A stretch of DNA of 61,992 bases from Lachnospiraceae bacterium 3-1 (GTDB lineage: Bacteria; Bacillota; Clostridia; Lachnospirales; Lachnospiraceae), in assembly GCA_000403255.2 (NCBI GenBank), contig KE159595.1:84264-146255 (forward strand). The letters are read 5' to 3'. The position numbers were made by a program, and so were the translations under genes. The number at the start of each line of letters is the position of its first letter. Position 1 is the stretch's first letter. The notes beneath the pieces were generated by a model, which made no database searches, was not told the DNA's origin, and saw only the letters and a list, made by a program, of their open reading frames with translations. Positions 1-61,992 of the stretch are shown one piece after another.

Positions 1-485
1 TAAGCACTGCGGTTATCCATTAAGTCGTAGTATTCCCGACAAAGGTTGCGGCAGTTGAGGGCAAGGTCAGATGGCATGAGAGAAACCTTTAAATCAGGTT
101 TCAATCCAACTAAAGCAGCCTTTTTTGAATCAAAACGGTCATTATGCACTTTCCGTATGTTGATATTTGTGCTATTCTTAGTGATGATAGGATTGATAAC
201 AGACACGTTAAAACCCTTATCACGAAGATAGCAGAAGAGTGGGTAATGATAGATTCCCGTGGATTCAAGGAAAATGCGGCTTTCCAAAGAATACAGCTCT
301 TCTGCTTCTTTTATTTTCGAAACAGCGGCTGTAAGGGAATCCATGCGGTTATGCAGGATTTTATAAGGCTTTCCTACAAACTGCTGGTTCGGGAGTGCGA
401 TAGACATCCAGGAGAAGTCAGCGCCGACATCAATACCAACAGAGATGAATAATCCATCTAAATTAAAAACAACTTTGTTTGACAT
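1..485 (-). CDS. IS110-family transposase, N-terminal part (cut by window edge)
   Basis: The reading frame on the minus strand is open from an ATG at 485 through position 1, so the C-terminus lies outside the window. The protein begins MSNKVVFNLDGLFISVGIDV and carries the features of the DEDD (RuvC-like) domain of IS110 recombinases: an early Asp in GIDVGADFSWMSIA and a Glu in RIFLESTGIYHYPL, followed by an SVINP segment. An AAAGGAG ribosome-binding site lies just upstream (about 496-502). IS110 enzymes cut and join DNA at a bipartite site and use a structured RNA from the element end as guide. No lesion is visible in the part present, so the element may be intact. The family call rests on motif recognition, not on alignment. 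Confidence 0.8.
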   Translation of the reverse strand, partial: MSNKVVFNLDGLFISVGIDVGADFSWMSIALPNQQFVGKPYKILHNRMDSLTAAVSKIKEAEELYSLESRIFLESTGIYHYPLFCYLRDKGFNVSVINPIITKNSTNINIRKVHNDRFDSKKAALVGLKPDLKVSLMPSDLALNCRNLCREYYDLMDNRSA

Positions 486-830
486 GAGCAGAAGCTCCTT
501 TCTGATAGGAATCCATTTCCAATCTGGCAGGTACACAACCTAGCGTGTTATACGGGTATTGCCTTCCGGCTCCCAACCAGCTAAAACATAAAACCCTGTC
601 GAATGGACTAATTGACTTAATTGTAGGTATAGGCTGATGAGAATCAGCTTCCCAAGGAGGTGGACATTCTTTATCCTATCCTAAGGGATAATACCTTATG
701 TTTCATCTGGTGTCTATCAGGAACCGTCAGACATGATAATTATTTTCGGATAACATCTGATGAAGGAAGAACACCTTCTTCTGTTATCTGATTTATAGAA
801 ATTTATTAACCAAGTAGTCTTGATTGACTA
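486..830 (-). mobile_element. non-coding left end of the IS110 element, possible bridge-RNA region
   Basis: This stretch of about 345 bases upstream of the transposase holds no credible gene. In the IS110 group the long non-coding end upstream of the recombinase gene encodes the bridge RNA that pairs with target and donor DNA. The segment contains potential stem-loops, for example GAAGGAAGAACACCTTCTTC around 762-782. The exact outer end of the element is not determined; I place it loosely before the next gene's leader. Confidence 0.35.
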
Positions 831-860
831 CACCATTATTATACTAGGAGAGGTGATTTG

Positions 861-1134
861 ATGTCTGAATTACAGCAGGAGGCAGTTCGGATGATCAGTG
901 GATTGTCAGATGAAAATATCACTTTTTTGATAGAGGTTATTTGCAGGTTGATGCCACAAAACGATAAAAACCAATATTGTAGCTGCGTTATCACTGAAAG
1001 AGAGTGAAGGAATACAGGCGCTAAAGAGACTGAATGCAGCCAGAAAAGAAATTTGGCAGTATTTTCCGAAGGATTTCGATCCTGGGAAAGAATTGTAGGA
1101 AGCGAGGGCGGAGAGATTTGACAGTATTGATTGA
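861..1134 (+). pseudogene. decayed antitoxin of a PIN-type toxin-antitoxin pair
   Basis: A good ribosome-binding site (GGAGAGG) precedes ATG 861. The frame reads MSELQQEAVRMISGLSDENI and about 25 more residues, then runs into an early TGA near 1007. The continuation lies in another frame (ALKRLNAARKEIWQYFPKDF) and is itself broken by a TAG at 1096-1098, before EARAERFDSID. Thus at least one frameshift and one nonsense mutation separate the parts. Small acidic or helical proteins of this form often precede PIN-domain toxins in Clostridia, and the 3' end overlaps the start of the toxin remnant, as in an operon. The function is inferred from this context. Confidence 0.55.
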
Positions 1135-1518
1135 TACAAACGTGATAATTGTTTTTTTTGTTGACCAGAGAGTCATTTTACAAAGCATCCGCAGAAGTGA
1201 TTACAAAGTGTGCTGGTAAAGAACTTGATGGTTATATCGCATTTCATTCCATCTCTAATCTCTGGTATATTCTGCAGAAAGTACCAGAAGATAAAAGAAG
1301 AAAATGGCTGACCGATATTGGTCAATGTCTGCATGTCGAAGGAATATGTCATGAGGATGTAATAAAAGCAATCAAAATGGCAGAATTCAAGGATTTTGAG
1401 GATTGCTTTCAGGACAGATGTGCTGAAAATATCAAGGCAATACATTACCACGAGAAATGTAAAAAATTTTGAAGGTGGGGCAGTTCTTCCAGAGGAATTT
1501 CTGGAAATCACTTTATAA
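1118..1518 (+). pseudogene. decayed PIN-domain toxin (VapC-like RNase)
   Basis: The remnant starts at TTG 1118 with MTVLIDTNVII, the typical first strand of a PIN nuclease with its acidic residue (LIDTN). It then changes frame near 1155 to LTRESFYKASAEVITKCAGK and later HSISNLWYILQKVPEDKRRK. It changes frame again near 1440 to a final TRNVKNFEGGAVLPEEFLEI, which ends at TAA 1516-1518. Laid end to end, the three pieces give a PIN protein of about 133 residues, a normal length. PIN toxins cut RNA, often tRNA, and are held in check by the partner antitoxin. Both partners are broken, so the pair should be inactive. Confidence 0.7.
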
Positions 1519-1949
1519 ATATAATGACTTTGAAAAGTGAGAAACAGCAATGATCCTAATGAGTTATCAGCTAAGTTTTTGTTACTATTTGAAAACAATA
1601 TCTACCAGTTCAGTCGATAGCGGCAAGGCTGGTATTTTTGATATCAAAATATGAATGATGTGATTTGTAAAGAAAAAATGAAGAAATATTAAAAAAATAT
1701 AAAAAATTGTTAGTCCTTACTTGACAGCACCATATGGGGAAAAAGTGAAAGCCTATCTGATCAGGGGTGCGAAGCACCTCCCTATTTTGCAGGAGTATCC
1801 CAATCCGGCGTTGGGTTGGGGCGTTCTGTGTCTGAGGGATAGTTTGCCGGGGTGAGGTGTGGAAAAATTTAGAAATATAACCATTGCCCATTGAATAGTT
1901 GCACATAATTATGATATAATAACGCACAAAAAGCAGAGGAGGTGGCAGG
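1519..1949. other. intergenic region with one copy of a 21-bp repeat
   Basis: No gene is supported here. It holds a copy of a 21-bp sequence (GGGATAGTTTGCCGGGGTGA plus one G, 1836-1856) that recurs at 2748-2768, and the promoter of the following toxin-antitoxin pair. Confidence 0.5.
1891..1920 (+). promoter_or_regulatory. sigma-A type promoter of the Phd/RelE-type pair
   Basis: A TTGAAT -35 box (1891-1896) and a perfect TATAAT -10 box (1915-1920) are separated by 18 bp, about 30 bases before the antitoxin start. A strong GGAGGTGG site follows at about 1937-1944. Confidence 0.55.
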
Positions 1950-2213
1950 ATGCCACAGATCAGACCGATCACAGACCTGAGAAATACTAATGAAATTTCT
2001 GAAATCTGTCACGCGAGACGAGAGCCAATATTTATTACGAAAAATGGTTATGGCGATCTGGTTGTTATGAGTATTGAAACTTATGAATCAATGGTTGAAA
2101 TTGCGGAAACAGATGCTGCAATTACCGAAGCGGAAACAGAATATGGACAGGGTGGGCAACTTTTTGACGCAAGAGAGACGCTGGCAGCGTTGAGGAGGAA
2201 GCATTTTGGATAA
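1950..2213 (+). CDS. Phd/YefM-family antitoxin
   Basis: A protein of 87 residues that begins MPQIRPITDLRNTNEISEIC and contains ITKNGYGDLVVMS, the hallmark of the Phd/YefM DNA-binding fold (IRPxxDLRN, then xITKNG). Antitoxins of this family bind and neutralise a RelE/ParE-type toxin through their C-terminus and repress their own operon through their N-terminus. The C-terminal half here (ETDAAITEAETEYGQG) would be the toxin-binding arm. The stop overlaps the start of the next gene by 8 bp, so translation is coupled. The pair appears intact, unlike the PIN pair 400 bases upstream. Confidence 0.88.
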   Translation: MPQIRPITDLRNTNEISEICHARREPIFITKNGYGDLVVMSIETYESMVEIAETDAAITEAETEYGQGGQLFDARETLAALRRKHFG

Positions 2214-2508
2214 ATATAGCGTCAAATTGATGAGCCGCGCAGTGCGTGATTTAGATGGTATTTATGACTACATTGCTGGTAATCTTTTGGAACCGGAAAC
2301 GGCATCAAAGCTGATTGACCGGATGGAACAACAGATTTATTCATTGGAGCAAATGCCATATCGTTGTCCGGAACGCAAGCAGGGAATTTATGCAAATCGT
2401 GGATACCGCCAATTAATGATTGAGAATTATACCGTGATTTACCGGGTTGATGAAGCGAATAAAATGGTTATAGTAGTGACCGTGCACTATTCTCCAAGTA
2501 ATTTTTAA
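2206..2508 (+). CDS. RelE/ParE-family toxin
   Basis: A basic protein of 100 residues (MDKYSVKLMSRAVRDLDGIY at the N-terminus, then RGYRQLMIENYTVIYRVDEA near the C-terminus). This order of helix pair and central strands with R-Y residues is typical of the RelE/ParE superfamily, and the pattern RQLMIENYTVIYRVD is nearer to the ParE/YoeB type. RelE members cut mRNA on the ribosome and ParE members poison gyrase; the sequence alone does not decide which. It overlaps the Phd-type antitoxin gene and completes a type II pair. No lesion is seen. Confidence 0.85.
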   Translation: MDKYSVKLMSRAVRDLDGIYDYIAGNLLEPETASKLIDRMEQQIYSLEQMPYRCPERKQGIYANRGYRQLMIENYTVIYRVDEANKMVIVVTVHYSPSNF

Positions 2509-2956
2509 CTTGTAATTTCCCCAATGGGCATCAGATAAGAGGGCGGCGGATGGCGAATGGTTAATGTCGAGGAGGTTTTGAATCAGGGGTTTGCATATGT
2601 TGATGGGAGTGATTGCGAGGAGTATTTTTGTAATGTTTAAAATGATCTGATGGAAATAGAGGTGTTTTTTCTGAAAACGACTTGACATTAATCTTCCATC
2701 AATTTTGTTCCAACTTGATATCAGCGGGGTGAGGGCGCTGTGTTTGCGGGATAGTTTGCCGGGGTGAGATTCTACGTTTTACAAAAATGAGTGTTTGGGT
2801 CAAGAAGGCAAAAATTTTATATGGCGGATAATTTCTGCCTATCTGCAGCGTTGAAGAATAAAAATTTTTCGCACTAAAAAATATAAGAATCTATGCAGAC
2901 ACCCTCCTGTTCGGGTAAAATGGAGAAAAGAAATTTTACGTACAGGAGGGTTTTTT
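2509..2956. other. intergenic region with second 21-bp repeat and a hairpin in front of a transposase remnant
   Basis: No gene is supported. The second copy of the 21-bp repeat lies at 2748-2768. At 2901-2951 an inverted repeat (ACCCTCCTGT / ACAGGAGGGT) followed by a T-run would both act as a terminator and mask the AGGAGGG ribosome-binding site of the next open frame. Insertion sequences often use such a hairpin to block transcripts that enter from outside. Confidence 0.45.
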
Positions 2957-3198
2957 ATGAAAAAAGCAGTTGATTGGGTAACGAAGTAGATGAAGCGTGA
3001 AAAAAAGAGGAAAGACCGTGGGATTGTAGATCTTATGATGACACTGACCCATTTTTTCAGAGATCTGAATCAATGGGTCAGCGAAATGAAAACCCCCAAA
3101 ATGGCTCCTATACCATTTATACGCTGGCAGACTACTTCTATATGGGGATATTGAAAAATGTCTACTCGGTAGAAAGCATGCGGCAGATGGAGGAGAGG
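2957..3198 (+). pseudogene. transposase N-terminal fragment, degenerate
   Basis: From ATG 2957 the frame reads MKKAVDWVTK, a TAG at 2987-2989, then MKREKKRKDRGIVDLMMTLT and HFFRDLNQWVSEMKTP. After a frameshift near 3095 it continues as GSYTIYTLADYFYMGILKNV and YSVESMRQMEER. This pattern (THFFRDL, then MGILKN, then SMRQMEE) recalls the N-terminus of DDE transposases found in Clostridia. The frame is lost at about 3198, where the next fragment begins. It carries at least one nonsense codon and one frameshift and lacks the catalytic domain. Confidence 0.5.
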
Positions 3199-3199
3199 T

Positions 3200-3395
3200 T
3201 AGAGCCAAGGAGATGACGGAGCAGTTATCTTCTTTATCTGTAGCAGAAGCGGATGCGGAGGAAAGGCTTACCGTACTGGAGGACGAGTGCCGTAAGACGG
3301 AGGAGGATATGAAACAGATCATCTGGTATTCCCATGTAGGGGAGCTGACCCAGGAGGTGGTTGACGCTTTCAAGTCTTGCGTTGGCTAAAACATC
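3200..3395 (+). pseudogene. C-terminal fragment of a large serine recombinase
   Basis: The frame AKEMTEQLSSLSVAEADAEE, then LTVLEDECRKTEEDMKQIIW and GELTQEVVDAFKSCVG, resembles the coiled-coil and terminal segment of Tn4451/TnpX-type serine recombinases, where a long helical hairpin precedes a motif of the form LT-x-E-V-V-x-A-F. It stops soon after, and neither the catalytic serine domain nor the zinc ribbon is present. It directly abuts the transposase fragment, so the junction is a rearrangement. Confidence 0.4.
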
Positions 3396-3422
3396 TAAAG
3401 GCGGAGAGGGATTTTTAACCGT

Positions 3423-4058
3423 ATGTGTAGTATACATGCGCAGAACTCTCTTTTTAATAATATTAGGATTGCCCACTTTGGGACCTTAGGAATTGAACTT
3501 CAAGAAGTCGAAAATGGTAAGGAAGAGACAAAAAGATGTCTATCAAATTGACTTAAGGAGAAACATAATCTTACAGAAGAAGAAGCGACTTGGCTGATAA
3601 ACTCTTTAAAGTTCGAAAAGGTTAATATTGATGAGCTTAAGAGGAATATTTATTTACAAATTAGTAGCTATATTCCTGTTATGGCAGCGCCTAATTTGGC
3701 TCAGGAGTTACTAATTCAATATATTTCAGAACTTTCTAACACGAAAGGGTATACTACTTTAGAAATATGGAAGGAAAAAGTTCATAAAATAGGTGTTAGT
3801 GTTGCAGCATTGAATGGTTTTTATAGAGAATACAATAAATCGTTGGTATGTTTGAGTGAACTTCGGATGAATAATACTCAAGAAAAGCTTCAGGACGAGT
3901 TCTTTCAAGGTGTATCTGTTCACCCTGATCATATCCGTTTGGGATTAGATTTTAAGCGAAATTACTGGCTTCAAAAAATACATGAAATACTTCAAAATAT
4001 AGGTGTTACTATAATATTACTCCGGCGGTTAAATATAATAGTTAGGTTTTGCTTGTAA
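3423..4058 (+). pseudogene. unknown gene with an internal stop, 3' end inside a MITE
   Basis: One frame is open from ATG 3423 (MCSIHAQNSLFNNI) except for a TGA at 3549-3551, probably a former TGG. It continues as LKEKHNLTEEEATWLINSLK and, after an internal ATG at 3681, as MAAPNLAQELLIQYISELSN. At its 3' end the frame enters the left terminus of a MITE (4015 onward), so the last residues (LLRRLNIIVRFCL) derive from the insert and the native C-terminus is lost. I do not recognise the family; the protein is soluble and mostly helical by composition. A product from 3681 (125 residues) is possible but would be truncated. Confidence 0.45.
4015..4037 (+). repeat. MITE left terminus, partial copy
   Basis: The sequence beginning TATTACTCCGGCGGTTAAAT matches the left end of the complete copy at 31959. 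The next 20 or so bases (GGTTTTGCTTG) still resemble the inside of the element, but no right terminus is visible. Confidence 0.55.
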
Positions 4059-4132
4059 ATAGTCATAAAATCATTATAATAATGTTGAGGAAGAAGCTGT
4101 ATTGAAATAGTGGGAGGTACCATAATTGGGAA

Positions 4133-4567
4133 ATGGGAGAAATTGGTGATAATTACCCAGATGGCACCATATATAGTTGTAGCTTTACGGGTCAATTTTG
4201 TACACCAGAACAAATTGATGAATATAGATATGTAACAAAATTAGAATTTTTAGAGATAGAAGGGACACCTGGAAATGAATATTATGAAGATAATATGCGA
4301 TATGTTTATTCCGAACCATATGGCTTTGAGGATGCGGATGAATTTTTTATTTATTTGCCTGGGTGTCCCTTAAATGATGTCTCAGAAGGATTTCTTTTTT
4401 GGGCTTTTTTTCATACACAGATGCAAGAAACTCTTCCATTAGAATATTATGGCTTATACAATGTAGGTGGGGAGGCAGGTTTTGTAGGAGTTGCAGACGT
4501 TATTACTTTGGCGGTTAAATATCACAACATTTTGCTTGCCCAAGTCTCCGTCTGCTGCGATAATTAA
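4133..4567 (+). CDS. unknown acidic protein, C-terminus supplied by a MITE
   Basis: A protein of 144 residues (MGEIGDNYPDGTIYSCSFTG start), acidic and rich in Tyr, Phe and Glu, with no membrane segment. I do not recognise a family; small proteins of this composition next to SUKH-like genes are sometimes immunity proteins, but that is a guess. The start is uncertain, because the only purine-rich site (GGGAGG, 4112-4117) lies about 15 bases upstream. The last 20 residues or so (LAVKYHNILLAQVSVCCDN) are encoded by the MITE at 4501-4581, so the native 3' end has been replaced. Confidence 0.45.
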   Translation: MGEIGDNYPDGTIYSCSFTGQFCTPEQIDEYRYVTKLEFLEIEGTPGNEYYEDNMRYVYSEPYGFEDADEFFIYLPGCPLNDVSEGFLFWAFFHTQMQETLPLEYYGLYNVGGEAGFVGVADVITLAVKYHNILLAQVSVCCDN

Positions 4568-4581
4568 TCGCCAGAGTAATG
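4501..4581 (+). repeat. MITE, short copy (81 bp)
   Basis: The left end TATTACTTTGGCGGTTAAAT and the right end GATAATTAATCGCCAGAGTA form imperfect terminal inverted repeats. The interior (CACAACATTTTGCTTGCC) is the same as in the 160-bp copy at 31959-32118, of which this is an internally deleted version. It ends the reading frame of the gene at 4133. Confidence 0.65.
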
Positions 4582-4666
4582 ATTTTGCCTGGTTTTTAAA
4601 CATTTAGGACAGACATAATTATTGAAGAATGATAACCAAACGTACAAATTGGAAGTACTGTTTTGA

Positions 4667-5173
4667 CTAAAGTGCCAGTTCAAATCCATACTCCTGTAAA
4701 ACAAGGTCGTTATCTATGATTAAATCATAAACGCCAGCTCCCCTTGTGAAACCATTTTTCAAATACAGTTGAATAGCAGGTGTATTTGTGTCTACAACAA
4801 AAAGTCGTAAATATTCAGCCCCTAAATCTTTTGCAGTCTCCTTTGCTCTTTCAAGCATTAGGCTGCCTATTCCTATTCTGGAATAGGCTACATTTACACC
4901 TAAACGGTCTAAATACAAAGCTCTACTCTGATCATCTTGCCATTCTATGAATTTTTCGCCTGAGCTTGTATCACATAAAACAAATGCAGAAACAATATCA
5001 TCGTGATCAAGTAAAACATAAAGACGATGATTCTTAATATCCTCCGCAAAAAACTCACAAGGATAAATATCATCCCATATTTGTATCTGCTCACGATTCA
5101 TTTTTTTGATTATGTCCTGATATACAGCTTTAATTTTCGATAAATCTTGCATAACTGCTAATCTAAAATCCAT
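4667..5173 (-). CDS. GNAT-family N-acetyltransferase
   Basis: A protein of 168 residues that begins MDFRLAVMQDLSKIKAVYQD. It has the GNAT order: an N-terminal strand-helix, central strands (YVLLDHDDIVSAFVLCD), the acetyl-CoA loop (YSRIGIGSLMLERAKE, a form of the R/Q-x-x-G-x-G/A motif), and the C-terminal motif B (LRLFVVDTNTPAIQLYLKNG followed by F). Such enzymes move an acetyl group from acetyl-CoA to an amine. The substrate cannot be read from the sequence. It is transcribed away from the RADAR-like locus and shares the 170-bp intergenic region with it. GAGGTC upstream serves as ribosome-binding site. Confidence 0.9.
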   Translation of the reverse strand: MDFRLAVMQDLSKIKAVYQDIIKKMNREQIQIWDDIYPCEFFAEDIKNHRLYVLLDHDDIVSAFVLCDTSSGEKFIEWQDDQSRALYLDRLGVNVAYSRIGIGSLMLERAKETAKDLGAEYLRLFVVDTNTPAIQLYLKNGFTRGAGVYDLIIDNDLVLQEYGFELAL

Positions 5174-5226
5174 ATGATTTGACCTCGCAATCTTTTGTTT
5201 GTTATTTTAGCATTTATGCCCTGTAT

Positions 5227-5255
5227 TTGCAAATTAATTGTCAGGGAAATATAGT
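5227..5255 (+). promoter_or_regulatory. candidate promoter of the RADAR-like operon
   Basis: TTGCAA (5227-5232) and TATAGT (5250-5255) are separated by 17 bp and lie about 85 bases before the rdrA start codon. Confidence 0.4.
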
Positions 5256-5340
5256 AATTCTTTGAGATTCATCCATATGATATACTTATTTTGTAGCTTG
5301 AAAATCATAAACATAAGAAAAAGTACAGAAGGGAATTCAA

Positions 5341-8300
5341 ATGAATGGACAACAGGAAAACAATAATAAAATAGGGGCAAGATGCTTGTCGGATTTAGAA
5401 GCTGAATTAATTTTACCAACTTATCAGCGGATTTATGTTCAAATCGATCAATTCCGTAAGGAAAAAAATGTTATAAACCGTTTAAAAAGGCAAGGAGCCA
5501 GCAATCAGGATAAAACTCAGAAAACCAATAATATAGGAATTATAGGGGTTCGGGGAGCAGGAAAAACTTCCATTTTAAAAACAATACAAATGAAACTGCA
5601 ACGAAAAATAGAGAAACAGGATAGGGAAGCAAAACGAAATGATATCATATTTCCAATTGTTGTACCGGAGAATATGTCGGAATCTGGTACACTGATGGCA
5701 ACAATCTTAGGAATGCTGGGGGAAGTGGTAGAGGAAAGAGAGAAGGAGGAAAAGAAAGGGAAAAGATACAATGGGGATTGTATTCGGAAAACTTCTCTTC
5801 GCCTGAAATATGATGAGGTGGTGAAACAGTATACGTATATCCAGAAAGAATATCGTGATATCTTGATTCGCCAATACACAACAGAGAATGCCTATGTGAG
5901 CCGTTCGTCCAAGGTGTTTAATTCAGACACGGAATTTATCAATAAATTTGACGACTTGATTGATGAATTGGTAAATCCGGGAAAGCAGGAGGATAATTCC
6001 AACCTTCTTTTTCTCTTTATAGACGATATTGACCTAAGCGCTTACCGCTGTGCAGATGTGGTAAAGACGTTGCTTTCCTATCTGTCCAATGAGAATATTG
6101 TCACATTTATTTCTGGAGATTTGGATACATTTGAGGAAGCGTTGACCTTGGATTTTCTCAGGCAGGAGAATGTGTTGGACAAGGATATTTTAGACCAGGA
6201 GATTGGAAAAGATAGGCTGCTTGCCAGCAAGCAAACTCTCGCTTATGAATATTTAAAGAAAATTATTCCCCCTGCATATAGATACAACATTAAATACTGG
6301 TCTTTGGAGGAAATGGGAAATTATTGTATTGCAGATTTCACAGACCAGCAGGTGGAAGATGGGACAGAGAAAGACCACCAAGGGAAACATAGTCAGAAAG
6401 ATGGACGCCAAAAGGCTGGAGTTACAATGTCTGCATTGCTGACTGAGGCATTAAAGGGATGGGTTGATCCCGCATTTTTTTGCTATGTGGATGAAGAGTA
6501 TAAGGACAGTGAAAATGAAAGCCAAACAGAAGGCAGCAATGCTCATGGGAAAACCCAGAAAGTATGGAAGACTTTACCCTATACATATTATATATTTGAT
6601 CATACGTCTCGAGGACTCAATAATGTCTATAATGTACTGAACGAAATTGCAGGGTCAAGAGAGGAAGGGAAAACGGATGATTTAAAGGAAAAGAAATTGC
6701 TGTTGGATACCATTGTTTCTTCCAAAAAGATTTATAATGATCATCGAAATGAGATACAGCAAAATTTCTTTCATGTAGGAGTGGCAAAGGCTGACTGCCG
6801 GGTTTTCTTTGACAATGCAAAGGCTATTATTTATAAAAAGAAAAAAGAGAAAAATACTAAAAATAGTTCACAGAATCAGGCAGAATATCAAATAGCCAAT
6901 CCTGTGGAACGTTTTTCCTTGTTTATTTTAGTGGATTTTGTGGCAAGGCTTCTATATGAAGGAGATTATCAGAAACAGGTGAAAGAAGATACGGTTTACA
7001 AAATCCTGAAACAAGAGGCAATAAAAGATTTGTTTTTCCATCCCATTATAGCGGAAAAGGTGATGGATGTTACCAATTATGGCTGGGAAAATAAGGAAAT
7101 GTCAAAGGATGGAAAGAATTTAGACCTTAAATTGAAGGATATGAAGTTACAAGACTTGAACATTAGCTTTTTGCTGAAAGGAGAACTGGTGTTAAATCTG
7201 GCGTATTATAAAAATCTCCCTTTAGAGGAAATGCTGAAAATATATGAAACACCGCAGAAGGAACGAACGAAAAAATCAAACATAGAAGCACCTGTCACTG
7301 TAGAACTGGAGCAGAGTACAGTAATCGCTATCTGGAAGGCTTTTTCATCAATAGCAGGAATAAATGCTGAAGAAGATGTATCAAAGGTGATTGCTGGCTG
7401 TTATTCTGTCTTTTGGAAGGAGTTTGCGTATACTCGTAACCGGACGTCAAGCTCTGTTACCTAGAACATTGCGAGAAGATTATTTGACAAGGAGATAAAT
7501 GATGTTTTAGAAAAAAGTCAAAGGAAAGCAGTTGAATCGGATGCTGAGCAAAAGGAAGAGCAGAGCGAAGGACAAAAAGACCAGCAAATGGAAGAACAAA
7601 AAAAGACAGCGCAGACAGCGCAGATGGGGCGTATTTTATCCAATACGTTGGCAAGGGCATTGAAGGCAAAAGACGAAGATGTAATTGAGGATCAATGGAA
7701 AGAAATTCTTTTTGGAAAACAATATATTGTGTTGAAAAATAAAGAAGATATGGAAGATATAAAGGTTGTAAAAGATAGCATAGATGAAAAGAAGATCAAA
7801 AGACGAGTAGAAATTTTAAAAATAATAGATGAAAAAGGGTTGTGGCAGGCAGAAGTAACAGAAAGTGTAGCTGAGTATTTAAAAGAGGCAGTAGGGGTGC
7901 ATCTTGAATACATGAAAGATAGCATGGAATGGGAAGAATGGAAAGGATGGGAAGGATGGGAAGAATATGGAGGATGGGAAAGATGGGAATTAAACACAAG
8001 TAGAGCGGATGATAGCTGGGAGAAGTTTAAAAAAGCCGATAAGGGTGTAAGCGCTACAAAAGTTAAGACTACATTCCGTAATGTAAAGAAGATTCTTGAA
8101 GCGGAGGGAAAAGAAAACTTTACACAAGGGATGCTTCTTGAAACATATCAAAATGTGATTTCAGAGCTAGAACATTTAGCAGGAAATTATCGTGTCTGGT
8201 ATGGGCGAACTGAGGCGCAGGAGATATTAAATAAATTGCAAGAGGCTTCAGCGGAGCCAAATGCAGGATGGGATATATGGATTGAGAAACATTCTTATTT

Positions 8301-8517
8301 TGCCTTTCTTTTACAGTGCTTATACAAATACAAGATGGAAGTGGAGGAGAATGATAATATAAGGAAGAATGCTTCTTTGCTGGCGGATATCACCCGAAAA
8401 TTATCCATGGCAAATAAGGAGGCTGACAGGCAGACACTGGAAAGCTTCCTTGGTGAATTGAATCAAGACTTAACAGATACAATTGATTCCGAAGAGTTTG
8501 AAGAGTTGTTTTCTTGA
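5341..8517 (+). pseudogene. rdrA: RADAR ATPase RdrA-like, interrupted by one in-frame amber codon
   Basis: One frame runs from ATG 5341 to the TGA at 8515-8517, about 1,058 codons, broken only by TAG at 7462-7464. Residues 69-77 form a Walker A motif (GVRGAGKTS) and residues near 226 a Walker B (FLFIDDIDLS), followed by a sensor-like ISGDLD; this is a P-loop ATPase. The full length fits RdrA better than the 707-residue front part alone. The tail contains a Trp/Glu-rich low-complexity stretch (7926-7990). The next gene encodes an adenosine-deaminase-like protein 19 bp downstream, the pairing that defines RADAR, in which RdrA and RdrB assemble and edit or deplete adenosine nucleotides on phage infection. 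ATG 7588, in the same frame after the TAG, could restart translation. The break may be a mutation or, less likely, read through. Confidence 0.72.
7926..7990 (+). repeat. tandem GGATGGGAA-type minisatellite inside rdrA
   Basis: Short imperfect repeats of the unit GGATGGGAA/GAATGGGAA encode a run of Trp-Glu/Lys-Glu-Gly residues (WEEWKGWEGWEEYGGWERWE). Copy number could vary by slippage without changing frame, because the units are multiples of three. Confidence 0.6.
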
Positions 8518-8536
8518 TAATTGATAGAGGTGCGCA

Positions 8537-10968
8537 ATGATTAATGATTCTATTAACCGATTCCTGGGAGTTTTATGTTATCCTTTTACGTCTATGGAGA
8601 TGTTTAGGGAAGACTTAATCGATCAATATATCGACGCTGTAAGGACGAGGAAGGAAGACAGTGTAAAAAAAATACGAAACCGTTTAAAAAGCCAGCTAAT
8701 CGCTTATATCCGCAAAAACTACACGATTTATTCTTATGACGAGATTTATCTGTACCTGGAAAAATGTTATCTCTATTATGATGATTCAGACTGCTGGGAG
8801 GATGCGCTGCAATTATATCAGCATATTATGGAGCGAATGGCAGCCGCATTGATTTCCCATAGGGATGGGCGGATTGTTTTTAAATACTGGAAGAACAAAA
8901 ATGATGAAGAATTATTTGGGGGATTTGCAAACAGTAATAAGGTAGCTTTGTTTCATAGCCTAAGCTGTCATATTCCCATGGATGTGATTGCCATTGTCTA
9001 TATGATTATCAATCAGCCAGAACTGGATACCAGATGCTTGGATTACTTTTATGGGAATATTGAGGTGGCCGACCAGCAATTATCCAGAGTATTGGAAAAA
9101 GGGGTTGCTGAAAATCATTTACATAAAGGCGTATCCAGAACCTTTTCCAGCATATGGGATTCTTTGATGGAGCCCTTAACTGCAGAAAACAGTAAATTTT
9201 TCTGGAATCGTGAGTTTGTTGACGGCACCAAGGAAGAAAACAAACGGATGGTTTATTATATATTGGGATATGGAATTGTCCGGGCATATCTAACCTTGGA
9301 AAATTCCCTTGACCGGATGAAGGAAAGGCATTCTGAAGGGAATTTTTATGAGGATGAAGTAGAGGAATTGGTATCTAGATTTCAAAATGGACAGAAGTTT
9401 GAGAAATTTTTTAGAGAAAATTTTCAAGATAAGCGTGTAAAAGATATCACGGTATACTATGAAGACCTGTGGAACCGTTTAGAGCGAAGACAGCAGAAGG
9501 TTTTTTCAAGGGAAAAGCTTTGCATATCTATTCTGAATGAAAACCAGGGACTTCACACCACAGATGAAAACGTTTTTTTGTATTATGCATTATACAAGAT
9601 GATAAAAGATGAAATGAGCCAAAGGATGAAACAATGTATGATGCAATATTTACGGGTAAGAAACTATCTGTTTCATGTGAGTGTGCAGCAAAAGACAATA
9701 AAGGGCCTGGATTATTTCCAACAGGCGCATTATAGTGTAAATTCTGCTTTGAATCATGTGAATATAAAAAATTTCTGGGAGGCTGCCATTCGGGAACAAT
9801 TACAAAACCAGGATTTATACAAGCTTGAATTTCGCTCTTCCATGCCGATTAACGAGGCAGAGTGCAAAATGGAGATACGGAATTTTCTGGAGGCTTATCA
9901 AAAAATATTATGGGAAGATTATTGCTATTATGATATTGAGAAAGGGCAGCACATTCCTTATCGGAAAATTCCCTATGTAGGGCTTGTGGTACATTTTCTG
10001 AAAAGGCCAGATACGTCAGTGCCAGAAAAATGTTTTCAAAACGGAAAAGGAGACTGTTCCTATTTTTGTTTTGGTGAACTTCAAGAGGCATATAAAACTC
10101 AGATTGAAAATTTTATTCGTTTGAGAACACAATACAGTGAATTAAGTAGATATCTGGTGGGAATAGATGCTGCAAGCCTGGAAAATTCTACGCCGGTCTG
10201 GGTTTTTGCACCAATTTATGAGGAGGCAAGAGACAGTAGTGTAGATCAGATTGGGAGGAAAAATGAATATGGAGATTATACCCAGAGCCTGGGCTTTACC
10301 TTTCATGCAGGAGAAGATTTCCGTCATATTTTATCTGGGCTCAGAAGAATTGATGAGGCGCAGGAATATTTGAAATTTCATGCTGGAGACCGAATTGGCC
10401 ATGGAATTGCCCTTGGGATTTCAGCCAGAGAATGGAAAAGACAAAATCCAGTGATTATTATTCCACAAATAGAAGCATTGGAGAATTATCTTTGGGCGTA
10501 TGATATGCTAAGTAAAAATTATAGTGATTTTCAGGCCACGATTTTAGCTTATATGGAAAAGCAGATTTATGAATTGTCTGGAAAAATCTATGGAAATAAA
10601 AAAACAGGATAAGTGGCGCCCAGGAAGAAGGGAAAAATGGCGGACAGGAAGGCATTGGGATAGAAATTTTGATTGCAGATTTAGATGTGGTAGAGGCAAA
10701 TCAGCTTTATCAAATGAACCAGATTCATGATACACAGAACGTGATTGTCTGTATCAACTCAGATGACCCAGCAGTTTTTAATACCAATGTGTCAAATGAG
10801 CTGGCATACATTTATTATGGTATGCTGGAACAAAATATCAGCCGGGAGGCGGCGTTGCTTTGGATTGATCGGATCAGAAAAAACGGATTGGACAGTTCCT
10901 TTATCCATCATCGGGAGTCAGATGAGCTGCTGGTGAAAAGACTAGAGGAGCTAATAAAAAGTATGTAG
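8537..10968 (+). pseudogene. rdrB: RADAR adenosine-deaminase-like protein RdrB, split by a -1 shift at A7
   Basis: ATG 8537 follows a GAGGTG site. The first frame (691 residues, to TAA 10610-10612) carries the metal-binding NHLHKG motif (residues about 193-198), FHAGED (about 588-593) and GDRIGHG (about 617-623), all typical of the adenosine deaminase superfamily. The final zinc/catalytic Asp pair, CINSDDPAVF, lies at about 10750-10779 in the -1 frame, which ends at TAG 10966-10968. The frames meet at a run of seven A (10598-10604). After a -1 slip the linker reads NRISGAQEEGKNGGQEGIGI and continues open. Without the second part the enzyme lacks the SDD motif and should be inactive. The shift may be a mutation, a sequencing error at a homopolymer, or slippage. 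Confidence 0.78.
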
Positions 10969-11085
10969 ATATGGCTAGAGGGAAATAAGAATGCTCCGGA
11001 AAAATAATATGCGAAGGTTTGCTCAAGCGAAGGGAGGGTATTTGTGCAAATGGAATCTGTCACTGTGTGACTGCATTCTGGCCAC

Positions 11086-11127
11086 AAACCTCCCAAGTCC
11101 CTCAAGATTGAGGGATTTTGGGAGGTT
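11086..11127. terminator. hairpin between rdrB and the Opu operon
   Basis: AAACCTCCCAA-GTCCCTCA pairs with TGAGGGA-TTTTGGGAGGTTT. The hairpin overlaps the last codons of the minus-strand permease and probably serves both converging transcripts. Confidence 0.7.
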
Positions 11128-11758
11128 TTGGGGATTTGTCTTCTTTGTTTAAAAAGCCAAGCAGCCCGTCAATGAAAATAGCCAATAGCGCGGATAATAA
11201 GCTGCCCCAAAAAATCTTTGCCGAATTCATGGTGCGCAGTCCGTCAAAAAGAATCGTTCCAAGCCCTCCAGCGTTGATTGAGGCTGCAATGGTAGCAATG
11301 GACACGGTAGCGACCATTGCGATGCGGATTCCCGTAAAGAACGTGCACTTGGCAAGGGGCAGTTTGATTTTTATAAGAACCTGCACAGGCGTCATTCCCA
11401 TGCCAATGGCAGCTTCCACAATGCTTTTATCTACTTCATCCAATCCTGCAAGGAAATTCCGCAGCAAAAGATATTGGTTGTAAATCACAAGTACAGTAAT
11501 TGCTGTGGTTTTTCCAAGGCCAGTCAGGGGAATGAGCAGAGCAAACAGAGCAAGACTTGGGATGGAATAAATCATTGAGAATAGTCCAAGGATAAATTGG
11601 GCTATCTGGTTGAAGCAACTGCAGATTAGGGTAAAGCCTGCAGCAATTACAAGGGAAATAGCCAGCGTAACCAGTACAATCTGTAAATGTTCTAAGGTTG
11701 CTTTTCCTAAATCATCATAGTGTGTTATAAGATAATCAATCATTTGAATTTCTCCCAA
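11102..11758 (-). CDS. glycine betaine/choline ABC transporter permease
   Basis: An integral membrane protein of 218 residues with five to six hydrophobic segments and the permease-ATPase coupling loop (EAAIGMGMTPVQVLIKIKLP), which is the EAA motif of binding-protein-dependent permeases. The GGLGTILFDGL segment is typical of the ProW/OpuCB/OpuBB family. It is the last gene of a four-gene operon and overlaps the end of the ATPase gene by 19 bp. Such permeases move osmoprotectants (glycine betaine, choline, carnitine) into the cell, using ATP hydrolysed by the adjacent ATPase. No damage is visible. Confidence 0.9.
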   Translation of the reverse strand: MGEIQMIDYLITHYDDLGKATLEHLQIVLVTLAISLVIAAGFTLICSCFNQIAQFILGLFSMIYSIPSLALFALLIPLTGLGKTTAITVLVIYNQYLLLRNFLAGLDEVDKSIVEAAIGMGMTPVQVLIKIKLPLAKCTFFTGIRIAMVATVSIATIAASINAGGLGTILFDGLRTMNSAKIFWGSLLSALLAIFIDGLLGFLNKEDKSPKPPKIPQS

Positions 11759-12507
11759 AATTCTTCTTTTGCCTTTGCAGAGTTCACAAGAGAGGTTACA
11801 AATCCATCGGCTGGATGGGAAACAATATGCTCTGGGGTGTCAAATTGCAGGATGTTTCCGTCATTCATAATGATAACCCGGGTTCCCATTTTCAATGCCT
11901 CTTCTATGTCATGGGTTACAAACAAAAATGTTTTTTTCATGTTCTGATGCAACGTGAGGAGTTCATCCTGGAGCCGGAGGCGCGTGATGGAATCAATGGC
12001 GCCGAAAGGCTCGTCCATCAACATGATTTTGGGGTCTGCTGCTAAGGCACGGGCAAGGCCAACCCGTTGCTGTTGTCCGCCGGAAAGCTGGGCTGGGTAT
12101 CTGTCTTTAAATTCCTTGGGCTCTAATCCAATTAGTGTGAGAAGCTCTTCTACCCGGGCATTTGTCTTTTCTTTTTCCCATTTTAAGAGATTTGGAACCA
12201 TAGCGATATTGCCGCCAACTGTAATGTGTGGAAACAAGCCGATTTGCTGAATGACATAGCCAATTCGCCGCCTTACCTTTACTACATCCACAGCGCTGAT
12301 GTCTTCTCCAAACAGGAGGATTTTTCCATTGTCCGGTTCATATAAGCGGTTGACCATTTTTAACAGCGTCGTTTTCCCACAGCCAGAGGAACCGAGAATT
12401 GTGATAAATTCTCCCTCTTCTATGGTAAAGCTTATATGGTTTACAGCATTTTGGGAAGAACCACGAAATGATTTTGTCACATTTTGAAATTCAATTGCGC
12501 GTGCCAT
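11740..12507 (-). CDS. opuCA: glycine betaine/choline ABC transporter ATP-binding protein
   Basis: I chose ATG 12507 ([14 protein letters not shown]) because it follows AGGAGG (12515-12520); a longer frame from 12555 lacks such a site. The 255-residue protein has Walker A (GSSGCGKTT), Q-loop ([11 protein letters not shown]), the signature LSGGQQQR, Walker B ([10 protein letters not shown]) and the switch histidine (FVTHD). Sequence style matches ProV/OpuCA/OpuBA. Members of the OpuCA group usually end in CBS domains that sense ionic strength; this protein ends about 15 residues after [11 protein letters not shown], so the CBS pair is absent and osmotic gating must come from elsewhere. Confidence 0.92.
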
Positions 12508-12572
12508 TTGAAAACCTCCTGTTGGTGATTTGCAAGGATCGATTGGTCCATACATTTTTGCGTGGGCTGTCG

Positions 12573-13475
12573 CTATTCACGGATGGAATCATAAAATTCT
12601 TTTGCCACATCATCATATTCTTCCTTGTCAATGTCTACCTTTGCATTCAGTGTAATCATGGTTTTTGTATCAAGCTTTGCACTGACTTTATTTAAAATAT
12701 CTGCAATTTCAGGATTTTCCTTTAAGGTATCATTTCTAACAACAGGAGCCATATAATAGGGAGGCCAGAAATGTTTGTCATCTTCTAAAAAGGTGAATGC
12801 ATCCGTATTTACAAGGGGCGCATCCGTAGAATAGGCTGGACAGACATCAGCTTCCCCAGATTCAAGTATTTGATATTTTAATCCGCTGTCATACAGGTTG
12901 ATGGAAGCAAAATTGAATTCGCCATAAACCTTGGACAGACCAGGCAGGCCATCCTCCCGCTGTTCAAATTCCCCCTGGGAGCAGAAGTGGATTTTATCAG
13001 CATTTGCCTGCAAATCTGACATGGTGTAAATATTGTACTGCTGGGCGGTTTCTGTGCGGATGGCCAGGCCGTTCCGGTCGTTGACCTGGGTGGAGTCAAG
13101 CCAGGTTAAGTCAAATTGTTTTTCATATTCTTCCTTTACGGTACGGTATACAGAATCTGGGTCGCTGTCCATCTCCAACTGCAAAATAGAAAGCAGAGCA
13201 GTTCCAGTGTATTCAGGATAAAGGTCAAAATCATCCTCAGTAATGGCAGTGTGTACCAGGGAGCCTGCAACATTCATGCTGCGTTCCACTTTGTAGCCAG
13301 CGTCTTCTAAGGCCAGAGCATAGATTTCACTTACAATCAAGCCTTCAGTAAAATCCTTGGAACCCACACGAATGGTATTTTTACCGGAAGTTCCGCAGCC
13401 AGAAAGGGCAAAGGAAAAGCTGGATATTAATAGTGCAGTAATAAGTAGGGGAATTAATTTTTTTGTTTTTCTCAT
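12573..13475 (-). CDS. opuCC: osmoprotectant-binding lipoprotein of the Opu system
   Basis: A protein of 300 residues with a lipoprotein signal (KLIPLLITALLISSFSFALS then GC, lipobox LSGC) and then TIRVGSKDFTEGLIVSEIYA, the start of the OpuAC/OsmF-type substrate-binding domain. It also holds DLYPEYTGTALL and VNDRNGLAIR, which in this family shape the pocket for quaternary amines such as glycine betaine, choline or carnitine. It would sit on the outer face of the membrane and deliver substrate to the two permeases. It lies between a permease gene (11 bp upstream) and the ATPase gene. Confidence 0.92.
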   Translation of the reverse strand: MRKTKKLIPLLITALLISSFSFALSGCGTSGKNTIRVGSKDFTEGLIVSEIYALALEDAGYKVERSMNVAGSLVHTAITEDDFDLYPEYTGTALLSILQLEMDSDPDSVYRTVKEEYEKQFDLTWLDSTQVNDRNGLAIRTETAQQYNIYTMSDLQANADKIHFCSQGEFEQREDGLPGLSKVYGEFNFASINLYDSGLKYQILESGEADVCPAYSTDAPLVNTDAFTFLEDDKHFWPPYYMAPVVRNDTLKENPEIADILNKVSAKLDTKTMITLNAKVDIDKEEYDDVAKEFYDSIRE

Positions 13476-13486
13476 GTTATCTCTCC

Positions 13487-14125
13487 TTACATTCTTTTGT
13501 ATTTTAATAATATTTTTTCCAATAGATAGAAGAAAAATCCGGTGGATAGTGACAAAAAGGCAACGGAAATGCCGCCGATTAGTAATAAATCTGTCCGAAA
13601 CAGTCCGATACCAGTGAAAATAAGGTCACCGAACCCTCCTGCGCCAATTTTTGATGCTAATGCGGCGCTGGCTATGATTTCCACAGCGGCAGTTTTTATG
13701 CCAGTAAGGGTTAAGGGCAGTGCAAGGGGAAAACGGATGTTTTTCCATACCTGGCCAGAGGTCATACCTAAGCTATCTGCTGTTTCCAGCAGAAAGGCCG
13801 GAACTTCTTTTAACCCTGCCACTGTGTTTTCCAGAATAGGTGGAATTGCCAAAAGTGTTAGCGCTACGGAAGCTGGTGCAGCTCCAGTGCCCAGAATTGG
13901 AAGCATCAGAAGAAGGATGGCAAGGCTTGGAACAATTCGTAAGACTCGAAATAGCGTAGAAACAGGTTTTTGCAGATGACGGAAACGAACACATAACAAA
14001 CCGGCAGGTACACCAATCAACACTGCCATCAGCAAAGCCCATAGGCTAATTCTGATATGATCCGTAAGCATTTGTAGATAACGGTTGCTATTGGTTTGAA
14101 AATAATTAATGATTTGATGATACAT
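13487..14125 (-). CDS. glycine betaine/choline ABC transporter permease (first gene of the operon)
   Basis: ATG 14125 (MYHQIINYFQTNSNRYLQML) follows AGGAGGT and gives 212 residues; the frame can be extended to 14239 but without a ribosome-binding site. The protein has the ProW/OpuCB-type pattern DHIRISLWALLMAVLIGVPA, the coupling loop TADSLGMTSGQVWKNIRFPL and a later ASKIGAGGFGDLIFTGI. It forms with the other permease of the operon the membrane channel for osmoprotectant uptake. It is the first gene after the promoter. Confidence 0.9.
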   Translation of the reverse strand: MYHQIINYFQTNSNRYLQMLTDHIRISLWALLMAVLIGVPAGLLCVRFRHLQKPVSTLFRVLRIVPSLAILLLMLPILGTGAAPASVALTLLAIPPILENTVAGLKEVPAFLLETADSLGMTSGQVWKNIRFPLALPLTLTGIKTAAVEIIASAALASKIGAGGFGDLIFTGIGLFRTDLLLIGGISVAFLSLSTGFFFYLLEKILLKYKRM

Positions 14126-14156
14126 TTCACGTATACCTCCTGGCTGGGATGTACTT

Positions 14157-14198
14157 ATTATAGCTTTCACATTACGATATGTACAGAGGGCTTGTACA
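14157..14198 (-). promoter_or_regulatory. promoter and candidate operator of the Opu operon
   Basis: On the minus strand a perfect TATAAT (14157-14162) lies 17 bp from TGTACA (14180-14185), which takes the -35 place. A second TGTACA stands at 14193-14198, giving TGTACA-N7-TGTACA. Each box is a palindrome, so the pair could be a repressor site that covers the -35 region. Confidence 0.4.
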
Positions 14199-14216
14199 TT
14201 TTTTTGCATGAAATGA

Positions 14217-14246
14217 TTGCATAATCCTATATAAACCATGTATAAT
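14217..14246 (+). promoter_or_regulatory. promoter of the PurF-like/kinase operon
   Basis: TTGCAT (14217-14222), 18-bp spacer, TATAAT (14241-14246), about 85 bases before the PurF-like start. It is back to back with the Opu promoter. Confidence 0.55.
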
Positions 14247-14330
14247 AGGGGCTGGAATAAAAATTAATTATTTTATGAATGCTTATTATGAAAATTTACT
14301 GGAAAGACAGAAAGGAAAGAGGAAAGAAAC

Positions 14331-15737
14331 ATGGGCGGTTTTTTTGGTGTGGCGTCACAACAGGATTGTGTATTTGACTTATTTTTTGGAATTGACTACC
14401 ATTCCCATTTGGGAACAAGACGCGGTGGAATGGCGGTATACGGAGAAAAAGGATTTAATCGGGCAATCCATAATATTGAAAATGCTCCGTTTCGAACTAA
14501 ATTTGATAAAGATGTCAGTGAAATGAAAGGATGGTTTGGGATCGGATGTATCTCCGATTACGAGCCGCAGCCCTTGATGATACGGTCTCATCATGGGACT
14601 TATGCAATTACGACAGTGGGAAAGCTAAATAACAGTGAACAGTTGCTGCAGAAGCTGTTTGATCAAGGCCATTCTCATTTTATGGAACAAAGCGGCGGGG
14701 AAATCAACGCTACAGAGTTAGTAGCGGCCCTTATTAATCAGAAGGAAAATCTGATTGAGGGCATCCGTTATGCCTTGGATTCAGTAGATGGTTCCCTTTC
14801 GCTGATATTGATGAATAAGGCAGGGCTTTATGCCGCAAGGGATAAGTATGGAAGAACCCCAGTGGTGATTGGAAAGAAAGGGGACGCATTTTGTGTTTCT
14901 GTGGAGAATTTTGCTTTCCATAATCTAGGTTATTCGGATTATAAAGAGTTAGGGCCAGGAGAAATCGTTGCAGTAACAGACCGTGAGTGTCTTACATTGT
15001 CCAAGCCTGGGAAGGAAATGAAAATCTGTACTTTCTTATGGGTGTATTATGGATATCCAGCCAGCTCCTATGAAGGAATGAATGTGGAGCAGATGCGTTA
15101 CCGTTGTGGAGAAAAGATGGCTCAGCGAGATGATGTGAAAACAGATATTGTCGCTGGCGTTCCAGATTCTGGTGTTCCCCATGCCATTGGATATGCCAAT
15201 GAGTCTGGTACTCCATTTACCAGGCCCTTTATCAAATATACACCTACCTGGCCAAGATCCTTTATGCCTACCATACAAAGCAAGCGGGATTTGATTGCGA
15301 AAATGAAGCTTTTGGCAGTAAAGGATTTGATTCAGGACAAGCGAATGATTCTGATTGACGATTCTATTGTAAGAGGAACCCAGCTTCGTGAGACAGTGGA
15401 ATTCTTATACCAGAGCGGAGCCACGGAGGTACATGTTCGTCCGGCTTGTCCACCGATTTTATATGGTTGTAAATATTTGAATTTTTCTCGCTCCACTTCA
15501 GATATGGATTTATTTTCTCGTCGTGTGATTGACAAGCTGGAGAATGGAAATGTAACCAAAGAAGTGTTGGAAGAATATGCTGATCCAGAATCAGAAAGAT
15601 ATGAAAAAATGGTAGAGGAAATGCGCAAGGAGCAGAAGTTTACGTCCCTGAGATTTAATCGGCTGGATGATATGTTAGAAGCTACTGGTTTGGATAAATG
15701 TAAGCTTTGCACCTATTGCTGGAACGGAAAGGAGTAA
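14331..15737 (+). CDS. amidophosphoribosyltransferase-like protein without the N-terminal cysteine
   Basis: A protein of 468 residues with the two-domain plan of PurF: an N-terminal Ntn-hydrolase domain (MGGFFGVASQQDCVFD, HLGTRRGGMAVYG, DYEPQPLMIRSHHGTYAITT) and a C-terminal phosphoribosyltransferase domain with the PRPP loop MILIDDSIVRGTQLRETVEF. In PurF the residue after Met1 is the glutaminase nucleophile Cys (MCG...). Here it is Gly (MGG), so glutamine hydrolysis by the usual route is not possible. It ends with a cysteine cluster (CKLCTYC). It may be an ammonia-dependent or regulatory paralogue. It lies 5 bp before a hybrid sensor kinase, an odd partner for a purine enzyme. The family call is firm; the role is open. 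Confidence 0.85.
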   Translation: MGGFFGVASQQDCVFDLFFGIDYHSHLGTRRGGMAVYGEKGFNRAIHNIENAPFRTKFDKDVSEMKGWFGIGCISDYEPQPLMIRSHHGTYAITTVGKLNNSEQLLQKLFDQGHSHFMEQSGGEINATELVAALINQKENLIEGIRYALDSVDGSLSLILMNKAGLYAARDKYGRTPVVIGKKGDAFCVSVENFAFHNLGYSDYKELGPGEIVAVTDRECLTLSKPGKEMKICTFLWVYYGYPASSYEGMNVEQMRYRCGEKMAQRDDVKTDIVAGVPDSGVPHAIGYANESGTPFTRPFIKYTPTWPRSFMPTIQSKRDLIAKMKLLAVKDLIQDKRMILIDDSIVRGTQLRETVEFLYQSGATEVHVRPACPPILYGCKYLNFSRSTSDMDLFSRRVIDKLENGNVTKEVLEEYADPESERYEKMVEEMRKEQKFTSLRFNRLDDMLEATGLDKCKLCTYCWNGKE

Positions 15738-15742
15738 ACAAT

Positions 15743-18700
15743 ATGTATCATTGCCAGTTGCAGTTTTATTTCTTGGGACAATCATGCAGAATGTTTGAAA
15801 TTATCAAGGAAATGTCTCCTTTGGAGCATTTTGCTCATGAGTATATGGAAAGTGAAAAGCTACAGGAAACCTTGGCGGCGAAAGCGGATGTAATTCTGGC
15901 TGATTTTAAGAACCAGAATGCCAAGGAGACCTTACAGTCTTTGTGCCTGGCAAAGAAAAAAGAGGCCGAGTTGATTGTGCTTATTACACAGGAGCAACGG
16001 GATCTTTTTCGAAATGATTTTGAGGATGTGAAGGATGTATGGATTTGTCCTATGTCAGAGGAGGAAGTCAGGTTCCGTTTTCTGCGTTGGCAGCAGGGAT
16101 ATAAAATGAGCAAGGATTTTTGGCAGACAAAGCATTATTTTGAAACAACTATTAATGGTGTGCCTAACTTAGTCTGGTATAAAGATAAGAATGGAATTCA
16201 TAAGAAGGTCAACAATAGTTTTTGCCGGACAGTGAATAAGACCAGACAGCAGGTGGAGGGGAGAGGACATGCCTATATTTGGGATGTGGAGCATGACGAT
16301 CCTGCCTGTATAGAATCCGAGCGGGAAGTAATGGAAACAGGGAAAACCTGTGTGTCAGAGGAAATCATTCAGACTGGAACAGGAGAACGAATTCTTATGA
16401 CCTATAAATCTCCCTTGTATGATTTGAACGGCAGCGTAATGGGAACGGCGGGCGTGGCCATTGACGTGACCCAGGAGCGGGAGTACGAGCAGGAAATCAT
16501 GCGCAAGAATCAGACATTGGAAAAGATCTTTACTACCATTGATTGCGGCGTCATACGCCATAGTATAGATGGAACGAGCGTGTTTAGTATTAACCAAGCT
16601 GCTTTGAATATTTTGGGATACGAATCCAAGGAAGAAATGGTAGAGGATGGGTTCGTTATGGTTGCAAAGACCGTTGTAGAGGAGGATAAGCCTAAGCTGC
16701 AAAGGTGTATGGAAAGCCTGGAAAAGGAAGGAGATATTGTTAGTACAGAATATCGTGTACAACATAAAGATGGGAAAATTCTGCATATCATGGGAAATGC
16801 CAAGCTTCTGAAAGAGGATGGGCAGCTCTTCTATCAGCGGTTTCTGTTGGACTGCACTGCTCAGAAGCTGGAGGAAAAAGAGAATGAAAGGCGGCATACA
16901 GAGCTGGTACAGGCATTGGGTATTGATTACAGCCTGATCTGTTATCTGGATTTAGATGAGAATACAGGCATTCCGCTGCGTAATAACAAAGAAGGCGGAC
17001 AGGTCTTTCTACCTGTTGCAGATGGGAAATTTCTCTATGATAAAAGTATAGGGCGTTACATTCAGGAGCATGTACATGAGGAAGACAGGGAAATGCTGAC
17101 GGAGTTTTCTTCTGGAGAAAACCTGAAAAGGGAGATGGCAGAACGGAAGGTGTCCTATAAGAATTATCGAATTCTTTTAGAAGGAGACATGAAATATTTT
17201 CAGTTAAAGGTAGTGCGTATCGGAGACTGGAAGAAACAGCACTGTGTTGTTCTTGGATTTCGAAGTGTGGATGAAGAAACCAGAAGGGAAATGGAGAAAA
17301 CGGATCTGCTGCGAAATGCTCTGATGCAGGCAAATCAGGCGAATAAGGCGAAAAGTACCTTTTTGTCAAATATGTCCCATGATATCCGTACGCCTATGAA
17401 TGCCATTGTAGGCTTTACAACGCTTGCCATTACGCATATTGATTATAGAGATCAGGTGGAACAATATCTGAAAAAAATTATGACATCAGGAAATCATTTG
17501 CTGAGTTTGATTAATGATGTTTTGGATATGAGCCGGATTGAAAGCGGAAAGATACATTTGGATGAAAACCCATGCCGTCTGCCAGATATTTTACATGGAC
17601 TGCGCAATATTTTACAAGCAGATATCCACGCAAAACAGCTCGAATTGTACATAGATGCAGTAGATATCATGGATGAGGAAATTTACTGTGATAAATTGAG
17701 GCTGAACCAGGTGCTTTTGAATTTGTTAAGTAATTCGGTGAAATATACAGGCCCAGGGGGAATTGTGAGTATACGGGTCACGGAAAAACCTGGGGCGCCA
17801 AATGGCTATGCCAATTATGAGTTCAATATCAAGGATACTGGAATTGGTATGAGTGAAGAGTTTGTATCTCGCATTTTTGAACCTTTTGAACGGGAGAAGA
17901 GCAGCACCAACAGTGGGATTCAAGGGACAGGGCTTGGGATGGCCATTACCAAAAACATTGTAGATATGATGAATGGAACCATTGATGTAAAAAGTGAACA
18001 AGGGGTCGGTACAGAAATTTCCCTTTGTTTTACCTTCCGTGTGTATGTTGGAATGAAGGAGCCCCAGGATATTCCCCAGTTGAAAAACTGCAGGGCATTA
18101 GTGGTTGATGATGATTTTAACACCTGTGACAGCGTTACTTATATGTTGGGACAGATTGGATTGCGTGCAGAGTGGACACTTTCAGGAAAAGAGGCGTTAC
18201 TGCGTACTCACCAGGCAGTGATGCGTAACGACATTTATACGGTGTATGTGATTGACTGGATGCTGCCAGATATGAATGGTATTGAGGTTACTCGTAAAAT
18301 TCGTAAAGAAATGGGAGAAGATGTGCCCATTATCCTTTTGACGGCGTATGATTGGCTGGATATTGAAGAGGAAGCCAAGGAAGCAGGAATTACTGCATTT
18401 TGCAGCAAGCCGCTATTTTTATCAGAGCTTCGCAGATGTTTGCATTCGATTGTGGGAGAAGAGGAAGAGCAGCAGAAGCATGAGGAAGAAGATTCCGAGA
18501 AGAATTATACCGGCTGCATTCTGCTGGCAGAAGACAATGAGCTGAACCAGGAGATCGCCAGGGTTATCTTGGGGGACGCGGGATTTACAGTGGAAGTTGC
18601 TGCAAATGGAAGGATTGCAGTAGATATGCTCAAGCAGTCTGAGCCAGGCTATTACCAACTGATACTCATGGATGTCCGTATGCCGGAGATGACTGGCTAT

Positions 18701-18886
18701 GAGGCAACCAGAGCAATTCGTAAGCTGGAAAATAAAGAGCTGGCTTCTATCCCAATTTTTGCTATGACTGCCAATGCTTTTGAGGAAGACAAGCAGGAGG
18801 CGATGAAGGCAGGAATGAATGGGCATTTGGCGAAGCCGATTGATGTGAAAGCGTTGTTTAGTACATTGGACAAAATATTAATGTAG
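15743..18886 (+). CDS. hybrid histidine kinase with PAS domains and two receiver domains
   Basis: ATG 15743 follows GGAAAGGAG; an earlier in-frame ATG (15707) lies inside the previous gene. The 1,047-residue protein is soluble. It has PAS-like domains (VPNLVWYKDKNGIHKKVNNS near 140-170; GVIRHSIDGTSVFSINQAAL near 265), HisKA with FLSNMSHDIRTPMNAIVGF (His about 549), an N-box (LNQVLLNLLSNSVKYT), G-boxes (DTGIGMS, GTGLGMAI), then two receivers: VVDDDFN with VYVIDWMLPDM (Asp about 836) and LAEDNELNQ with LILMDVRMPEM (Asp about 976). It would phosphorylate itself and pass phosphate along the receivers; an output protein is not encoded nearby. Its probable co-transcription with the PurF-like gene suggests a metabolic signal. 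Confidence 0.93.
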   Translation: MYHCQLQFYFLGQSCRMFEIIKEMSPLEHFAHEYMESEKLQETLAAKADVILADFKNQNAKETLQSLCLAKKKEAELIVLITQEQRDLFRNDFEDVKDVWICPMSEEEVRFRFLRWQQGYKMSKDFWQTKHYFETTINGVPNLVWYKDKNGIHKKVNNSFCRTVNKTRQQVEGRGHAYIWDVEHDDPACIESEREVMETGKTCVSEEIIQTGTGERILMTYKSPLYDLNGSVMGTAGVAIDVTQEREYEQEIMRKNQTLEKIFTTIDCGVIRHSIDGTSVFSINQAALNILGYESKEEMVEDGFVMVAKTVVEEDKPKLQRCMESLEKEGDIVSTEYRVQHKDGKILHIMGNAKLLKEDGQLFYQRFLLDCTAQKLEEKENERRHTELVQALGIDYSLICYLDLDENTGIPLRNNKEGGQVFLPVADGKFLYDKSIGRYIQEHVHEEDREMLTEFSSGENLKREMAERKVSYKNYRILLEGDMKYFQLKVVRIGDWKKQHCVVLGFRSVDEETRREMEKTDLLRNALMQANQANKAKSTFLSNMSHDIRTPMNAIVGFTTLAITHIDYRDQVEQYLKKIMTSGNHLLSLINDVLDMSRIESGKIHLDENPCRLPDILHGLRNILQADIHAKQLELYIDAVDIMDEEIYCDKLRLNQVLLNLLSNSVKYTGPGGIVSIRVTEKPGAPNGYANYEFNIKDTGIGMSEEFVSRIFEPFEREKSSTNSGIQGTGLGMAITKNIVDMMNGTIDVKSEQGVGTEISLCFTFRVYVGMKEPQDIPQLKNCRALVVDDDFNTCDSVTYMLGQIGLRAEWTLSGKEALLRTHQAVMRNDIYTVYVIDWMLPDMNGIEVTRKIRKEMGEDVPIILLTAYDWLDIEEEAKEAGITAFCSKPLFLSELRRCLHSIVGEEEEQQKHEEEDSEKNYTGCILLAEDNELNQEIARVILGDAGFTVEVAANGRIAVDMLKQSEPGYYQLILMDVRMPEMTGYEATRAIRKLENKELASIPIFAMTANAFEEDKQEAMKAGMNGHLAKPIDVKALFSTLDKILM

Positions 18887-18892
18887 TTATGG

Positions 18893-18939
18893 GACGGGTC
18901 ATGGGCTGGATGAATCAATTTCAGCGTTCATGACCCGTC
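18893..18939 (+). terminator. hairpin after the kinase gene
   Basis: GACGGGTCATG and CATGACCCGTC form a perfect 11-bp stem with a 25-base loop. No clear T-run follows, so termination is uncertain. Confidence 0.4.
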
Positions 18940-18982
18940 ACTTGTTGAGGGCTATTTGGCGAAATGTGAATGATACACTACA

Positions 18983-19354
18983 CTAGTTATTGCTTTTTCT
19001 TTGTGATTTGGTATATAGCAAACAGTAAGAGCCCAAGGAATACAAAAGTATCAATATAAAGTCAATGATATTTATTTTAAGCCACCGCCAAAGGAAGGGG
19101 CGCAACACATATCTGATTAGGATGCATGCAGCGGGAAAGGCAAAAATAAATTTTTTATCAGCAAAAGAACTGACTGCGCCGTTATGCCATTGGATGGGTA
19201 TTTTGGCAGGCAGGTATCCGACGGAGCAAACCGCCACTAAGAAACAAACGCCGATCAATATTCCCCAAGTGATTTTTTTACCCCATAGAAAATCATAAAA
19301 ACGAATGTGAGATCGCGCCAGTCCGGTTTTTTGTTCTGTCTCTTTTATAGTCAT
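18983..19354 (-). pseudogene. MerR/DUF1648 fusion protein with internal deletion
   Basis: The frame starts after GGGAGGG with MTIKETEQKTGLARSHIRFY, the first helix-turn-helix part of a MerR regulator. After only about 22 residues it jumps to membrane segments (WGILIGVCFLVAVCSVGYLP, then AKIPIQWHNGAVSSFADKKF), which match the PxxIPxHW-type signature of DUF1648 proteins. MerR proteins fused to a DUF1648 tail are known, but the rest of the DNA-binding domain is missing here, so about 60 residues appear to have been deleted in frame. The C-terminus also looks irregular (SLGSYCLLYTKSQRKSNN). A membrane remnant may still be made; regulation is unlikely. Confidence 0.5.
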
Positions 19355-19796
19355 TGATGTATCCCTCCCTTTGATTTATCATACAGTATAAATAGGGTTT
19401 ACAGTCAATGAGATTCTCCTGTATAAAACAACGAATGATTTCTCCTCCACCCACAAGCCAAATATTTCCAGAGTGCTTTTTTGAGATGAGATCCAGTACT
19501 TGTTGCCCTGGCGGTAAAGACGTGAATTGGACATTCGGGTCGTGTTGGCGCTGGTGACGTGTGCATACATAACAAGGCATTCCTTCATAGGGCCACTTAT
19601 CAGGGGAAAGTTCATTTTTTATTTGACGATAGGTTTTTCCTCCAAGTATCATTGCCTGTACGGAATGATAGAATTTCTCATAACCAAGGTCTGGGGAAGG
19701 ATTTGGAGTTTCATCTAAAAAGCTGATATTACCATCTTTTTCAGCAATATATCCATCCAAAGACGTTGCGATATATAAAATTATTTTGTTTTTCAT
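19293..19796 (-). CDS. RibD C-terminal/dihydrofolate-reductase-like protein, probably C-terminally truncated
   Basis: ATG 19796 (MKNKIILYIATSLDGYIAEK) follows a GGAGA site. The sequence shows the YyaP/YwjB type of the RibD_C/DHFR superfamily: SLDGYIA, ILGGKTYRQIKNELSP, MPCYVCTRHQ, and IWLVGGGEIIRCFIQENLID. In complete relatives the text after LID is an (I/V)(I/V)PxxLG(G/S)G strand. Here the frame instead continues as CKPYLYCMINQREGYI and runs over the start of the next gene by 62 bp. The last 40 residues or so of the domain seem to have been lost in a deletion. Enzymatic activity is therefore doubtful. Confidence 0.65.
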   Translation of the reverse strand: MKNKIILYIATSLDGYIAEKDGNISFLDETPNPSPDLGYEKFYHSVQAMILGGKTYRQIKNELSPDKWPYEGMPCYVCTRHQRQHDPNVQFTSLPPGQQVLDLISKKHSGNIWLVGGGEIIRCFIQENLIDCKPYLYCMINQREGYINDYKRDRTKNRTGAISHSFL

Positions 19797-19865
19797 CGTA
19801 GATCTCCTGGGTTTCTTTTTTGTGATAGAATCCATTTTATCATAGCAATTTGTGAAATGCTAGAA

Positions 19866-20165
19866 AAGATAAAAGTAAATTATTAATCTTCTAATTCAAA
19901 CTTATCTTCATTTACAAGCTCTCGAATAAATTCCTCAAAACTATTACTCCGGCGCTGGGACAGTCACAAATAGCTACTCCAATGGCAGGGTACTCCCAGT
20001 TGTCAATCATAAATTGACTTCCCAACTCTCCACATAACGAAGAACTTTTTTCCTCCCAATACCAAAAATTCCTGTAATAGCTACATGGTCTTTTGCCCAA
20101 CTGAATTCCGATATTACACTTTCTGTCACTTTCCGACAAATGGGAATTAGTCGAATTTATCCTCT
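19866..20165 (-). pseudogene. second SUKH (SMI1/KNR4) immunity-type gene, decayed
   Basis: Pieces of one SMI1/KNR4-family protein can be read in more than one frame: FSWAKDHVAITGIFGIG, then SSLCGELGSQFMIDNWEYPA and IGVAICDCPSAG, then SFEEFIRELVNEDKFELED. A frameshift lies in the A-run near 20050. A deletion of about 30-40 residues lies after CPSAG at the point (19942-19954) where the DNA reads TATTACTCCGGCG, the same as a MITE terminus. The 5' end merges with the preceding SUKH gene. SUKH proteins are immunity factors against contact-dependent or polymorphic toxins. No toxin gene is seen in the window. Confidence 0.55.
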
Positions 20166-20695
20166 CCCCGGATTTTCTTGTTCTTCCGTTCTTCTAACTC
20201 CGCAATTTGGTTCATCAAACAATCTGAAAAAGTCCCTTCAATCGGTGTGGCTTCTCCTGTTATATAGTAGTCAAGAAGGACTATGTTATTATCCTTGTCA
20301 AAACAAAATATTTCATCACCATTCCCTATAATGGACAAGAATGGAATAAAATCAGTAAAACCTTCATCGTGTAGTTCTTTTGTTTTTTCCTGAATATCCA
20401 AAAAATCGGGTATTCCATTGGCAATTCCATAAACTATAATTCCACGACAGAACGACCAAAATGGGCCTATGTCATACTGTTTCGCTCGTGGCCATATTTC
20501 TTCCTGAACCTCCATATAAAGCCCGCCTAATGGGGACATAGTAAACTCTCTAAAATCGGCAGGAAGATTTATCTCATACTGGTTTTCAAAATTCTTTATA
20601 TCCTGTTCCGATGGCTCATTTCCCATACAAGCTACAACCTGATAAGTCTGCTTATCATAATTATGGAAATAATCGTAAACTTTCTCTAATGCCAT
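20147..20695 (-). CDS. SUKH (SMI1/KNR4) superfamily protein, immunity-type
   Basis: ATG 20695 (MALEKVYDYFHNYDKQTYQV) follows GGAGGT at a good distance. The 182-residue protein has the SUKH pattern: an N-terminal helix pair with EQDIKNFENQYEINLPADFR, then the conserved centre (MSPLGGLYMEV), and a later IPFLSIIGNGDEIFCFDKDN, which fits the I-x-(I/F)-x3-G-x-G-D strand of this family. Such proteins bind and block toxins of interbacterial conflict systems. It stands beside a decayed relative (19866-20165), so the two probably belonged to an array of immunity genes. A frame extending to 20770 exists but has no ribosome-binding site. Confidence 0.75.
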   Translation of the reverse strand: MALEKVYDYFHNYDKQTYQVVACMGNEPSEQDIKNFENQYEINLPADFREFTMSPLGGLYMEVQEEIWPRAKQYDIGPFWSFCRGIIVYGIANGIPDFLDIQEKTKELHDEGFTDFIPFLSIIGNGDEIFCFDKDNNIVLLDYYITGEATPIEGTFSDCLMNQIAELEERKNKKIRGEDKFD

Positions 20696-20770
20696 GATAA
20701 TAACCTCCATTCCGCCGCTTTTCAGGTGCGGCACAAATATAATCAGTGTAAGTTCTGCCTTTTCAAGCAC

Positions 20771-21906
20771 AAATGAGTGGTACTGCGAGTCTGTACACTA
20801 AGAATTGTTTAAGCACATTAGTTTAATTGTGTGGCAGTTCAGTCAATAATGTCAGTTAGTTAATGATAGAGAAAATATATGTTTGCTTCCAGCAAAAAGG
20901 AAGCAAATTCCATCTCCGCTGTGGGCTGACACCCATGAAGTCTGTGTGCCCAAAAATGAAATGGGAATATGATAAAACAGCCACTAAAAGTAAACGAGTC
21001 TGCCACTATGAAAATCCCTGTACAGAAAAAGAAATAGGAATCGCTTGTTAAACGCCGCGGCAAGAATTTGGCGAATGCTACGAGGGTAAGTGTCCTGCGG
21101 GTGCAAATACCACGCCTCTTAGGGCGAAAAGAACAAGCTAGGTCATGCCCTATATCTTGCTGTGGGGTATTTGACTGGCTGTCCTCAACTTTCTTTTACA
21201 CTATACCTCCTACCACTCCCGATTTTCAAGCTTAACTTCCTTTTCCAATTATACATGGAAACATGAGATTTTTCAATTCTCAAACTATCTTTGCTTAGGT
21301 TTGGATGGTACTGCGTTACTGTTCACACAGGACTTTGTATTCACTTATGAATAAATTGTTTCATTTTCAACAGCTTCCCTTACACACACCAGAACGTTAT
21401 TCATTTTTTGAATACATAAGAACAGATTTTCTGATTTCAACTGTTCTGTAACGACCTGCCTGTCGACATATTCCGCTGCCAGTGCATCCCACCATAATTT
21501 TATTTTTTGGTTAGTTGTTGACTGCTTTGATAAGCACACCATCAACCGCTAAGTGCTATTTTGAATTTTGCATTACCTTTCTGCATTGTAACAAAAAAAT
21601 TATATTTTCCAATTACTTCCTTATGTGGCAACAGCCTTCGGTGGATTTCTAGTATTTCCAGTTTCTGGGATGGAAGCAGGAAAATTTGTCCCAAACATGT
21701 AAATCCCTATCAATATTTTTATACTGTCAAGATGAAAATCCTTTGAAGAAAGCTCTATTTCAGATATGAAAGGGCTGAACTGTTGCGGAGTATGAAAAAA
21801 TATTTCTTTTTCCTTATTATTTTCTGAAATTTTATGTTATACTATCGGGATAGGGGGATTTGTTTAAGGGAATAGACTATATTTTTCAGGAAAGAAGGTA
21901 TCAGCT
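20771..21906. other. 1.1-kb region without a supported gene
   Basis: Only short frames are present. One (20863-21051, plus) is Cys-rich with CHYENPCTEKE and could be a transposase remnant, but I cannot confirm this. A 66-codon minus-strand frame (21345-21545) has no ribosome-binding site. Composition and lack of long frames suggest decayed DNA between the SUKH genes and the dehydrogenase. Confidence 0.5.
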
Positions 21907-22668
21907 ATGAAACAATTGAACGAAAAGGTAGCAATTATCACAGGTGCAGGACAGGGAATTGGAAAAGGAATTGCCCTTCATTTGGCAAAACGGGGCGTTA
22001 AGATTGTATGTATCGGGAGACGGCCGGAACCCATTGCCCAGACTGCGAAAGAGGTTGAGGAACTAGGAAGCCAGAGCTTTTCCATGTCATGTAATACGGC
22101 AGATCGGGAGCAGGTGAAGGAAGTTGTGAAAAAAACAGTGGAAACATTTGGAACGGTTGATGTTATGATTAATAATGCACAAAGTATTCCGCCAAATGCG
22201 CCAGTAGAGGAAACTAGTTATGAGAACATGTATCTGGCATGGTCTACTGGAACCATTGGCTCCTTGAATTTTATGCAGGAGTGTTTTCCATATATGAAGG
22301 AGCAGCAGGAGGGACGTATTATCAATTTTGCATCTGCAACTGGAATGTTTGGATATGCGGGACAGCTTGCCTATGCATGTAATAAAGAATCTATCCGTGG
22401 CATGACGAAGATTGCTGCGAAAGAATGGGGACAATATGGAATCAGCGTCAACTGTGTTCTTCCTGGTGCAGAATCACCTGCTGCTAAGGAATGGGCGAAG
22501 AAATTTCCAGAAAAGTATCAGGCGATTATTCAGCAGCAGCCCATGCGTCGGCTTGGGGATGCAGAAAATGATATTGCGCCTGTGATTGCGTTTTTAAGCG
22601 GCCCAGATAGCTGCTATTTCTCTGGTCAGTGTTTGCTGATAGACGGCGGATATTCTATTATGCCTTAG
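21907..22668 (+). CDS. short-chain dehydrogenase/reductase (SDR)
   Basis: A protein of 253 residues with the classical SDR features: cofactor motif TGAGQGIGKG (residues 12-21), a GRR end to strand 2 that favours NADP(H), NNAQS in place of the NNAG motif, catalytic Ser in NFASATG, and YACNK as the YxxxK motif. It ends with GQCLLIDGGYSIMP, also standard. SDRs oxidise or reduce alcohol/carbonyl groups. In gut Clostridia similar enzymes act on sugars, fatty acyl chains or bile acids, but nothing here selects a substrate. AGAAGG lies before ATG 21907, and a strong terminator follows, so it is probably a single-gene unit. Confidence 0.9.
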   Translation: MKQLNEKVAIITGAGQGIGKGIALHLAKRGVKIVCIGRRPEPIAQTAKEVEELGSQSFSMSCNTADREQVKEVVKKTVETFGTVDVMINNAQSIPPNAPVEETSYENMYLAWSTGTIGSLNFMQECFPYMKEQQEGRIINFASATGMFGYAGQLAYACNKESIRGMTKIAAKEWGQYGISVNCVLPGAESPAAKEWAKKFPEKYQAIIQQQPMRRLGDAENDIAPVIAFLSGPDSCYFSGQCLLIDGGYSIMP

Positions 22669-22702
22669 GGAGTATTTCTTGTAGAATTAGGGTGTCAAAA
22701 AA

Positions 22703-22768
22703 TTTACTGCCAGCTTCATCGAAGGAATGTTTGTGGATTTTCCAGGATGAGGCTGGCAGTATTTTATT
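22703..22768 (+). terminator. Rho-independent terminator of the SDR gene
   Basis: TACTGCCAGC-TTCATC pairs with GATGAG-GCTGGCAGTA, followed by TTTTATT. Confidence 0.75.
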
Positions 22769-22928
22769 GGGGGAATGTTGATACAAAGAACAGAGGGAAA
22801 GCGTGATGGTGAGAGAGTAATCTGAGGGTGTAAAGAAAGTGCTAAGAAATGGGAAAAATGGGGAATTATGGTGAAAAAGCAGGGGAGGTGTGGTATGATG
22901 AGAGTGATAATTGTTGAAAAAAGGATAG

Positions 22929-23123
22929 ATAATAAAAAGTTATCCGTTGGTTTTTGGTGAAATAATTGAATGGATAATCCACTGTTATCTGTCAATTTGG
23001 CGAGATAGGAAGGGTATGGATAATTGATAGTTATCCGTTGGATATTAGAAGTGGGAAATCTTGGATAACAATTTATTGTTTGCCAACTTTACAGAAAATG
23101 ATAGATTACAGGTTTCTTTTCTT
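22929..23123 (+). repeat. left 195-bp inverted repeat of the 5.86-kb island
   Basis: These 195 bases are the reverse complement of 28594-28788 with two mismatches that I can see (in GGATATTAG/GGATTTTAG and ATTACAGG/ATTACTGG). The repeat holds several copies of TTATCC/GGATAA: 22940, 22972, 23018, 23031 and 23063, among others; the 12-mer GTTATCCGTTGG occurs twice (22939, 23030). The dehydrogenase gene starts 29 bp inside it, so its promoter must lie in or next to the repeat. Confidence 0.95.
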
Positions 23124-23151
23124 AAATATATGATTTTGAGAGGTAGTATTT

Positions 23152-24171
23152 ATGCTTAAAATTGGTATATTAGATAGAATTACAATACCAGATTTGGAAG
23201 AAAGAATTTTAAATTCTATTGGCAAAATAATCTGCTTTAATGCAACCAACGAATGTGAACTTCCAAATGAAATAGCTAATTTAGATGCTGTAATTGTTTA
23301 TAATAAAATAACACTTACTCAAATTACAATTAATAAACTATTGAATTGCAAAGTAATTGTTAAGGCTGGTGTGGGCTTTGACAATATTGATATTTGTGCC
23401 GCTGGAAATATTGGGATTCCAGTAATAAATGTTCCAGATTATGGTACAAATGATGTGGCTGATCATACATTTGCACTATTTTTGTCATATGTAAAAAAAA
23501 TCGGGTTTTATAATAATGCCCTTCAAAAGAATATAGTTCAATATTGGAAACCCGGGAATGGAAAAAAAGTGCACAGATTGTCAGAACTAACTTTCGGAAT
23601 AATAGGAATGGGTCGAATCGGAACTGCTGTTGCAATGCGTGCAAAAGCTTTTGGAATGAATGTTGTTTATTATGATCCGTACCTTCCAGATGGTTATGAT
23701 AAAACCTATCAAGTTAAAGAATTTAAAGTTCTTGAAGAATTAGTAAGCAATAGTAATGTGATTTCCATTCATGTCCCACTTAATAGAAATACAGAGAAGA
23801 TGATTAATTACTCATTATTACAGAATGCTAAGTATAAACCTATATTGATAAATACTGCAAGAGGTAAAGTGATTAATACTGAGGATATATATTTATCATT
23901 AAAAGAAAATATTATTGAAGCATATTTAGCTGATGTTTTCGAGTCAGAGCCACCTTCAGATAATACAGAACTACTGCTACAGTTTTCTCTAGAAGATGGG
24001 ATTTTTCGAGATAGAATAATTTTCACTCCGCATTCAGCTTCCCATACTATTGAAGCGAGAAAGGAAATGCGTGAAAAAGCGGCAATTAGTGTTAAGATGT
24101 TTATACAAGAAAATAAAATGAAAAATTGTATTAATTATAACATATTGCAGAGGAACAACTATTATGAATAA
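23152..24171 (+). CDS. D-2-hydroxyacid dehydrogenase-family protein
   Basis: A protein of 339 residues with the phosphoglycerate dehydrogenase/CtBP fold. The N-terminal part holds VIVKAGVGFDNIDICAAGN and NVPDYGTNDVADHTFALFLS. The NAD-binding motif is GIIGMGRIG, with YDP at the end of the next strand, which favours NAD. The catalytic Arg lies in INTARGKVIN, the Glu near ADVFESEPP and the His in FTPHSASHT. Members oxidise or reduce 2-hydroxy/2-oxo acids such as glycerate 3-phosphate. It is the first gene of a three-gene operon and overlaps the RtcB-like gene by 8 bp. The partner genes make a plain serine-synthesis role unlikely; it may act on a nucleotide- or RNA-derived acid or play a structural role. 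Confidence 0.88.
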   Translation: MLKIGILDRITIPDLEERILNSIGKIICFNATNECELPNEIANLDAVIVYNKITLTQITINKLLNCKVIVKAGVGFDNIDICAAGNIGIPVINVPDYGTNDVADHTFALFLSYVKKIGFYNNALQKNIVQYWKPGNGKKVHRLSELTFGIIGMGRIGTAVAMRAKAFGMNVVYYDPYLPDGYDKTYQVKEFKVLEELVSNSNVISIHVPLNRNTEKMINYSLLQNAKYKPILINTARGKVINTEDIYLSLKENIIEAYLADVFESEPPSDNTELLLQFSLEDGIFRDRIIFTPHSASHTIEARKEMREKAAISVKMFIQENKMKNCINYNILQRNNYYE

Positions 24172-25249
24172 AAAAATGAAAAATCATAGAAAATCATTAA
24201 AGAACTTTATTGACATGAGTTCAGGTGATCCAACAGCTATTATTGCAAAAGAACATGGGCTCATGGGACTTACACGTCTTATAATGTGTATGGATAAATT
24301 AGGATTAAATACTGATAATAATTATTTCATAGCTTTACCAGACTATACATATACAAGAAATTCTTTCCGTTGGAATGCGGGTTTTCCCTATGGGTGCATA
24401 ATATGCACCGATCAAACTGAGCCTTTTATTCCTATAGATTTCAGACCTAATTGTTGTGGTGTTGTTTTTGCAGAAATACCAGAAGATGAATTTGATTTAG
24501 TCAAACTAAAAAATACATATCATTCACTTTTACACTCTTATTCAGACTTAGATTCAACAGATTTTAATAGGCGGAATCATTTTTTTGGTATTTACCGTAA
24601 TGAAAAAACTGATAAATATTATTTTTTAATTCATGGCTCTTTTATGTTTGCCAAAAACGGTTTATACAGTGAAAAAAATCAAGACTTAGTAGCTCAAAAG
24701 AAAACTATGGATGTATTAGGGACTCCTCTTAATTATTTGTGTGGATACGAGGCTAAACAATATTATAATAATTATATACACCACGAAGAACTCTCCAATT
24801 TTTATCGAGAATTGATTTTAAAGACGTTATTTCCTGAGGCAAAAATACTATTTCATCGCACACATGAGGGGTTTATGGATATGGGAACACTTTTGTTAGG
24901 GGCATATGCAGATTATAATCCCTTTAGTTGTCCGATTATGCTGTCACCGGATGAAAGTTTACCTTATGTAAATATAAACAATCCAGTTGAATTAGGAGAT
25001 TCAAAAAAATTATATTGCGCCCCACATGGTGGTGGATATGCATTGTCATCAGTTATTGATGCCCAAAAAACAGAAATGATAGGAAATGAATTTTTAATAA
25101 CTTATACAAATAATTCAAAAATGTTAACAAATAATATTATTGATATGCCTTTCTGCTATAGGAATGACTCTGCAGATAAATGGTGTTCTTTATATAAAAA
25201 AGGCAATATAATTGAAACATTAAAACCGTTATTTAATTTAAAGGTATAA
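24164..25249 (+). CDS. divergent RtcB-like RNA ligase, candidate
   Basis: A protein of 361 residues that resembles RtcB in its order of motifs: FPYGCIICTDQTEPFIPIDF followed by PNCCGV (about residue 94; RtcB has DINCGV with a metal-binding Cys), RNHFFGIY (about 136; RtcB NHF), YYFLIHGS (about 156; RtcB H-x-GSRG), FHRTHEGF (about 230; RtcB HRKG region) and APHGGGYALS (about 285; RtcB HGAGR, where His is guanylylated). RtcB joins RNA ends bearing 2',3'-cyclic phosphate and 5'-OH with GTP and Mn. The match is by pattern only, spacing is compressed (RtcB is usually 400-480 residues), and some residues differ (HGGGY for HGAGR). It overlaps the dehydrogenase gene and ends just before the phosphatase gene. 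Confidence 0.5.
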   Translation: MNKKMKNHRKSLKNFIDMSSGDPTAIIAKEHGLMGLTRLIMCMDKLGLNTDNNYFIALPDYTYTRNSFRWNAGFPYGCIICTDQTEPFIPIDFRPNCCGVVFAEIPEDEFDLVKLKNTYHSLLHSYSDLDSTDFNRRNHFFGIYRNEKTDKYYFLIHGSFMFAKNGLYSEKNQDLVAQKKTMDVLGTPLNYLCGYEAKQYYNNYIHHEELSNFYRELILKTLFPEAKILFHRTHEGFMDMGTLLLGAYADYNPFSCPIMLSPDESLPYVNINNPVELGDSKKLYCAPHGGGYALSSVIDAQKTEMIGNEFLITYTNNSKMLTNNIIDMPFCYRNDSADKWCSLYKKGNIIETLKPLFNLKV

Positions 25250-25251
25250 TT

Positions 25252-25803
25252 ATGAATGTAAATCATTTGTTCTTTTTAAGGCATTGTCAATCTTTATATA
25301 ATGTGCAGGAGAAAATTAGTGGACAGGCAGACTGCCCAATTGTACATAAAATTATTGATTGCTCAGTTTTAAAGGAAATCTTATCATCAGAAAACGTAAT
25401 TATAATTTCTTCTCCGCTAACAAGATGTTTAGATACCGTAAATTTATTACAAAATTCTGTTTCAGTGACATGGCCTATAATAGTGGATAAAACAATTATT
25501 GAAAGAGGTATGGGCAGATGGGAAGGACAGAAAAAAACTATTATTATAAAACAATTTCCTGAATTTTTTTATAATGGCAAATTTATTGTAAAATTAACAC
25601 CAATTGGAGGTGGCGAAAAATATGTGGATTTTAGAAATAGATTGATTTTTTTTATCCATACTATAAAGGAATTATTAAAGGAAAAGCACATAATTGTTTG
25701 TTCTCATAATCAAACTTTGCGGATGATTACAGCATTAATAACAAATAAAAATTTTGATATTATTTCGTCCTATCCCAATGGAGTTGTTACAAAAATACTT
25801 TAA
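25252..25803 (+). CDS. histidine phosphatase (phosphoglycerate-mutase-like) protein
   Basis: A protein of 183 residues. The N-terminal motif is FFLRHCQSLYN (RHC in place of the usual RHG), followed by SSPLTRCLDT with the conserved Arg, ERGMGRWEG with the proton-donor Glu, and CSHNQTLRMI with the second catalytic His. This is the two-histidine (branch 1) phosphatase fold. Such enzymes remove phosphate from small molecules, sugars, nucleotides or protein. It is the last gene of the operon and starts two bases after the RtcB-like stop. With an RNA-ligase-like partner it might process phosphate ends of nucleotides, but this is conjecture. Confidence 0.8.
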   Translation: MNVNHLFFLRHCQSLYNVQEKISGQADCPIVHKIIDCSVLKEILSSENVIIISSPLTRCLDTVNLLQNSVSVTWPIIVDKTIIERGMGRWEGQKKTIIIKQFPEFFYNGKFIVKLTPIGGGEKYVDFRNRLIFFIHTIKELLKEKHIIVCSHNQTLRMITALITNKNFDIISSYPNGVVTKIL

Positions 25804-25837
25804 ATAGCCAGTACCTAACAACACAGGCTATTTAAAG
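25798..25837. terminator. bidirectional terminator between the two units of the island
   Basis: A perfect 12-bp stem, CTTTAAATAGCC and GGCTATTTAAAG, with a 16-base loop. It overlaps the phosphatase stop codon and lies before the 3' end of the converging nuclease gene. Confidence 0.75.
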
Positions 25838-25864
25838 TAATCAAAGAATTCTGTGCTCTAACCA

Positions 25865-28549
25865 CTAATTTAAATCTGGTGATGGAATTATGCCACTGTT
25901 GATTAGCAGTCCTGATGAAATAGGTTTTTGCTTTGTGAGCAATAGATCAAAATCGTTCTTGGCATTTTGATCAAGAGAGTTATAATAATATTCTTTAATT
26001 CGTAAAGTTTCCTCTTTTAATTTGTCTTCTATCTCATTATATTCCTTTTTAGAAATATTATATAGATCATCCCATTTATGCTCTGATAATTCCATTATTG
26101 TATGTATACGATATAATAGTTTCTCATCAATAGCTATTTTTAAACCATCTACTAACATGCCTTTCAATTCCTCCATATTATAATCAATATGGTATTTAAG
26201 TACGTTTTCTATTAAAATTATATTAATTGATAGTACCTCTTTATTCAATCCTAATTTTAAAGCAACATTTCGAGCTTCGTTTATATAATAGATAGCCTCT
26301 ACAAACTTATTTTGCTTAAAAAAGATTTTAGCATATGTTTTATATGAAAAAGCAAAACCCCTTAAATCTCCAAATGATTCCTTTATAGAAATACTTTTTT
26401 TGGTATATTCAATACCATCATCTAATTCATCCAACAAATAGCAACATTTAGCGATTCGATAATATGCGTATGATTTTCTTTTAGGTGTTATAATATTATC
26501 TAATTTAGAAAGTGTATAAAATGTATTCTTACTTTCTGATATATAATTACAGCAACATTCCACCATTGCTATTCTATGTATTGATTTCATAACTAATGAC
26601 AAATTGTTAACACGAAGAGCATTCTGATAACTTAATAAGTATAATATTAAAGCCGTTTCTAAATCTCCTCTAATATAATAAACTCTTCCCGTTACTAAAA
26701 AAATTTGTATTCTTATTTCGGTAGTTGTATTTTCCGATATGTAATCCCTATTATCTGAAACTGATTTCAAGAGTATATCATATTGATTCGTAAAATAAAG
26801 ACATCTTAGATAAATATAATAAATTTTTTCCCACTTTTTTGTACAGAGTTTTGTTTCGCTTTGTATCATGTTAATGTAATTGATACAAATAGTATGTTGT
26901 GATAGTCTTTCTAATAATATGATTTTCATTTTCAGTAAGTCAATTAAATTCTGATTATCAAATTGTGCATCTTCAATCATTTGAACTCGCTTTAATGTAT
27001 TCTTGATAAGTTGTTTATGCAAAAAATTTTGAAAAGAATTTTGTAAAACTATATAGGCATCTCCAATCTGTTTACGATCAATGTAAAGATCAATAAGATC
27101 TAAAGATATTTCTATCTCATAAGAAGATATCTCTTTCAGATGAGTTACAACATCTTGAAAATCCAAATTATTTAGCGGATAATTTTTAAAAAAAGGGCGA
27201 TATTTGTCGTGAATGTTATAGGAAGTTCCTCTACATTCAATCAATCGTTTTTCAACAAGAGAATATATACTATCAATTAAATCGAATTTTGTCCAATAAT
27301 GTAATTCTATAGGAATTGAAGAAAATGTCAAAATGAAAAGGGCTTTTTTTTCTGTAGAAGTCAAGCAATTAATAAATCCATGTAAAAAAGTATCATTGGT
27401 TTCCATAGTGTCTTGACTTGTATTTTCATCGACTAATATAGCATATCCAGGTAAACCATTATATTTATCCTGAATCAAAGTTGCTATTTCTTTTTTTGAT
27501 TGTCCAATATTGTGAATTATAATTTGATCAAGATGATAATCAGCCAGCCCTTCCAAAACCAATACTTTCATAGCTTTGTTTAGCAAAAAGGACTTTTTAA
27601 AAATATTGAACCATCCAATAAAATAAATACGACAGAGTTTATTTTCTATGATTGTCTCAAAAGTTTCTTTTAGTATCACATTTTCCGTTTGACATTTGTG
27701 CACATCATCAATTACCAATATTGGCTCATAGATATTAAAAAGCAATGTTAAAATACTTAAAAGTTCGTTGGATAAGTAATAACCATGATTAGATAAATAT
27801 ATTTCCAATTTACTATCATTACAAACAATGGTAAAAAAGTGCGCCAAAGCAGTATAAAAGGCTTTGTTTTGTTGCTCTGATTCATCTGTTCTGACCGTAT
27901 GCCAAAAAATTTTTTTCCCTTTTTGATTATATAAATACACTATATTTTTTATAAGCTGTGTTTTTCCACATGCAGAAACTCCCTGAACATAAAACGCTTT
28001 ATAAGTATCTTCCAATAAAATATTGCGTTCAATTTCTCGATTAACAAGATAATGATCTGTCACCGAAATCTGATTATCATACTCTAAATTTACTAACGAT
28101 TTATTATCAGTACGATTAATGGAATTGGTGATTCGTGTTTTTAAACCATAAAAAATAATATAATCATCCTCTTGCAATGCAGATATATAACGTTCTATAT
28201 TTAAACTTTCCTCAAATTGCACAGCTATTTTATATTCTTCACTAAATAGCTTTATATAATCTTTTGCAGAAGGCGTTAGGTTAGGTGTTATCCAAAAATA
28301 TAAAAGTGCCGGCCTATGTATTTTAGCCCAATCCAGTGCCGGCATTACAACTTCTTTATTAACAGGCTTAGTATAGTTTTTACATTCTACAATAACATCA
28401 TATAACTGAGTTCCGATTTTATATTGAAGCAATATATCTTTTCCACGATCTGCTCCTCCAATATAATGTGATATGTTATATGGATTGGTTTGATACAATA
28501 TTTCACATACTGTTCTTTCAAACTCAGTTCCTTTATCTGTAGATGACAT
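25865..28549 (-). CDS. Mrr-like nuclease - STAND NTPase - TPR protein (candidate defence effector)
   Basis: ATG 28549 (MSSTDKGTEFERTVCEILYQ) follows GGAGG; the ATG at 28564 overlaps this site. The 894-residue protein has three parts. Residues 1-130 look like an Mrr-type PD-(D/E)xK nuclease: ADRGKDILLQY and YDVIVECKNYTKPV give the D...ExK core. Residues about 170-400 form a STAND-type NTPase, with Walker A (GVSACGKTQL) and Walker B (PILVIDDVHKC). From about 500 on come repeated helical pairs of TPR type (GDLETALILYLLSYQNALRV; LDDGIEYTKKSISIKESFGD). The same order (effector nuclease, NTPase switch, sensor repeats) is found in Avs-like anti-phage proteins. It probably cuts DNA after the repeats detect a trigger. 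It is opposed to the RtcB-like operon. Confidence 0.82.
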   Translation of the reverse strand: MSSTDKGTEFERTVCEILYQTNPYNISHYIGGADRGKDILLQYKIGTQLYDVIVECKNYTKPVNKEVVMPALDWAKIHRPALLYFWITPNLTPSAKDYIKLFSEEYKIAVQFEESLNIERYISALQEDDYIIFYGLKTRITNSINRTDNKSLVNLEYDNQISVTDHYLVNREIERNILLEDTYKAFYVQGVSACGKTQLIKNIVYLYNQKGKKIFWHTVRTDESEQQNKAFYTALAHFFTIVCNDSKLEIYLSNHGYYLSNELLSILTLLFNIYEPILVIDDVHKCQTENVILKETFETIIENKLCRIYFIGWFNIFKKSFLLNKAMKVLVLEGLADYHLDQIIIHNIGQSKKEIATLIQDKYNGLPGYAILVDENTSQDTMETNDTFLHGFINCLTSTEKKALFILTFSSIPIELHYWTKFDLIDSIYSLVEKRLIECRGTSYNIHDKYRPFFKNYPLNNLDFQDVVTHLKEISSYEIEISLDLIDLYIDRKQIGDAYIVLQNSFQNFLHKQLIKNTLKRVQMIEDAQFDNQNLIDLLKMKIILLERLSQHTICINYINMIQSETKLCTKKWEKIYYIYLRCLYFTNQYDILLKSVSDNRDYISENTTTEIRIQIFLVTGRVYYIRGDLETALILYLLSYQNALRVNNLSLVMKSIHRIAMVECCCNYISESKNTFYTLSKLDNIITPKRKSYAYYRIAKCCYLLDELDDGIEYTKKSISIKESFGDLRGFAFSYKTYAKIFFKQNKFVEAIYYINEARNVALKLGLNKEVLSINIILIENVLKYHIDYNMEELKGMLVDGLKIAIDEKLLYRIHTIMELSEHKWDDLYNISKKEYNEIEDKLKEETLRIKEYYYNSLDQNAKNDFDLLLTKQKPISSGLLINSGIIPSPDLN

Positions 28550-28593
28550 TATATTTTCCTCCACTCAAACAACATTTATCAATTATGAATCTC

Positions 28594-28788
28594 AAGAAAA
28601 GAAACCAGTAATCTATCATTTTCTGTAAAGTTGGCAAACAATAAATTGTTATCCAAGATTTCCCACTTCTAAAATCCAACGGATAACTATCAATTATCCA
28701 TACCCTTCCTATCTCGCCAAATTGACAGATAACAGTGGATTATCCATTCAATTATTTCACCAAAAACCAACGGATAACTTTTTATTAT
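28594..28788 (-). repeat. right 195-bp inverted repeat of the island
   Basis: Reverse complement of 22929-23123 with two mismatches. The nuclease-STAND gene starts 45 bp inside it. Confidence 0.95.
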
Positions 28789-28978
28789 ATATTAAAAAGC
28801 AGATAAATATAGTAGCCACAAGCATATCGTATTACATGTTCACGGCTACTATTGTTTACATCTGTTTCCAACGGGCTTGCATTGCTATTAGAAAAACATT
28901 TTTATAATTTTTTAATGGTCGGATTGCTTTATCATTTCCAATTTCAATTCTTTTTCTTTTGAACCCCTTTCATAAATT

Positions 28979-29285
28979 GTAAGCGCTTTATAAGTAACCG
29001 GATAGTCAAACTCCAACTTTTGTGAGATACTTGGAGTAATTCACTTCCTATCCAGTTCTCGGAGTTGCAAAAGCTACGCTTTAATCTCACATCTTTGGTC
29101 GCTTTTGTTGTACCTGGTTACTCTAAAATCTTACATTGGAGAAGATGGATCAAATGAGTACAACTTCAAATGATGAATATTGGTTAAAACTGATCACTCA
29201 GTGCAGATCCAGTGGTCTTACCAACCGCCAATGGTGCATGGAAAACGGGATTCCTGTCAGCATATTTTACTATCCTCCATTTTAA
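28979..29285 (+). mobile_element. IS66-family remnant, left end and TnpA fragment
   Basis: The sequence at 28979 (GTAAGCGCTTTATAAG) has the form of an IS66 terminal repeat. After about 165 bases a frame from ATG 29145 reads MDQMSTTSNDEYWLKLITQC then RSSGLTNRQWCMENGIPVSI and ends at TAA 29283-29285. This is the N-terminal 43 or so residues of the small IS66 accessory protein TnpA. TnpB, TnpC and the right end are missing. It lies 190 bp outside the right inverted repeat. Confidence 0.75.
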
Positions 29286-29594
29286 ATTTAGTGTATAGAA
29301 AAAATTACAACATATGAGTTTCACAATTACCGAAATACTGTATAGATAAATTATCGCATAAAAGTTAATATATACAAATAATAAAAGATAAAAAGGGATT
29401 TTTGACATATAAATAAAAATAATATTAAAAATATAATACTTTTATAAAAAAATACTTGATTAATTAAGTATTTGATGTTAAATTAAAAATATACAAATAA
29501 ATTGTTAGATTGTTATTTTGTATAGACAAAAATAACAAAATATGATGGATTTGATGGTAATGTAAACACTATCCAACTTTTTAGGAGGTGCATT
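29286..29594. other. AT-rich intergenic region
   Basis: Very AT-rich, no gene. It must hold the promoter of the two exported proteins that follow; a TAGGAGGTG ribosome-binding site ends it. Confidence 0.5.
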
Positions 29595-30025
29595 ATGATG
29601 AAAAAAAGTTGTCGTCGAGTTATTAGTTTAGTTCTTGTGTTTTGTTGATTTTTGCTTTTTCGGTTCCTAGTTTTGCAGCAACTAAGGCAGCCTATTTTGG
29701 AGAAGAATCACCAATTACAGTGAAACCAAGATATTATGAGGTTTGTAATGGAAAAGCGTACCATGAATTAGTTTCACATTGCTGGGGTACAGGTATTGTA
29801 AACGGAAAGGCTTATGTAGAAGGATGTGCATGGCAATGTTCTGGCTGTAATTATGTTATGATCACAGAAGGGGATCCTTTAATTACAGGTAGTAAAATTG
29901 GTAAATGGGCAGGCGCTGGTTGGGGATATAAGTTGAATGCTGTAACATATGCAACGGTTTTTGCGGATGAGTATGGTATTTGTAATAGTACAAAGATGTC
30001 AGGATACAAATTTGTCAATGCTTGA
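29595..30025 (+). pseudogene. small secreted Cys-containing protein, frameshift in the signal peptide
   Basis: After TAGGAGGTG, ATG 29595 starts MMKKSCRRVISLVLVFC, the front of a signal peptide, then meets TGA. The rest of the signal peptide and the mature part continue in the -1 frame: LLIFAFSVPSFAA followed by TKAAYFGEESPITVKPRYYE. Adding one T in the run at about 29639-29643 would join them. The mature part, about 113 residues, has six Cys (CNGK, SHCWG, EGCAWQCSGCNY, GICNST) and many Gly and Tyr; I do not recognise it. A TTG at 29642 could start the second frame, but without a ribosome-binding site or the charged N-terminus. It probably forms an operon with the next gene. Confidence 0.6.
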
Positions 30026-30060
30026 TATCTGACCGTTATGTTTTGAGGAGGTATACAATT

Positions 30061-30587
30061 TTGAAGGCTTGCAACAATTTTGTTTTGCTTTTACTTACCA
30101 TACTGCTGTTTTTGTCAGGTTGTACAAAAAGCAGGAATTGCAGACAGATGTAGAAAGAGCAGGGGAGGTATTTCTGACGAGTATTTTTACCACAAATCAA
30201 AATGGGCGGTGGGATACTTATCAGACTGCTGATTTTAGTACGATTGAGGCAGGGAGTATGGTTATAGAACAATACTATTCTTCTTTCGCCAATATTTGTA
30301 CGGAAAGCGGTTTAAGTTCTATTGTTTCCAATCGGCTGCCTTATACATATGATGAATTAGCCTGGAAGTATGACTGCACCATTGAACCAGAGGAAATTAC
30401 ATTTGATATAAGAGAGAATACAGCTGAGTTTACGGTAGAGCTTTCTGTCATTCGGGAAGAAGAGGTTCTTGGAAAAGTAGAGCGAAATGGACAATTGCAA
30501 TTAGTACAGAATGGGGAGGAATATTTTATTGATTCTGCCTGGATTGCGAATTTAGATGATTTAAAAATCTTTTTAGAAAGTCTGTAG
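30061..30587 (+). pseudogene. lipoprotein of unknown function, frameshift just after the lipobox
   Basis: TTG 30061 follows GAGGAGGT and gives MKACNNFVLLLLTILLFLSG then C, a lipoprotein signal with lipobox LSGC. The frame stops at TAG after TKSRNCRQM. The main part lies in the -1 frame: KKQELQTDVERAGEVFLTSI to the end, with TYDELAWKYDCTIEPEEITF and EYFIDSAWIANLDDLKIFLE. One more A in the run at about 30126-30130 would fuse the two. The mature protein would have about 155 residues. I see no known domain. The same kind of one-base loss affects the gene before it. Confidence 0.6.
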
Positions 30588-30639
30588 ATGAATAAAAATC
30601 AGTGTTCTTGCAATTAAAGGGTTTGTAAAAAAGAAGGGC

Positions 30640-30682
30640 TACCGCCTGTTTTTGGTACAAAGGTTATCAAAAACAGGCGGTA
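30640..30682. terminator. terminator hairpin between converging genes
   Basis: TACCGCCTGTTTTTG pairs with CAAAAACAGGCGGTA (15 bp, loop 13). Confidence 0.65.
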
Positions 30683-30736
30683 TTATGATAAAAAAGTATT
30701 TTGTGCCAAATATGAAGGGATTTCGTGTGGATTATA

Positions 30737-31657
30737 TTATATACAAAAATCCTTCCTTGGATGTTTTGTGGCAAGAATATCCCGTTGTTTTGCTACCGCA
30801 ACATGAGTATAAATTTCTGTAATATTAATCGAACTATGTCCAAGCATTTCCTGAATATAACGAATATTGACATCCGCTTCCAGAAGGCTTGTTGCAAATG
30901 TATGACGGAACATATGTGGTGTAATGTGTAATTCTATGGATGCAAGGGAGGTGTACTTGTTTATCATTCTGCGCACTGCCTGATCCGATAATGTTTTTCC
31001 AGATTGGTTTGTGAAAAAATGATGGCAGGATTGGATTTCCTTATAAAAACTGTTCCGGTATTCTACAAGGATGTGGATGACGTCTGTGCTTCCAACCTGA
31101 ATGCGCCGTTCTTTATCTCCTTTTCCATAAATCAGGATGATTCCGTCATATAAATTTACATCTTTATCCTTCAATGTGCAGAGCTCTGATATTCTCATGC
31201 CTGTGGAAAACAAAAGTTCCACAACAGCAGCATCCCGCAATGCATTTCTTTTCTGGTAATCGGTTTTTGCATATTTTTTCTGTTGATAGATGGTGGCAAG
31301 AAATGCTTCAACTGTGCGTAAGGGAATTGTTTTTGGCAGTATCGTAGGTTCACGAAACCGTATCTGTATTTTGTTGAACGGATTTCGGTCAATGATTTCT
31401 TTGTATTCGAAGTAATGAAAAAGTGCTTTGATGGAAGCAATTTTTCGTTTAGCGGTTCGGGGTTTGTATTGTTGATGGAGTATAGTAATATATTTTTCCA
31501 ATATATCGGAGGTGATTTCTGAAGGATTTTCAACAACTGTCTGTTCAGAAAATTGCCTTAAATCAATGCGGTATGCTTTTAGGGTTTTTTCGTCCAGGCA
31601 TTTTTGAGCAGCGCAATAGTTCAGATAATTTTCCATGTGTTTCTGTAAATTGTTCAT
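30737..31657 (-). CDS. tyrosine recombinase (XerC/D-like)
   Basis: ATG 31657 (MNNLQKHMENYLNYCAAQKC) follows AAAGGAG; the longer frame to 31828 has no such site. The 306-residue protein has an N-terminal SAM-like core-binding domain (LKAYRIDLRQFSEQ) and a C-terminal catalytic domain with Arg in STGMRISELCTL, HMFRHTFATSLLE (H-x-x-R), LGHSSINITEIYTHV (His and Tyr nucleophile). It breaks and joins DNA at short inverted sites. A separate chromosomal XerD lies at 45877, so this one is probably an accessory recombinase, for a mobile element or DNA inversion. It sits 2 kb from the 195-bp inverted repeat. No attachment site could be assigned. Confidence 0.88.
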   Translation of the reverse strand: MNNLQKHMENYLNYCAAQKCLDEKTLKAYRIDLRQFSEQTVVENPSEITSDILEKYITILHQQYKPRTAKRKIASIKALFHYFEYKEIIDRNPFNKIQIRFREPTILPKTIPLRTVEAFLATIYQQKKYAKTDYQKRNALRDAAVVELLFSTGMRISELCTLKDKDVNLYDGIILIYGKGDKERRIQVGSTDVIHILVEYRNSFYKEIQSCHHFFTNQSGKTLSDQAVRRMINKYTSLASIELHITPHMFRHTFATSLLEADVNIRYIQEMLGHSSINITEIYTHVAVAKQRDILATKHPRKDFCI

Positions 31658-31958
31658 AGTGAATTTCTCCTTTGTATAATTTTTCCTGTGGGCTGTAACC
31701 AGGCAGGAGCGTAAACATATGCTTTCGCCTGATAAGGATATATTGTACACGCATTTTATAAAAACAGAAATTAAAAAATATACAAAGAAGAAAAAGTTTA
31801 CGTATCCTTTTTGATTTTTCATTGTCATGACAAATTTGAAATGCTATAATCATATGGATCACTTTATATTCAAAGCTCTCCATGAAATATAACCAGCCAA
31901 GAGGAGATGAGTATTGCAAGGAAATCGGCTGGAAAGAAAATTGAAAATGGAACTATAG

Positions 31959-32118
31959 TATTACTCCGGCGGTTAAATATCACAACATTTTGCTTGCCAA
32001 AATCTCCATCTGCCGCGTTGTCATCAATCGCTGTAGCTTGCTACAGTTCAATCTACCGCCTTGCATATGAAGATTTGTTCTGTGCAATCTACTGCGATAT
32101 TTAACTGCCGGAGTAATA
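31959..32118 (+). repeat. MITE, complete 160-bp copy
   Basis: Terminal inverted repeats of 23 bp (TATTACTCCGGC... at 31959-31981 and ...GCCGGAGTAATA at 32096-32118) match with one mismatch. An internal hairpin, CTGTAG-CTTG-CTACAG, lies at 32031-32046. No reading frame of note. Shorter or partial copies lie at 4015, 4501 and possibly 19942. Confidence 0.75.
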
Positions 32119-32205
32119 TCTCAGAAAGGAAACTATTTATTAAGAATATAGATTGGACTGGAAATGTAAAGTCTGTGAAATTTTTTGTGGAATAGAGGAA
32201 CAACA

Positions 32206-33549
32206 ATGAAAAGAAAATCTTATGAAATTGATATGTGTAATGGCTCCCTGTTGCCCAAAATCCTGTTATTTTCCATACCCCTTATGTTATCCAGCATTCT
32301 ACAGCTTTTGTTTAACGCAGCGGATATGGTTGTGGTGGGAAGATTTGCAGGAAGCTCTGCGTTAGCAGCGGTAGGGGCGAATGCCTCCCTGATTAATCTT
32401 TTGACAAACTTGTTTATTGGATTTTCAGTGGGGGTAAACGTGCTGGTTGCAAGATTTTACGGTGCAAAAAAAGAACAGGAAATTAGCGAAACTGTTCACA
32501 GCGCAATTATTCTTAGTCTGGTTTGCGGCATAGGGCTGATGGCTTTTGGGATGGTTGTGGCGCCTCAGATTTTGGCGCTTATGGGAACGCCAGGCGATGT
32601 ATTAAGTCAGGCAGTACTGTATATCAGAATTTATTTTGCAGGGATGCCAGTGATTCTTTTGTATAATTTCGGCAGCGCTATTTTAAGGGCGGTGGGGGAT
32701 ACTCAAAGACCCTTGTATTACTTGTTTGCAGCAGGGGTTATCAATATTATCCTGAATCTTATTTTTGTAATAGGATTTCAATTGAGTGTGGCAGGAGTGG
32801 CATTGGCTACCGTTCTTTCGCAGGTGGTATCAGCAGGTTTGATTTTCCGATGTATGACAAAGATGGAAGGCGGCTGTAAGGTGGAATGGAAGAAGCTGCG
32901 TATGAAAAAAGAAAAAGTGCTACAGATTGTGCGAATCGGTTTTCCAGCAGGTCTTCAGGGAACGGTATTTTCTCTGTCGAATGTGATGATACAGTCTTCA
33001 GTCAATTCTTTTGGCTCTGTGGCCATGGCAGGGAATACGGCGGCATCCAATATTGAAGGTTTTATTTATATGGCAATGAATTCGTACCATCAGACGGCAT
33101 TAAGCTTTACCAGCCAGAATTTTGGAGCAGGTAATTATAAGCGGATTGGAAAAGTATTGCTGGAGTGTCTTGCCATGGTAACCGGGGTAGGGCTTGTGAT
33201 GGGTTGGACAGCCTATCTGTGTGGGAATCAGCTTTTAGGAATTTATTCTTCTGATCCAAAAGTCGTTGAAGTAGGTTTGCTGCGTTTATCTGTGATTTGC
33301 ACTACCTATTGTTTGTGTGGAATTATGGATGTGCTGGTAGGAGAGCTTCGCGGACTGGGATATGCGGTTATGCCTATGATAGTGTCTTTGATTGGCGCTT
33401 GTGGATTTCGAATTTTATGGATTTTTACAGTGTTTCAAAGCCATCATAGCCTGTTGTCACTTTACATCTCTTATCCAGTGTCATGGATTTTAACTGGGGG
33501 CGTCCATATGATTTGCTATTTTTTGGTGCGAAAGAAACAGGCAGAATGA
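32206..33549 (+). CDS. MATE-family efflux transporter
   Basis: ATG 32206 (MKRKSYEIDMCNGSLLPKIL) follows AGAGGAA; a TTG at 32185 in the same frame has no site. The 447-residue protein has about twelve membrane segments and MATE landmarks: LLFNAADMVVVGRFAGSSAL in the N-terminal half, VGANASLINLLTNLFIG, and the repeat of this pattern in the second half (AGNTAASNIEGFIYMAMNSY). MATE carriers export cationic drugs or metabolites in exchange for sodium or protons. No regulator is adjacent. It is followed after 24 bp by the oligopeptidase gene, so the two may be co-transcribed. Confidence 0.92.
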   Translation: MKRKSYEIDMCNGSLLPKILLFSIPLMLSSILQLLFNAADMVVVGRFAGSSALAAVGANASLINLLTNLFIGFSVGVNVLVARFYGAKKEQEISETVHSAIILSLVCGIGLMAFGMVVAPQILALMGTPGDVLSQAVLYIRIYFAGMPVILLYNFGSAILRAVGDTQRPLYYLFAAGVINIILNLIFVIGFQLSVAGVALATVLSQVVSAGLIFRCMTKMEGGCKVEWKKLRMKKEKVLQIVRIGFPAGLQGTVFSLSNVMIQSSVNSFGSVAMAGNTAASNIEGFIYMAMNSYHQTALSFTSQNFGAGNYKRIGKVLLECLAMVTGVGLVMGWTAYLCGNQLLGIYSSDPKVVEVGLLRLSVICTTYCLCGIMDVLVGELRGLGYAVMPMIVSLIGACGFRILWIFTVFQSHHSLLSLYISYPVSWILTGGVHMICYFLVRKKQAE

Positions 33550-33573
33550 AGAAAATGTGGAGGAATATGCATT

Positions 33574-35382
33574 ATGGTAAAGGATTTGTTGAAAAGAAGT
33601 GAGATTGCCAGGGAAGATACCTGGGCAATTGAGGATTTATATGCATCTACAGAGTTATTTCTGGAAGATGTGAAAAAATTGGAACAAATGGTGGAAAGAC
33701 TAAAGGATGTTACAGAGGAATATCTTACAGAAAGTGGAGCGCATTTGTTGGAATATTTTCAGGAATTGGAGAAAGCTACTATCATTCTGGAACAAGGATT
33801 GTGTTATTCGGAACGGAGTGTAGATGTGGATACAGGCAACGACCAGTATCAGTTATTGAGTGGAAAAATGGTGGGGCTTTATCATAAGTTTGTTACGGTA
33901 ACAGCTCCTGTGGATTCCTGGGTGGCATCTATGGAGGAAGAAAAAATACAGAAATTTTATCAGGAAACGCCAGCCCTTATGGAGTATCAAGTAACAATTG
34001 ACGATTTGCGTAGGTTAAAAGACCATACCCTTTCTTCGGAACAAGAAGAGCTTTTGGCGTCTTCTCGGGAAATGGGAACAGCCGTGGAAAAAGCATACAG
34101 TCTTTTGACCGATGCAGATTTTGAATATCCGACGGTTAAGGATGAAGCAGGGGAATTGGTAAAGGCTAGTACCGGACGTTTTGTTCCATTATTAGAAAGT
34201 CAGGATCATAAGGTGCGCAAAGATGCTTTTTTCGCATATTATGCTCGTTATGAACAGTACAAAAATACCTTCGCATCTTTGTATGAGGGAAAAGCAAAAT
34301 CCAATTTTTTCTATGCAAAAGCCAGAAAATATGATTCTTCTATGGAAGCAGCAGTGGATGCAAACAATGTGCCCAAAGAGGTATATTATAATTTAATTGA
34401 AGCTGTCCATGAAAATATGCATTATATGCACGAATATATGTCATTGCGCAAGAAACTGATGGGAGTGGATGAGCTTCATATGTATGACGTCTATGTGCCT
34501 ATTGTACCAAAGGAGACAGGTGAAATCACTTATGCGAAGGCCCAGGAGGAGATTGTACAGGCATTAAAGGTTCTGGGAGATGACTATGTTGGCATGTTGA
34601 AGGAGGGATTTGCAAACCGCTGGATTGACAAATATGAGAACGAAGGAAAGCGGAGCGGCGCTTATTCAGCAGGATGTTATTCGGTACATCCCTATGTGCT
34701 GATGAATTATCAGTACAACCTGGATTCAGAATTTACTCTTGCCCATGAGATGGGGCATGCCCTTCACTCTTATTATTCAGCAAAGAACAACAATGTCTTT
34801 GACAGCCAGTATAAAATATTTGTGGCGGAGGTGGCTTCCACCTGTAACGAAGCTCTTTTGATGGATTATCTGTTGAAGCATACAGAAGATAAAAAGAAGA
34901 AGGCTTATTTGATTAATCATTTTTTGCATCAGTTCCGAAGTACGTTGTATCGTCAGACCATGTTTGCAGAGTTTGAGCTGCTGACCCATGAGATGGTGGA
35001 GAAGGGCAGGCCATTGACAGCAGAGTCACTGAAAAAGCTTTATTATGACTTGAATGTGCAGTATTACGGGGAGGATGTAGTGGTTGACGAGGAAATTGCC
35101 ATTGAGTGGGCGAGAATTCCACATTTTTACTATAATTTTTATGTATATCAATATGCAACCAGTTTTGCAGCTTCCATGGCGCTTAGCAAGAAGATTCTTA
35201 AGGACGGACAGCCTGCTGTGGAGCGTTATTTGCAGTTTTTAAAAGGTGGATGCAGTAAGGAGCCCATTGAACTTTTGAAGGATGCAGGAGTAGATATGAC
35301 TACGAAAGAGCCTGTCTGTGAAGCATTGAAAATGTTTGGTGGATTGCTCAAAGAAATGGAAGAATTATACAGTCAAATTTAA
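33574..35382 (+). CDS. pepF: oligoendopeptidase F (M3 metallopeptidase)
   Basis: A protein of 602 residues with the zinc-binding motif LAHEMGHALHSYYSA (HExxH, residues about 391-395) and the downstream Glu region (FVAEVASTCNEALLM), both typical of family M3B. The C-terminal block (YYNFYVYQYATSFAASMALS) is also conserved in PepF. The N-terminal helical part (EDTWAIEDLYAS) matches family members. Length is normal. PepF cuts short peptides of about 7-17 residues in the cytoplasm. The start follows a GGAGG site. Confidence 0.95.
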   Translation: MVKDLLKRSEIAREDTWAIEDLYASTELFLEDVKKLEQMVERLKDVTEEYLTESGAHLLEYFQELEKATIILEQGLCYSERSVDVDTGNDQYQLLSGKMVGLYHKFVTVTAPVDSWVASMEEEKIQKFYQETPALMEYQVTIDDLRRLKDHTLSSEQEELLASSREMGTAVEKAYSLLTDADFEYPTVKDEAGELVKASTGRFVPLLESQDHKVRKDAFFAYYARYEQYKNTFASLYEGKAKSNFFYAKARKYDSSMEAAVDANNVPKEVYYNLIEAVHENMHYMHEYMSLRKKLMGVDELHMYDVYVPIVPKETGEITYAKAQEEIVQALKVLGDDYVGMLKEGFANRWIDKYENEGKRSGAYSAGCYSVHPYVLMNYQYNLDSEFTLAHEMGHALHSYYSAKNNNVFDSQYKIFVAEVASTCNEALLMDYLLKHTEDKKKKAYLINHFLHQFRSTLYRQTMFAEFELLTHEMVEKGRPLTAESLKKLYYDLNVQYYGEDVVVDEEIAIEWARIPHFYYNFYVYQYATSFAASMALSKKILKDGQPAVERYLQFLKGGCSKEPIELLKDAGVDMTTKEPVCEALKMFGGLLKEMEELYSQI

Positions 35383-35423
35383 GCAGCATATAAGGAATGG
35401 ACGATAGAAATGGAGGAAATATT

Positions 35424-37016
35424 TTGTCAGATTTAGAAAAAGAAATAGAAAAACGAAGAACCTTTGCCATAATTTCCCACCCGGACGCGGGAAAGACCAC
35501 ATTGACAGAGAAGTTTCTGTTATATGGCGGAGCCATTAATCTTGCAGGTTCTGTCAAAGGAAAGGCCACTGCTCGTCATGCAGTATCCGATTGGATGGAA
35601 ATTGAGAAAGAAAGAGGAATTTCCGTTACTTCTTCAGTGTTACAATTCAATTATGATGGTTATTGTATCAATATTTTGGATACGCCAGGACATCAGGATT
35701 TCTCAGAGGATACTTACCGGACATTGATGGCGGCAGATTCTGCAGTAATGGTGATTGATGGTTCTAAGGGTGTGGAGGCCCAGACCAGAAAGCTGTTTAA
35801 GGTATGTGTGATGCGTCATATTCCAATTTTTACTTTTATAAATAAAATGGATCGGGATGCAAATGATACCTTTGAATTGCTGGATGAGATTGAAAAAGAG
35901 CTTGGAATTGCTACTTGTCCCATTAACTGGCCCATAGGCTCTGGAAAGAATTTTAAGGGAGTTTATGACCGGAATACTAGGAAAGTCAAGACCTTTTCGG
36001 ATACCTTAAAAGGAACAAAGGAAGGATTGGAAAAAGATATTGATGTGGATGACCCTGCATTAGCAGCGGAAATCGGTGAGGATTTTAAGGCGGTTTTGTT
36101 GGATGAAGTAGAGCTTTTGGATGGAGCAAGCGCTGAATTTGATATGGAATTGGTATCCAAAGGGGAATTATCGCCAGTATTTTTCGGTTCTGCGTTGACT
36201 AATTTTGGAGTGGAGACCTTTTTGCAGCATTTTCTGCAGATGACCTCATCGCCTCTTCCACGAAAATCAGATGCGGGGGAAATTGATCCTTTTTCTGAGG
36301 ATTTTTCTGCTTTTGTTTTTAAGATTCAGGCAAACATGAACAAAGCCCATAGAGATAGGATTGCATTTATGCGTATTTGTTCTGGTAAGTTTGAGGCTGG
36401 TATGGAAGTAACCCATATTCAAGGGGAAAAGAAGATGCGTCTTTCTCAACCTCAACAGATGATGGCCCAGGAACGAAAAATTATTGAGGAGGCTTATGCA
36501 GGGGATATCATTGGGGTGTTTGACCCTGGAATTTTTTCTATCGGGGATACAATCAGCAATGGGGCTGCTAAGTTTGCTTTCGAGGGAATTCCTACGTTTG
36601 CACCAGAGCATTTTGCCAGGGTACGCCAAATCGATACCATGAAGCGCAAACAGTTTGTAAAGGGAGTCACTCAGATTGCCCAGGAGGGAGCTATTCAGAT
36701 TTTTCAGGAGTATCATGGCGGAATGGAAGAAATTATTGTAGGGGTGGTAGGAGTATTGCAGTTTGATGTGTTAAAGTACCGCCTGGAAAATGAATATAAT
36801 GTTGATATCCGTCTGGAAAAACTGCCATATGAGCATATTCGCTGGATTGAAAATAAAGAGGAGATTGAGGTGGACAAGCTGTCAGGAACCTCTGATATGA
36901 AGAAAGTCCAGGATTTGAAGGGCAATCCGTTGCTTTTGTTTGTGAACAGTTGGAGCGTAGGTATGACGCTGGATCGGAATGAGGGATTGATTTTGTCAGA
37001 GTTTGGACGAAACTAG
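35424..37016 (+). CDS. prfC: peptide chain release factor 3
   Basis: I prefer TTG 35424 (MSDLEKEIEKRRTFAIISHP), placed 8 bases after GGAGG (35411-35415); an ATG at 35397 is also open. The protein, about 530 residues, is a translational GTPase: P-loop HPDAGKTT, switch segment ERGISVTSS, DTPGHQDF, NKMDRD, and the RF3-specific ISHPDAGKTTLTEKFLLYGG start. RF3 releases RF1/RF2 from the ribosome after peptide release, using GTP. It lies 41 bp after pepF and before a strong terminator. Confidence 0.96.
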   Translation: MSDLEKEIEKRRTFAIISHPDAGKTTLTEKFLLYGGAINLAGSVKGKATARHAVSDWMEIEKERGISVTSSVLQFNYDGYCINILDTPGHQDFSEDTYRTLMAADSAVMVIDGSKGVEAQTRKLFKVCVMRHIPIFTFINKMDRDANDTFELLDEIEKELGIATCPINWPIGSGKNFKGVYDRNTRKVKTFSDTLKGTKEGLEKDIDVDDPALAAEIGEDFKAVLLDEVELLDGASAEFDMELVSKGELSPVFFGSALTNFGVETFLQHFLQMTSSPLPRKSDAGEIDPFSEDFSAFVFKIQANMNKAHRDRIAFMRICSGKFEAGMEVTHIQGEKKMRLSQPQQMMAQERKIIEEAYAGDIIGVFDPGIFSIGDTISNGAAKFAFEGIPTFAPEHFARVRQIDTMKRKQFVKGVTQIAQEGAIQIFQEYHGGMEEIIVGVVGVLQFDVLKYRLENEYNVDIRLEKLPYEHIRWIENKEEIEVDKLSGTSDMKKVQDLKGNPLLLFVNSWSVGMTLDRNEGLILSEFGRN

Positions 37017-37039
37017 AATTCAAAAAATTACTATGTGAG

Positions 37040-37096
37040 AAAGGTACAAAATATAGTGTTATCCCAAAGTAGGATGTTCCATATTTTGTACCTTTT
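37040..37096. terminator. terminator between prfC and the deacetylase gene
   Basis: AAAGGTACAAAATAT pairs with ATATTTTGTACCTTT, followed by T-rich DNA; A-rich on the other side, so it can serve both converging genes. Confidence 0.85.
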
Positions 37097-37137
37097 TCTT
37101 TTTGCAGCAGCTTGTCTAATAATCTTTTCTTTGCTGA

Positions 37138-38211
37138 CTACTGGAATAATTTGAATTCATACCCTTGTGCTCTGGCTTGGTCAATAAAATCTCCCAATAC
37201 CTGAGTATTTGTTTCCGATTCGGCATGCAGCAAATATAGGGCGCTCGGGTGCAGGCAGTCTATCATTTTCTGAAGACTTTCTGCAGGATTTGGTTGATTT
37301 TCCACATCATAATCCAGATATGCGAAGCTCCAGAATACACTTTTGTAATTCAGATTATTCAAAAGAGCGAGAGACTGTTCGTTAAATTTTCCGGCTGGAT
37401 AGCGGAAGAGATGCATTTCGTAGCCGAATTGGTTTTTGATATAATCATGAAGACCTGTCACTTCATTGGTCTGCTCTTCAATGGTCTGGGAATACAGTCC
37501 TTTGGCAGGGTGGGTTACACTGTGGTTACCTACCTCATGTCCTTCGTCAATCATCCGTTGTACTAAATCTTGGTTTTGTTCTGCAAATGATTTGGTTACG
37601 AAAAAGACAGCAGGAACATTTTTTTCTTTCAAAGTATCCAAAATTCGTGGGGAACAGCCATATTCGTAACCTTCATCAATTGTCAGGTAGATTATCTTTT
37701 TTTCAGGTTCATCCTTAATGAAATATGCGTTATATTTCCCGTATTTTTCCTGATATTGTAAACAGCCTGCAGGTCGGTTCCACTGGTCCTTGTCTCCGCC
37801 TTGTCCCCAGTCTAGTCCGGTGGTATCCAGCCCATTTAGGTCAATCTGAGTGTTCTGTAGAGCAATTCCATGCTCAGTGGGTCTTTTGTCAAATCCCTCT
37901 GGATTATCCAAATCAGCCAAGGTAAATTCCTTTTCTGCTTCTGGCGTTACCGTTGCCTCGGGGGAATTTTCTTCTGTATTTTTGTCGGTTTGTTTCGCTT
38001 CTTTTTTTTGTTTTTTGTCTTCTGTTTTGGCAAGCTCTTGTTCTTTCAATTCTTGCTCCTTTTGTGCTTTTCGTTCTGCAGATTTTTTGGCAGCACTGTT
38101 TATTCCAATGCCTGCGATGACTACAATAGCCAGTACAGTGATGCCTACCAGCATACGTGCCCGGAGAACCTGCTTTCTCCTTCGTCTTCTTCTTCGTTCT
38201 CTGTCGGTCAT
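37138..38211 (-). CDS. membrane-anchored polysaccharide deacetylase (PdaA-like)
   Basis: A protein of 357 residues: a basic N-terminus (MTDRERRRRRRRKQVLRARM), one membrane segment (LVGITVLAIVVIAGIGI), a Lys/Glu/Gln-rich linker (to about 100) and a NodB domain. The domain holds KIIYLTIDEGYEYG (metal-binding Asp in TxDxG form), HSVTHPAKG (the two metal His), FRYPAGKFNEQ and LYLLHAES. It most resembles delta-lactam-type de-N-acetylases, which act on peptidoglycan in spore cortex formation (PdaA). The enzyme would face the outside of the membrane. It stands alone, convergent to prfC. Confidence 0.88.
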   Translation of the reverse strand: MTDRERRRRRRRKQVLRARMLVGITVLAIVVIAGIGINSAAKKSAERKAQKEQELKEQELAKTEDKKQKKEAKQTDKNTEENSPEATVTPEAEKEFTLADLDNPEGFDKRPTEHGIALQNTQIDLNGLDTTGLDWGQGGDKDQWNRPAGCLQYQEKYGKYNAYFIKDEPEKKIIYLTIDEGYEYGCSPRILDTLKEKNVPAVFFVTKSFAEQNQDLVQRMIDEGHEVGNHSVTHPAKGLYSQTIEEQTNEVTGLHDYIKNQFGYEMHLFRYPAGKFNEQSLALLNNLNYKSVFWSFAYLDYDVENQPNPAESLQKMIDCLHPSALYLLHAESETNTQVLGDFIDQARAQGYEFKLFQ

Positions 38212-38399
38212 ATTTTATCGCTACCCTTCATTTTATTATAAATTTCTGGTATCATTTTATAAAGATACCTCCATTATTGTATACAATAAAATGAAAAAAA
38301 ACAATTGTATATTTCTTAAAATTTGTATTTTATTGGACATTTGTGATTCCTATAGGCATTGATTCTTATTCTGTGATGATGAAGAGGAAGGCTGGGCTG

Positions 38400-39110
38400 T
38401 TACAAGTTTTCCTCGTCGTCAGCCATTCGGTAGCCGACACCCACTTCGGTAAAAATATAGACAGGTTGTGCAGGATTTTTTTCTAGCTTTCGTCGGATGT
38501 TTGCCATGTTTACTCGTAAAATCTTATTGTCGGATTCTGCATAAGGTCCCCAGACGTTATTCATGACAGCAGAATACGTCATAACTTTGCCGGAATTCTG
38601 GGCAAGGAATGCGACAATCTTATATTCAATGGGAGTAAGGTGGATGGCTTCTCCTTTTATCGTAATGTTGCGTTTGAAGAAATCAATTTCCAGTCCTTTT
38701 GCCCGGTAAGGATGGGGTGGAAGGCCATTGCCGCTGTTTACTTTATTGCTGTGGCGTAAAGAGGTGCGGATTCTAGCCAAAAGCTCTGAAATACCAAAGG
38801 GCTTTGTGAGATAATCATCAGCCCCAGCATCCAGTGCACGTACCTTGTCCTCTTCCTGAGTGCGGGCGGAAACAACAATAATTGGAACGCCAGACCAGGT
38901 ACGGATTTTTTGAATTATTTCCATACCATCCAGGTCTGGAAGTCCAAGATCCAGCAGGATAATATCTGGACAGAGAGAAGAGGCAAGGGAAAGGGCTTCG
39001 CTCCCGGTAGACGCACAGCTGACACGATATCCATGAGAAATTAACGTTCTTGAAGTAAAATCACAGATACTTTTTTCATCTTCTACGATAAGTACAGTAA
39101 ATTTATGCAT
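38400..39110 (-). CDS. KdpE-like OmpR-family response regulator
   Basis: ATG 39110 (MHKFTVLIVEDEKSICDFTS) follows GAGGAAAATT and overlaps the 3' end of the kinase gene. The 236-residue protein has a receiver domain (DIILLDLGLPDLDGMEII with the phosphorylated Asp, VVSARTQEEDKVRALDAGAD, YLTKPFG) and a winged-helix output domain (LTPIEYKIVAFLAQNSGKVM, RVNMANIRRKLEKNPAQPVY). The closest known pattern is KdpE, the activator of the high-affinity potassium pump. No kdpFABC genes are in the window, so the target may be elsewhere. Confidence 0.9.
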   Translation of the reverse strand: MHKFTVLIVEDEKSICDFTSRTLISHGYRVSCASTGSEALSLASSLCPDIILLDLGLPDLDGMEIIQKIRTWSGVPIIVVSARTQEEDKVRALDAGADDYLTKPFGISELLARIRTSLRHSNKVNSGNGLPPHPYRAKGLEIDFFKRNITIKGEAIHLTPIEYKIVAFLAQNSGKVMTYSAVMNNVWGPYAESDNKILRVNMANIRRKLEKNPAQPVYIFTEVGVGYRMADDEENL

Positions 39111-40182
39111 AATTTTCCTCCTTTGGTAGAGTGAATAGAAATTCTGCTCCTTCTGTATGATTTCTTGCAGTGATGCTGCCATGGTGGGCGGAAATGATGG
39201 TTTTGCAGATGGACAGACCGATGCCCATGCCTTTTCGGGTATCGGAAGAGGAACCGTCAGAATATGTGCCGTCAAAAATGTGGTCTAGATGGTTTTCCTG
39301 TAGTCCGATCCCATAATCAATAATACGGAAGCAAATATTTTCTGGTTGATTTTCCACAATTAACTGGACTGGTTTGCTGCTTTTGGAATGGGTAATAGCA
39401 TTTTCCAGCAGGTTTATTAGTACTTGTTCAACTAGCATAGCATCCATGGGAACCATAAGTATTTCGGTGGGAATGGACACATCAATTTTAATGTCAGGAA
39501 ATCTTTTTTGTAACCGAGTGACAGATTCTGCAACAACTTCATCTACAATTTCCGGGCTGGTTTTTAATTTGGAATCTCCAGTCTGGATTCTTGTTATGGA
39601 TAAGAGATTCTCTACCATATTCAGAAGCCAGCTTGCATCATCATGAATATTATGAATGAGTTTCTGGCATTCTGGAAAATCTGGTTTAAGTTCTTCTGTT
39701 TCCATAGAAGAGACAGAGCCGAGGATGCTGGTCAACGGGGTACGCAGATCGTGGGAAATTGCACGGAGAAGGTTGGCGCGCATCTTTTCTTTTTCGGCTT
39801 CAATTAATTGTTTTTCGTGGAATGCAAGGATTTCAGTCTGATGCTTCAGATGTGTTGTGGTAGCGCTGGTAATACAAGAGAGAGTCAGCATGCATATAAA
39901 GGTAAAGGGATAGTCCTGAAGGGAAAAATTCAGGCTAAAGTATGGATAAGTAAAGAAACAATTGATCAAAATGATACTGAGAAAAGATGCAAATATACCA
40001 CAAAAATAACCATCTGTATACCGTGCAACTGTCATAATGCCAATGATATAAAATAGAGCAATGTTAGCCGGATTCTTGGAAATGAAGAAAAACAGGAAGA
40101 AGGTCAATCCGGTGGTTAGGAAGAGCAGGCCGATTGTAACAGGTAAATCGTGTAACAGTTGCTTTAAGGAAGTTTTATTCAT
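39103..40182 (-). CDS. KdpD-like sensor histidine kinase, short form
   Basis: A protein of 359 residues. Its N-terminal third has four membrane segments of the DUF4118 type (IALFYIIGIMTVARYTDGYF, FASFLSIILINCFFTYP). It is followed by a HisKA domain with LLRAISHDLRTPLTSILGSV, an N-box (VLINLLENAITHS) and G-boxes (DYGIGL, GMGIGLSICKT). Classical KdpD has in addition a long cytoplasmic N-terminal part with a KdpD domain and a Usp-like domain; both are absent. The start codon follows AGGTGTAC, a weak site. It forms a two-gene unit with the regulator by an overlap of 8 bp. Confidence 0.9.
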   Translation of the reverse strand: MNKTSLKQLLHDLPVTIGLLFLTTGLTFFLFFFISKNPANIALFYIIGIMTVARYTDGYFCGIFASFLSIILINCFFTYPYFSLNFSLQDYPFTFICMLTLSCITSATTTHLKHQTEILAFHEKQLIEAEKEKMRANLLRAISHDLRTPLTSILGSVSSMETEELKPDFPECQKLIHNIHDDASWLLNMVENLLSITRIQTGDSKLKTSPEIVDEVVAESVTRLQKRFPDIKIDVSIPTEILMVPMDAMLVEQVLINLLENAITHSKSSKPVQLIVENQPENICFRIIDYGIGLQENHLDHIFDGTYSDGSSSDTRKGMGIGLSICKTIISAHHGSITARNHTEGAEFLFTLPKEENYA

Positions 40183-40440
40183 CTGTACACCTCAATCCAT
40201 GTTCTATAGTATCTGTCTGTATCTTAATTTAACACGAAGCAGGCAAGTATTCAAGAAGGAAAGAAAAATTTAATATTTTTTTAACAGATAGTGATAAGAG
40301 ATGTGGAAAAGTGTGGTATAATACAAGAGACAATGATAAAATATGCAAAAATGCGTATGGTTTATCATGGATACTTATTTGAACAAAAGCAGTTCAATAA
40401 GTGTGGAATTTTTAGAAGTAAATATTAGGAGGAAGCAGAG

Positions 40441-40749
40441 ATGGCAGTATTGGAGATTACAATGGAGAATTTTGAGGAGGAGGTATTAAACAGCCAGAAA
40501 CCAGTATTAGTAGATTTCTGGGCGGTTTGGTGTGGTCCCTGTCAGATGCAGGGTCCGGTAATTGAGCAAGCAGCAGAAAAATTTCCGGAGATAAAAGTGG
40601 GTAAATTGAATGTAGATGAACAGGGAGAATTGTCACAAAGATATGGTGTAATGAGTATTCCTACATTGATTTTGTTTAAAGATGGACAAGTCGCTCAAAA
40701 AGCTGTAGGCTTTCATTCTCTGGAGGAAATTGGGAAAATCTTGGCTTGA
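40441..40749 (+). CDS. trxA: thioredoxin
   Basis: A protein of 102 residues, the usual thioredoxin length. The active site is FWAVWCGPCQMQGPV (WCGPC), with the conserved VDFWA strand before it and the cis-Pro motif MSIPTLILFKDG after it. It reduces protein disulfides in the cytoplasm, itself reduced by thioredoxin reductase. AGGAGGAAGCAG before ATG 40441 is a strong ribosome-binding site. A terminator follows at once, so it is a single-gene unit. In this variant the position after the active site is Q (CQM) rather than K. Confidence 0.96.
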   Translation: MAVLEITMENFEEEVLNSQKPVLVDFWAVWCGPCQMQGPVIEQAAEKFPEIKVGKLNVDEQGELSQRYGVMSIPTLILFKDGQVAQKAVGFHSLEEIGKILA

Positions 40750-40774
40750 CGAACTAGAAAATAGATTTTATAAT

Positions 40775-40807
40775 AAAAGGCAGTTACAGTTTGTAACTGT
40801 CTTTTTT
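40775..40807 (+). terminator. terminator of trxA
   Basis: GGCAGTTACAG-TTTG-TAACTGTC followed by TTTTTT. Confidence 0.85.
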
Positions 40808-40849
40808 CTTCAGCGAAATATAGCTGTCACATAAAATGATAGAAAATAG

Positions 40850-40878
40850 TTGACAATCCCCCAAAAATATACTAATAT
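40850..40878 (+). promoter_or_regulatory. recA promoter
   Basis: TTGACA (40850-40855), 17-bp spacer, TAATAT (40873-40878). Confidence 0.8.
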
Positions 40879-40883
40879 AAATA

Positions 40884-40897
40884 CGAACATAAGTTCG
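40884..40897 (+). promoter_or_regulatory. LexA (SOS) box of recA
   Basis: CGAACATAAGTTCG is a perfect Gram-positive SOS box (CGAAC-N4-GTTCG). It lies just after the -10 box, where bound LexA would block RNA polymerase, and ends about 15 bases before the start codon. Confidence 0.92.
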
Positions 40898-40912
40898 TAA
40901 AGGAGAATGAAT

Positions 40913-42091
40913 ATGGCAAAAGAAGATAGAAAAGATGATAAATTAAAGGCATTAGATGCTGCAATTGCAAAGATTGAAAAGGATTATGGGAAAGGCTCTA
41001 TCATGAAGCTTGGGGATTCCGTGGCAAATATGAATGTGGAATCCATTCCCACTGGATGTCTTAGTCTGGATTTGGCTTTAGGAGTGGGTGGTGTCCCACG
41101 GGGAAGGATCGTAGAGGTATATGGACCGGAATCTAGTGGTAAGACAACAGTCGCCCTGCATATGGTGGCTGAGGTTCAAAAGAGTGGGGGGATTGCAGGC
41201 TTTATTGATGCAGAGCATGCCCTGGACCCAGTGTATGCTGGGAATATTGGGGTAGATATCAATAATTTGTATATTTCCCAGCCAGATAACGGAGAACAGG
41301 CGCTAGAGATTACAGAGACTATGGTGCGTTCTGGAGCAGTGGATATTGTGATTGTGGATTCGGTTGCTGCACTGGTACCTAAGGCTGAGATTGATGGAGA
41401 TATGGGAGATTCCCATGTGGGATTGCAGGCACGGTTGATGTCCCAGGCGCTGCGTAAGCTTACCGCTGTTATCAGCAAGTCTAATTGTATTGTTATTTTT
41501 ATTAACCAGCTTCGAGAAAAGGTAGGAGTTATGTTTGGAAATCCAGAGACGACTACTGGCGGTCGGGCATTGAAGTTTTATTCTTCTATCCGTCTGGATG
41601 TGCGGAGGATAGAAGCGCTCAAACAAGCAGGAGAGTTTGTGGGAAACCGTACCAGAATCAAAGTGGTGAAGAATAAGGTTGCACCACCTTTTAAGGAAGC
41701 GGAATTTGATATTATGTTTGGTAAGGGGATATCCAAAGAGGGTGATATTCTGGATATTGCTACAGATCTTGGAATTGTCAATAAGTCGGGTGCGTGGTTT
41801 GCATATAACGGCACCAAGATTGGACAGGGACGGGAGAATGCGAAGCAGTATCTGCGGGAACATGAAGAGATCTGCATAGAAGTGGAGAAGAAGGTAAGAG
41901 AACAAGTGCTAGTGAAGGAAGAGGACGCACAAGAGAGAGAGGTGGAGAAGCCGGAAAAGGAAGAACTGCCACAGAAGCCAGAGAAGATGTCAGGAAAGGC
42001 TGAGAAGGAAATAAAAGCTGAGAAGGCTCCAAAGCCGGAAAAGGTGGAGAAACTAGAGAAGCCAGAAGAGAACCCTGCTGATGTGGTATAG
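40913..42091 (+). CDS. recA: recombinase A
   Basis: I chose ATG 40913 ([20 protein letters not shown]), 7 bases after AAGGAG; ATG 40907 is too close. The 392-residue protein has GPESSGKTT (Walker A), [12 protein letters not shown] (Walker B), the loop with [20 protein letters not shown] and [11 protein letters not shown]. RecA forms filaments on single-stranded DNA, drives strand exchange and triggers LexA self-cleavage. The C-terminus is longer than in E. coli and ends in about 65 residues of Lys/Glu/Pro-rich repeats ([29 protein letters not shown]). This kind of charged tail is common in Clostridia and may modulate DNA binding. recX follows at once. Confidence 0.98.
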
Positions 42092-42102
42092 AGGGTGGTA
42101 AA

Positions 42103-42717
42103 ATGCCGGGAATGCTGATTACACAGATTGCAGAGCTTGATAAAAAGCGTATTCACATTTTTCTGGAAGGAGGGAAGAGCTTTGTATTGTACCGAGGAGA
42201 GGGACGGAAGTATTCTTTGCAGGAAGGAGAAGAACTTTCTCAGGAACAATATGAAGAAATATGCAATGATATTTTAATCAAACGGGCAAGAAAGAGAACT
42301 ATGCATCTTTTGGAAAAGATGGACCGCACGGAGTCACAGTTGCGAGAGAAGCTTTGGCAGGGATTTTATCCAGAAGATATTATCGACGATGCCATTGATT
42401 ATGTAAAGGGGTTTCATTATCTAGATGATGTCCGGTATGCGCACAATTACGTCAGGAACCAGAAGGATAAAAAGAGCCAGAGGAAAATCTGGATGGAGCT
42501 GATGAAAAAGGGGATTGAAAAAGAGACAATTGCACAAGCATTGGAGGAGGAATATCAACAGGAAAAAGAGCAGGATTTGATTCTAAAATGGATAGAAAAG
42601 AAGAATTATTCTAGCGAGAAGGCAGATTTGAAGGAAAAGCAAAGGATGTACCAGTTTTTAATGAGAAAAGGTTTTCAGTCAGATGATATTTTGCATGTAT
42701 TAGACTACTTGACATAA
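42103..42717 (+). CDS. recX: RecX regulator of RecA
   Basis: A protein of 204 residues, highly charged, with the three-helix repeats of RecX: KRTMHLLEKMDRTESQLREK, DDAIDYVKGFHYLDDVRYAH, and RKIWMELMKKGIEKETIAQA. RecX binds the RecA filament and limits its activity. It starts 11 bp after recA and must share its LexA-controlled transcript. A C-terminal repeat (KEKQRMYQFLMRKGFQSDDI) completes the family pattern. Confidence 0.93.
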   Translation: MPGMLITQIAELDKKRIHIFLEGGKSFVLYRGEGRKYSLQEGEELSQEQYEEICNDILIKRARKRTMHLLEKMDRTESQLREKLWQGFYPEDIIDDAIDYVKGFHYLDDVRYAHNYVRNQKDKKSQRKIWMELMKKGIEKETIAQALEEEYQQEKEQDLILKWIEKKNYSSEKADLKEKQRMYQFLMRKGFQSDDILHVLDYLT

Positions 42718-42860
42718 AGCAGAAAAAAGTATAAAATCAATATGTTGTAATTCATGTCTGTAGATTGCAGCTAATGACTGTAATTTATTGTATATGACAT
42801 ATTAGAAACGGATAAAAGTTTGCGATATGTACAATGAAAATTTAATAAGGAGGTGCTCCT

Positions 42861-44408
42861 GTGCCACAAATTTTAATCGCTGTAGTAGTCACGTTAATTT
42901 TTGCAGTGCCTGTTACCTACTTTTCAACGGTGGAATACCGGAAACGTGTGATAGAATCCAAAATCGGAAGCGCGGAAGAAAAGGCAAGGCAAATCATAGA
43001 TGATGCTGTGAAAACTGCTGAGACCAAGAAGCGTGAATCTTTGCTGGAGATCAAGGAAGAGTCCATTCGTACCAAGAATGATCTTGATAAGGAAATCAAA
43101 GAGCGTAGAAATGAACTTCAGCGCAATGAGCGGCGGGTGATTCAGAAGGAAGAAAATCTGGATCGGAAGCTCGAAGCCATTGAGAAGAAGGAATCAGGTT
43201 TTGCAGCAAAGGAAGAAGAAATTAACAGGCAAAAAGCAGAAGTTGCAAGACTGCACGAGGAACGTGTACAGGAACTTGAGAGAATCTCAGGACTAACCTC
43301 TGAACAGGCAAAAGATTATCTTTTAAAAATGATTGAAGATGATGTGAAGCTTGATACTGCAAAATTAATCAAAGAAATGGAAATCAAGGCAAAGGAAGAA
43401 GCTGGAAAGAAAGCAAAGGAATATGTTGTAACTGCAATCCAGAAATGTGCTGCGGATCATGTGGCAGAGACTACCATATCTGTGGTTCAGCTTCCGAATG
43501 ACGAGATGAAGGGAAGAATTATCGGTCGGGAAGGAAGAAATATTCGGACATTAGAGACCATGACGGGTGTGGATTTAATTATTGATGATACCCCAGAAGC
43601 GGTTATTCTTTCTGGATTTGATCCAGTTCGCCGGGAGGTTGCCCGTATTGCTTTGGAAAAATTGATTGTGGATGGGCGTATTCATCCAGCAAGAATTGAG
43701 GAAATGGTTGAGAAAGCTCAGAGAGAGGTTGAGACCATGATGCGGGAAGAAGGAGAAGCGGCAACTTTGGAAGTGGGAGTGCATGGCATTCATCCCGAGT
43801 TGATACGGCTTCTTGGTAAAATGAAATTCCGTACAAGCTATGGTCAGAATGCATTGAAGCATTCCATCGAAGTAGCGCAGCTTTCTGGACTATTGGCAGC
43901 AGAAATAGGTGTGGATGTAAGAATAGCAAAACGTGCTGGCTTGCTTCATGATATCGGTAAATCTGTTGACCATGAGATGGAAGGATCACATATTCAGATT
44001 GGTGTGGACTTATGTAGGAAATATAAAGAAAGTCCCACGATCATTAATGCAGTGGAAGCACATCATGGAGATGTAGAAGCAGAATCATTGATTGCGTGTC
44101 TGGTACAAGCAGCTGATGCGATTTCAGCAGCAAGGCCAGGTGCAAGAAGAGAAACATTAGAAACATATTCAAACAGATTGAAGCAGTTGGAAGATATTGC
44201 CAATGCTTTTAAAGGTGTTGATAAGTCTTTTGCTATTCAGGCAGGTAGAGAGATTCGTATTATGGTAGTTCCTGATCAGATTAATGATGCTGACATGATA
44301 TTGTTAGCACGTGATATTTCAAAACAGATTGAAAATGATCTGGAATATCCGGGACAAATTAAAGTGAATGTAATTCGTGAATCTCGTGTTACTGATTACG
44401 CGAAATAG
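42861..44408 (+). CDS. rny: ribonuclease Y
   Basis: GTG 42861 follows AAGGAGGTGCTCCT. The 515-residue protein has one N-terminal membrane segment ([20 protein letters not shown]), a long coiled coil (to about 200, rich in Glu/Lys/Arg), a KH domain with [15 protein letters not shown], and an HD domain with [14 protein letters not shown] and [12 protein letters not shown]. This is the complete RNase Y plan. It starts mRNA decay at the membrane as the main endonuclease of many Gram-positive bacteria. Length is normal. Confidence 0.97.
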
Positions 44409-44473
44409 TGAGTGAGTAGTTTTGGGAAAAGGCAATCTTCCAGTGGAAATTTGCCTGGTATGCTCAAATATTC

Positions 44474-44504
44474 AGACCGTCAACATTTTGTTGGCGGTCT
44501 TTTT
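44474..44504 (+). terminator. terminator of rny
   Basis: AGACCGTCAAC-ATTTT-GTTGGCGGTCT followed by TTTTT. Confidence 0.85.
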
Positions 44505-44557
44505 GACCGGTATGTTACCTTTATGATATGAGAAAATAGTGGTTCAGGAGGAAAAAT

Positions 44558-45103
44558 ATGAGACAGCCAATGTTAAAAAGGATAAAAAGAGTGTTAGAGC
44601 ATGAAGGAGCCATTCTTGACATTTATTCAGATTATATGGAGTTACCCGATGGAAAAGTTGAAAAGTGGGATTATGTGGAACATCGCAAAGGAGCAGCGGC
44701 GGTGGTTCCGGTACTGCCAGATGGAAGGATTCTGATGGTTCGTCAATATCGCAATGCCTTGGAGCGATTTACATTGGAGATTCCAGCCGGAGCAAGGGAT
44801 ACCAAGACGGAACCAACCATAGAGTGTGCAGCCAGGGAATTGGAAGAGGAGACAGGCTATCGTTGTGACAGGCTAGAATTTTTGCTATCTTTAAAGACTA
44901 CGGTTGCTTTCTGTAATGAGCTGGTGGATGTATATGTGGCCCGGAATTTGATACCTGCAAATCAGCATTTGGATGAAGGGGAGTTTATAGATTTGGAGCC
45001 TCATACACTAGAAGAGCTGTGCACTTTGATTTATCAGGGAGTAATACAGGATGGTAAAACAGTCGCTGGAATTATGGCATACAAAAATAAATATAATGTT
45101 TAG
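44558..45103 (+). CDS. NUDIX hydrolase, ADP-ribose pyrophosphatase type
   Basis: A protein of 181 residues with the NUDIX box (GARDTKTEPTIECAARELEE followed by ETGY, the G-x5-E-x7-REUxEExGU pattern) and an upstream PAG motif (LEIPAGARD), typical of ADP-ribose pyrophosphatases. The strand WDYVEHRKGAAAVVPVLPDG and QYRNALERFTLEIPAG also fit NudF. It hydrolyses ADP-ribose to AMP and ribose 5-phosphate, or related nucleotide sugars. The same gene comes before spoIIM and xerD in many Lachnospiraceae. The site AGGAGGAAA precedes ATG 44558. Confidence 0.93.
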   Translation: MRQPMLKRIKRVLEHEGAILDIYSDYMELPDGKVEKWDYVEHRKGAAAVVPVLPDGRILMVRQYRNALERFTLEIPAGARDTKTEPTIECAARELEEETGYRCDRLEFLLSLKTTVAFCNELVDVYVARNLIPANQHLDEGEFIDLEPHTLEELCTLIYQGVIQDGKTVAGIMAYKNKYNV

Positions 45104-45191
45104 ATGAAAAGGGGCTTTTACAAATAGTTGGGTGATACGATAATTTTTTTTCAGGGACTTGCATAAGATTAAAAAAAAGAATAGGAAGCTT

Positions 45192-45824
45192 ATGAAGAAG
45201 TTATTGCATTTTTCCTGGAAACAGAGGGACAGTATCACAAAAAATCAATCCATATGGATAAAGATTATGAAGATTTTTCTCTTGCTGTCTTTTGTAGCAG
45301 GTATTTTTACAGCAAATCTTATTGGGAGGGAAGCGGTTTCCCATGCAGGTGTGCTGAATGATTATTTCATTGAAAAATTCCAGTACACTCAGATAAAGGG
45401 AGAAAATCTGTTTTTTTATGTTGTTGGGGAACGTCTTCCGCTGCTGCTTTTATTATTTTTGTTGATGGTCACTTCTTTTGGAATTCCAGGGGGAATTCTG
45501 ACATTGGGATGGCAGGGGTTTTCTGTAGGTTTTATGCTTTCTACTGGAATCGCAAAATATGGTATCAAAGGAATTATGTTGATATTGGCTGGATTATTTC
45601 CGCAGTATTTGTTTTATATTCCTGTTTACATATTTTATTGCTGTATGGCTGTATTCCTGCGTCAACGTTTGCGAGAAGAGGGAAGCAATCGTTCCGAACG
45701 GGGATTTGTATATGGAATAGGGATGTTGGCTGTTTTTTTGATGTTGCTGATGTTTGTAGCCGGTATTTTTATGGAAAGTTATGTGAATCCAATGATTTTA
45801 AAAAATATATTAAAGTTTTTCTGA
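45192..45824 (+). CDS. spoIIM: stage II sporulation protein M
   Basis: ATG 45192 (MKKLLHFSWKQRDSITKNQS) follows AGGAAG; an earlier TTG at 45159 is less likely. The 210-residue protein has five membrane segments and the SpoIIM pattern: IFLLLSFVAGIFTANLIG, then LLLLLFLLMVTSFGIPGGIL, GWQGFSVGFMLSTGIAKYGI and LFPQYLFYIPVYIFYCC. SpoIIM works with SpoIID and SpoIIP in the engulfment step of spore formation. It tells us that the organism belongs to, or comes from, a spore-forming lineage. Confidence 0.9.
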   Translation: MKKLLHFSWKQRDSITKNQSIWIKIMKIFLLLSFVAGIFTANLIGREAVSHAGVLNDYFIEKFQYTQIKGENLFFYVVGERLPLLLLLFLLMVTSFGIPGGILTLGWQGFSVGFMLSTGIAKYGIKGIMLILAGLFPQYLFYIPVYIFYCCMAVFLRQRLREEGSNRSERGFVYGIGMLAVFLMLLMFVAGIFMESYVNPMILKNILKFF

Positions 45825-45876
45825 AGGATAAGTTGGTAGAGGATTTCATCCTTACAGGAATAAAAGAGGTAACAAA

Positions 45877-46761
45877 ATGATGACATATGAGATTCAAAAA
45901 TTTGTTCAGTATATGAGGGAGGTTCGTAAGACATCGGATAACACGGTGGTATCTTATGAACGGGATTTGAAGAAAATGAATCAGTTTTTTGTAGAGCAGG
46001 GAATGGACCAGGTAAATCAGGTTACTCTTACAATGCTGAATGCTTATATTTTGTTCCAGGAAAAACAAGGGAGGAAATCATCAACTATTTCCAGGAGTGT
46101 TGCAGCATTGAAGGCTTTTTTTGGCTATTTGTACAAACAAGGTGATATAGCGGAAAATGTGGCTGAGGAATTAAAGGCGCCAAAGGTGGAGAAAAAAATG
46201 CCTGGATTTCTGACGAAGGAAGAAACGGTACGTTTACTGGAGGGGACCAAAGGAAAAACTCCCAAGGAATTACGAGATAGTGCAATGCTGGAATTATTGT
46301 ATGCCACTGGAATTCGTGTGTCAGAGCTGATTTCATTGGAAGTTTCGGATGTGAATCTGACCATGGAATATATTGTTTGCAGAGATGGAAAAAAAGAGCG
46401 TATCGTTCCCTTTGGAGGGGTGGCAAAACAGGCATTAGAGCTTTATTTGCGAGATGGACGACCTGCTCTGAGTGAAGCCAACAATTTTTATCTGTTTACC
46501 AATTGCTCTGGCCAGGCCATGAGCCGTCAGGGTTTTTGGAAATTGGTGAAGGCTTATGGAAGGAAAGCTGGAATTACAAGAGAGCTGACGCCTCACATGC
46601 TGCGACATTCTTTTGCAGTGCATCTGGTCAGCAATGGTGCAGATTTGTATTCGGTAAAGGAAATGTTGGGACATTCCGATATTTCTACCACTCAGGTGTA
46701 TGAGAGAATAAGCGAGAATTCTATGCGGGAGGTTTATGCAAGAGCTCATCCTAGAAGCTAA
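45877..46761 (+). CDS. xerD: site-specific tyrosine recombinase XerD
   Basis: A protein of 294 residues, the normal XerD length. The core-binding domain is KFVQYMREVRKTSDNTVVSY. The catalytic domain has Arg in LLYATGIRVSELISLEV, HMLRHSFAVHLVSNG (H-x-x-R), LGHSDISTTQVYERI (His and Tyr nucleophile). XerD resolves chromosome dimers at dif together with a partner. Its place after NUDIX and spoIIM is conserved, which argues for the housekeeping recombinase, in contrast to the gene at 30737. Its terminator has been split by an ISL3-type insertion. Confidence 0.93.
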   Translation: MMTYEIQKFVQYMREVRKTSDNTVVSYERDLKKMNQFFVEQGMDQVNQVTLTMLNAYILFQEKQGRKSSTISRSVAALKAFFGYLYKQGDIAENVAEELKAPKVEKKMPGFLTKEETVRLLEGTKGKTPKELRDSAMLELLYATGIRVSELISLEVSDVNLTMEYIVCRDGKKERIVPFGGVAKQALELYLRDGRPALSEANNFYLFTNCSGQAMSRQGFWKLVKAYGRKAGITRELTPHMLRHSFAVHLVSNGADLYSVKEMLGHSDISTTQVYERISENSMREVYARAHPRS

Positions 46762-46763
46762 AA

Positions 46764-46783
46764 AAGAAAGGGGCTGCTGGAAA
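46764..46783 (+). terminator. left half of the xerD terminator stem, interrupted by an IS
   Basis: The left arm AAAGAAAGGGGCT (46764-46776) would pair with AGCCCCTTTCTTT (about 48801-48813), which is followed by T. The 1,995-bp insertion and its 8-bp duplication lie in the loop between the two arms. Confidence 0.7.
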
Positions 46784-46829
46784 AATGCTAAGGTTCTTTC
46801 TGAACTTTGGGTATAAGCTATAAGATATT

Positions 46830-46862
46830 AGCTGGTGCCATACTGGCGCCAGCTTTTTTTAT
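46830..46862 (+). terminator. terminator inside the IS, facing incoming transcripts
   Basis: AGCTGGTGCC-ATACT-GGCGCCAGCT followed by seven T on the plus strand. It would stop transcripts that enter from xerD and so protect the minus-strand transposase from antisense transcription. Confidence 0.7.
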
Positions 46863-48660
46863 AATAATGCAGTGAGAGAGAAATCTTGACCTTTGGATAA
46901 AAATGCTAACTTACATTTTTTTTCGAGATTGACGAATCCGCTCCTGCCGTATACAATACGTTTGAGGACTTTGAATTTGTTGTTATTTCCTTCAACAAAT
47001 CCAGAGCTTACTGATAAGGATATCGCATTCTTGACCGGAGTGATATCCTTTTTTATTCCATTGCAAAATGGTTCTATTTCGCTTGTCCCATACTTTTCCA
47101 GATATTCATCCAGTTTTTCTTCGTTACTCCCCATCAACAATGAATGGAATTCTTTGAACATGGTTTCAACTTTTTCGATGGCAGGATAAAGGCTTTTTAT
47201 CTGACCGATATATTCTCCGATTACGGAATCACGTTTTGTTTTGGGATTGCAGGTCAATATATATTTGAGCAGATCCATTCTGCTGATCACGGTCACTCCG
47301 GGCGGCAGCACCCATTCCATTGTTGTTTTGGCATTAAACGGGGTTCTGTCCGGAAAGTTGTTTTTTCCGATAAGGTAAATATATTTTGCAAGTTTTTTAT
47401 CAGATTCTTTATAATCATGCTGCCGCTTGATATAAAAATAAATTGTTTCATTGCTGCATCCGTCCAGCATCATTTTGTAAATGATATTCAGCCAGGCGTT
47501 CATGGATGATTCCCGTTTTTTGTAATTGGCAGGATGCCCCAGGCTGTCGATATCCTCCTGTGTCATGAAAATATATTTCTTTGCCGTCGGCGGCGCTATC
47601 CCGAAAGCCTCTGCCACCTTTTTTATCCGGGGTTTTTCCTGCCCGTTCCAATAATCCTGTATATCTCTGATCAATTGCTGTTTTTTTCCCGTGTCTTTTC
47701 CTGATGCTGATATTGTGCCGAATTTAAATCATGCTTTTTGTTATCATAAGCAATTACATTTCCACTGGGATCCACTGGCGGGGCGTTGTCATAATGAAGG
47801 CTTTCCAGAAAAGAGCCTTCCGGTGTTTTTTCTTTTAATATTTTTTCTGGAGCCTTTTCCGATATATTCCCATCTTGAATATATATTTGGGGCGGCATCT
47901 CTTCCTTGAAAATATCCTTCATATATCCAAGAAGATTCTGCAGCAAATGGAAACGGTCTGCCACCTGGACACAGCCAGGGAGCGCCTCGCTGATCGCAGA
48001 AGCATATGCGCTTGCCCTGTCCCTTGCAACAAGCCGTACTTTATTATGTGATTTCAGCCATTCTTTTAATGGCCCTCCATCACGCCCGCCAAGCAGGGCA
48101 ATCAAATGATGGTCCCGAAAATCATAAATGGCGGTCGCATATGTCTGCCCCTTTCGGATAGCGACATCATCAATGCCAATCTCTTCCACATCCGGATCAT
48201 CTATAAATTCAATCCGGTCATACAGCCGCTGTATCGTGTCGTTGCTGACCTGGACACCGAGCAGCGACAGCACTTTACTCGCCCCTTCATTACTAAGGAA
48301 CATGGATGTGGCAAGAATCAGGGTATTTAATGCATCCGTGCGCACTTGTGAAGGTTTTGCAAAAGGGAGGTCTTCCATAAAAACTTTACAGTCACACTCT
48401 GGATTTTCACAGTCATATTTATACACATTTGCATGTAAAAAGGTCTGTTTACAGTGGATAGGTGTGTCTTGAAACTTTCTTTTGTAAGTGGCGTGGGGTG
48501 TGCTGCTCATTTTTCCACAGACAGGGCAGGCACAGCTATGTTCTTTTGATTTAATGTAGATATGTAAGCTGTCCTCTGTTTCGATATGGTCATAAACATA
48601 ATGATTTTCATCTAATAGAAATGAGTAATCCTGTGTTGGGAAATATTTCAATCTGATCAT
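46859..48660 (-). CDS. ISL3-family transposase, two frames joined by a probable -1 frameshift
   Basis: The first frame (48660-47671, 329 residues) begins MIRLKYFPTQDYSFLLDENH, with the zinc-finger Cys of ISL3 (CACPVCGKMS, YDCENPECDCKVF) and the start of the DDE domain (IGIDDVAIRKGQTYATAIYD; VARDRASAYASAISEALPGC; VADRFHLLQN). The second (47674-46859, about 271 residues) holds IRDIQDYWNGQEKPRIKKVA and the end of the domain (SSGFVEGNNNKFKVLKRIVY, with the last acidic residue). They overlap at A AAA AAC (minus strand, 47686-47680), a classical -1 slippery heptamer. Slippage gives GKKQQLIRDIQDYW with no further break, a product of about 600 residues. All DDE parts are present only in the fused form. 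Confidence 0.85.
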
Positions 48661-48847
48661 CTTCTTTCGTGTTTTTTATCTTAACTTTACCATAAATACC
48701 CAAAAATGAGAATAAAGAGGATAAAAGAAAAAGCAGATATTTTTACATCTGCCTTTTCTAACAATACCCAAAGTTCAGAAAGAACCAATGCTAATTGTGA
48801 AAGCCCCTTTCTTTTTTATGAAACATTGATAGATCTATCAGTATCAG

Positions 48848-49879
48848 TTATTCGTTCATTTCTGCAATATGATAAATCAAGTCTTCGGATTCCGGCCATC
48901 CCAGGCAAGGGTCTGTAATCGATTTTCCATATACATGTTCGCCAACTTTTTGACAGCCAGGTTCAAGATAGCTTTCAATCATGACGCCCTTTACCATTTT
49001 TTTGATTTCCGGTGAGATTTTACGGTTATGCATGATTTCTTTTACAATTCTTATCTGCTGTTCATATTGCTTATTCGAATTGGAATGATTGGAATCAATG
49101 ATGGCAGCAGGATTTACAAGGTCCATTTTGTCATACATCTGAATCAGCCGTTCCAGGTCTTCGTAATGATAATTGGGAATGCAAACACCTCGTTTGTTGA
49201 CGGCTCCTCTTAGGACTACATGAGTCAGTGGATTTCCTGTGGTGCTTACCTCATAACCCCGGAATACAAAGTGATGGGGATGCTGGCCGGCATATACCGA
49301 ATTCAACATGACAGAAAAATCGCCACTGGTAGGGTTTTTCATTCCGGCAGGAACATCAAAACCACTGACGGTCAGACGGTGATGCTGATCTTCGACAGAA
49401 CGTGCTCCGATAGCGACATAGGACAGCAGATCTTCTACATAAGGCCAGTTTTCTGGATAAAGCATTTCATCTGCGGAGGAAAGTCCGCTTTCTTCAATTG
49501 CCCGGATATGCATTTTACGCATGGCAATGAGGCCGGTAAGCATATCTGGTTTTTTTTCTGGGTCGGGCTGGTGGGCGATTCCTTTATATCCTTCCCCTGT
49601 GGTACGAGGCTTGTTGGTATAAATACGCGGAACAATTACCAGACGGTCAGCTACCTTTTCCTGAACCTTGCATAGACGGCTGATATAGTCGCAGACGGAA
49701 TCTTCATTGTCGGCAGAACAAGGACCGATAATTACCAGGAATTTATCTGATTTGCCAGTAATAATATCCTGAACCATTTGATCTCGCTGCATTTTTGCAG
49801 CGGCTGCTTTGGGGGATAAGGAATATTCTTGTTTAATTTCCTCTGGGCTTGGAAGTTGTTTTAAAAATGTAAAACTCAT
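48848..49879 (-). CDS. aroF: 3-deoxy-7-phosphoheptulonate synthase (DAHP synthase)
   Basis: ATG 49879 (MSFTFLKQLPSPEEIKQEYS) follows AAGGAGAG; the frame continues upstream to 49960 without a site. The 343-residue protein is a type I-alpha DAHP synthase: VIIGPCSADNEDSVCDYISR, PRIYTNKPRTTGEGYKG, PTSGDFSVMLNSVYAG, IIDSNHSNSNKQYEQQ and GVMIESYLEPG. It condenses phosphoenolpyruvate and erythrose 4-phosphate, the entry step of the shikimate pathway. It diverges from the chorismate mutase-shikimate kinase gene. The first 30 residues are the part that binds feedback amino acids in relatives; which one acts here cannot be told. Confidence 0.95.
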   Translation of the reverse strand: MSFTFLKQLPSPEEIKQEYSLSPKAAAAKMQRDQMVQDIITGKSDKFLVIIGPCSADNEDSVCDYISRLCKVQEKVADRLVIVPRIYTNKPRTTGEGYKGIAHQPDPEKKPDMLTGLIAMRKMHIRAIEESGLSSADEMLYPENWPYVEDLLSYVAIGARSVEDQHHRLTVSGFDVPAGMKNPTSGDFSVMLNSVYAGQHPHHFVFRGYEVSTTGNPLTHVVLRGAVNKRGVCIPNYHYEDLERLIQMYDKMDLVNPAAIIDSNHSNSNKQYEQQIRIVKEIMHNRKISPEIKKMVKGVMIESYLEPGCQKVGEHVYGKSITDPCLGWPESEDLIYHIAEMNE

Positions 49880-50068
49880 AATGATTCTCTCCTTATAAAG
49901 TTTATGGAAGTAATGGTGTTCATACTGAAATATCTTAATGGATTCTACAAAATATGTCAATGGCTGGAAATATATTGCAATACCGCCTGGGACTTGCTAT
50001 AATTAGTCTTGTTGTTTTCAAGGGATAAAGAAAAAAGCGGAAACAGAGAAACATGAATGGAGGAAATC

Positions 50069-50872
50069 ATGAATCATTTAGATGAATTGCGTGTTAGGCT
50101 GTCTGTATGTGACGAACAGATCCTAGAATGCCTTTTAAAAAGGAATGCTATTGTAGAAGATATTATGAAATATAAGGAATCCCATAATATGCAGATTATT
50201 CAGCCAGAGCAGGAGAAACGGCAGACGAAGAAGCTGTTAGAAGAACTGGAAGGGCAGAAGCATGCCAAGGAGATTCTGGATATATTTAATCGCATTACTT
50301 ATAATAGTAAGAAAATCCAGGCGAGACATTTATTCCATTATAATATCGTCCTGATTGGATTTATGGGAAGTGGAAAATCCACGATATCAGATTATTTAAG
50401 TACAATGTTTGCGATGGAAACTGTAGAGATGGATCAGGTTATTTCTGAGCGGGAGGGGATGAGTATTTCAGATATTTTTGCAGTATACGGGGAAGAGTAT
50501 TTCCGCAATCTTGAGACCAGTCTTTTGATAGAAATGCAAGGAAAGAATAATGTGGTTATTTCTTGCGGCGGTGGGACACCTATGCGGGAAAATAATGTGG
50601 TTGAGATGAAAAAGAATGGAAAGGTTGTCCTTTTGACTGCAAGCCCGGAAACTATATATCACCGTGTGAAAGACAGCCATGACAGACCTCTTCTGGAAAA
50701 TAATAAAAATGTTTCATTTATCTCAGAATTGATGGAAAAAAGAAAACAAAAATACGAGACAGCCGCTGATGTTATCATTGAAACGGATGGAAAGAATGAG
50801 CTTGAAATTTGTGAGGAGATTGTACAAAGACTGCTGGAGTTGGAAGAAAATGAAAACGAAAAAATGAGCTGA
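50069..50872 (+). CDS. chorismate mutase - shikimate kinase fusion
   Basis: ATG 50069 (MNHLDELRVRLSVCDEQILE) follows GGAGG; ATG 50057 overlaps that site. The 267-residue protein has two parts. Residues 1-85 are an AroQ-type chorismate mutase (LDELRVRLSVCDEQILECLL, RNAIVEDIMKYKE, EILDIFNRITYNSKKIQ). Residues about 95-260 are a shikimate kinase: IVLIGFMGSGKSTISDYLST (P-loop), MDQVISEREGMSISDIF (D-x-D-like site), YFRNLETSLL and CGGGTPMRE. The first part turns chorismate into prephenate; the second phosphorylates shikimate. These are not successive steps, so the fusion may be regulatory. It sits in the same cluster as DAHP synthase, AroE and AroD. Confidence 0.9.
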   Translation: MNHLDELRVRLSVCDEQILECLLKRNAIVEDIMKYKESHNMQIIQPEQEKRQTKKLLEELEGQKHAKEILDIFNRITYNSKKIQARHLFHYNIVLIGFMGSGKSTISDYLSTMFAMETVEMDQVISEREGMSISDIFAVYGEEYFRNLETSLLIEMQGKNNVVISCGGGTPMRENNVVEMKKNGKVVLLTASPETIYHRVKDSHDRPLLENNKNVSFISELMEKRKQKYETAADVIIETDGKNELEICEEIVQRLLELEENENEKMS

Positions 50873-50963
50873 TAGAAAACCCCTCAAGGAATACATAATG
50901 TGTATGTGATTTCTATAAACCGATGGGGTGTGGGAACATGACAGCTCCATCAAAAGGAGATTG

Positions 50964-51010
50964 CAGACCCAAACAGTCTGGTAAATATGATGTATGGCTG
51001 TTTGGGTCTG
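50964..51010. repeat. long hairpin between converging genes
   Basis: CAGACCCAAACAG and CTGTTTGGGTCTG form a perfect 13-bp stem with a 21-base loop. No T-run follows directly. It may end both converging transcripts. Confidence 0.55.
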
Positions 51011-51068
51011 GCATGAAACTTGCATCTTGTGTTGCCTGCTGTTTTCCCAGGACGCATGGTTATTTGAC

Positions 51069-53075
51069 TCAGATAAAATCTCGTTTGTCTAAAACATTAA
51101 GAATGTTACGCGCCTCTTCTGTGCCTTCGATGATTCTTCTTGCCCGGACACTGTCTCCAATATTCATAATCTCGATTTTTCCAGTATCAAAATTTTCCTG
51201 GAGCTGTTTGAGAATTGGATTGTTTGCACGCATTCCAAGGCATACAAAACCATAGTCGAAAGGAAGCTCTTCTTCCGTACCGTCAGGATTCTTTACAAGG
51301 AAAGAATCTTCTTTGACTTCCAGAAGGGCAGTATTAGTAAGCTGTTTTACATTGTGTTTTTCCATCAAATTAAAAGTACCTGTTTTAGATACTGGATCAA
51401 TGCCATTTCCAATGATAGGCATCATTTCCACAATGCTTACATTAGCGCCCCGAGGAGCAAAATATTCTACTACATCTAAGCCTACGGCGCCACCGCCGAT
51501 TACTACAACTTTTTTATCACTCATATCTTCTGGATAATCTCCAGATACTACGTGATTAATCATATTCAATATAGAAGAAACTTTACCGTTTTCTTTATCA
51601 ATCACATCGTGAAGCCCTTTGATCGGGGGCAGGAGAGGACTGGAGCCGGTAGCATTGACGATAATGTCGGGATGCAGGCTCTTTACCTGTTCAATGTTTG
51701 CTTCGGTATTTTTGAAAATAAACAAGTTTTTCATTTTCTCTGCACGATGGATCAGATAGTTCGGAAAATCTGCCAGACGATTTTTATCTGGTATCTTTGA
51801 AATTTCAGCAGCTAAACCGCCCAGGTAAGGCTTCTTCTCAATAAGAAATGTGGTACATCCAACTTCCGCTGCTGTACATGCAGCTTCTAAGCCAGCCGTA
51901 CCTGCACCGATTACCACTACATTACACTGGCGTTTTACGCGTTTCTTTTTGTAATTCTCTCCAGTATTTACACCTGGATTGATGGTACAACGAATGGGCC
52001 GATTAATGCCAATTCGGTGTCCGGCACATCCGATATTACAAGAAATACATTTGCGAATATCTTTTACATCGCCGAATTCTACTTTATTTACCCATTCTGG
52101 ATCAGCAATGAGTCCACGGCCAATACCAATAAGATCTGCATGTCCTTTTTCCAGGATATTATCTGCAATTCTTGGATCACGGATATTTCCCATGGTGATG
52201 CATGGCTTATGATAACGTTCTTTGACTGCTTTTGCCATGTAGGAACGCCAGCCGTCAGCCAGGTAATTGGCGTCAATCTGATATTGAATGGAGCCGTTTA
52301 ATCCTGCTGAAACGTCAAATACATCCACCTCTTTTTCGAAATACTGGAGATATTCTAAGGTGTCTTCCAATGTATTTCCACCTTCCATAAATTCGTCGGC
52401 GCTTATCCGGACAAAAATAGGGAAAAATGGTCCTACTTGTTTGCGGACTTCTTCTATTACTAATCTGGCAAAACGTGCACGATTTTCTGGTGAACCACCG
52501 AATTCGTCTGTCCGTTTGTTTGTCAATGGAGAAAGGAACTGGCTCAAAAGATAGGAATGTCCAGCATGTATTTCTACAGCATCAAATCCTGCTGTCTGGG
52601 CACGCTTTGCTGCCTTGCCGTATTTTTCAACGATTTCATATATTTCCTCTTTGGATAAGGGACGTGGAATTTCGCCGCCTTCCTTGGAAGGAATGTCGGA
52701 AGCAGATACTGGCTGTATGCCAGTACGCTGAGCCTGTGCAGAGGCGCCGGCATGGTTGATTTGGATAGCAATACATGCGCCGTGTTTATGTACGGTTTCA
52801 CATAATTTGTACAATCTGGGGATGTAGCTGTCGTGGTCAATACGCAGCTGTGTGGTTCCATTGGAACCTTGTGGGGAAAACACACTGGCATTCTCAACAA
52901 TAATTAAGCCTGTACCGCCTTTTGCGCGCTGCTCATAATAATTAATGTGCAGGAAACTCATTTCACCATTTTGTTCACCATAATTTGTACCCATTGGCGT
53001 CATGACAATTCGGTTTTTCATAGTCATGCGTTTTACGGTAAATGGTTCAAAAATATGTTTGTATTCATTTTTCAT
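51069..53075 (-). CDS. Fe-S flavoenzyme of the old yellow enzyme/2,4-dienoyl-CoA reductase type
   Basis: A protein of 668 residues with an N-terminal FMN-binding TIM barrel (MKNRIVMTPMGTNYGEQNGE; IQINHAGASAQAQRTG; IHAGHSYLLSQFLSPLTNKR), a cysteine cluster for a 4Fe-4S centre (KCISCNIGCAGH and IRCTINPG), and a C-terminal FAD/NAD part with two dinucleotide motifs (VVVIGAGTAGLEAACTAAEV; KVVVIGGGAVGLDVVEYFAP). The layout is that of 2,4-dienoyl-CoA reductase, enoate reductases and BaiCD/BaiH. Such enzymes reduce C=C bonds next to carbonyl or carboxyl groups under anoxic conditions. It stands divergent to a LysR gene next to aroE and aroD, so an enone such as 3-dehydroshikimate or a plant-derived enoate is a possible substrate. 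Confidence 0.9.
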   Translation of the reverse strand: MKNEYKHIFEPFTVKRMTMKNRIVMTPMGTNYGEQNGEMSFLHINYYEQRAKGGTGLIIVENASVFSPQGSNGTTQLRIDHDSYIPRLYKLCETVHKHGACIAIQINHAGASAQAQRTGIQPVSASDIPSKEGGEIPRPLSKEEIYEIVEKYGKAAKRAQTAGFDAVEIHAGHSYLLSQFLSPLTNKRTDEFGGSPENRARFARLVIEEVRKQVGPFFPIFVRISADEFMEGGNTLEDTLEYLQYFEKEVDVFDVSAGLNGSIQYQIDANYLADGWRSYMAKAVKERYHKPCITMGNIRDPRIADNILEKGHADLIGIGRGLIADPEWVNKVEFGDVKDIRKCISCNIGCAGHRIGINRPIRCTINPGVNTGENYKKKRVKRQCNVVVIGAGTAGLEAACTAAEVGCTTFLIEKKPYLGGLAAEISKIPDKNRLADFPNYLIHRAEKMKNLFIFKNTEANIEQVKSLHPDIIVNATGSSPLLPPIKGLHDVIDKENGKVSSILNMINHVVSGDYPEDMSDKKVVVIGGGAVGLDVVEYFAPRGANVSIVEMMPIIGNGIDPVSKTGTFNLMEKHNVKQLTNTALLEVKEDSFLVKNPDGTEEELPFDYGFVCLGMRANNPILKQLQENFDTGKIEIMNIGDSVRARRIIEGTEEARNILNVLDKRDFI

Positions 53076-53183
53076 TGATAGTGACCCCCAAGTTTATTTT
53101 ATAGTGTCATATCTATTTTCCCTGTCGTGGTGAATGATGGCAGGGATGACAAAAATATGGGTTAGAGAGGTTGTTAATATAGC

Positions 53184-53214
53184 ATACTTTAGAATACGGG
53201 CGGTTCTAAAGTAT
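53184..53214. promoter_or_regulatory. palindromic operator candidate for the LysR regulator
   Basis: ATACTTTAGAA (53184-53194) and TTCTAAAGTAT (53204-53214) are perfect inverted arms around a 9-bp spacer, in the region between the divergent oxidoreductase and lysR genes. LysR proteins bind such dyads upstream of a divergent target. Confidence 0.6.
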
Positions 53215-53362
53215 TTCTTGTATTTAAGTATAATAGAGAAATAACGGAAAAACAAATTGGTATTTTTGTGAAAATCTATAGAAAATGTGCATAGGTTTTG
53301 GTATGATGTTTGTATAAGGGGCTGGAAAATCATTTTATTTTGGGAAAGGATATGTGCAGAGT

Positions 53363-54250
53363 ATGAATTTGAATCAACTTTATTATTTTGTAACATTGGC
53401 AGAGACGGAACATTATTTAAGAGCGGCAGAGATTTTGTCCATTACCCAGCCCAGCTTAAGTCATGCAGTTGCAAAGCTGGAGGAAGAACTGGGAACGAAG
53501 CTTTTTGAAAAGAAAGGCCGGAATGTTGTTCTGACAAAATATGGAAAAGTATTTCTGGAATACGCTACGGAATCTTTACAATCCCTGGAGGTTGGAATAA
53601 AGAAAACGAAGGCCATGACCGGAAAGAACTCAGGTGTGATTGATTTGGCATATATTTATACTCTGGGATTGGAATTCGTGCCAGGTTTGGTGAGAAGCTT
53701 TTTGAAAGACAATCCTCAGTTGAATGTAGAATTTCGGTTTACAGTGGGAAATACCCAGGATATTATCCGGGGATTGAAGGAAGAAAAATATGATGTGGCA
53801 TTCTGTTCCCGAAGAGAAGAAGAAAAGCAGATCCTTTTTGAACCAGTGGTGGAGGAAAAATTGGTGGTGGTTGTATCAAAGGAACACCCACTAGCAGTAA
53901 AAGAACATATTTCTTTGGAGGAAACGGAAAGCTATCCCCAGATATTTTTTACAAAATCCAGCGGACTGCGTCCTACAATAGAAAAAATGTTTGAGATGAC
54001 AGGGATCGTTCCAAAGATCGCTTATGAAATAGAAGAAGACAGTGCAATGGCAGGTCTTGCTGCCCAAAATTTTGGAATTGCAGTAATGCCAGAGGTTCCC
54101 GTATTAAAATATTTGGATGTAAAAATATTGGATATTACAAATCCTGTAATCGAACGCTACATCTATATGGCGCAGATAAAGGGGCAGTATCAGCCGCCGG
54201 TTTTAAAAAAATTTATGAAATATGTGCAGAATCACCAGTTGAAAAAATAA
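53363..54250 (+). CDS. LysR-family transcriptional regulator
   Basis: ATG 53363 (MNLNQLYYFVTLAETEHYLR) is the start typical of the family; a GTG at 53354 is closer to AGGA and remains possible. The 295-residue protein has the winged helix-turn-helix (AAEILSITQPSLSHAVAKLE, LFEKKGRNVVLTKYG) and a LysR effector domain (GVIDLAYIYTLGLEFVPGLV; YDVAFCSRREEEKQILFEPV; GLAAQNFGIAVMPEVP). It would control the divergent oxidoreductase gene and perhaps the aroE-MFS-aroD genes downstream. The likely inducer is a pathway compound such as shikimate, quinate or a relative (inference from context). Confidence 0.94.
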   Translation: MNLNQLYYFVTLAETEHYLRAAEILSITQPSLSHAVAKLEEELGTKLFEKKGRNVVLTKYGKVFLEYATESLQSLEVGIKKTKAMTGKNSGVIDLAYIYTLGLEFVPGLVRSFLKDNPQLNVEFRFTVGNTQDIIRGLKEEKYDVAFCSRREEEKQILFEPVVEEKLVVVVSKEHPLAVKEHISLEETESYPQIFFTKSSGLRPTIEKMFEMTGIVPKIAYEIEEDSAMAGLAAQNFGIAVMPEVPVLKYLDVKILDITNPVIERYIYMAQIKGQYQPPVLKKFMKYVQNHQLKK

Positions 54251-54367
54251 AAAAGGTGTTATATAATAGGTGCCAAGAGGTTGTTAGAGAATTAACAAAC
54301 GGGCAAGAGACAAAGATAGGAAAGACATAAGGATAATGAAAAATTAAGAGAAAGAAGGAAATTTATC

Positions 54368-55243
54368 ATGGCAGAAAGAATTACAGGACATACAGAGCTT
54401 ATCGGATTAATGGCTTATCCAATCAGACATTCAAGTTCACCAGCAATGCATAATGAGGCATTTGCTTATCTTGGTCTGGACTATGCATATCTTGCTTTCG
54501 AAGTAGACAATGATACCTTAGAAGATGCAGTAAAGGGGCTTCGTGCATTGAGAATGGTTGGCTCTAACGTATCAATGCCTAACAAAACAGTAGTACATAA
54601 ATATTTAGATAAATTGTCACCAGCAGCAGAGCTCTGCGGTGCAGTAAATACAATCGTGAATGAGAACGGTGTGCTGACCGGACATATCACAGATGGTATT
54701 GGATATATGAAAGCTTTGAAGGATAACAATATTGATGTAATTGGCAAAAAAATGACAATTGTAGGTTCCGGCGGAGCAGCTACGGCGATTGAGGTTCAGG
54801 CAGCTCTTGACGGTGTGGCAGAAATGTCTATCTTTAATATTAAGGATAAATTCTGGGATAATGCTCAGGAAACAGTAAAGAAAATCATGGAAAGAACCAA
54901 CTGCAAGGTTGCTTTGTATGATTTGGCTGATTTGGATAAATTAAAAGAAGAAATTGCAGATTCTTATTTGTTTGCAAATGCAACAGGAATGGGAATGAAG
55001 CCTTTGGAGGGACAGACATATATTCCTGACAAATCTTTCTTCCGCCCAGATCTGATTGTAACAGATGTTGTTTATTCTCCACGTGAGACTGCAATGCTTA
55101 AGATGGCAAAAGAAGTAGGCTGCAAGACCATGAATGGTATGGGTATGATGTTATTCCAGGGTGCAGCAGCTTTTGAAATGTGGACTGGAAAAGAAATGCC
55201 GATTGAGCATATGAAAGAGATCCTTGATATCAAATATGAATAA
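54368..55243 (+). CDS. aroE: shikimate/quinate dehydrogenase
   Basis: A protein of 291 residues with the AroE pattern: LIGLMAYPIRHSSSPAMHNE (shikimate site, with S-x-S-P), NVSMPNKT (Lys of the catalytic pair), AVNTIVNENGVLTGHITDGI (N-T and D), the dinucleotide motif VGSGGAATA (in place of GAGGA), and later ANATGMGM and MLLFQGAAAFEMWTGKEMP. It interconverts 3-dehydroshikimate and shikimate (or 3-dehydroquinate and quinate) with NAD(P). The YdiB-like variations and the transporter next to it suggest that it may work in uptake or catabolism rather than only in synthesis. A long leader of about 117 bases separates it from lysR. Confidence 0.93.
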   Translation: MAERITGHTELIGLMAYPIRHSSSPAMHNEAFAYLGLDYAYLAFEVDNDTLEDAVKGLRALRMVGSNVSMPNKTVVHKYLDKLSPAAELCGAVNTIVNENGVLTGHITDGIGYMKALKDNNIDVIGKKMTIVGSGGAATAIEVQAALDGVAEMSIFNIKDKFWDNAQETVKKIMERTNCKVALYDLADLDKLKEEIADSYLFANATGMGMKPLEGQTYIPDKSFFRPDLIVTDVVYSPRETAMLKMAKEVGCKTMNGMGMMLFQGAAAFEMWTGKEMPIEHMKEILDIKYE

Positions 55244-55310
55244 AATGTATATAAAATGTATATAAAATGAAGCTTGACAATTGAATAATAGTATTTGAAT
55301 AATAGCGGAC

Positions 55311-55341
55311 GGTGCATGGCGCACTAGGTGCGTTATGCACC
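55311..55341 (+). promoter_or_regulatory. hairpin in front of the MFS gene
   Basis: GGTGCAT-GG-CGCAC-TAG-GTGCG-TT-ATGCACC is a strong stem with one internal bulge pair, ending just before the GGAGGG ribosome-binding site. It has no T-run, so it may act on mRNA stability or tune expression between aroE and the carrier gene. Confidence 0.5.
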
Positions 55342-55354
55342 AGTGGAGGGAAAA

Positions 55355-56542
55355 ATGAAGAAAAAGTATTTGTTTAGTGCACTGATTCTGTATTTGAATT
55401 ATTTTATCCATGGGATTGGGTGTTCTATTTTGAGTCAACAAGTTGTTAAGGAAACATTGATCATGCAATGGGGAATTGACGATGTTATGCAGGTGACTGC
55501 AATTGCGGCTGCGCTGGGACTGGGCCGTCTCATTTCGTTGCCTTTTGCAGGGCCTTTGTCTGATAAGCTGGGACGTAGGATATCTGTTTTAATAGGTGTG
55601 GCTTCCTACGTAATCTTTTTTGTAGGTATTGCATTTTCACCAAATATCCAGATTGCTTATGTGGCAGCGGTTCTTGGCGGTATTGCCAATTCTTTCCTGG
55701 ATACGGCAACTTATCCTGCTGTAGCAGAGATTATTTATGCGTATACAGGTATTGCAACCATGGGGATTAAATTTTTCATCTCGATTGCTCAGTTATTGAT
55801 GCCTTTCTTCCTGGGAATTTTTGCAGGAACAAAGATGTCATATCTGGCTTTACCATTGGTAGCAGGTGTTGCCATTGCAATTCTCGGCGTACTGGCTATT
55901 TTTATGCCATTGCCTCAGGAATCTGCAAGCAGCAAATCAGAATCGTTTCTTGACAATTTGAAAAATGCCCATTTTTCATTGGAAAGCGTTGCCTTAATTT
56001 TGATCGGATTTACAAGTACGGCAACGTTTCAGCTTTGGCTTAATTGCGCCCAGACATTTGGAAAAGAAATTGCTGGTATTCCATCAGAGACAGTTTCTAT
56101 CATGCAGACCTATTATTCAGCCGGAACGATGGTTGCCCTTGTTGTGACGAGTATTTTGATTACAAAATTCAAACAGGTAAGATTTCTTGTGATCTATCCA
56201 GCAATCTCATCTGTGATGCTGGTGCTTGTGTATCTTATGAAAACACCAATGATTTGTTATATAGGCGCTTTTGTGCTTGGATATGCGGCAGCAGGCGGAG
56301 TGCTGCAGATGGCAACTGCAACTGTTAATGATCTGTTTCCCAAGATTAAGGGAACCATTACAAGTCTTGTTATGATTGCATCCAGTTTGTGTAATTATAC
56401 CATTCTAAGCGCTGCATCAAAAATGACAGCTATGAATGTAATTGTGATGAACCTTGTAATTACTGTTATAGGTGTTCTTCTTGCAGTATTTGTAAATCTG
56501 AGATATGGAACCTTATTGGAAAATGCAGAAAAGTCAAAATAA
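55355..56542 (+). CDS. MFS transporter, possible shikimate/quinate-type carrier
   Basis: ATG 55355 (MKKKYLFSALILYLNYFIHG) follows GGAGGG; an upstream ATG at 55328 lies in the hairpin. The 395-residue protein has about twelve membrane segments and the MFS loop motif GPLSDKLGRRISVLIG between segments 2 and 3. The second half has ITKFKQVRFLVIYPAISSVM. Substrate is inferred from its place between aroE and aroD: a hydroaromatic acid such as shikimate, quinate or dehydroshikimate. It could import or export it. aroD starts 15 bp downstream. Confidence 0.85.
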   Translation: MKKKYLFSALILYLNYFIHGIGCSILSQQVVKETLIMQWGIDDVMQVTAIAAALGLGRLISLPFAGPLSDKLGRRISVLIGVASYVIFFVGIAFSPNIQIAYVAAVLGGIANSFLDTATYPAVAEIIYAYTGIATMGIKFFISIAQLLMPFFLGIFAGTKMSYLALPLVAGVAIAILGVLAIFMPLPQESASSKSESFLDNLKNAHFSLESVALILIGFTSTATFQLWLNCAQTFGKEIAGIPSETVSIMQTYYSAGTMVALVVTSILITKFKQVRFLVIYPAISSVMLVLVYLMKTPMICYIGAFVLGYAAAGGVLQMATATVNDLFPKIKGTITSLVMIASSLCNYTILSAASKMTAMNVIVMNLVITVIGVLLAVFVNLRYGTLLENAEKSK

Positions 56543-56557
56543 ATGGGAGGTAGCAGA

Positions 56558-57319
56558 ATGAATCCGGTAGTTGTAAGAAATGTAAGAATAGGGGAAGGAA
56601 TTCCTAAAATCTGTGTGCCAATTGTTGGTGTGACCAAGGAAGATATTATCAAAGAAGCAAAAACTTTTGATGCGATTCCGGTAGATGTAGTAGAATGGCG
56701 TGTAGACTGGTTCGAGCACGTATTTGAGATTGAAAAGGTGAAAGAAGTATTGGCAGAGCTGCGTGAGGCATTGAAAGAAACTCCCATTCTTTTCACATTC
56801 CGTACCTCCAAAGAAGGCGGAGAAAAATCCATTGAGCCAAAAGCTTATGCAGAATTAAATAAGGCTGCTGCGGAAAGCGGATATGTTGATTTGGTTGATG
56901 TGGAAGCATTTACAGGGGATGAGATTGTAACAGAGATTATTGAAGCAGTACATCAGCATGGAGTCAAAGTAGTTGCTTCTAACCATGATTTTGATAAGAC
57001 TCCAGAGAAGGATGATATTGTGGGTAGGCTCTGTAAGATGCAAGAGCTTGGTGCAGACATTCCGAAAATTGCTGTGATGCCTCAGAGCAAAGCAGACGTT
57101 TTGACCTTGTTAGCGGCAACAGAAGAAATGAACAGAAAGCATGCGGACCGTCCGATTATTACCATGTCCATGGCAGGTACAGGGGTTATCAGCCGTCTTT
57201 GTGGTGAAGTATTTGGTTCCGCGTTGACATTTGGAGCTGCAAAAAAAGCTTCTGCTCCAGGGCAAATGGGGGTAGAAGACTTAGCACAGGTACTTTCTCT
57301 TTTACATAAAAGCTTGTAA
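56558..57319 (+). CDS. aroD: type I 3-dehydroquinate dehydratase
   Basis: ATG 56558 (MNPVVVRNVRIGEGIPKICV) follows GGGAGGT. The 253-residue protein has the class I signatures: VVEWRVDWFEH, ILFTFRTSKEGG, VASNHDFDKTP (catalytic His) and PKIAVMPQSKADVL (Schiff-base Lys), then MAGTGVISRLCGEVFGSALT. It dehydrates 3-dehydroquinate to 3-dehydroshikimate through an imine. Type I enzymes occur both in biosynthesis and in quinate use. It is the last gene before a strong terminator. Confidence 0.96.
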   Translation: MNPVVVRNVRIGEGIPKICVPIVGVTKEDIIKEAKTFDAIPVDVVEWRVDWFEHVFEIEKVKEVLAELREALKETPILFTFRTSKEGGEKSIEPKAYAELNKAAAESGYVDLVDVEAFTGDEIVTEIIEAVHQHGVKVVASNHDFDKTPEKDDIVGRLCKMQELGADIPKIAVMPQSKADVLTLLAATEEMNRKHADRPIITMSMAGTGVISRLCGEVFGSALTFGAAKKASAPGQMGVEDLAQVLSLLHKSL

Positions 57320-57334
57320 TATATTTGATGGCAC

Positions 57335-57374
57335 AGAGGGGTTTGACGATATGATTTCGCCAAACCTCTTTTTC
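57335..57374 (+). terminator. terminator of the aroE-MFS-aroD unit
   Basis: AGAGGGGTTTGACG pairs with CGCCAAACCTCT, followed by TTTTTCT. Confidence 0.85.
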
Positions 57375-57428
57375 TATTTCGAGCCGTTTTTCCAAATGAA
57401 AAATGGTGGTTAGATAAGGAGGAAGTTT

Positions 57429-57968
57429 ATGAAAAAAGCGCTGTTGTGGCTGAATGATAGTCTGGAAGAATTTCTTATGATTATCAGTTTGATTCTGATG
57501 ACAATGATTATGGGAATACAGGTGTTTTCCCGGTATGTGCTGGGGGCCTCTCTTTCCTGGTCAGAGGAGTTGACAAGATATATTTTTGTATGGGCCGGAT
57601 TCCTAAGTGTTAGCTATTGTACGAAAAAATGTGTTTCTATTAAAATTGAACAGTTTGTTGCCATATTTCCCAGACGGGGGAAAGCGGTTTTTAAACTGGT
57701 AAATCATACATTTGAATTGATCTTCTTTTTCTATCTGATACCTTTTGCAGTAAAATATCTGATGTCAGCAGTGGAAAGCGGGCAGGTCAGTCCCGCTTGT
57801 GGTATTCCCATGTATTATGTGCAGTCGGCTCCGCTGGTTAGTTTTCTTTTGGTGGCTATAAGGATTATGCAAAGATGGTATATTGAACTTCAGGTAATTC
57901 GAAAGGGTTATGAAGAGCCGGGGAAAGTAAATCAGAAAGATAAAAACGAAAAAAGAGAGGAGGCATGA
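57429..57968 (+). CDS. TRAP transporter small membrane subunit (DctQ type)
   Basis: A protein of 179 residues with four membrane segments. MIMGIQVFSRYVLGASLSWS followed by EELTRYIFVWAGFLS is the DctQ signature (QVFxRYV...SWxEEL...F). It helps the large subunit form the channel of a tripartite ATP-independent transporter, driven by a sodium or proton gradient. The stop overlaps the start of dctM (ATGA). A basic-acidic tail (KVNQKDKNEKREEA) ends it. GAGGAAGTTT before ATG 57429 is the ribosome-binding site. Confidence 0.92.
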   Translation: MKKALLWLNDSLEEFLMIISLILMTMIMGIQVFSRYVLGASLSWSEELTRYIFVWAGFLSVSYCTKKCVSIKIEQFVAIFPRRGKAVFKLVNHTFELIFFFYLIPFAVKYLMSAVESGQVSPACGIPMYYVQSAPLVSFLLVAIRIMQRWYIELQVIRKGYEEPGKVNQKDKNEKREEA

Positions 57969-59260
57969 AAATGTCAGCGGTGATTGTTTTTATCATTTTT
58001 GTAATTTGCCTGGTGATTGCGATTCCAGTTTCCATTTCCTTGGGTATCGTATCTGTTCTTCCAGGCGCTTTTGATGCATCCTTTACAGCATCTGGGCAGT
58101 TTGTCGTACGTTCTATGTTGGGGGGAATTGACAGTTTTCCTCTTTTGGCAGTGCCGATGTTTGTGCTTTCCGGTATTGTGATGGCTAAGGGCGGAATTTC
58201 TAAAAAGCTGTTTGATGTGTTTGCTTTTTTTCTGGGGAAACGGACGGCAGGGGTTCCCTGTGCAGTGATTGTAACCTGTCTGTTTTATGGGGCGATTTCT
58301 GGTTCGGCTCCAGCAACCGTGGCAGCGGTAGGGAGCATGACCATTCCAATTTTGACAAAGCTTGGATATGACAAAGCTTTTTCTACCGCAATGGTGGCGG
58401 TATCTGGTGGTCTTGGAGTAATCATTCCTCCAAGCATTCCCTTTATCATGTATGGTATGGCGTCTGGGGCGTCAGTCAGTGACCTGTTTCTTTCAGGGAT
58501 TATCCCGGGGTTGTTAATCAGTGGCTTATTAATGTTATATGCCATCTATTATTGCAAAAAAAATGGCGAGGATAAAGAAAAAATCAATATAGTTGTGGGG
58601 GAACTCCATGACAAAGGTTTTCTGGCTGTGCTAAAGGACAGCTTTTTTGCATTGTTAAGTCCGGTGATTATTTTAGGCTGCATTTATTCTGGAGTTGCTT
58701 CTCCTACAGAGGCGGCTGTCATTTCTGTATTTTATGCATTGATTGTCAGCCTGTTTGTCTATAAAACCATTAGATTTAAGGATGTTTGGGGAATTATGGA
58801 GGAGTCTGTACGCACATATGCGCCCATTCTATTTATTTTAGCGACCTCTGTGGCTTTTTCCAGGGTATTAACGCTGATGCAGGTTCCACAAGCGGTCAGT
58901 GAATGGATTCTTATGCATTTTACCAATCGAATCGCATTGCTTTTAGTGATCAATCTGTTCCTACTGATTGTAGGTATGGTAATGGATACTACGCCAGCGA
59001 TTTTGATTTTGACACCGATTCTTTTGCCGATTGTGGAAGCGGTGGGAATGCATCCGGTTCATTTTGGAGTTATGATGGTTGTAAATTTGGCGATTGGTTT
59101 TGTTACGCCGCCAATTGGGGTGAATTTGTTTGTGGCAAGCTCCCTGACAGATATTCCAGTTATGAAGATTGCAGGAAAGGCAATGCCTATGATTGTTTAT
59201 TTCTTGATTGCACTGCTTCTTTTAACATTTATACCAGCAATCAGTATTGCATTTATTTAG
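57965..59260 (+). CDS. TRAP transporter large membrane subunit (DctM type)
   Basis: A protein of 431 residues with about twelve membrane segments. Family motifs are LLAVPMFVLSGIVMAKGGIS, FYGAISGSAPATVAAVGSMT, VVSGGLGVIIPPSIPFIMYG-like text (AVSGGLGVIIPPSIPFIMYG), and in the second half GMVMDTTPAILILTPILLPI and VVNLAIGFVTPPIGVNLF. It carries the substrate across the membrane with the co-transported ion. It lies between dctQ (overlap of 4 bp) and dctP (10 bp), so the three form one operon. Confidence 0.95.
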   Translation: MKMSAVIVFIIFVICLVIAIPVSISLGIVSVLPGAFDASFTASGQFVVRSMLGGIDSFPLLAVPMFVLSGIVMAKGGISKKLFDVFAFFLGKRTAGVPCAVIVTCLFYGAISGSAPATVAAVGSMTIPILTKLGYDKAFSTAMVAVSGGLGVIIPPSIPFIMYGMASGASVSDLFLSGIIPGLLISGLLMLYAIYYCKKNGEDKEKINIVVGELHDKGFLAVLKDSFFALLSPVIILGCIYSGVASPTEAAVISVFYALIVSLFVYKTIRFKDVWGIMEESVRTYAPILFILATSVAFSRVLTLMQVPQAVSEWILMHFTNRIALLLVINLFLLIVGMVMDTTPAILILTPILLPIVEAVGMHPVHFGVMMVVNLAIGFVTPPIGVNLFVASSLTDIPVMKIAGKAMPMIVYFLIALLLLTFIPAISIAFI

Positions 59261-59270
59261 GAGGTGCAGG

Positions 59271-60275
59271 ATGAAAAGGAATGGAATTGCTGTATTATGG
59301 CTTTTCATAGGAGTGATGATGCTGGCAGCGGCAGGCTGTGGAAAGGGGGAAACAAATGAAGAGGAGCAAAGATATGCCTGGCCTCTGGGAACGGCCAGCC
59401 CGGAGGATACTGTGACACAGATTTATGCGGAGAAGTTTGCAGAAGAAGTGGGACGGCTAAGCGATGGGAAAATGAAAATTCAGGTATATCCCAATAGTAC
59501 CCTGGGCGGAGACCGAGAGCTGTTGGAAACATGCCGGGATGGGGACATTCCTTTTGTAATTCAAAACACGGCTCCCCAGGTATCCTTTATGGAGGATTTG
59601 GCGATTTTTGATATGCCTTGTATGTTTGATACCATTGAAGAAGTCCGAAAGAAAGTAGATGATGAGAAATTTTATGGACTTATGGAGAAGGTTTATCAGA
59701 ATGGGGGATATCAATTGCTTGGGTATGCAGACCAGGGATTTCGAGTGATGTCCACAAATCAAAATATCGATGTCTTCGAAGATTATAAAGGGCAGAAAAT
59801 CAGGACAATGGAAAATGCTTACCATATAGACTTTTGGAAAGCCTTGTCTGCTGCCCCTACCCCTATGACATTCAGTGAAGTGTATATTGGATTGCAGCAG
59901 GGAACCATTGACGCCCAGGAAAATCCTTATGAGGTGATTGTATCCAATCGATTGTATGAGCAGCAGGATTATGTGGTGGAGACCAACCACCTTCCTCATT
60001 TGATTTCCCTGATTGTCAGTGATAGTTTCTTCCAGGGGCTTCCAAAGGAAAAACAGGAAATACTGATAAAGGCAGCAGAGCTTGCAGGTGAAGAAGCCAG
60101 GAAAGCCTCAGACGAACGTATCGCCGATAAGATCAAGGAGATTGAGGCAAGTGGGACGAAGATTGTAGTATTGAGTGAAGAAATGCGGGAAGAAATGCGA
60201 GAAGCATCCCAAGGGGTATACGCAGAAATTCAAAAGGTCGTAAGCGCTGACATTGTCCGTGCATATATGGAATAA
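59271..60275 (+). CDS. TRAP transporter solute-binding lipoprotein (DctP type)
   Basis: ATG 59271 (MKRNGIAVLWLFIGVMMLAA) follows TAGGAGGTG; the frame from 59247 overlaps dctM. The lipobox is AAAGC. The 334-residue protein has the DctP fold: YAEKFAEEVGRLSDGKMKIQ, VYPNSTLGGDRELLE, ADQGFRVMSTNQNI, the substrate Arg in KGQKIRTMENAYHIDFWKAL, and YIGLQQGTIDAQENPYEVI. The conserved Arg binds a carboxylate, so the ligand is an organic acid. Given the neighbours it may be shikimate, quinate or another hydroaromatic acid (inference). Confidence 0.93.
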   Translation: MKRNGIAVLWLFIGVMMLAAAGCGKGETNEEEQRYAWPLGTASPEDTVTQIYAEKFAEEVGRLSDGKMKIQVYPNSTLGGDRELLETCRDGDIPFVIQNTAPQVSFMEDLAIFDMPCMFDTIEEVRKKVDDEKFYGLMEKVYQNGGYQLLGYADQGFRVMSTNQNIDVFEDYKGQKIRTMENAYHIDFWKALSAAPTPMTFSEVYIGLQQGTIDAQENPYEVIVSNRLYEQQDYVVETNHLPHLISLIVSDSFFQGLPKEKQEILIKAAELAGEEARKASDERIADKIKEIEASGTKIVVLSEEMREEMREASQGVYAEIQKVVSADIVRAYME

Positions 60276-60285
60276 GAATGTATAT

Positions 60286-60321
60286 AAATTGCACCTGAAA
60301 TGATTCTTTCAGGTGCAATTT
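60286..60321 (+). terminator. terminator of the TRAP operon
   Basis: AAATTGCACCTGAAA pairs perfectly with TTTCAGGTGCAATTT (loop of 6 bases). Confidence 0.8.
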
Positions 60322-60351
60322 GCACAAATTTTTAAAAACATGAAAATTCTT

Positions 60352-60380
60352 TTGATTTTTAAAAAAAAGTGTGGTACAAT
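60352..60380 (+). promoter_or_regulatory. promoter of the tRNA gene
   Basis: TTGATT (60352-60357), 17-bp spacer, TACAAT (60375-60380), 28 bases before the tRNA. Confidence 0.6.
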
Positions 60381-60408
60381 ATCACCATTGCAGAAAATAC
60401 TTGGTCAA

Positions 60409-60480
60409 GCACCCATAGTTTAACGGATAAAATACCAGATTCCGGTTCTGGGGCTGGGGGTTCGATTCCCTCTGGGTGCA
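60409..60480 (+). tRNA. tRNA-Arg (anticodon CCG)
   Basis: The 72-base sequence folds as a cloverleaf. The acceptor stem is GCACCCA with TGGGTGC. The anticodon stem is CCAGA/TCTGG with loop TTCCGGT, so the anticodon is CCG (60442-60444), which reads CGG. The T arm is GGGGGTTCGATTCCCT. CCA is not encoded. The D arm (GTTTAACGGATAAAAT) is normal for this tRNA. Confidence 0.95.
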
Positions 60481-60564
60481 TTGAAACTTATTATTGTTGT
60501 ATTCCGCAGAAGAATAAGTTGGAATATGACTGAATGATATAGATGAAACAAATAAGGAGCAAAT

Positions 60565-61764
60565 ATGAATTTTAGAAATAGAAAGAATGAAAATTGTGAA
60601 TTAGTATCTGAAAATAGAGTTGGAATAGATAAAATTACAGAGTTTTTGAAGAAAAATGTGCGATATGTTTCAAGAGGAGCTATGGTTTTTGCTTTGGCAG
60701 CCGTTCTTATGTTGACAACAGCATGTAACGGGAATAATAACGGCGGCGAGCAGAAGCAGTCTCAGAAAGAAGAAGAACAGACGCCTGCGCCTACCGAGGA
60801 GCCGAAGGCAGAGAAGGATGAGTATGAAGTGGATGCCCATCCAGAAGTGAAGGAATTGATATCTACTTATTATAGCGCTTACGCAACAGGCGACATTGAT
60901 AAGCTGGAATCCATTACCCAGTCTCTTTCTGATATGGAAAAAAGTTACATTAAGATGCTGGGAGAGCATGTGGAAAACTATAGTGATGTGACTTGCTATA
61001 CAAAGGAAAGTTCAGAAGAGGGAGCTTTTTTGGTATCTGTGACATTCACCATGAATTACAGCGGTTTGGAAGGCGGACTTCCAGGCATGGATTTCTTCTA
61101 TGTTAGAACCAATGAAGAGGGCAGCCTTTACATTGATAATCTTTATAGCTCCTTTAACCGCGAGATGGGAGAACAGGAGACAGTAGCAGAAATTGACAGT
61201 ATGATTGCAGAATTTGAAGGCGGGGAAGATGTGCAAAAGCTTCGGGAAGAAGTGCAAGGCAAATACAATGATGCAATTGCATCTGACGAGAATTTGAAGA
61301 AGACAGTCGATGCTGTATCGGAAGCAATCCGTCAGTGGAAAGATTCTTATACACCGGAAGAGCCGAAAGAGGAGAATAAGGAAGAAGAACCAAAACAAGA
61401 AGAGTCGGCAGATGATAAGAAAGAAAAGCCGGCAGATGATAAGAAAGAAAAGCCGGAAGAAAAAGAGAAAGCTCCAGAAGAGAATCAGGAGCAGGCTCCA
61501 GAAGAAAATCAAGAACAAGCTCCAGAAGAAGCGCCTCAGGAAGATACCACTCCCGAGATCAATTATGTTCCAGAAGGAAAAGTCCTGACGGCAAGCAGCA
61601 GCTATAATGTGCGTAAGTCTATGGGTGAATCATCAGAATTGGTTGGAACCACTGCTGAGGGTGATAGTATAAAAGTAATTTTGAGTTATGCAGAAGGATG
61701 GACAAAGGTTGAATGGAATGGACAGACTGGATATATTCGAACAGATTTGTTGTTGAATAATTAG
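60565..61764 (+). CDS. lipoprotein-like protein with C-terminal SH3 domain
   Basis: A protein of 399 residues. Unusually, about 40 residues precede the hydrophobic segment (AMVFALAAVLMLTTA then CNG), which has the form of a lipobox (LTTAC). A Glu/Gln/Lys-rich stretch follows, then a helical domain (HPEVKELISTYYSAYATGDI; SVTFTMNYSGLEGG) like those of NTF2-type folds. A long low-complexity region has two direct repeats (KKEKPADD twice; APEENQEQ twice). The C-terminus is a bacterial SH3 domain (TASSSYNVRKSMGESSELVG; GWTKVEWNGQTGYIRTDLLL). SH3b domains bind cell-wall peptides, so the protein probably sits at the surface. Its exact role is unknown. Confidence 0.85.
   Translation: MNFRNRKNENCELVSENRVGIDKITEFLKKNVRYVSRGAMVFALAAVLMLTTACNGNNNGGEQKQSQKEEEQTPAPTEEPKAEKDEYEVDAHPEVKELISTYYSAYATGDIDKLESITQSLSDMEKSYIKMLGEHVENYSDVTCYTKESSEEGAFLVSVTFTMNYSGLEGGLPGMDFFYVRTNEEGSLYIDNLYSSFNREMGEQETVAEIDSMIAEFEGGEDVQKLREEVQGKYNDAIASDENLKKTVDAVSEAIRQWKDSYTPEEPKEENKEEEPKQEESADDKKEKPADDKKEKPEEKEKAPEENQEQAPEENQEQAPEEAPQEDTTPEINYVPEGKVLTASSSYNVRKSMGESSELVGTTAEGDSIKVILSYAEGWTKVEWNGQTGYIRTDLLLNN
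61410..61530 (+). repeat. direct repeats in the linker of the SH3 lipoprotein
   Basis: Two tandem copies of a 24-base unit (GCAGATGATAAGAAAGAAAA...) at about 61408-61455 and near-duplicate units coding CCAGAAGAAAATCAAGAACA at about 61478-61525. The copy number may vary in frame. Confidence 0.6.
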
Positions 61765-61863
61765 GATTCCTTTTTGATTCACTTCCTTTTGCGTGGATTA
61801 TGAGTGTTTATGTTTGAATTGAAATTGGAAATTACAGGAAAAGAAGCGATGGAAAATAGGAAG

Positions 61864-61895
61864 GGAGAATTGCCAGAACTGGCAGTTCTCTTTTT
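61864..61895 (+). terminator. terminator of the SH3 lipoprotein gene
   Basis: GAGAATTGCCAG-AA-CTGGCAGTTCTC followed by TTTTT. Confidence 0.85.
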
Positions 61896-61896
61896 C

Positions 61897-61956
61897 ATCT
61901 TATAGGAAAGACCGTGTTACTGTAAAGTGTTAAAGTCTATGACTTTCCTATAAGAT
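61897..61956. repeat. 14-bp perfect inverted repeat near the window edge
   Basis: ATCTTATAGGAAAG (61897-61910) and CTTTCCTATAAGAT (61943-61956) enclose 32 bases. The second arm is followed by an A-rich run. It could be the terminator of a minus-strand gene beyond the edge, a leader structure or the edge of an IS. Confidence 0.6.
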
Positions 61957-61992
61957 AAAAATAATATGCACACTCGTGCGAATAGAAGATGT

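Follow-up and report, generated by a model that had tools for sequence, protein, structure and literature searches.

What is the AT-rich island of 5.9 kb, framed by near-identical inverted repeats, that lies in the genome of Lachnospiraceae bacterium 3-1? The window analysed here is the whole stretch of 61,992 nucleotides around it (contig KE159595.1), and the first-pass annotation had noted that the island looks like a packaged conflict or repair system. This overall interpretation is only partly supported. It seems probable that the island is explained as an invertible, exchangeable cassette, built from a recombinase, dif-like sites, a split cargo and an outside promoter. Dif-like core sites, palindromic and inverted relative to each other, mark the cassette ends. 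A Xer-type tyrosine recombinase, whose gene (30737-31828) lies just beyond the island, would recombine these end sites and flip the whole 5.9-kb segment; end-site recombination would probably also allow cassettes to be substituted for one another at a given site. The cargo would be one system split into two convergent units, each starting at an arm, with an RtcB-fold RNA-ligase-like operon as one half and an Mrr-STAND-TPR nuclease as the other. A promoter outside the cassette, at 22871-22899 on one flank, would drive the unit that faces it, here the RtcB operon. In most sister loci, the recombinase gene lies upstream of the other unit.

The 195-bp inverted repeats with two differences, described earlier at 22929-23123 and 28594-28788, are borne out by alignment of the arms, which extends them to 199 nt each (98% complementary, gap 5470 nt) with one outer mismatch at 22928 in addition to the two inside. 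A 98% match over 199 nt far exceeds chance. The search for the 195-bp sequence that had been proposed found, in the island's own genome, only these two copies. The island is indeed AT-rich, with a G+C content of 27-31% in 2-kb windows, versus 34-44% in windows clear of it. The palindrome GATAAYN5RTTATC occurs five times in the window, where 0.05 are expected, and the arms and their sites are arranged as follows:

22925-23123, + strand: left arm of the inverted repeat (repeat search and arm alignment)
22927-22945: outermost palindromic core site, spacer AAAAA, 1 mismatch
22972-22990: second palindrome, spacer CCACT, 1 mismatch
23018-23036: third palindrome, spacer TGATA, exact
23063-23081: fourth palindrome, degenerate, 3 mismatches
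28594-28792, - strand: right arm of the inverted repeat (repeat search and arm alignment)
28681-28699: palindrome, spacer TATCA, partner of 23018
28727-28745: palindrome, spacer AGTGG, partner of 22972
28772-28790: right-end outermost palindrome, spacer TTTTT, 2 mismatches, partner of 22927

Xer/dif sites consist of two inverted half-sites of ~11 bp around a centre of 6-7 bp, with an ATAA...TTAT core. The island sites share the inverted half-sites and this core. Unlike dif, they have other outer bases, and they flank cargo as inverted pairs, whereas dif is one chromosome-dimer site. The palindromes could also form RNA hairpins, but folding of the arm RNA is ordinary (z -1.76 and -1.00); a hairpin reading was rejected because the folding is not unusual and the spacers match as those of DNA sites do.

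Counted among the matches listed, GGATAAYN5RTTATCC was found in 49 of 295 relatives and the reversed control pattern in 12 of 295. Retrieval of site-bearing loci, likewise among the matches listed, gave 57: 16 with both ends, which were counted as cassettes, eight that look like halves at contig ends (L097/L098, L100/L101, L102/L103 and L124/L141) and 33 with one site or no visible partner. Together with the window, L003-L005, L172 and L175 (the latter two with sites of at most two mismatches), this makes 22 cassettes. All 22 have matching spacers, inverted relative to each other, in their outermost sites; among 36 site pairs 0.5-9 kb apart, the spacers are exactly reverse-complementary in 22, differ in 14 and are direct in none. 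The repeat spans merely ~20-40 bp around the core in many cassettes (20-31 bp in some) and 90 bp in the arms of G795/G803. Units are convergent in 21/22 cassettes, where ~3.1 are expected from flanking ORFs; those of L089 are not strictly so. The island appears to be a member of a family of invertible cassettes in gut-type Clostridia, with different cassettes at the same chromosomal sites in related species.

Comparison of related strains had been suggested as a way to find an inverted form, and this form is indeed seen among sister cassettes. L086 stands in the opposite orientation to L097 and L098, and in G790 a cassette end is found on two contigs, next to the left flank in the first and next to the recombinase flank in the second. 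Both orientations were seen in sister cassettes only, inversion not being seen for the window's own cassette. Exchange is indicated by L087/L099 and L090/L091, in which flank homology stops at the sites and no DNA match is left inside. Cassettes recur at orthologous loci. The G790 counterpart of the gene on the island's left flank (L036) lacks a site, and reading of the window island's ends revealed no obvious target-site duplication and the search no empty counterpart site. At L122, a single site flanks a tyrosine recombinase gene and no cassette is visible; this locus is a candidate for a clean empty site, though it may have held a cassette earlier.

The predicted catalyst of these reactions, absent from the first-pass annotation, lies 1.9 kb outside the island:

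30737-31828, - strand: predicted invertase, a tyrosine recombinase of the Xer type whose 3' end points towards the cassette

Alignment of 22 homologues shows invariant R (G-x-R), K (GKG-x-K) and H-x-F-R motifs, and conservation of a later H and the I-Y in at least 85%; we take these R, K, H-x-F-R, H and Y positions to be the catalytic residues. A TAA lies inside the aligned stretch in 3/24 recombinase matches of the genus. The recombinase is found within 2.5 kb of 16/22 cassettes, and exact sites occur in 16/22 recombinase-positive versus 0/7 recombinase-negative genomes (Fisher p 0.0011, ancestry ignored). In 17 of 21 examples, hand-picked among loci where a site lies close to the recombinase, the distance between its 3' end and a site is -11 to +111 bp; without such picking, only 12 of the 24 copies found in the genus have a site (at most two mismatches) within ~1.5 kb on a side. 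The L086 and L088 genomes have their recombinase 7.4 kb off or on another contig, and the L003 genome has none beyond a 35% homologue.

The island had been said to hold four genes in two converging units and no transposase. This holds, with three genes on the + strand (23152-25803) and one on the - strand (25865-28549/28564), each unit beginning just inside an arm and none of the four encoding a transposase:

23152-24171, + strand: D-isomer 2-hydroxyacid dehydrogenase (PF02826/PF00389), optional cargo
24164-25249, + strand: RtcB-fold protein, 361 aa, no Pfam family
25252-25803, + strand: histidine phosphatase (PF00300), optional cargo
25865-28549, - strand: Mrr-type nuclease - STAND ATPase - TPR protein, 894 aa, start possibly 28564

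The RtcB fold is present in the 24164-25249 product, and it rules out an unknown transposase as the identity of this protein. Compared with the RtcB RNA ligase, identity is 10-13%, and ligase activity is only putative; none of 35 members of the RtcB-like family matches the RtcB family profile in Pfam, nor was a match found among PDB sequences. Residues C97, C98, N138, H139, H157, H234 and H288 are invariant in the family alignment and may correspond to the metal and nucleophile residues of RtcB. The protein is unmatched in the plasmid and phage collections searched and has one contig in IMG/VR (L006), where the STAND protein has no confirmed match; a motif search of IMG/VR returned 7 contigs. 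In PADLOC, the nuclease region of the STAND protein hits the candidate PDC-M58A (E 2e-6); one further row has E 0.07, and no Avs profile is matched. The longest contig measures 4.4-4.7 kb for 21/86 RtcB-like and 19/52 STAND homologues, and is identical in size for 14 pairs of proteins; assemblies that break off at inverted ends would give such lengths, which count as supporting evidence only.

Of the four-gene set, for which a search of other genomes had been proposed earlier, the RtcB-like and STAND partners recur together, in 4 cassettes; the dehydrogenase and the phosphatase are optional cargo. Other pairs recur as well. An ATP-grasp/radical-SAM protein accompanies a pentapeptide protein in 4 cassettes (L087, L107, L129 and L175), both partners being homologous, and a 337-349 aa protein accompanies one of 561-563 aa in two (L094 and L109; 50-51% identity). 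The ATP-grasp proteins of L086, L088 and L089 do match one another, but their STAND-like partners are mutually unmatched (BLASTP 1e-3) and were rejected as a recurring pair. Since partner pairs recur, the two units look like one system. The window's cargo may act against phages. In L099, one protein matches ThsA over its full length (E 3.8e-98), and a TIR protein matches ThsB (E 3e-11), its best PADLOC match being the candidate PDC-S66 (E 5.5e-16). This cassette thus combines a SIR2-SLOG ThsA with a TIR ThsB, with putative anti-phage action; unlike in Thoeris, the genes lie on opposite convergent units, the TIR gene alongside a kinase and a HAD phosphatase. Thoeris requires both halves, so that strict mutual exclusion of the two units would disable the L099 cassette. 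PADLOC gave no match for 5 of the 10 sister-cassette proteins scanned.

Inversion would alter expression through promoters at the cassette borders, for which consensus scores give the following candidates:

22871-22899, + strand: candidate promoter outside the cassette and directed into it, GTGAAA-17-TGn-TATGAT, a consensus match only
23080-23107, + strand: candidate in-arm promoter TTGCCA-16-TGn-TAGATT, repeated in the right arm (28637-28610, - strand)

None of 60 and none of 100 shuffles scored as well as the external candidate, and the left flank of G804 (start of L182), which is orthologous, shows by eye a similar extended -10. The in-arm candidates reach shuffle p values of 0.02 and 0.03; their presence in both arms speaks against strict either/or expression in the window copy, as far as consensus matches can tell. 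Of the 22 cassettes, 20 were scored (L172 and L175 were left out): at p <= 0.05, a promoter was called in exactly one flank in 12, in both in none and in neither in 8. Another scoring run gave one flank in 11/19 and both in 0/19; L086 and L003 crossed the threshold between the runs, and the right flank of L092 is too short for scoring. In the five minimal cassettes (L094, L095, L096, L107 and L109), only 27-46 bp separate the site from the start codon on either side, which leaves no room for a separate promoter.

These last two observations bear on a platform for exchange without a switch, in which the inverted sites would serve only for swapping cassettes without loss, inversion would be a neutral by-product and both units would always be expressed from arm or flank promoters. 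To this possibility we give a minor chance: the one-sided flank promoters and the minimal cassettes argue against it, and the partner pairs that look like single systems, the halves of L099 on opposite units and the in-arm candidates in both window arms argue for it. It is very improbable that the arms are duplicated promoter/operator DNA for a common regulator, with recombination uninvolved. Palindromes spaced 45-46 bp apart do resemble operator arrays, and the units do start just inside the arms, but inverted matching of the spacers would be needless for an operator, and inversion is observed, the sites co-occur with the recombinase and the cargo changes at the sites.

Equally improbable is inversion by homologous recombination between long arms, the recombinase merely integrating the cassette or being incidental. 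RecA could also recombine the 90-bp arms of G795/G803, arms of 90-199 bp in general could serve it, and the distant recombinases of L086 and L088 would suit this explanation; the many cassettes that keep identical inverted spacers within short repeats do not, nor does the strong recombinase linkage. A transposon or IS composite bounded by long terminal repeats and mobilized by a transposase in trans is hardly credible for a single repeat pair in the genome, without a transposase inside or an obvious target duplication, whose relatives recur at orthologous loci and whose site flanks a tyrosine recombinase gene in L122, even though the island is AT-rich, foreign-looking and inverted at its ends and an IS66-like remnant was read by eye nearby.

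The invertible cassette has precedents in part. In the Mu G segment, the layout is convergent and an outside promoter decides which gene set is read. Like Mu G, P1 C and e14 P, which are named in PMC12529663, the island family would invert a whole segment with alternative gene sets next to a recombinase gene. Those phage segments use serine recombinases and switch tail-fibre variants, whereas the island family has a Xer-type tyrosine recombinase, dif-like sites and conflict-system halves exchanged between species. Tyrosine recombinase, inverted repeats and DNA inversion are shared with the tyrosine-recombinase invertons of Firmicutes, namely pneumococcal PsrA-hsdS (PMC7096588), the C. difficile RecV switches (PMC5386303, PMC7446863) and gut inverton groups near tyrosine recombinases (PMC11892184). 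In the cases compared, what inverts is a promoter region, or a specificity gene undergoes recombination, while the island family would flip whole cassettes; the literature searched contained neither entire cassettes of 2-7 kb with two operons and varied cargo nor anything like the cassette family.

A bolder proposal, which we regard as tentative and rather doubtful, is that the sites are natural sites of recombinase-mediated cassette exchange serving immunity, that docking loci of gut-type Clostridia with a recombinase, one or two dif-like sites and an outside promoter swap split defence systems, of which a single half faces the promoter in either orientation, that flipping, possibly upon recombinase induction, brings the convergent halves together in an armed state, and that the RtcB-like/STAND-nuclease pair is a new defence system. 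If the invertible cassette is the right explanation, defence-gene turnover at fixed chromosomal sites and the restraint of costly abortive systems by DNA inversion would each gain a mechanism, and phase-variable immunity by flipping the halves of one system would be directly testable. One recombinase and one site motif would then identify an entire class of clostridial conflict cassettes that can be inverted and interchanged, and the motif would serve as a discovery tool, having yielded the Thoeris-like system, several TIR/STAND cassettes and the recurring enzyme-plus-effector pairs.

The island at 22925-28792 of the window consists of two inverted arms around an RtcB-like operon (+) and an opposing Mrr-STAND-TPR gene (-). 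The first-pass annotation had described it as AT-rich, framed by near-identical 195-bp inverted repeats and carrying four genes in two converging units. Indeed, the aligned arms differ by two mismatches in those 195 bp, all four genes lie between them in convergent orientation, and the G+C content of the island is 27-31%. No further copy of the arm was found in its own genome. Within each arm, GGATAAY-N5-RTTATCC palindromes repeat every 45-46 bp, and a genome-wide motif search places the exact motif in the two arms only.

22925-23123, + strand: left arm of the inverted repeat, 199 nt, 98% complementary to the right arm
28594-28792, - strand: right arm of the inverted repeat, 199 nt, 98% complementary to the left arm
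22927, 22972, 23018, plus a degenerate one at 23063: palindromes in the left arm, spacing 45-46 bp

The motif is present in 49 of 295 relatives, often as pairs with 2-7 kb between copies, and the site-bounded loci that were read have an identical design with different cargo. Among the matches listed, there are 22 cassettes of 1.9-7.3 kb, 21 of which enclose two convergent units, versus about 3/22 expected from flanking ORFs at the same loci. The five-base spacers of the outermost sites, read inward, are identical, i.e., exactly inverted, in 22/22 cassettes, and their sequence differs from cassette to cassette. When site pairs 0.5-9 kb apart (at most one mismatch) are considered, 22/36 are inverted matches, 14/36 differ and 0/36 are direct. 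Alignment of 38 ends gives the core consensus TGAtGGATAAT-nnAnAG-TTATCCGTTg, whose layout is dif-like. At loci L004 and L005, the sequence common to both ends is little more than one such palindrome, while the repeat of L003 is longer and interrupted by an assembly gap.

Comparison of related strains for inversion, which the first-pass annotation had proposed as a check, revealed a reversed sister cassette. Between L086 (genome G795) and L097+L098 (G803), flanks and cassette are 99.98-100% identical, but within these shared flanks the cassette lies in opposite orientations; the breakpoints fall within the 90-bp arms. In the G790 assembly, the L092 cassette forms two junctions at its right end, one with the left flank, at the terminus of contig C237 (26 bp), and one with the recombinase flank, on contig C11. 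This double junction most simply means that both isomers were present in the sequenced G790 sample, the alternative being an assembly error. The inversion process that would account for both isomers in G790 would also give the end of a G798 contig, where a terminal 25-bp copy of the left flank lies beyond the right site. Homologous cassettes are also found in opposite orientations relative to the recombinase (L087 vs L175; L094 vs L109).

The predicted invertase is an Xer-type tyrosine recombinase encoded at 30737-31828 (-) of the window. A member of this family lies within 2.5 kb of 16/22 cassettes, and in 17 of 21 hand-picked examples its 3′ end lies within -11 to +111 bp of the site; the gene end overlaps the site in L087, L096, L099 and L136. 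L005 and L114 differ in that the start of the gene faces the site. The recombinases of L114 (4611-5594) and L005 form a subgroup (45-47% identity) with the start rather than the 3′ end beside the site. In L086 the recombinase shares a contig with the cassette, at a distance of 7.4 kb; it is linked to L092 via contig C11, and was not found within the surrounding DNA retrieved for L003, L088, L107 and L129. Across the genus, 22/29 genomes encode the recombinase, and exact sites occur in 16/22 recombinase-positive versus 0/7 recombinase-negative genomes (Fisher p 0.0011, ancestry not corrected). Counter to this linkage, only 12/24 recombinase copies have a site (≤2 mismatches) within ~1.5 kb. In the window, a stretch located after the right arm and before the recombinase gene (29110-29290) resembles by eye the remnant of an IS66-type accessory gene, a possible reason for the 1.9-kb distance of the recombinase in this copy. 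A second tyrosine recombinase, at 45889-46758 (G000:C25:130152-131021 in the same genome) and 30% identical to the first, is probably a housekeeping Xer.

Two orthologous loci hold differing cassettes. The flanks of L087 and L099 are 88-93% identical, and on both sides homology extends inward as far as the site and includes it, with no DNA match between the sites. For L090 and L091, which likewise show no match between the sites, homology starts at the site and continues outward on the right; on the left it reaches the L091 site, which aligns with a degenerate palindrome, identified by eye, that L090 carries 45 bp outward of its first exact site. The window locus has a counterpart in G804, where the left-flank short-chain dehydrogenase gene (87%) and the recombinase (82%) lie on separate contigs, both of which stop at the palindrome AGATAACTCCGAATTATCC, with a spacer unlike that of the window. 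No RtcB-like gene was found in G804, a genome 83% complete whose cassette is absent from the assembly.

Inward-reading outside promoters were scored by a shuffle test (p ≤ 0.05) on the flanks of 20 cassettes. They were predicted on exactly one flank of 12/20 cassettes and on both flanks of none (0/20), chance accounting for about 2/40 flanks. An earlier scoring run gave 11/19 one-sided and 0 two-sided, with L003 passing and L086 failing. The right flank of L092 was too short for scoring. Predicted promoters occur on 2/14 recombinase-side flanks versus 7/14 opposite flanks, and of the window's two flanks only the left one passes. The most economical reading of these predictions is that inversion would trade the promoter-facing unit for the recombinase-facing unit. 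Predicted in-arm promoters pass at 4/40 ends, both arms of the window among them, so the window copy may express both units in either orientation. Thoeris requires both halves; since, in addition, partner pairs recur among cassettes, strict alternation of units is not claimed.

One unit usually encodes an enzyme set, and the other a STAND-like, NACHT-SIR2, TIR, SIR2-SLOG, TPR, pentapeptide, HEAT-repeat or unmatched protein.

Cargo of the cassettes, by locus
L086, L088, L089, L096: ATP-grasp D-Ala-D-Ala-ligase-like, plus a radical SAM protein in L086 and L089
L087, L175: nitroreductase/ATP-grasp/radical SAM
L107, L129: ATP-grasp/radical SAM
L093: carbamoyltransferase
L095: SHMT-like
L090: PLP-decarboxylase-like
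L172: aminotransferase-like
L091: pyruvyl- and glycosyltransferase; HEAT-repeat match in the other unit
L136: radical SAM
L099: nucleoside kinase + HAD + TIR
Four cassettes: RtcB-like
L092: TIR protein paired with a P-loop protein

Two pairs recur. In L087, L107, L129 and L175, an ATP-grasp/radical-SAM protein stands opposite a pentapeptide-repeat protein, both partners being homologous across the four, and DUF4760 proteins accompany the pair in L087 and L129; the pentapeptide protein of L087, the sole one of this pair type tested, had no PADLOC match. In L094 (367-3075) and L109 (5693-8370), the two opposed proteins measure 337-349 aa and 561-563 aa (51% and 50% identical). TPR, in L094, is the sole Pfam match of this pair, the other three proteins having none, and the smaller protein shows weak BLASTP similarity to ATP-grasp proteins of other cassettes. 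L099 (3911-7515) is Thoeris-like: a full-length ThsA match (E 3.8e-98) and a TIR protein (E 3e-11 vs ThsB) lie on opposite convergent units, the TIR side also carrying a thymidylate/deoxynucleoside-kinase-like gene and a HAD phosphatase. Judged by these matches, L099 is the anchor of the cassette family to known defence.

Tyrosine-recombinase DNA inversion is known, as is switching between gene sets in the manner of Mu G. Our literature search found no description of this two-unit cassette family. Clostridia invertons are linked to tyrosine recombinases in a gut inverton survey (PMC11892184), and one serine-recombinase inversion is tied to phage resistance (PMC12529663).

As for the window cargo, detection of some component of an invader would lead the STAND-TPR protein to oligomerise and set its Mrr nuclease to work. 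For the RtcB-like protein with its phosphatase and dehydrogenase, the substrate would be RNA ends or a small ligand, and the role that of partner, antidote or signal maker. RtcB-like proteins also occur outside cassettes (L006, L030, L032, L033, L034), with DUF4062 proteins (a P-loop region in some), HAD proteins or HD proteins as neighbours; one such RtcB-like region is part of an 870-aa protein adjoined by a histidine phosphatase. They possibly belong to another conflict or RNA-repair family. Upstream of the island, the window encodes a SUKH/SMI1-KNR4 immunity-type protein (20147-20770).
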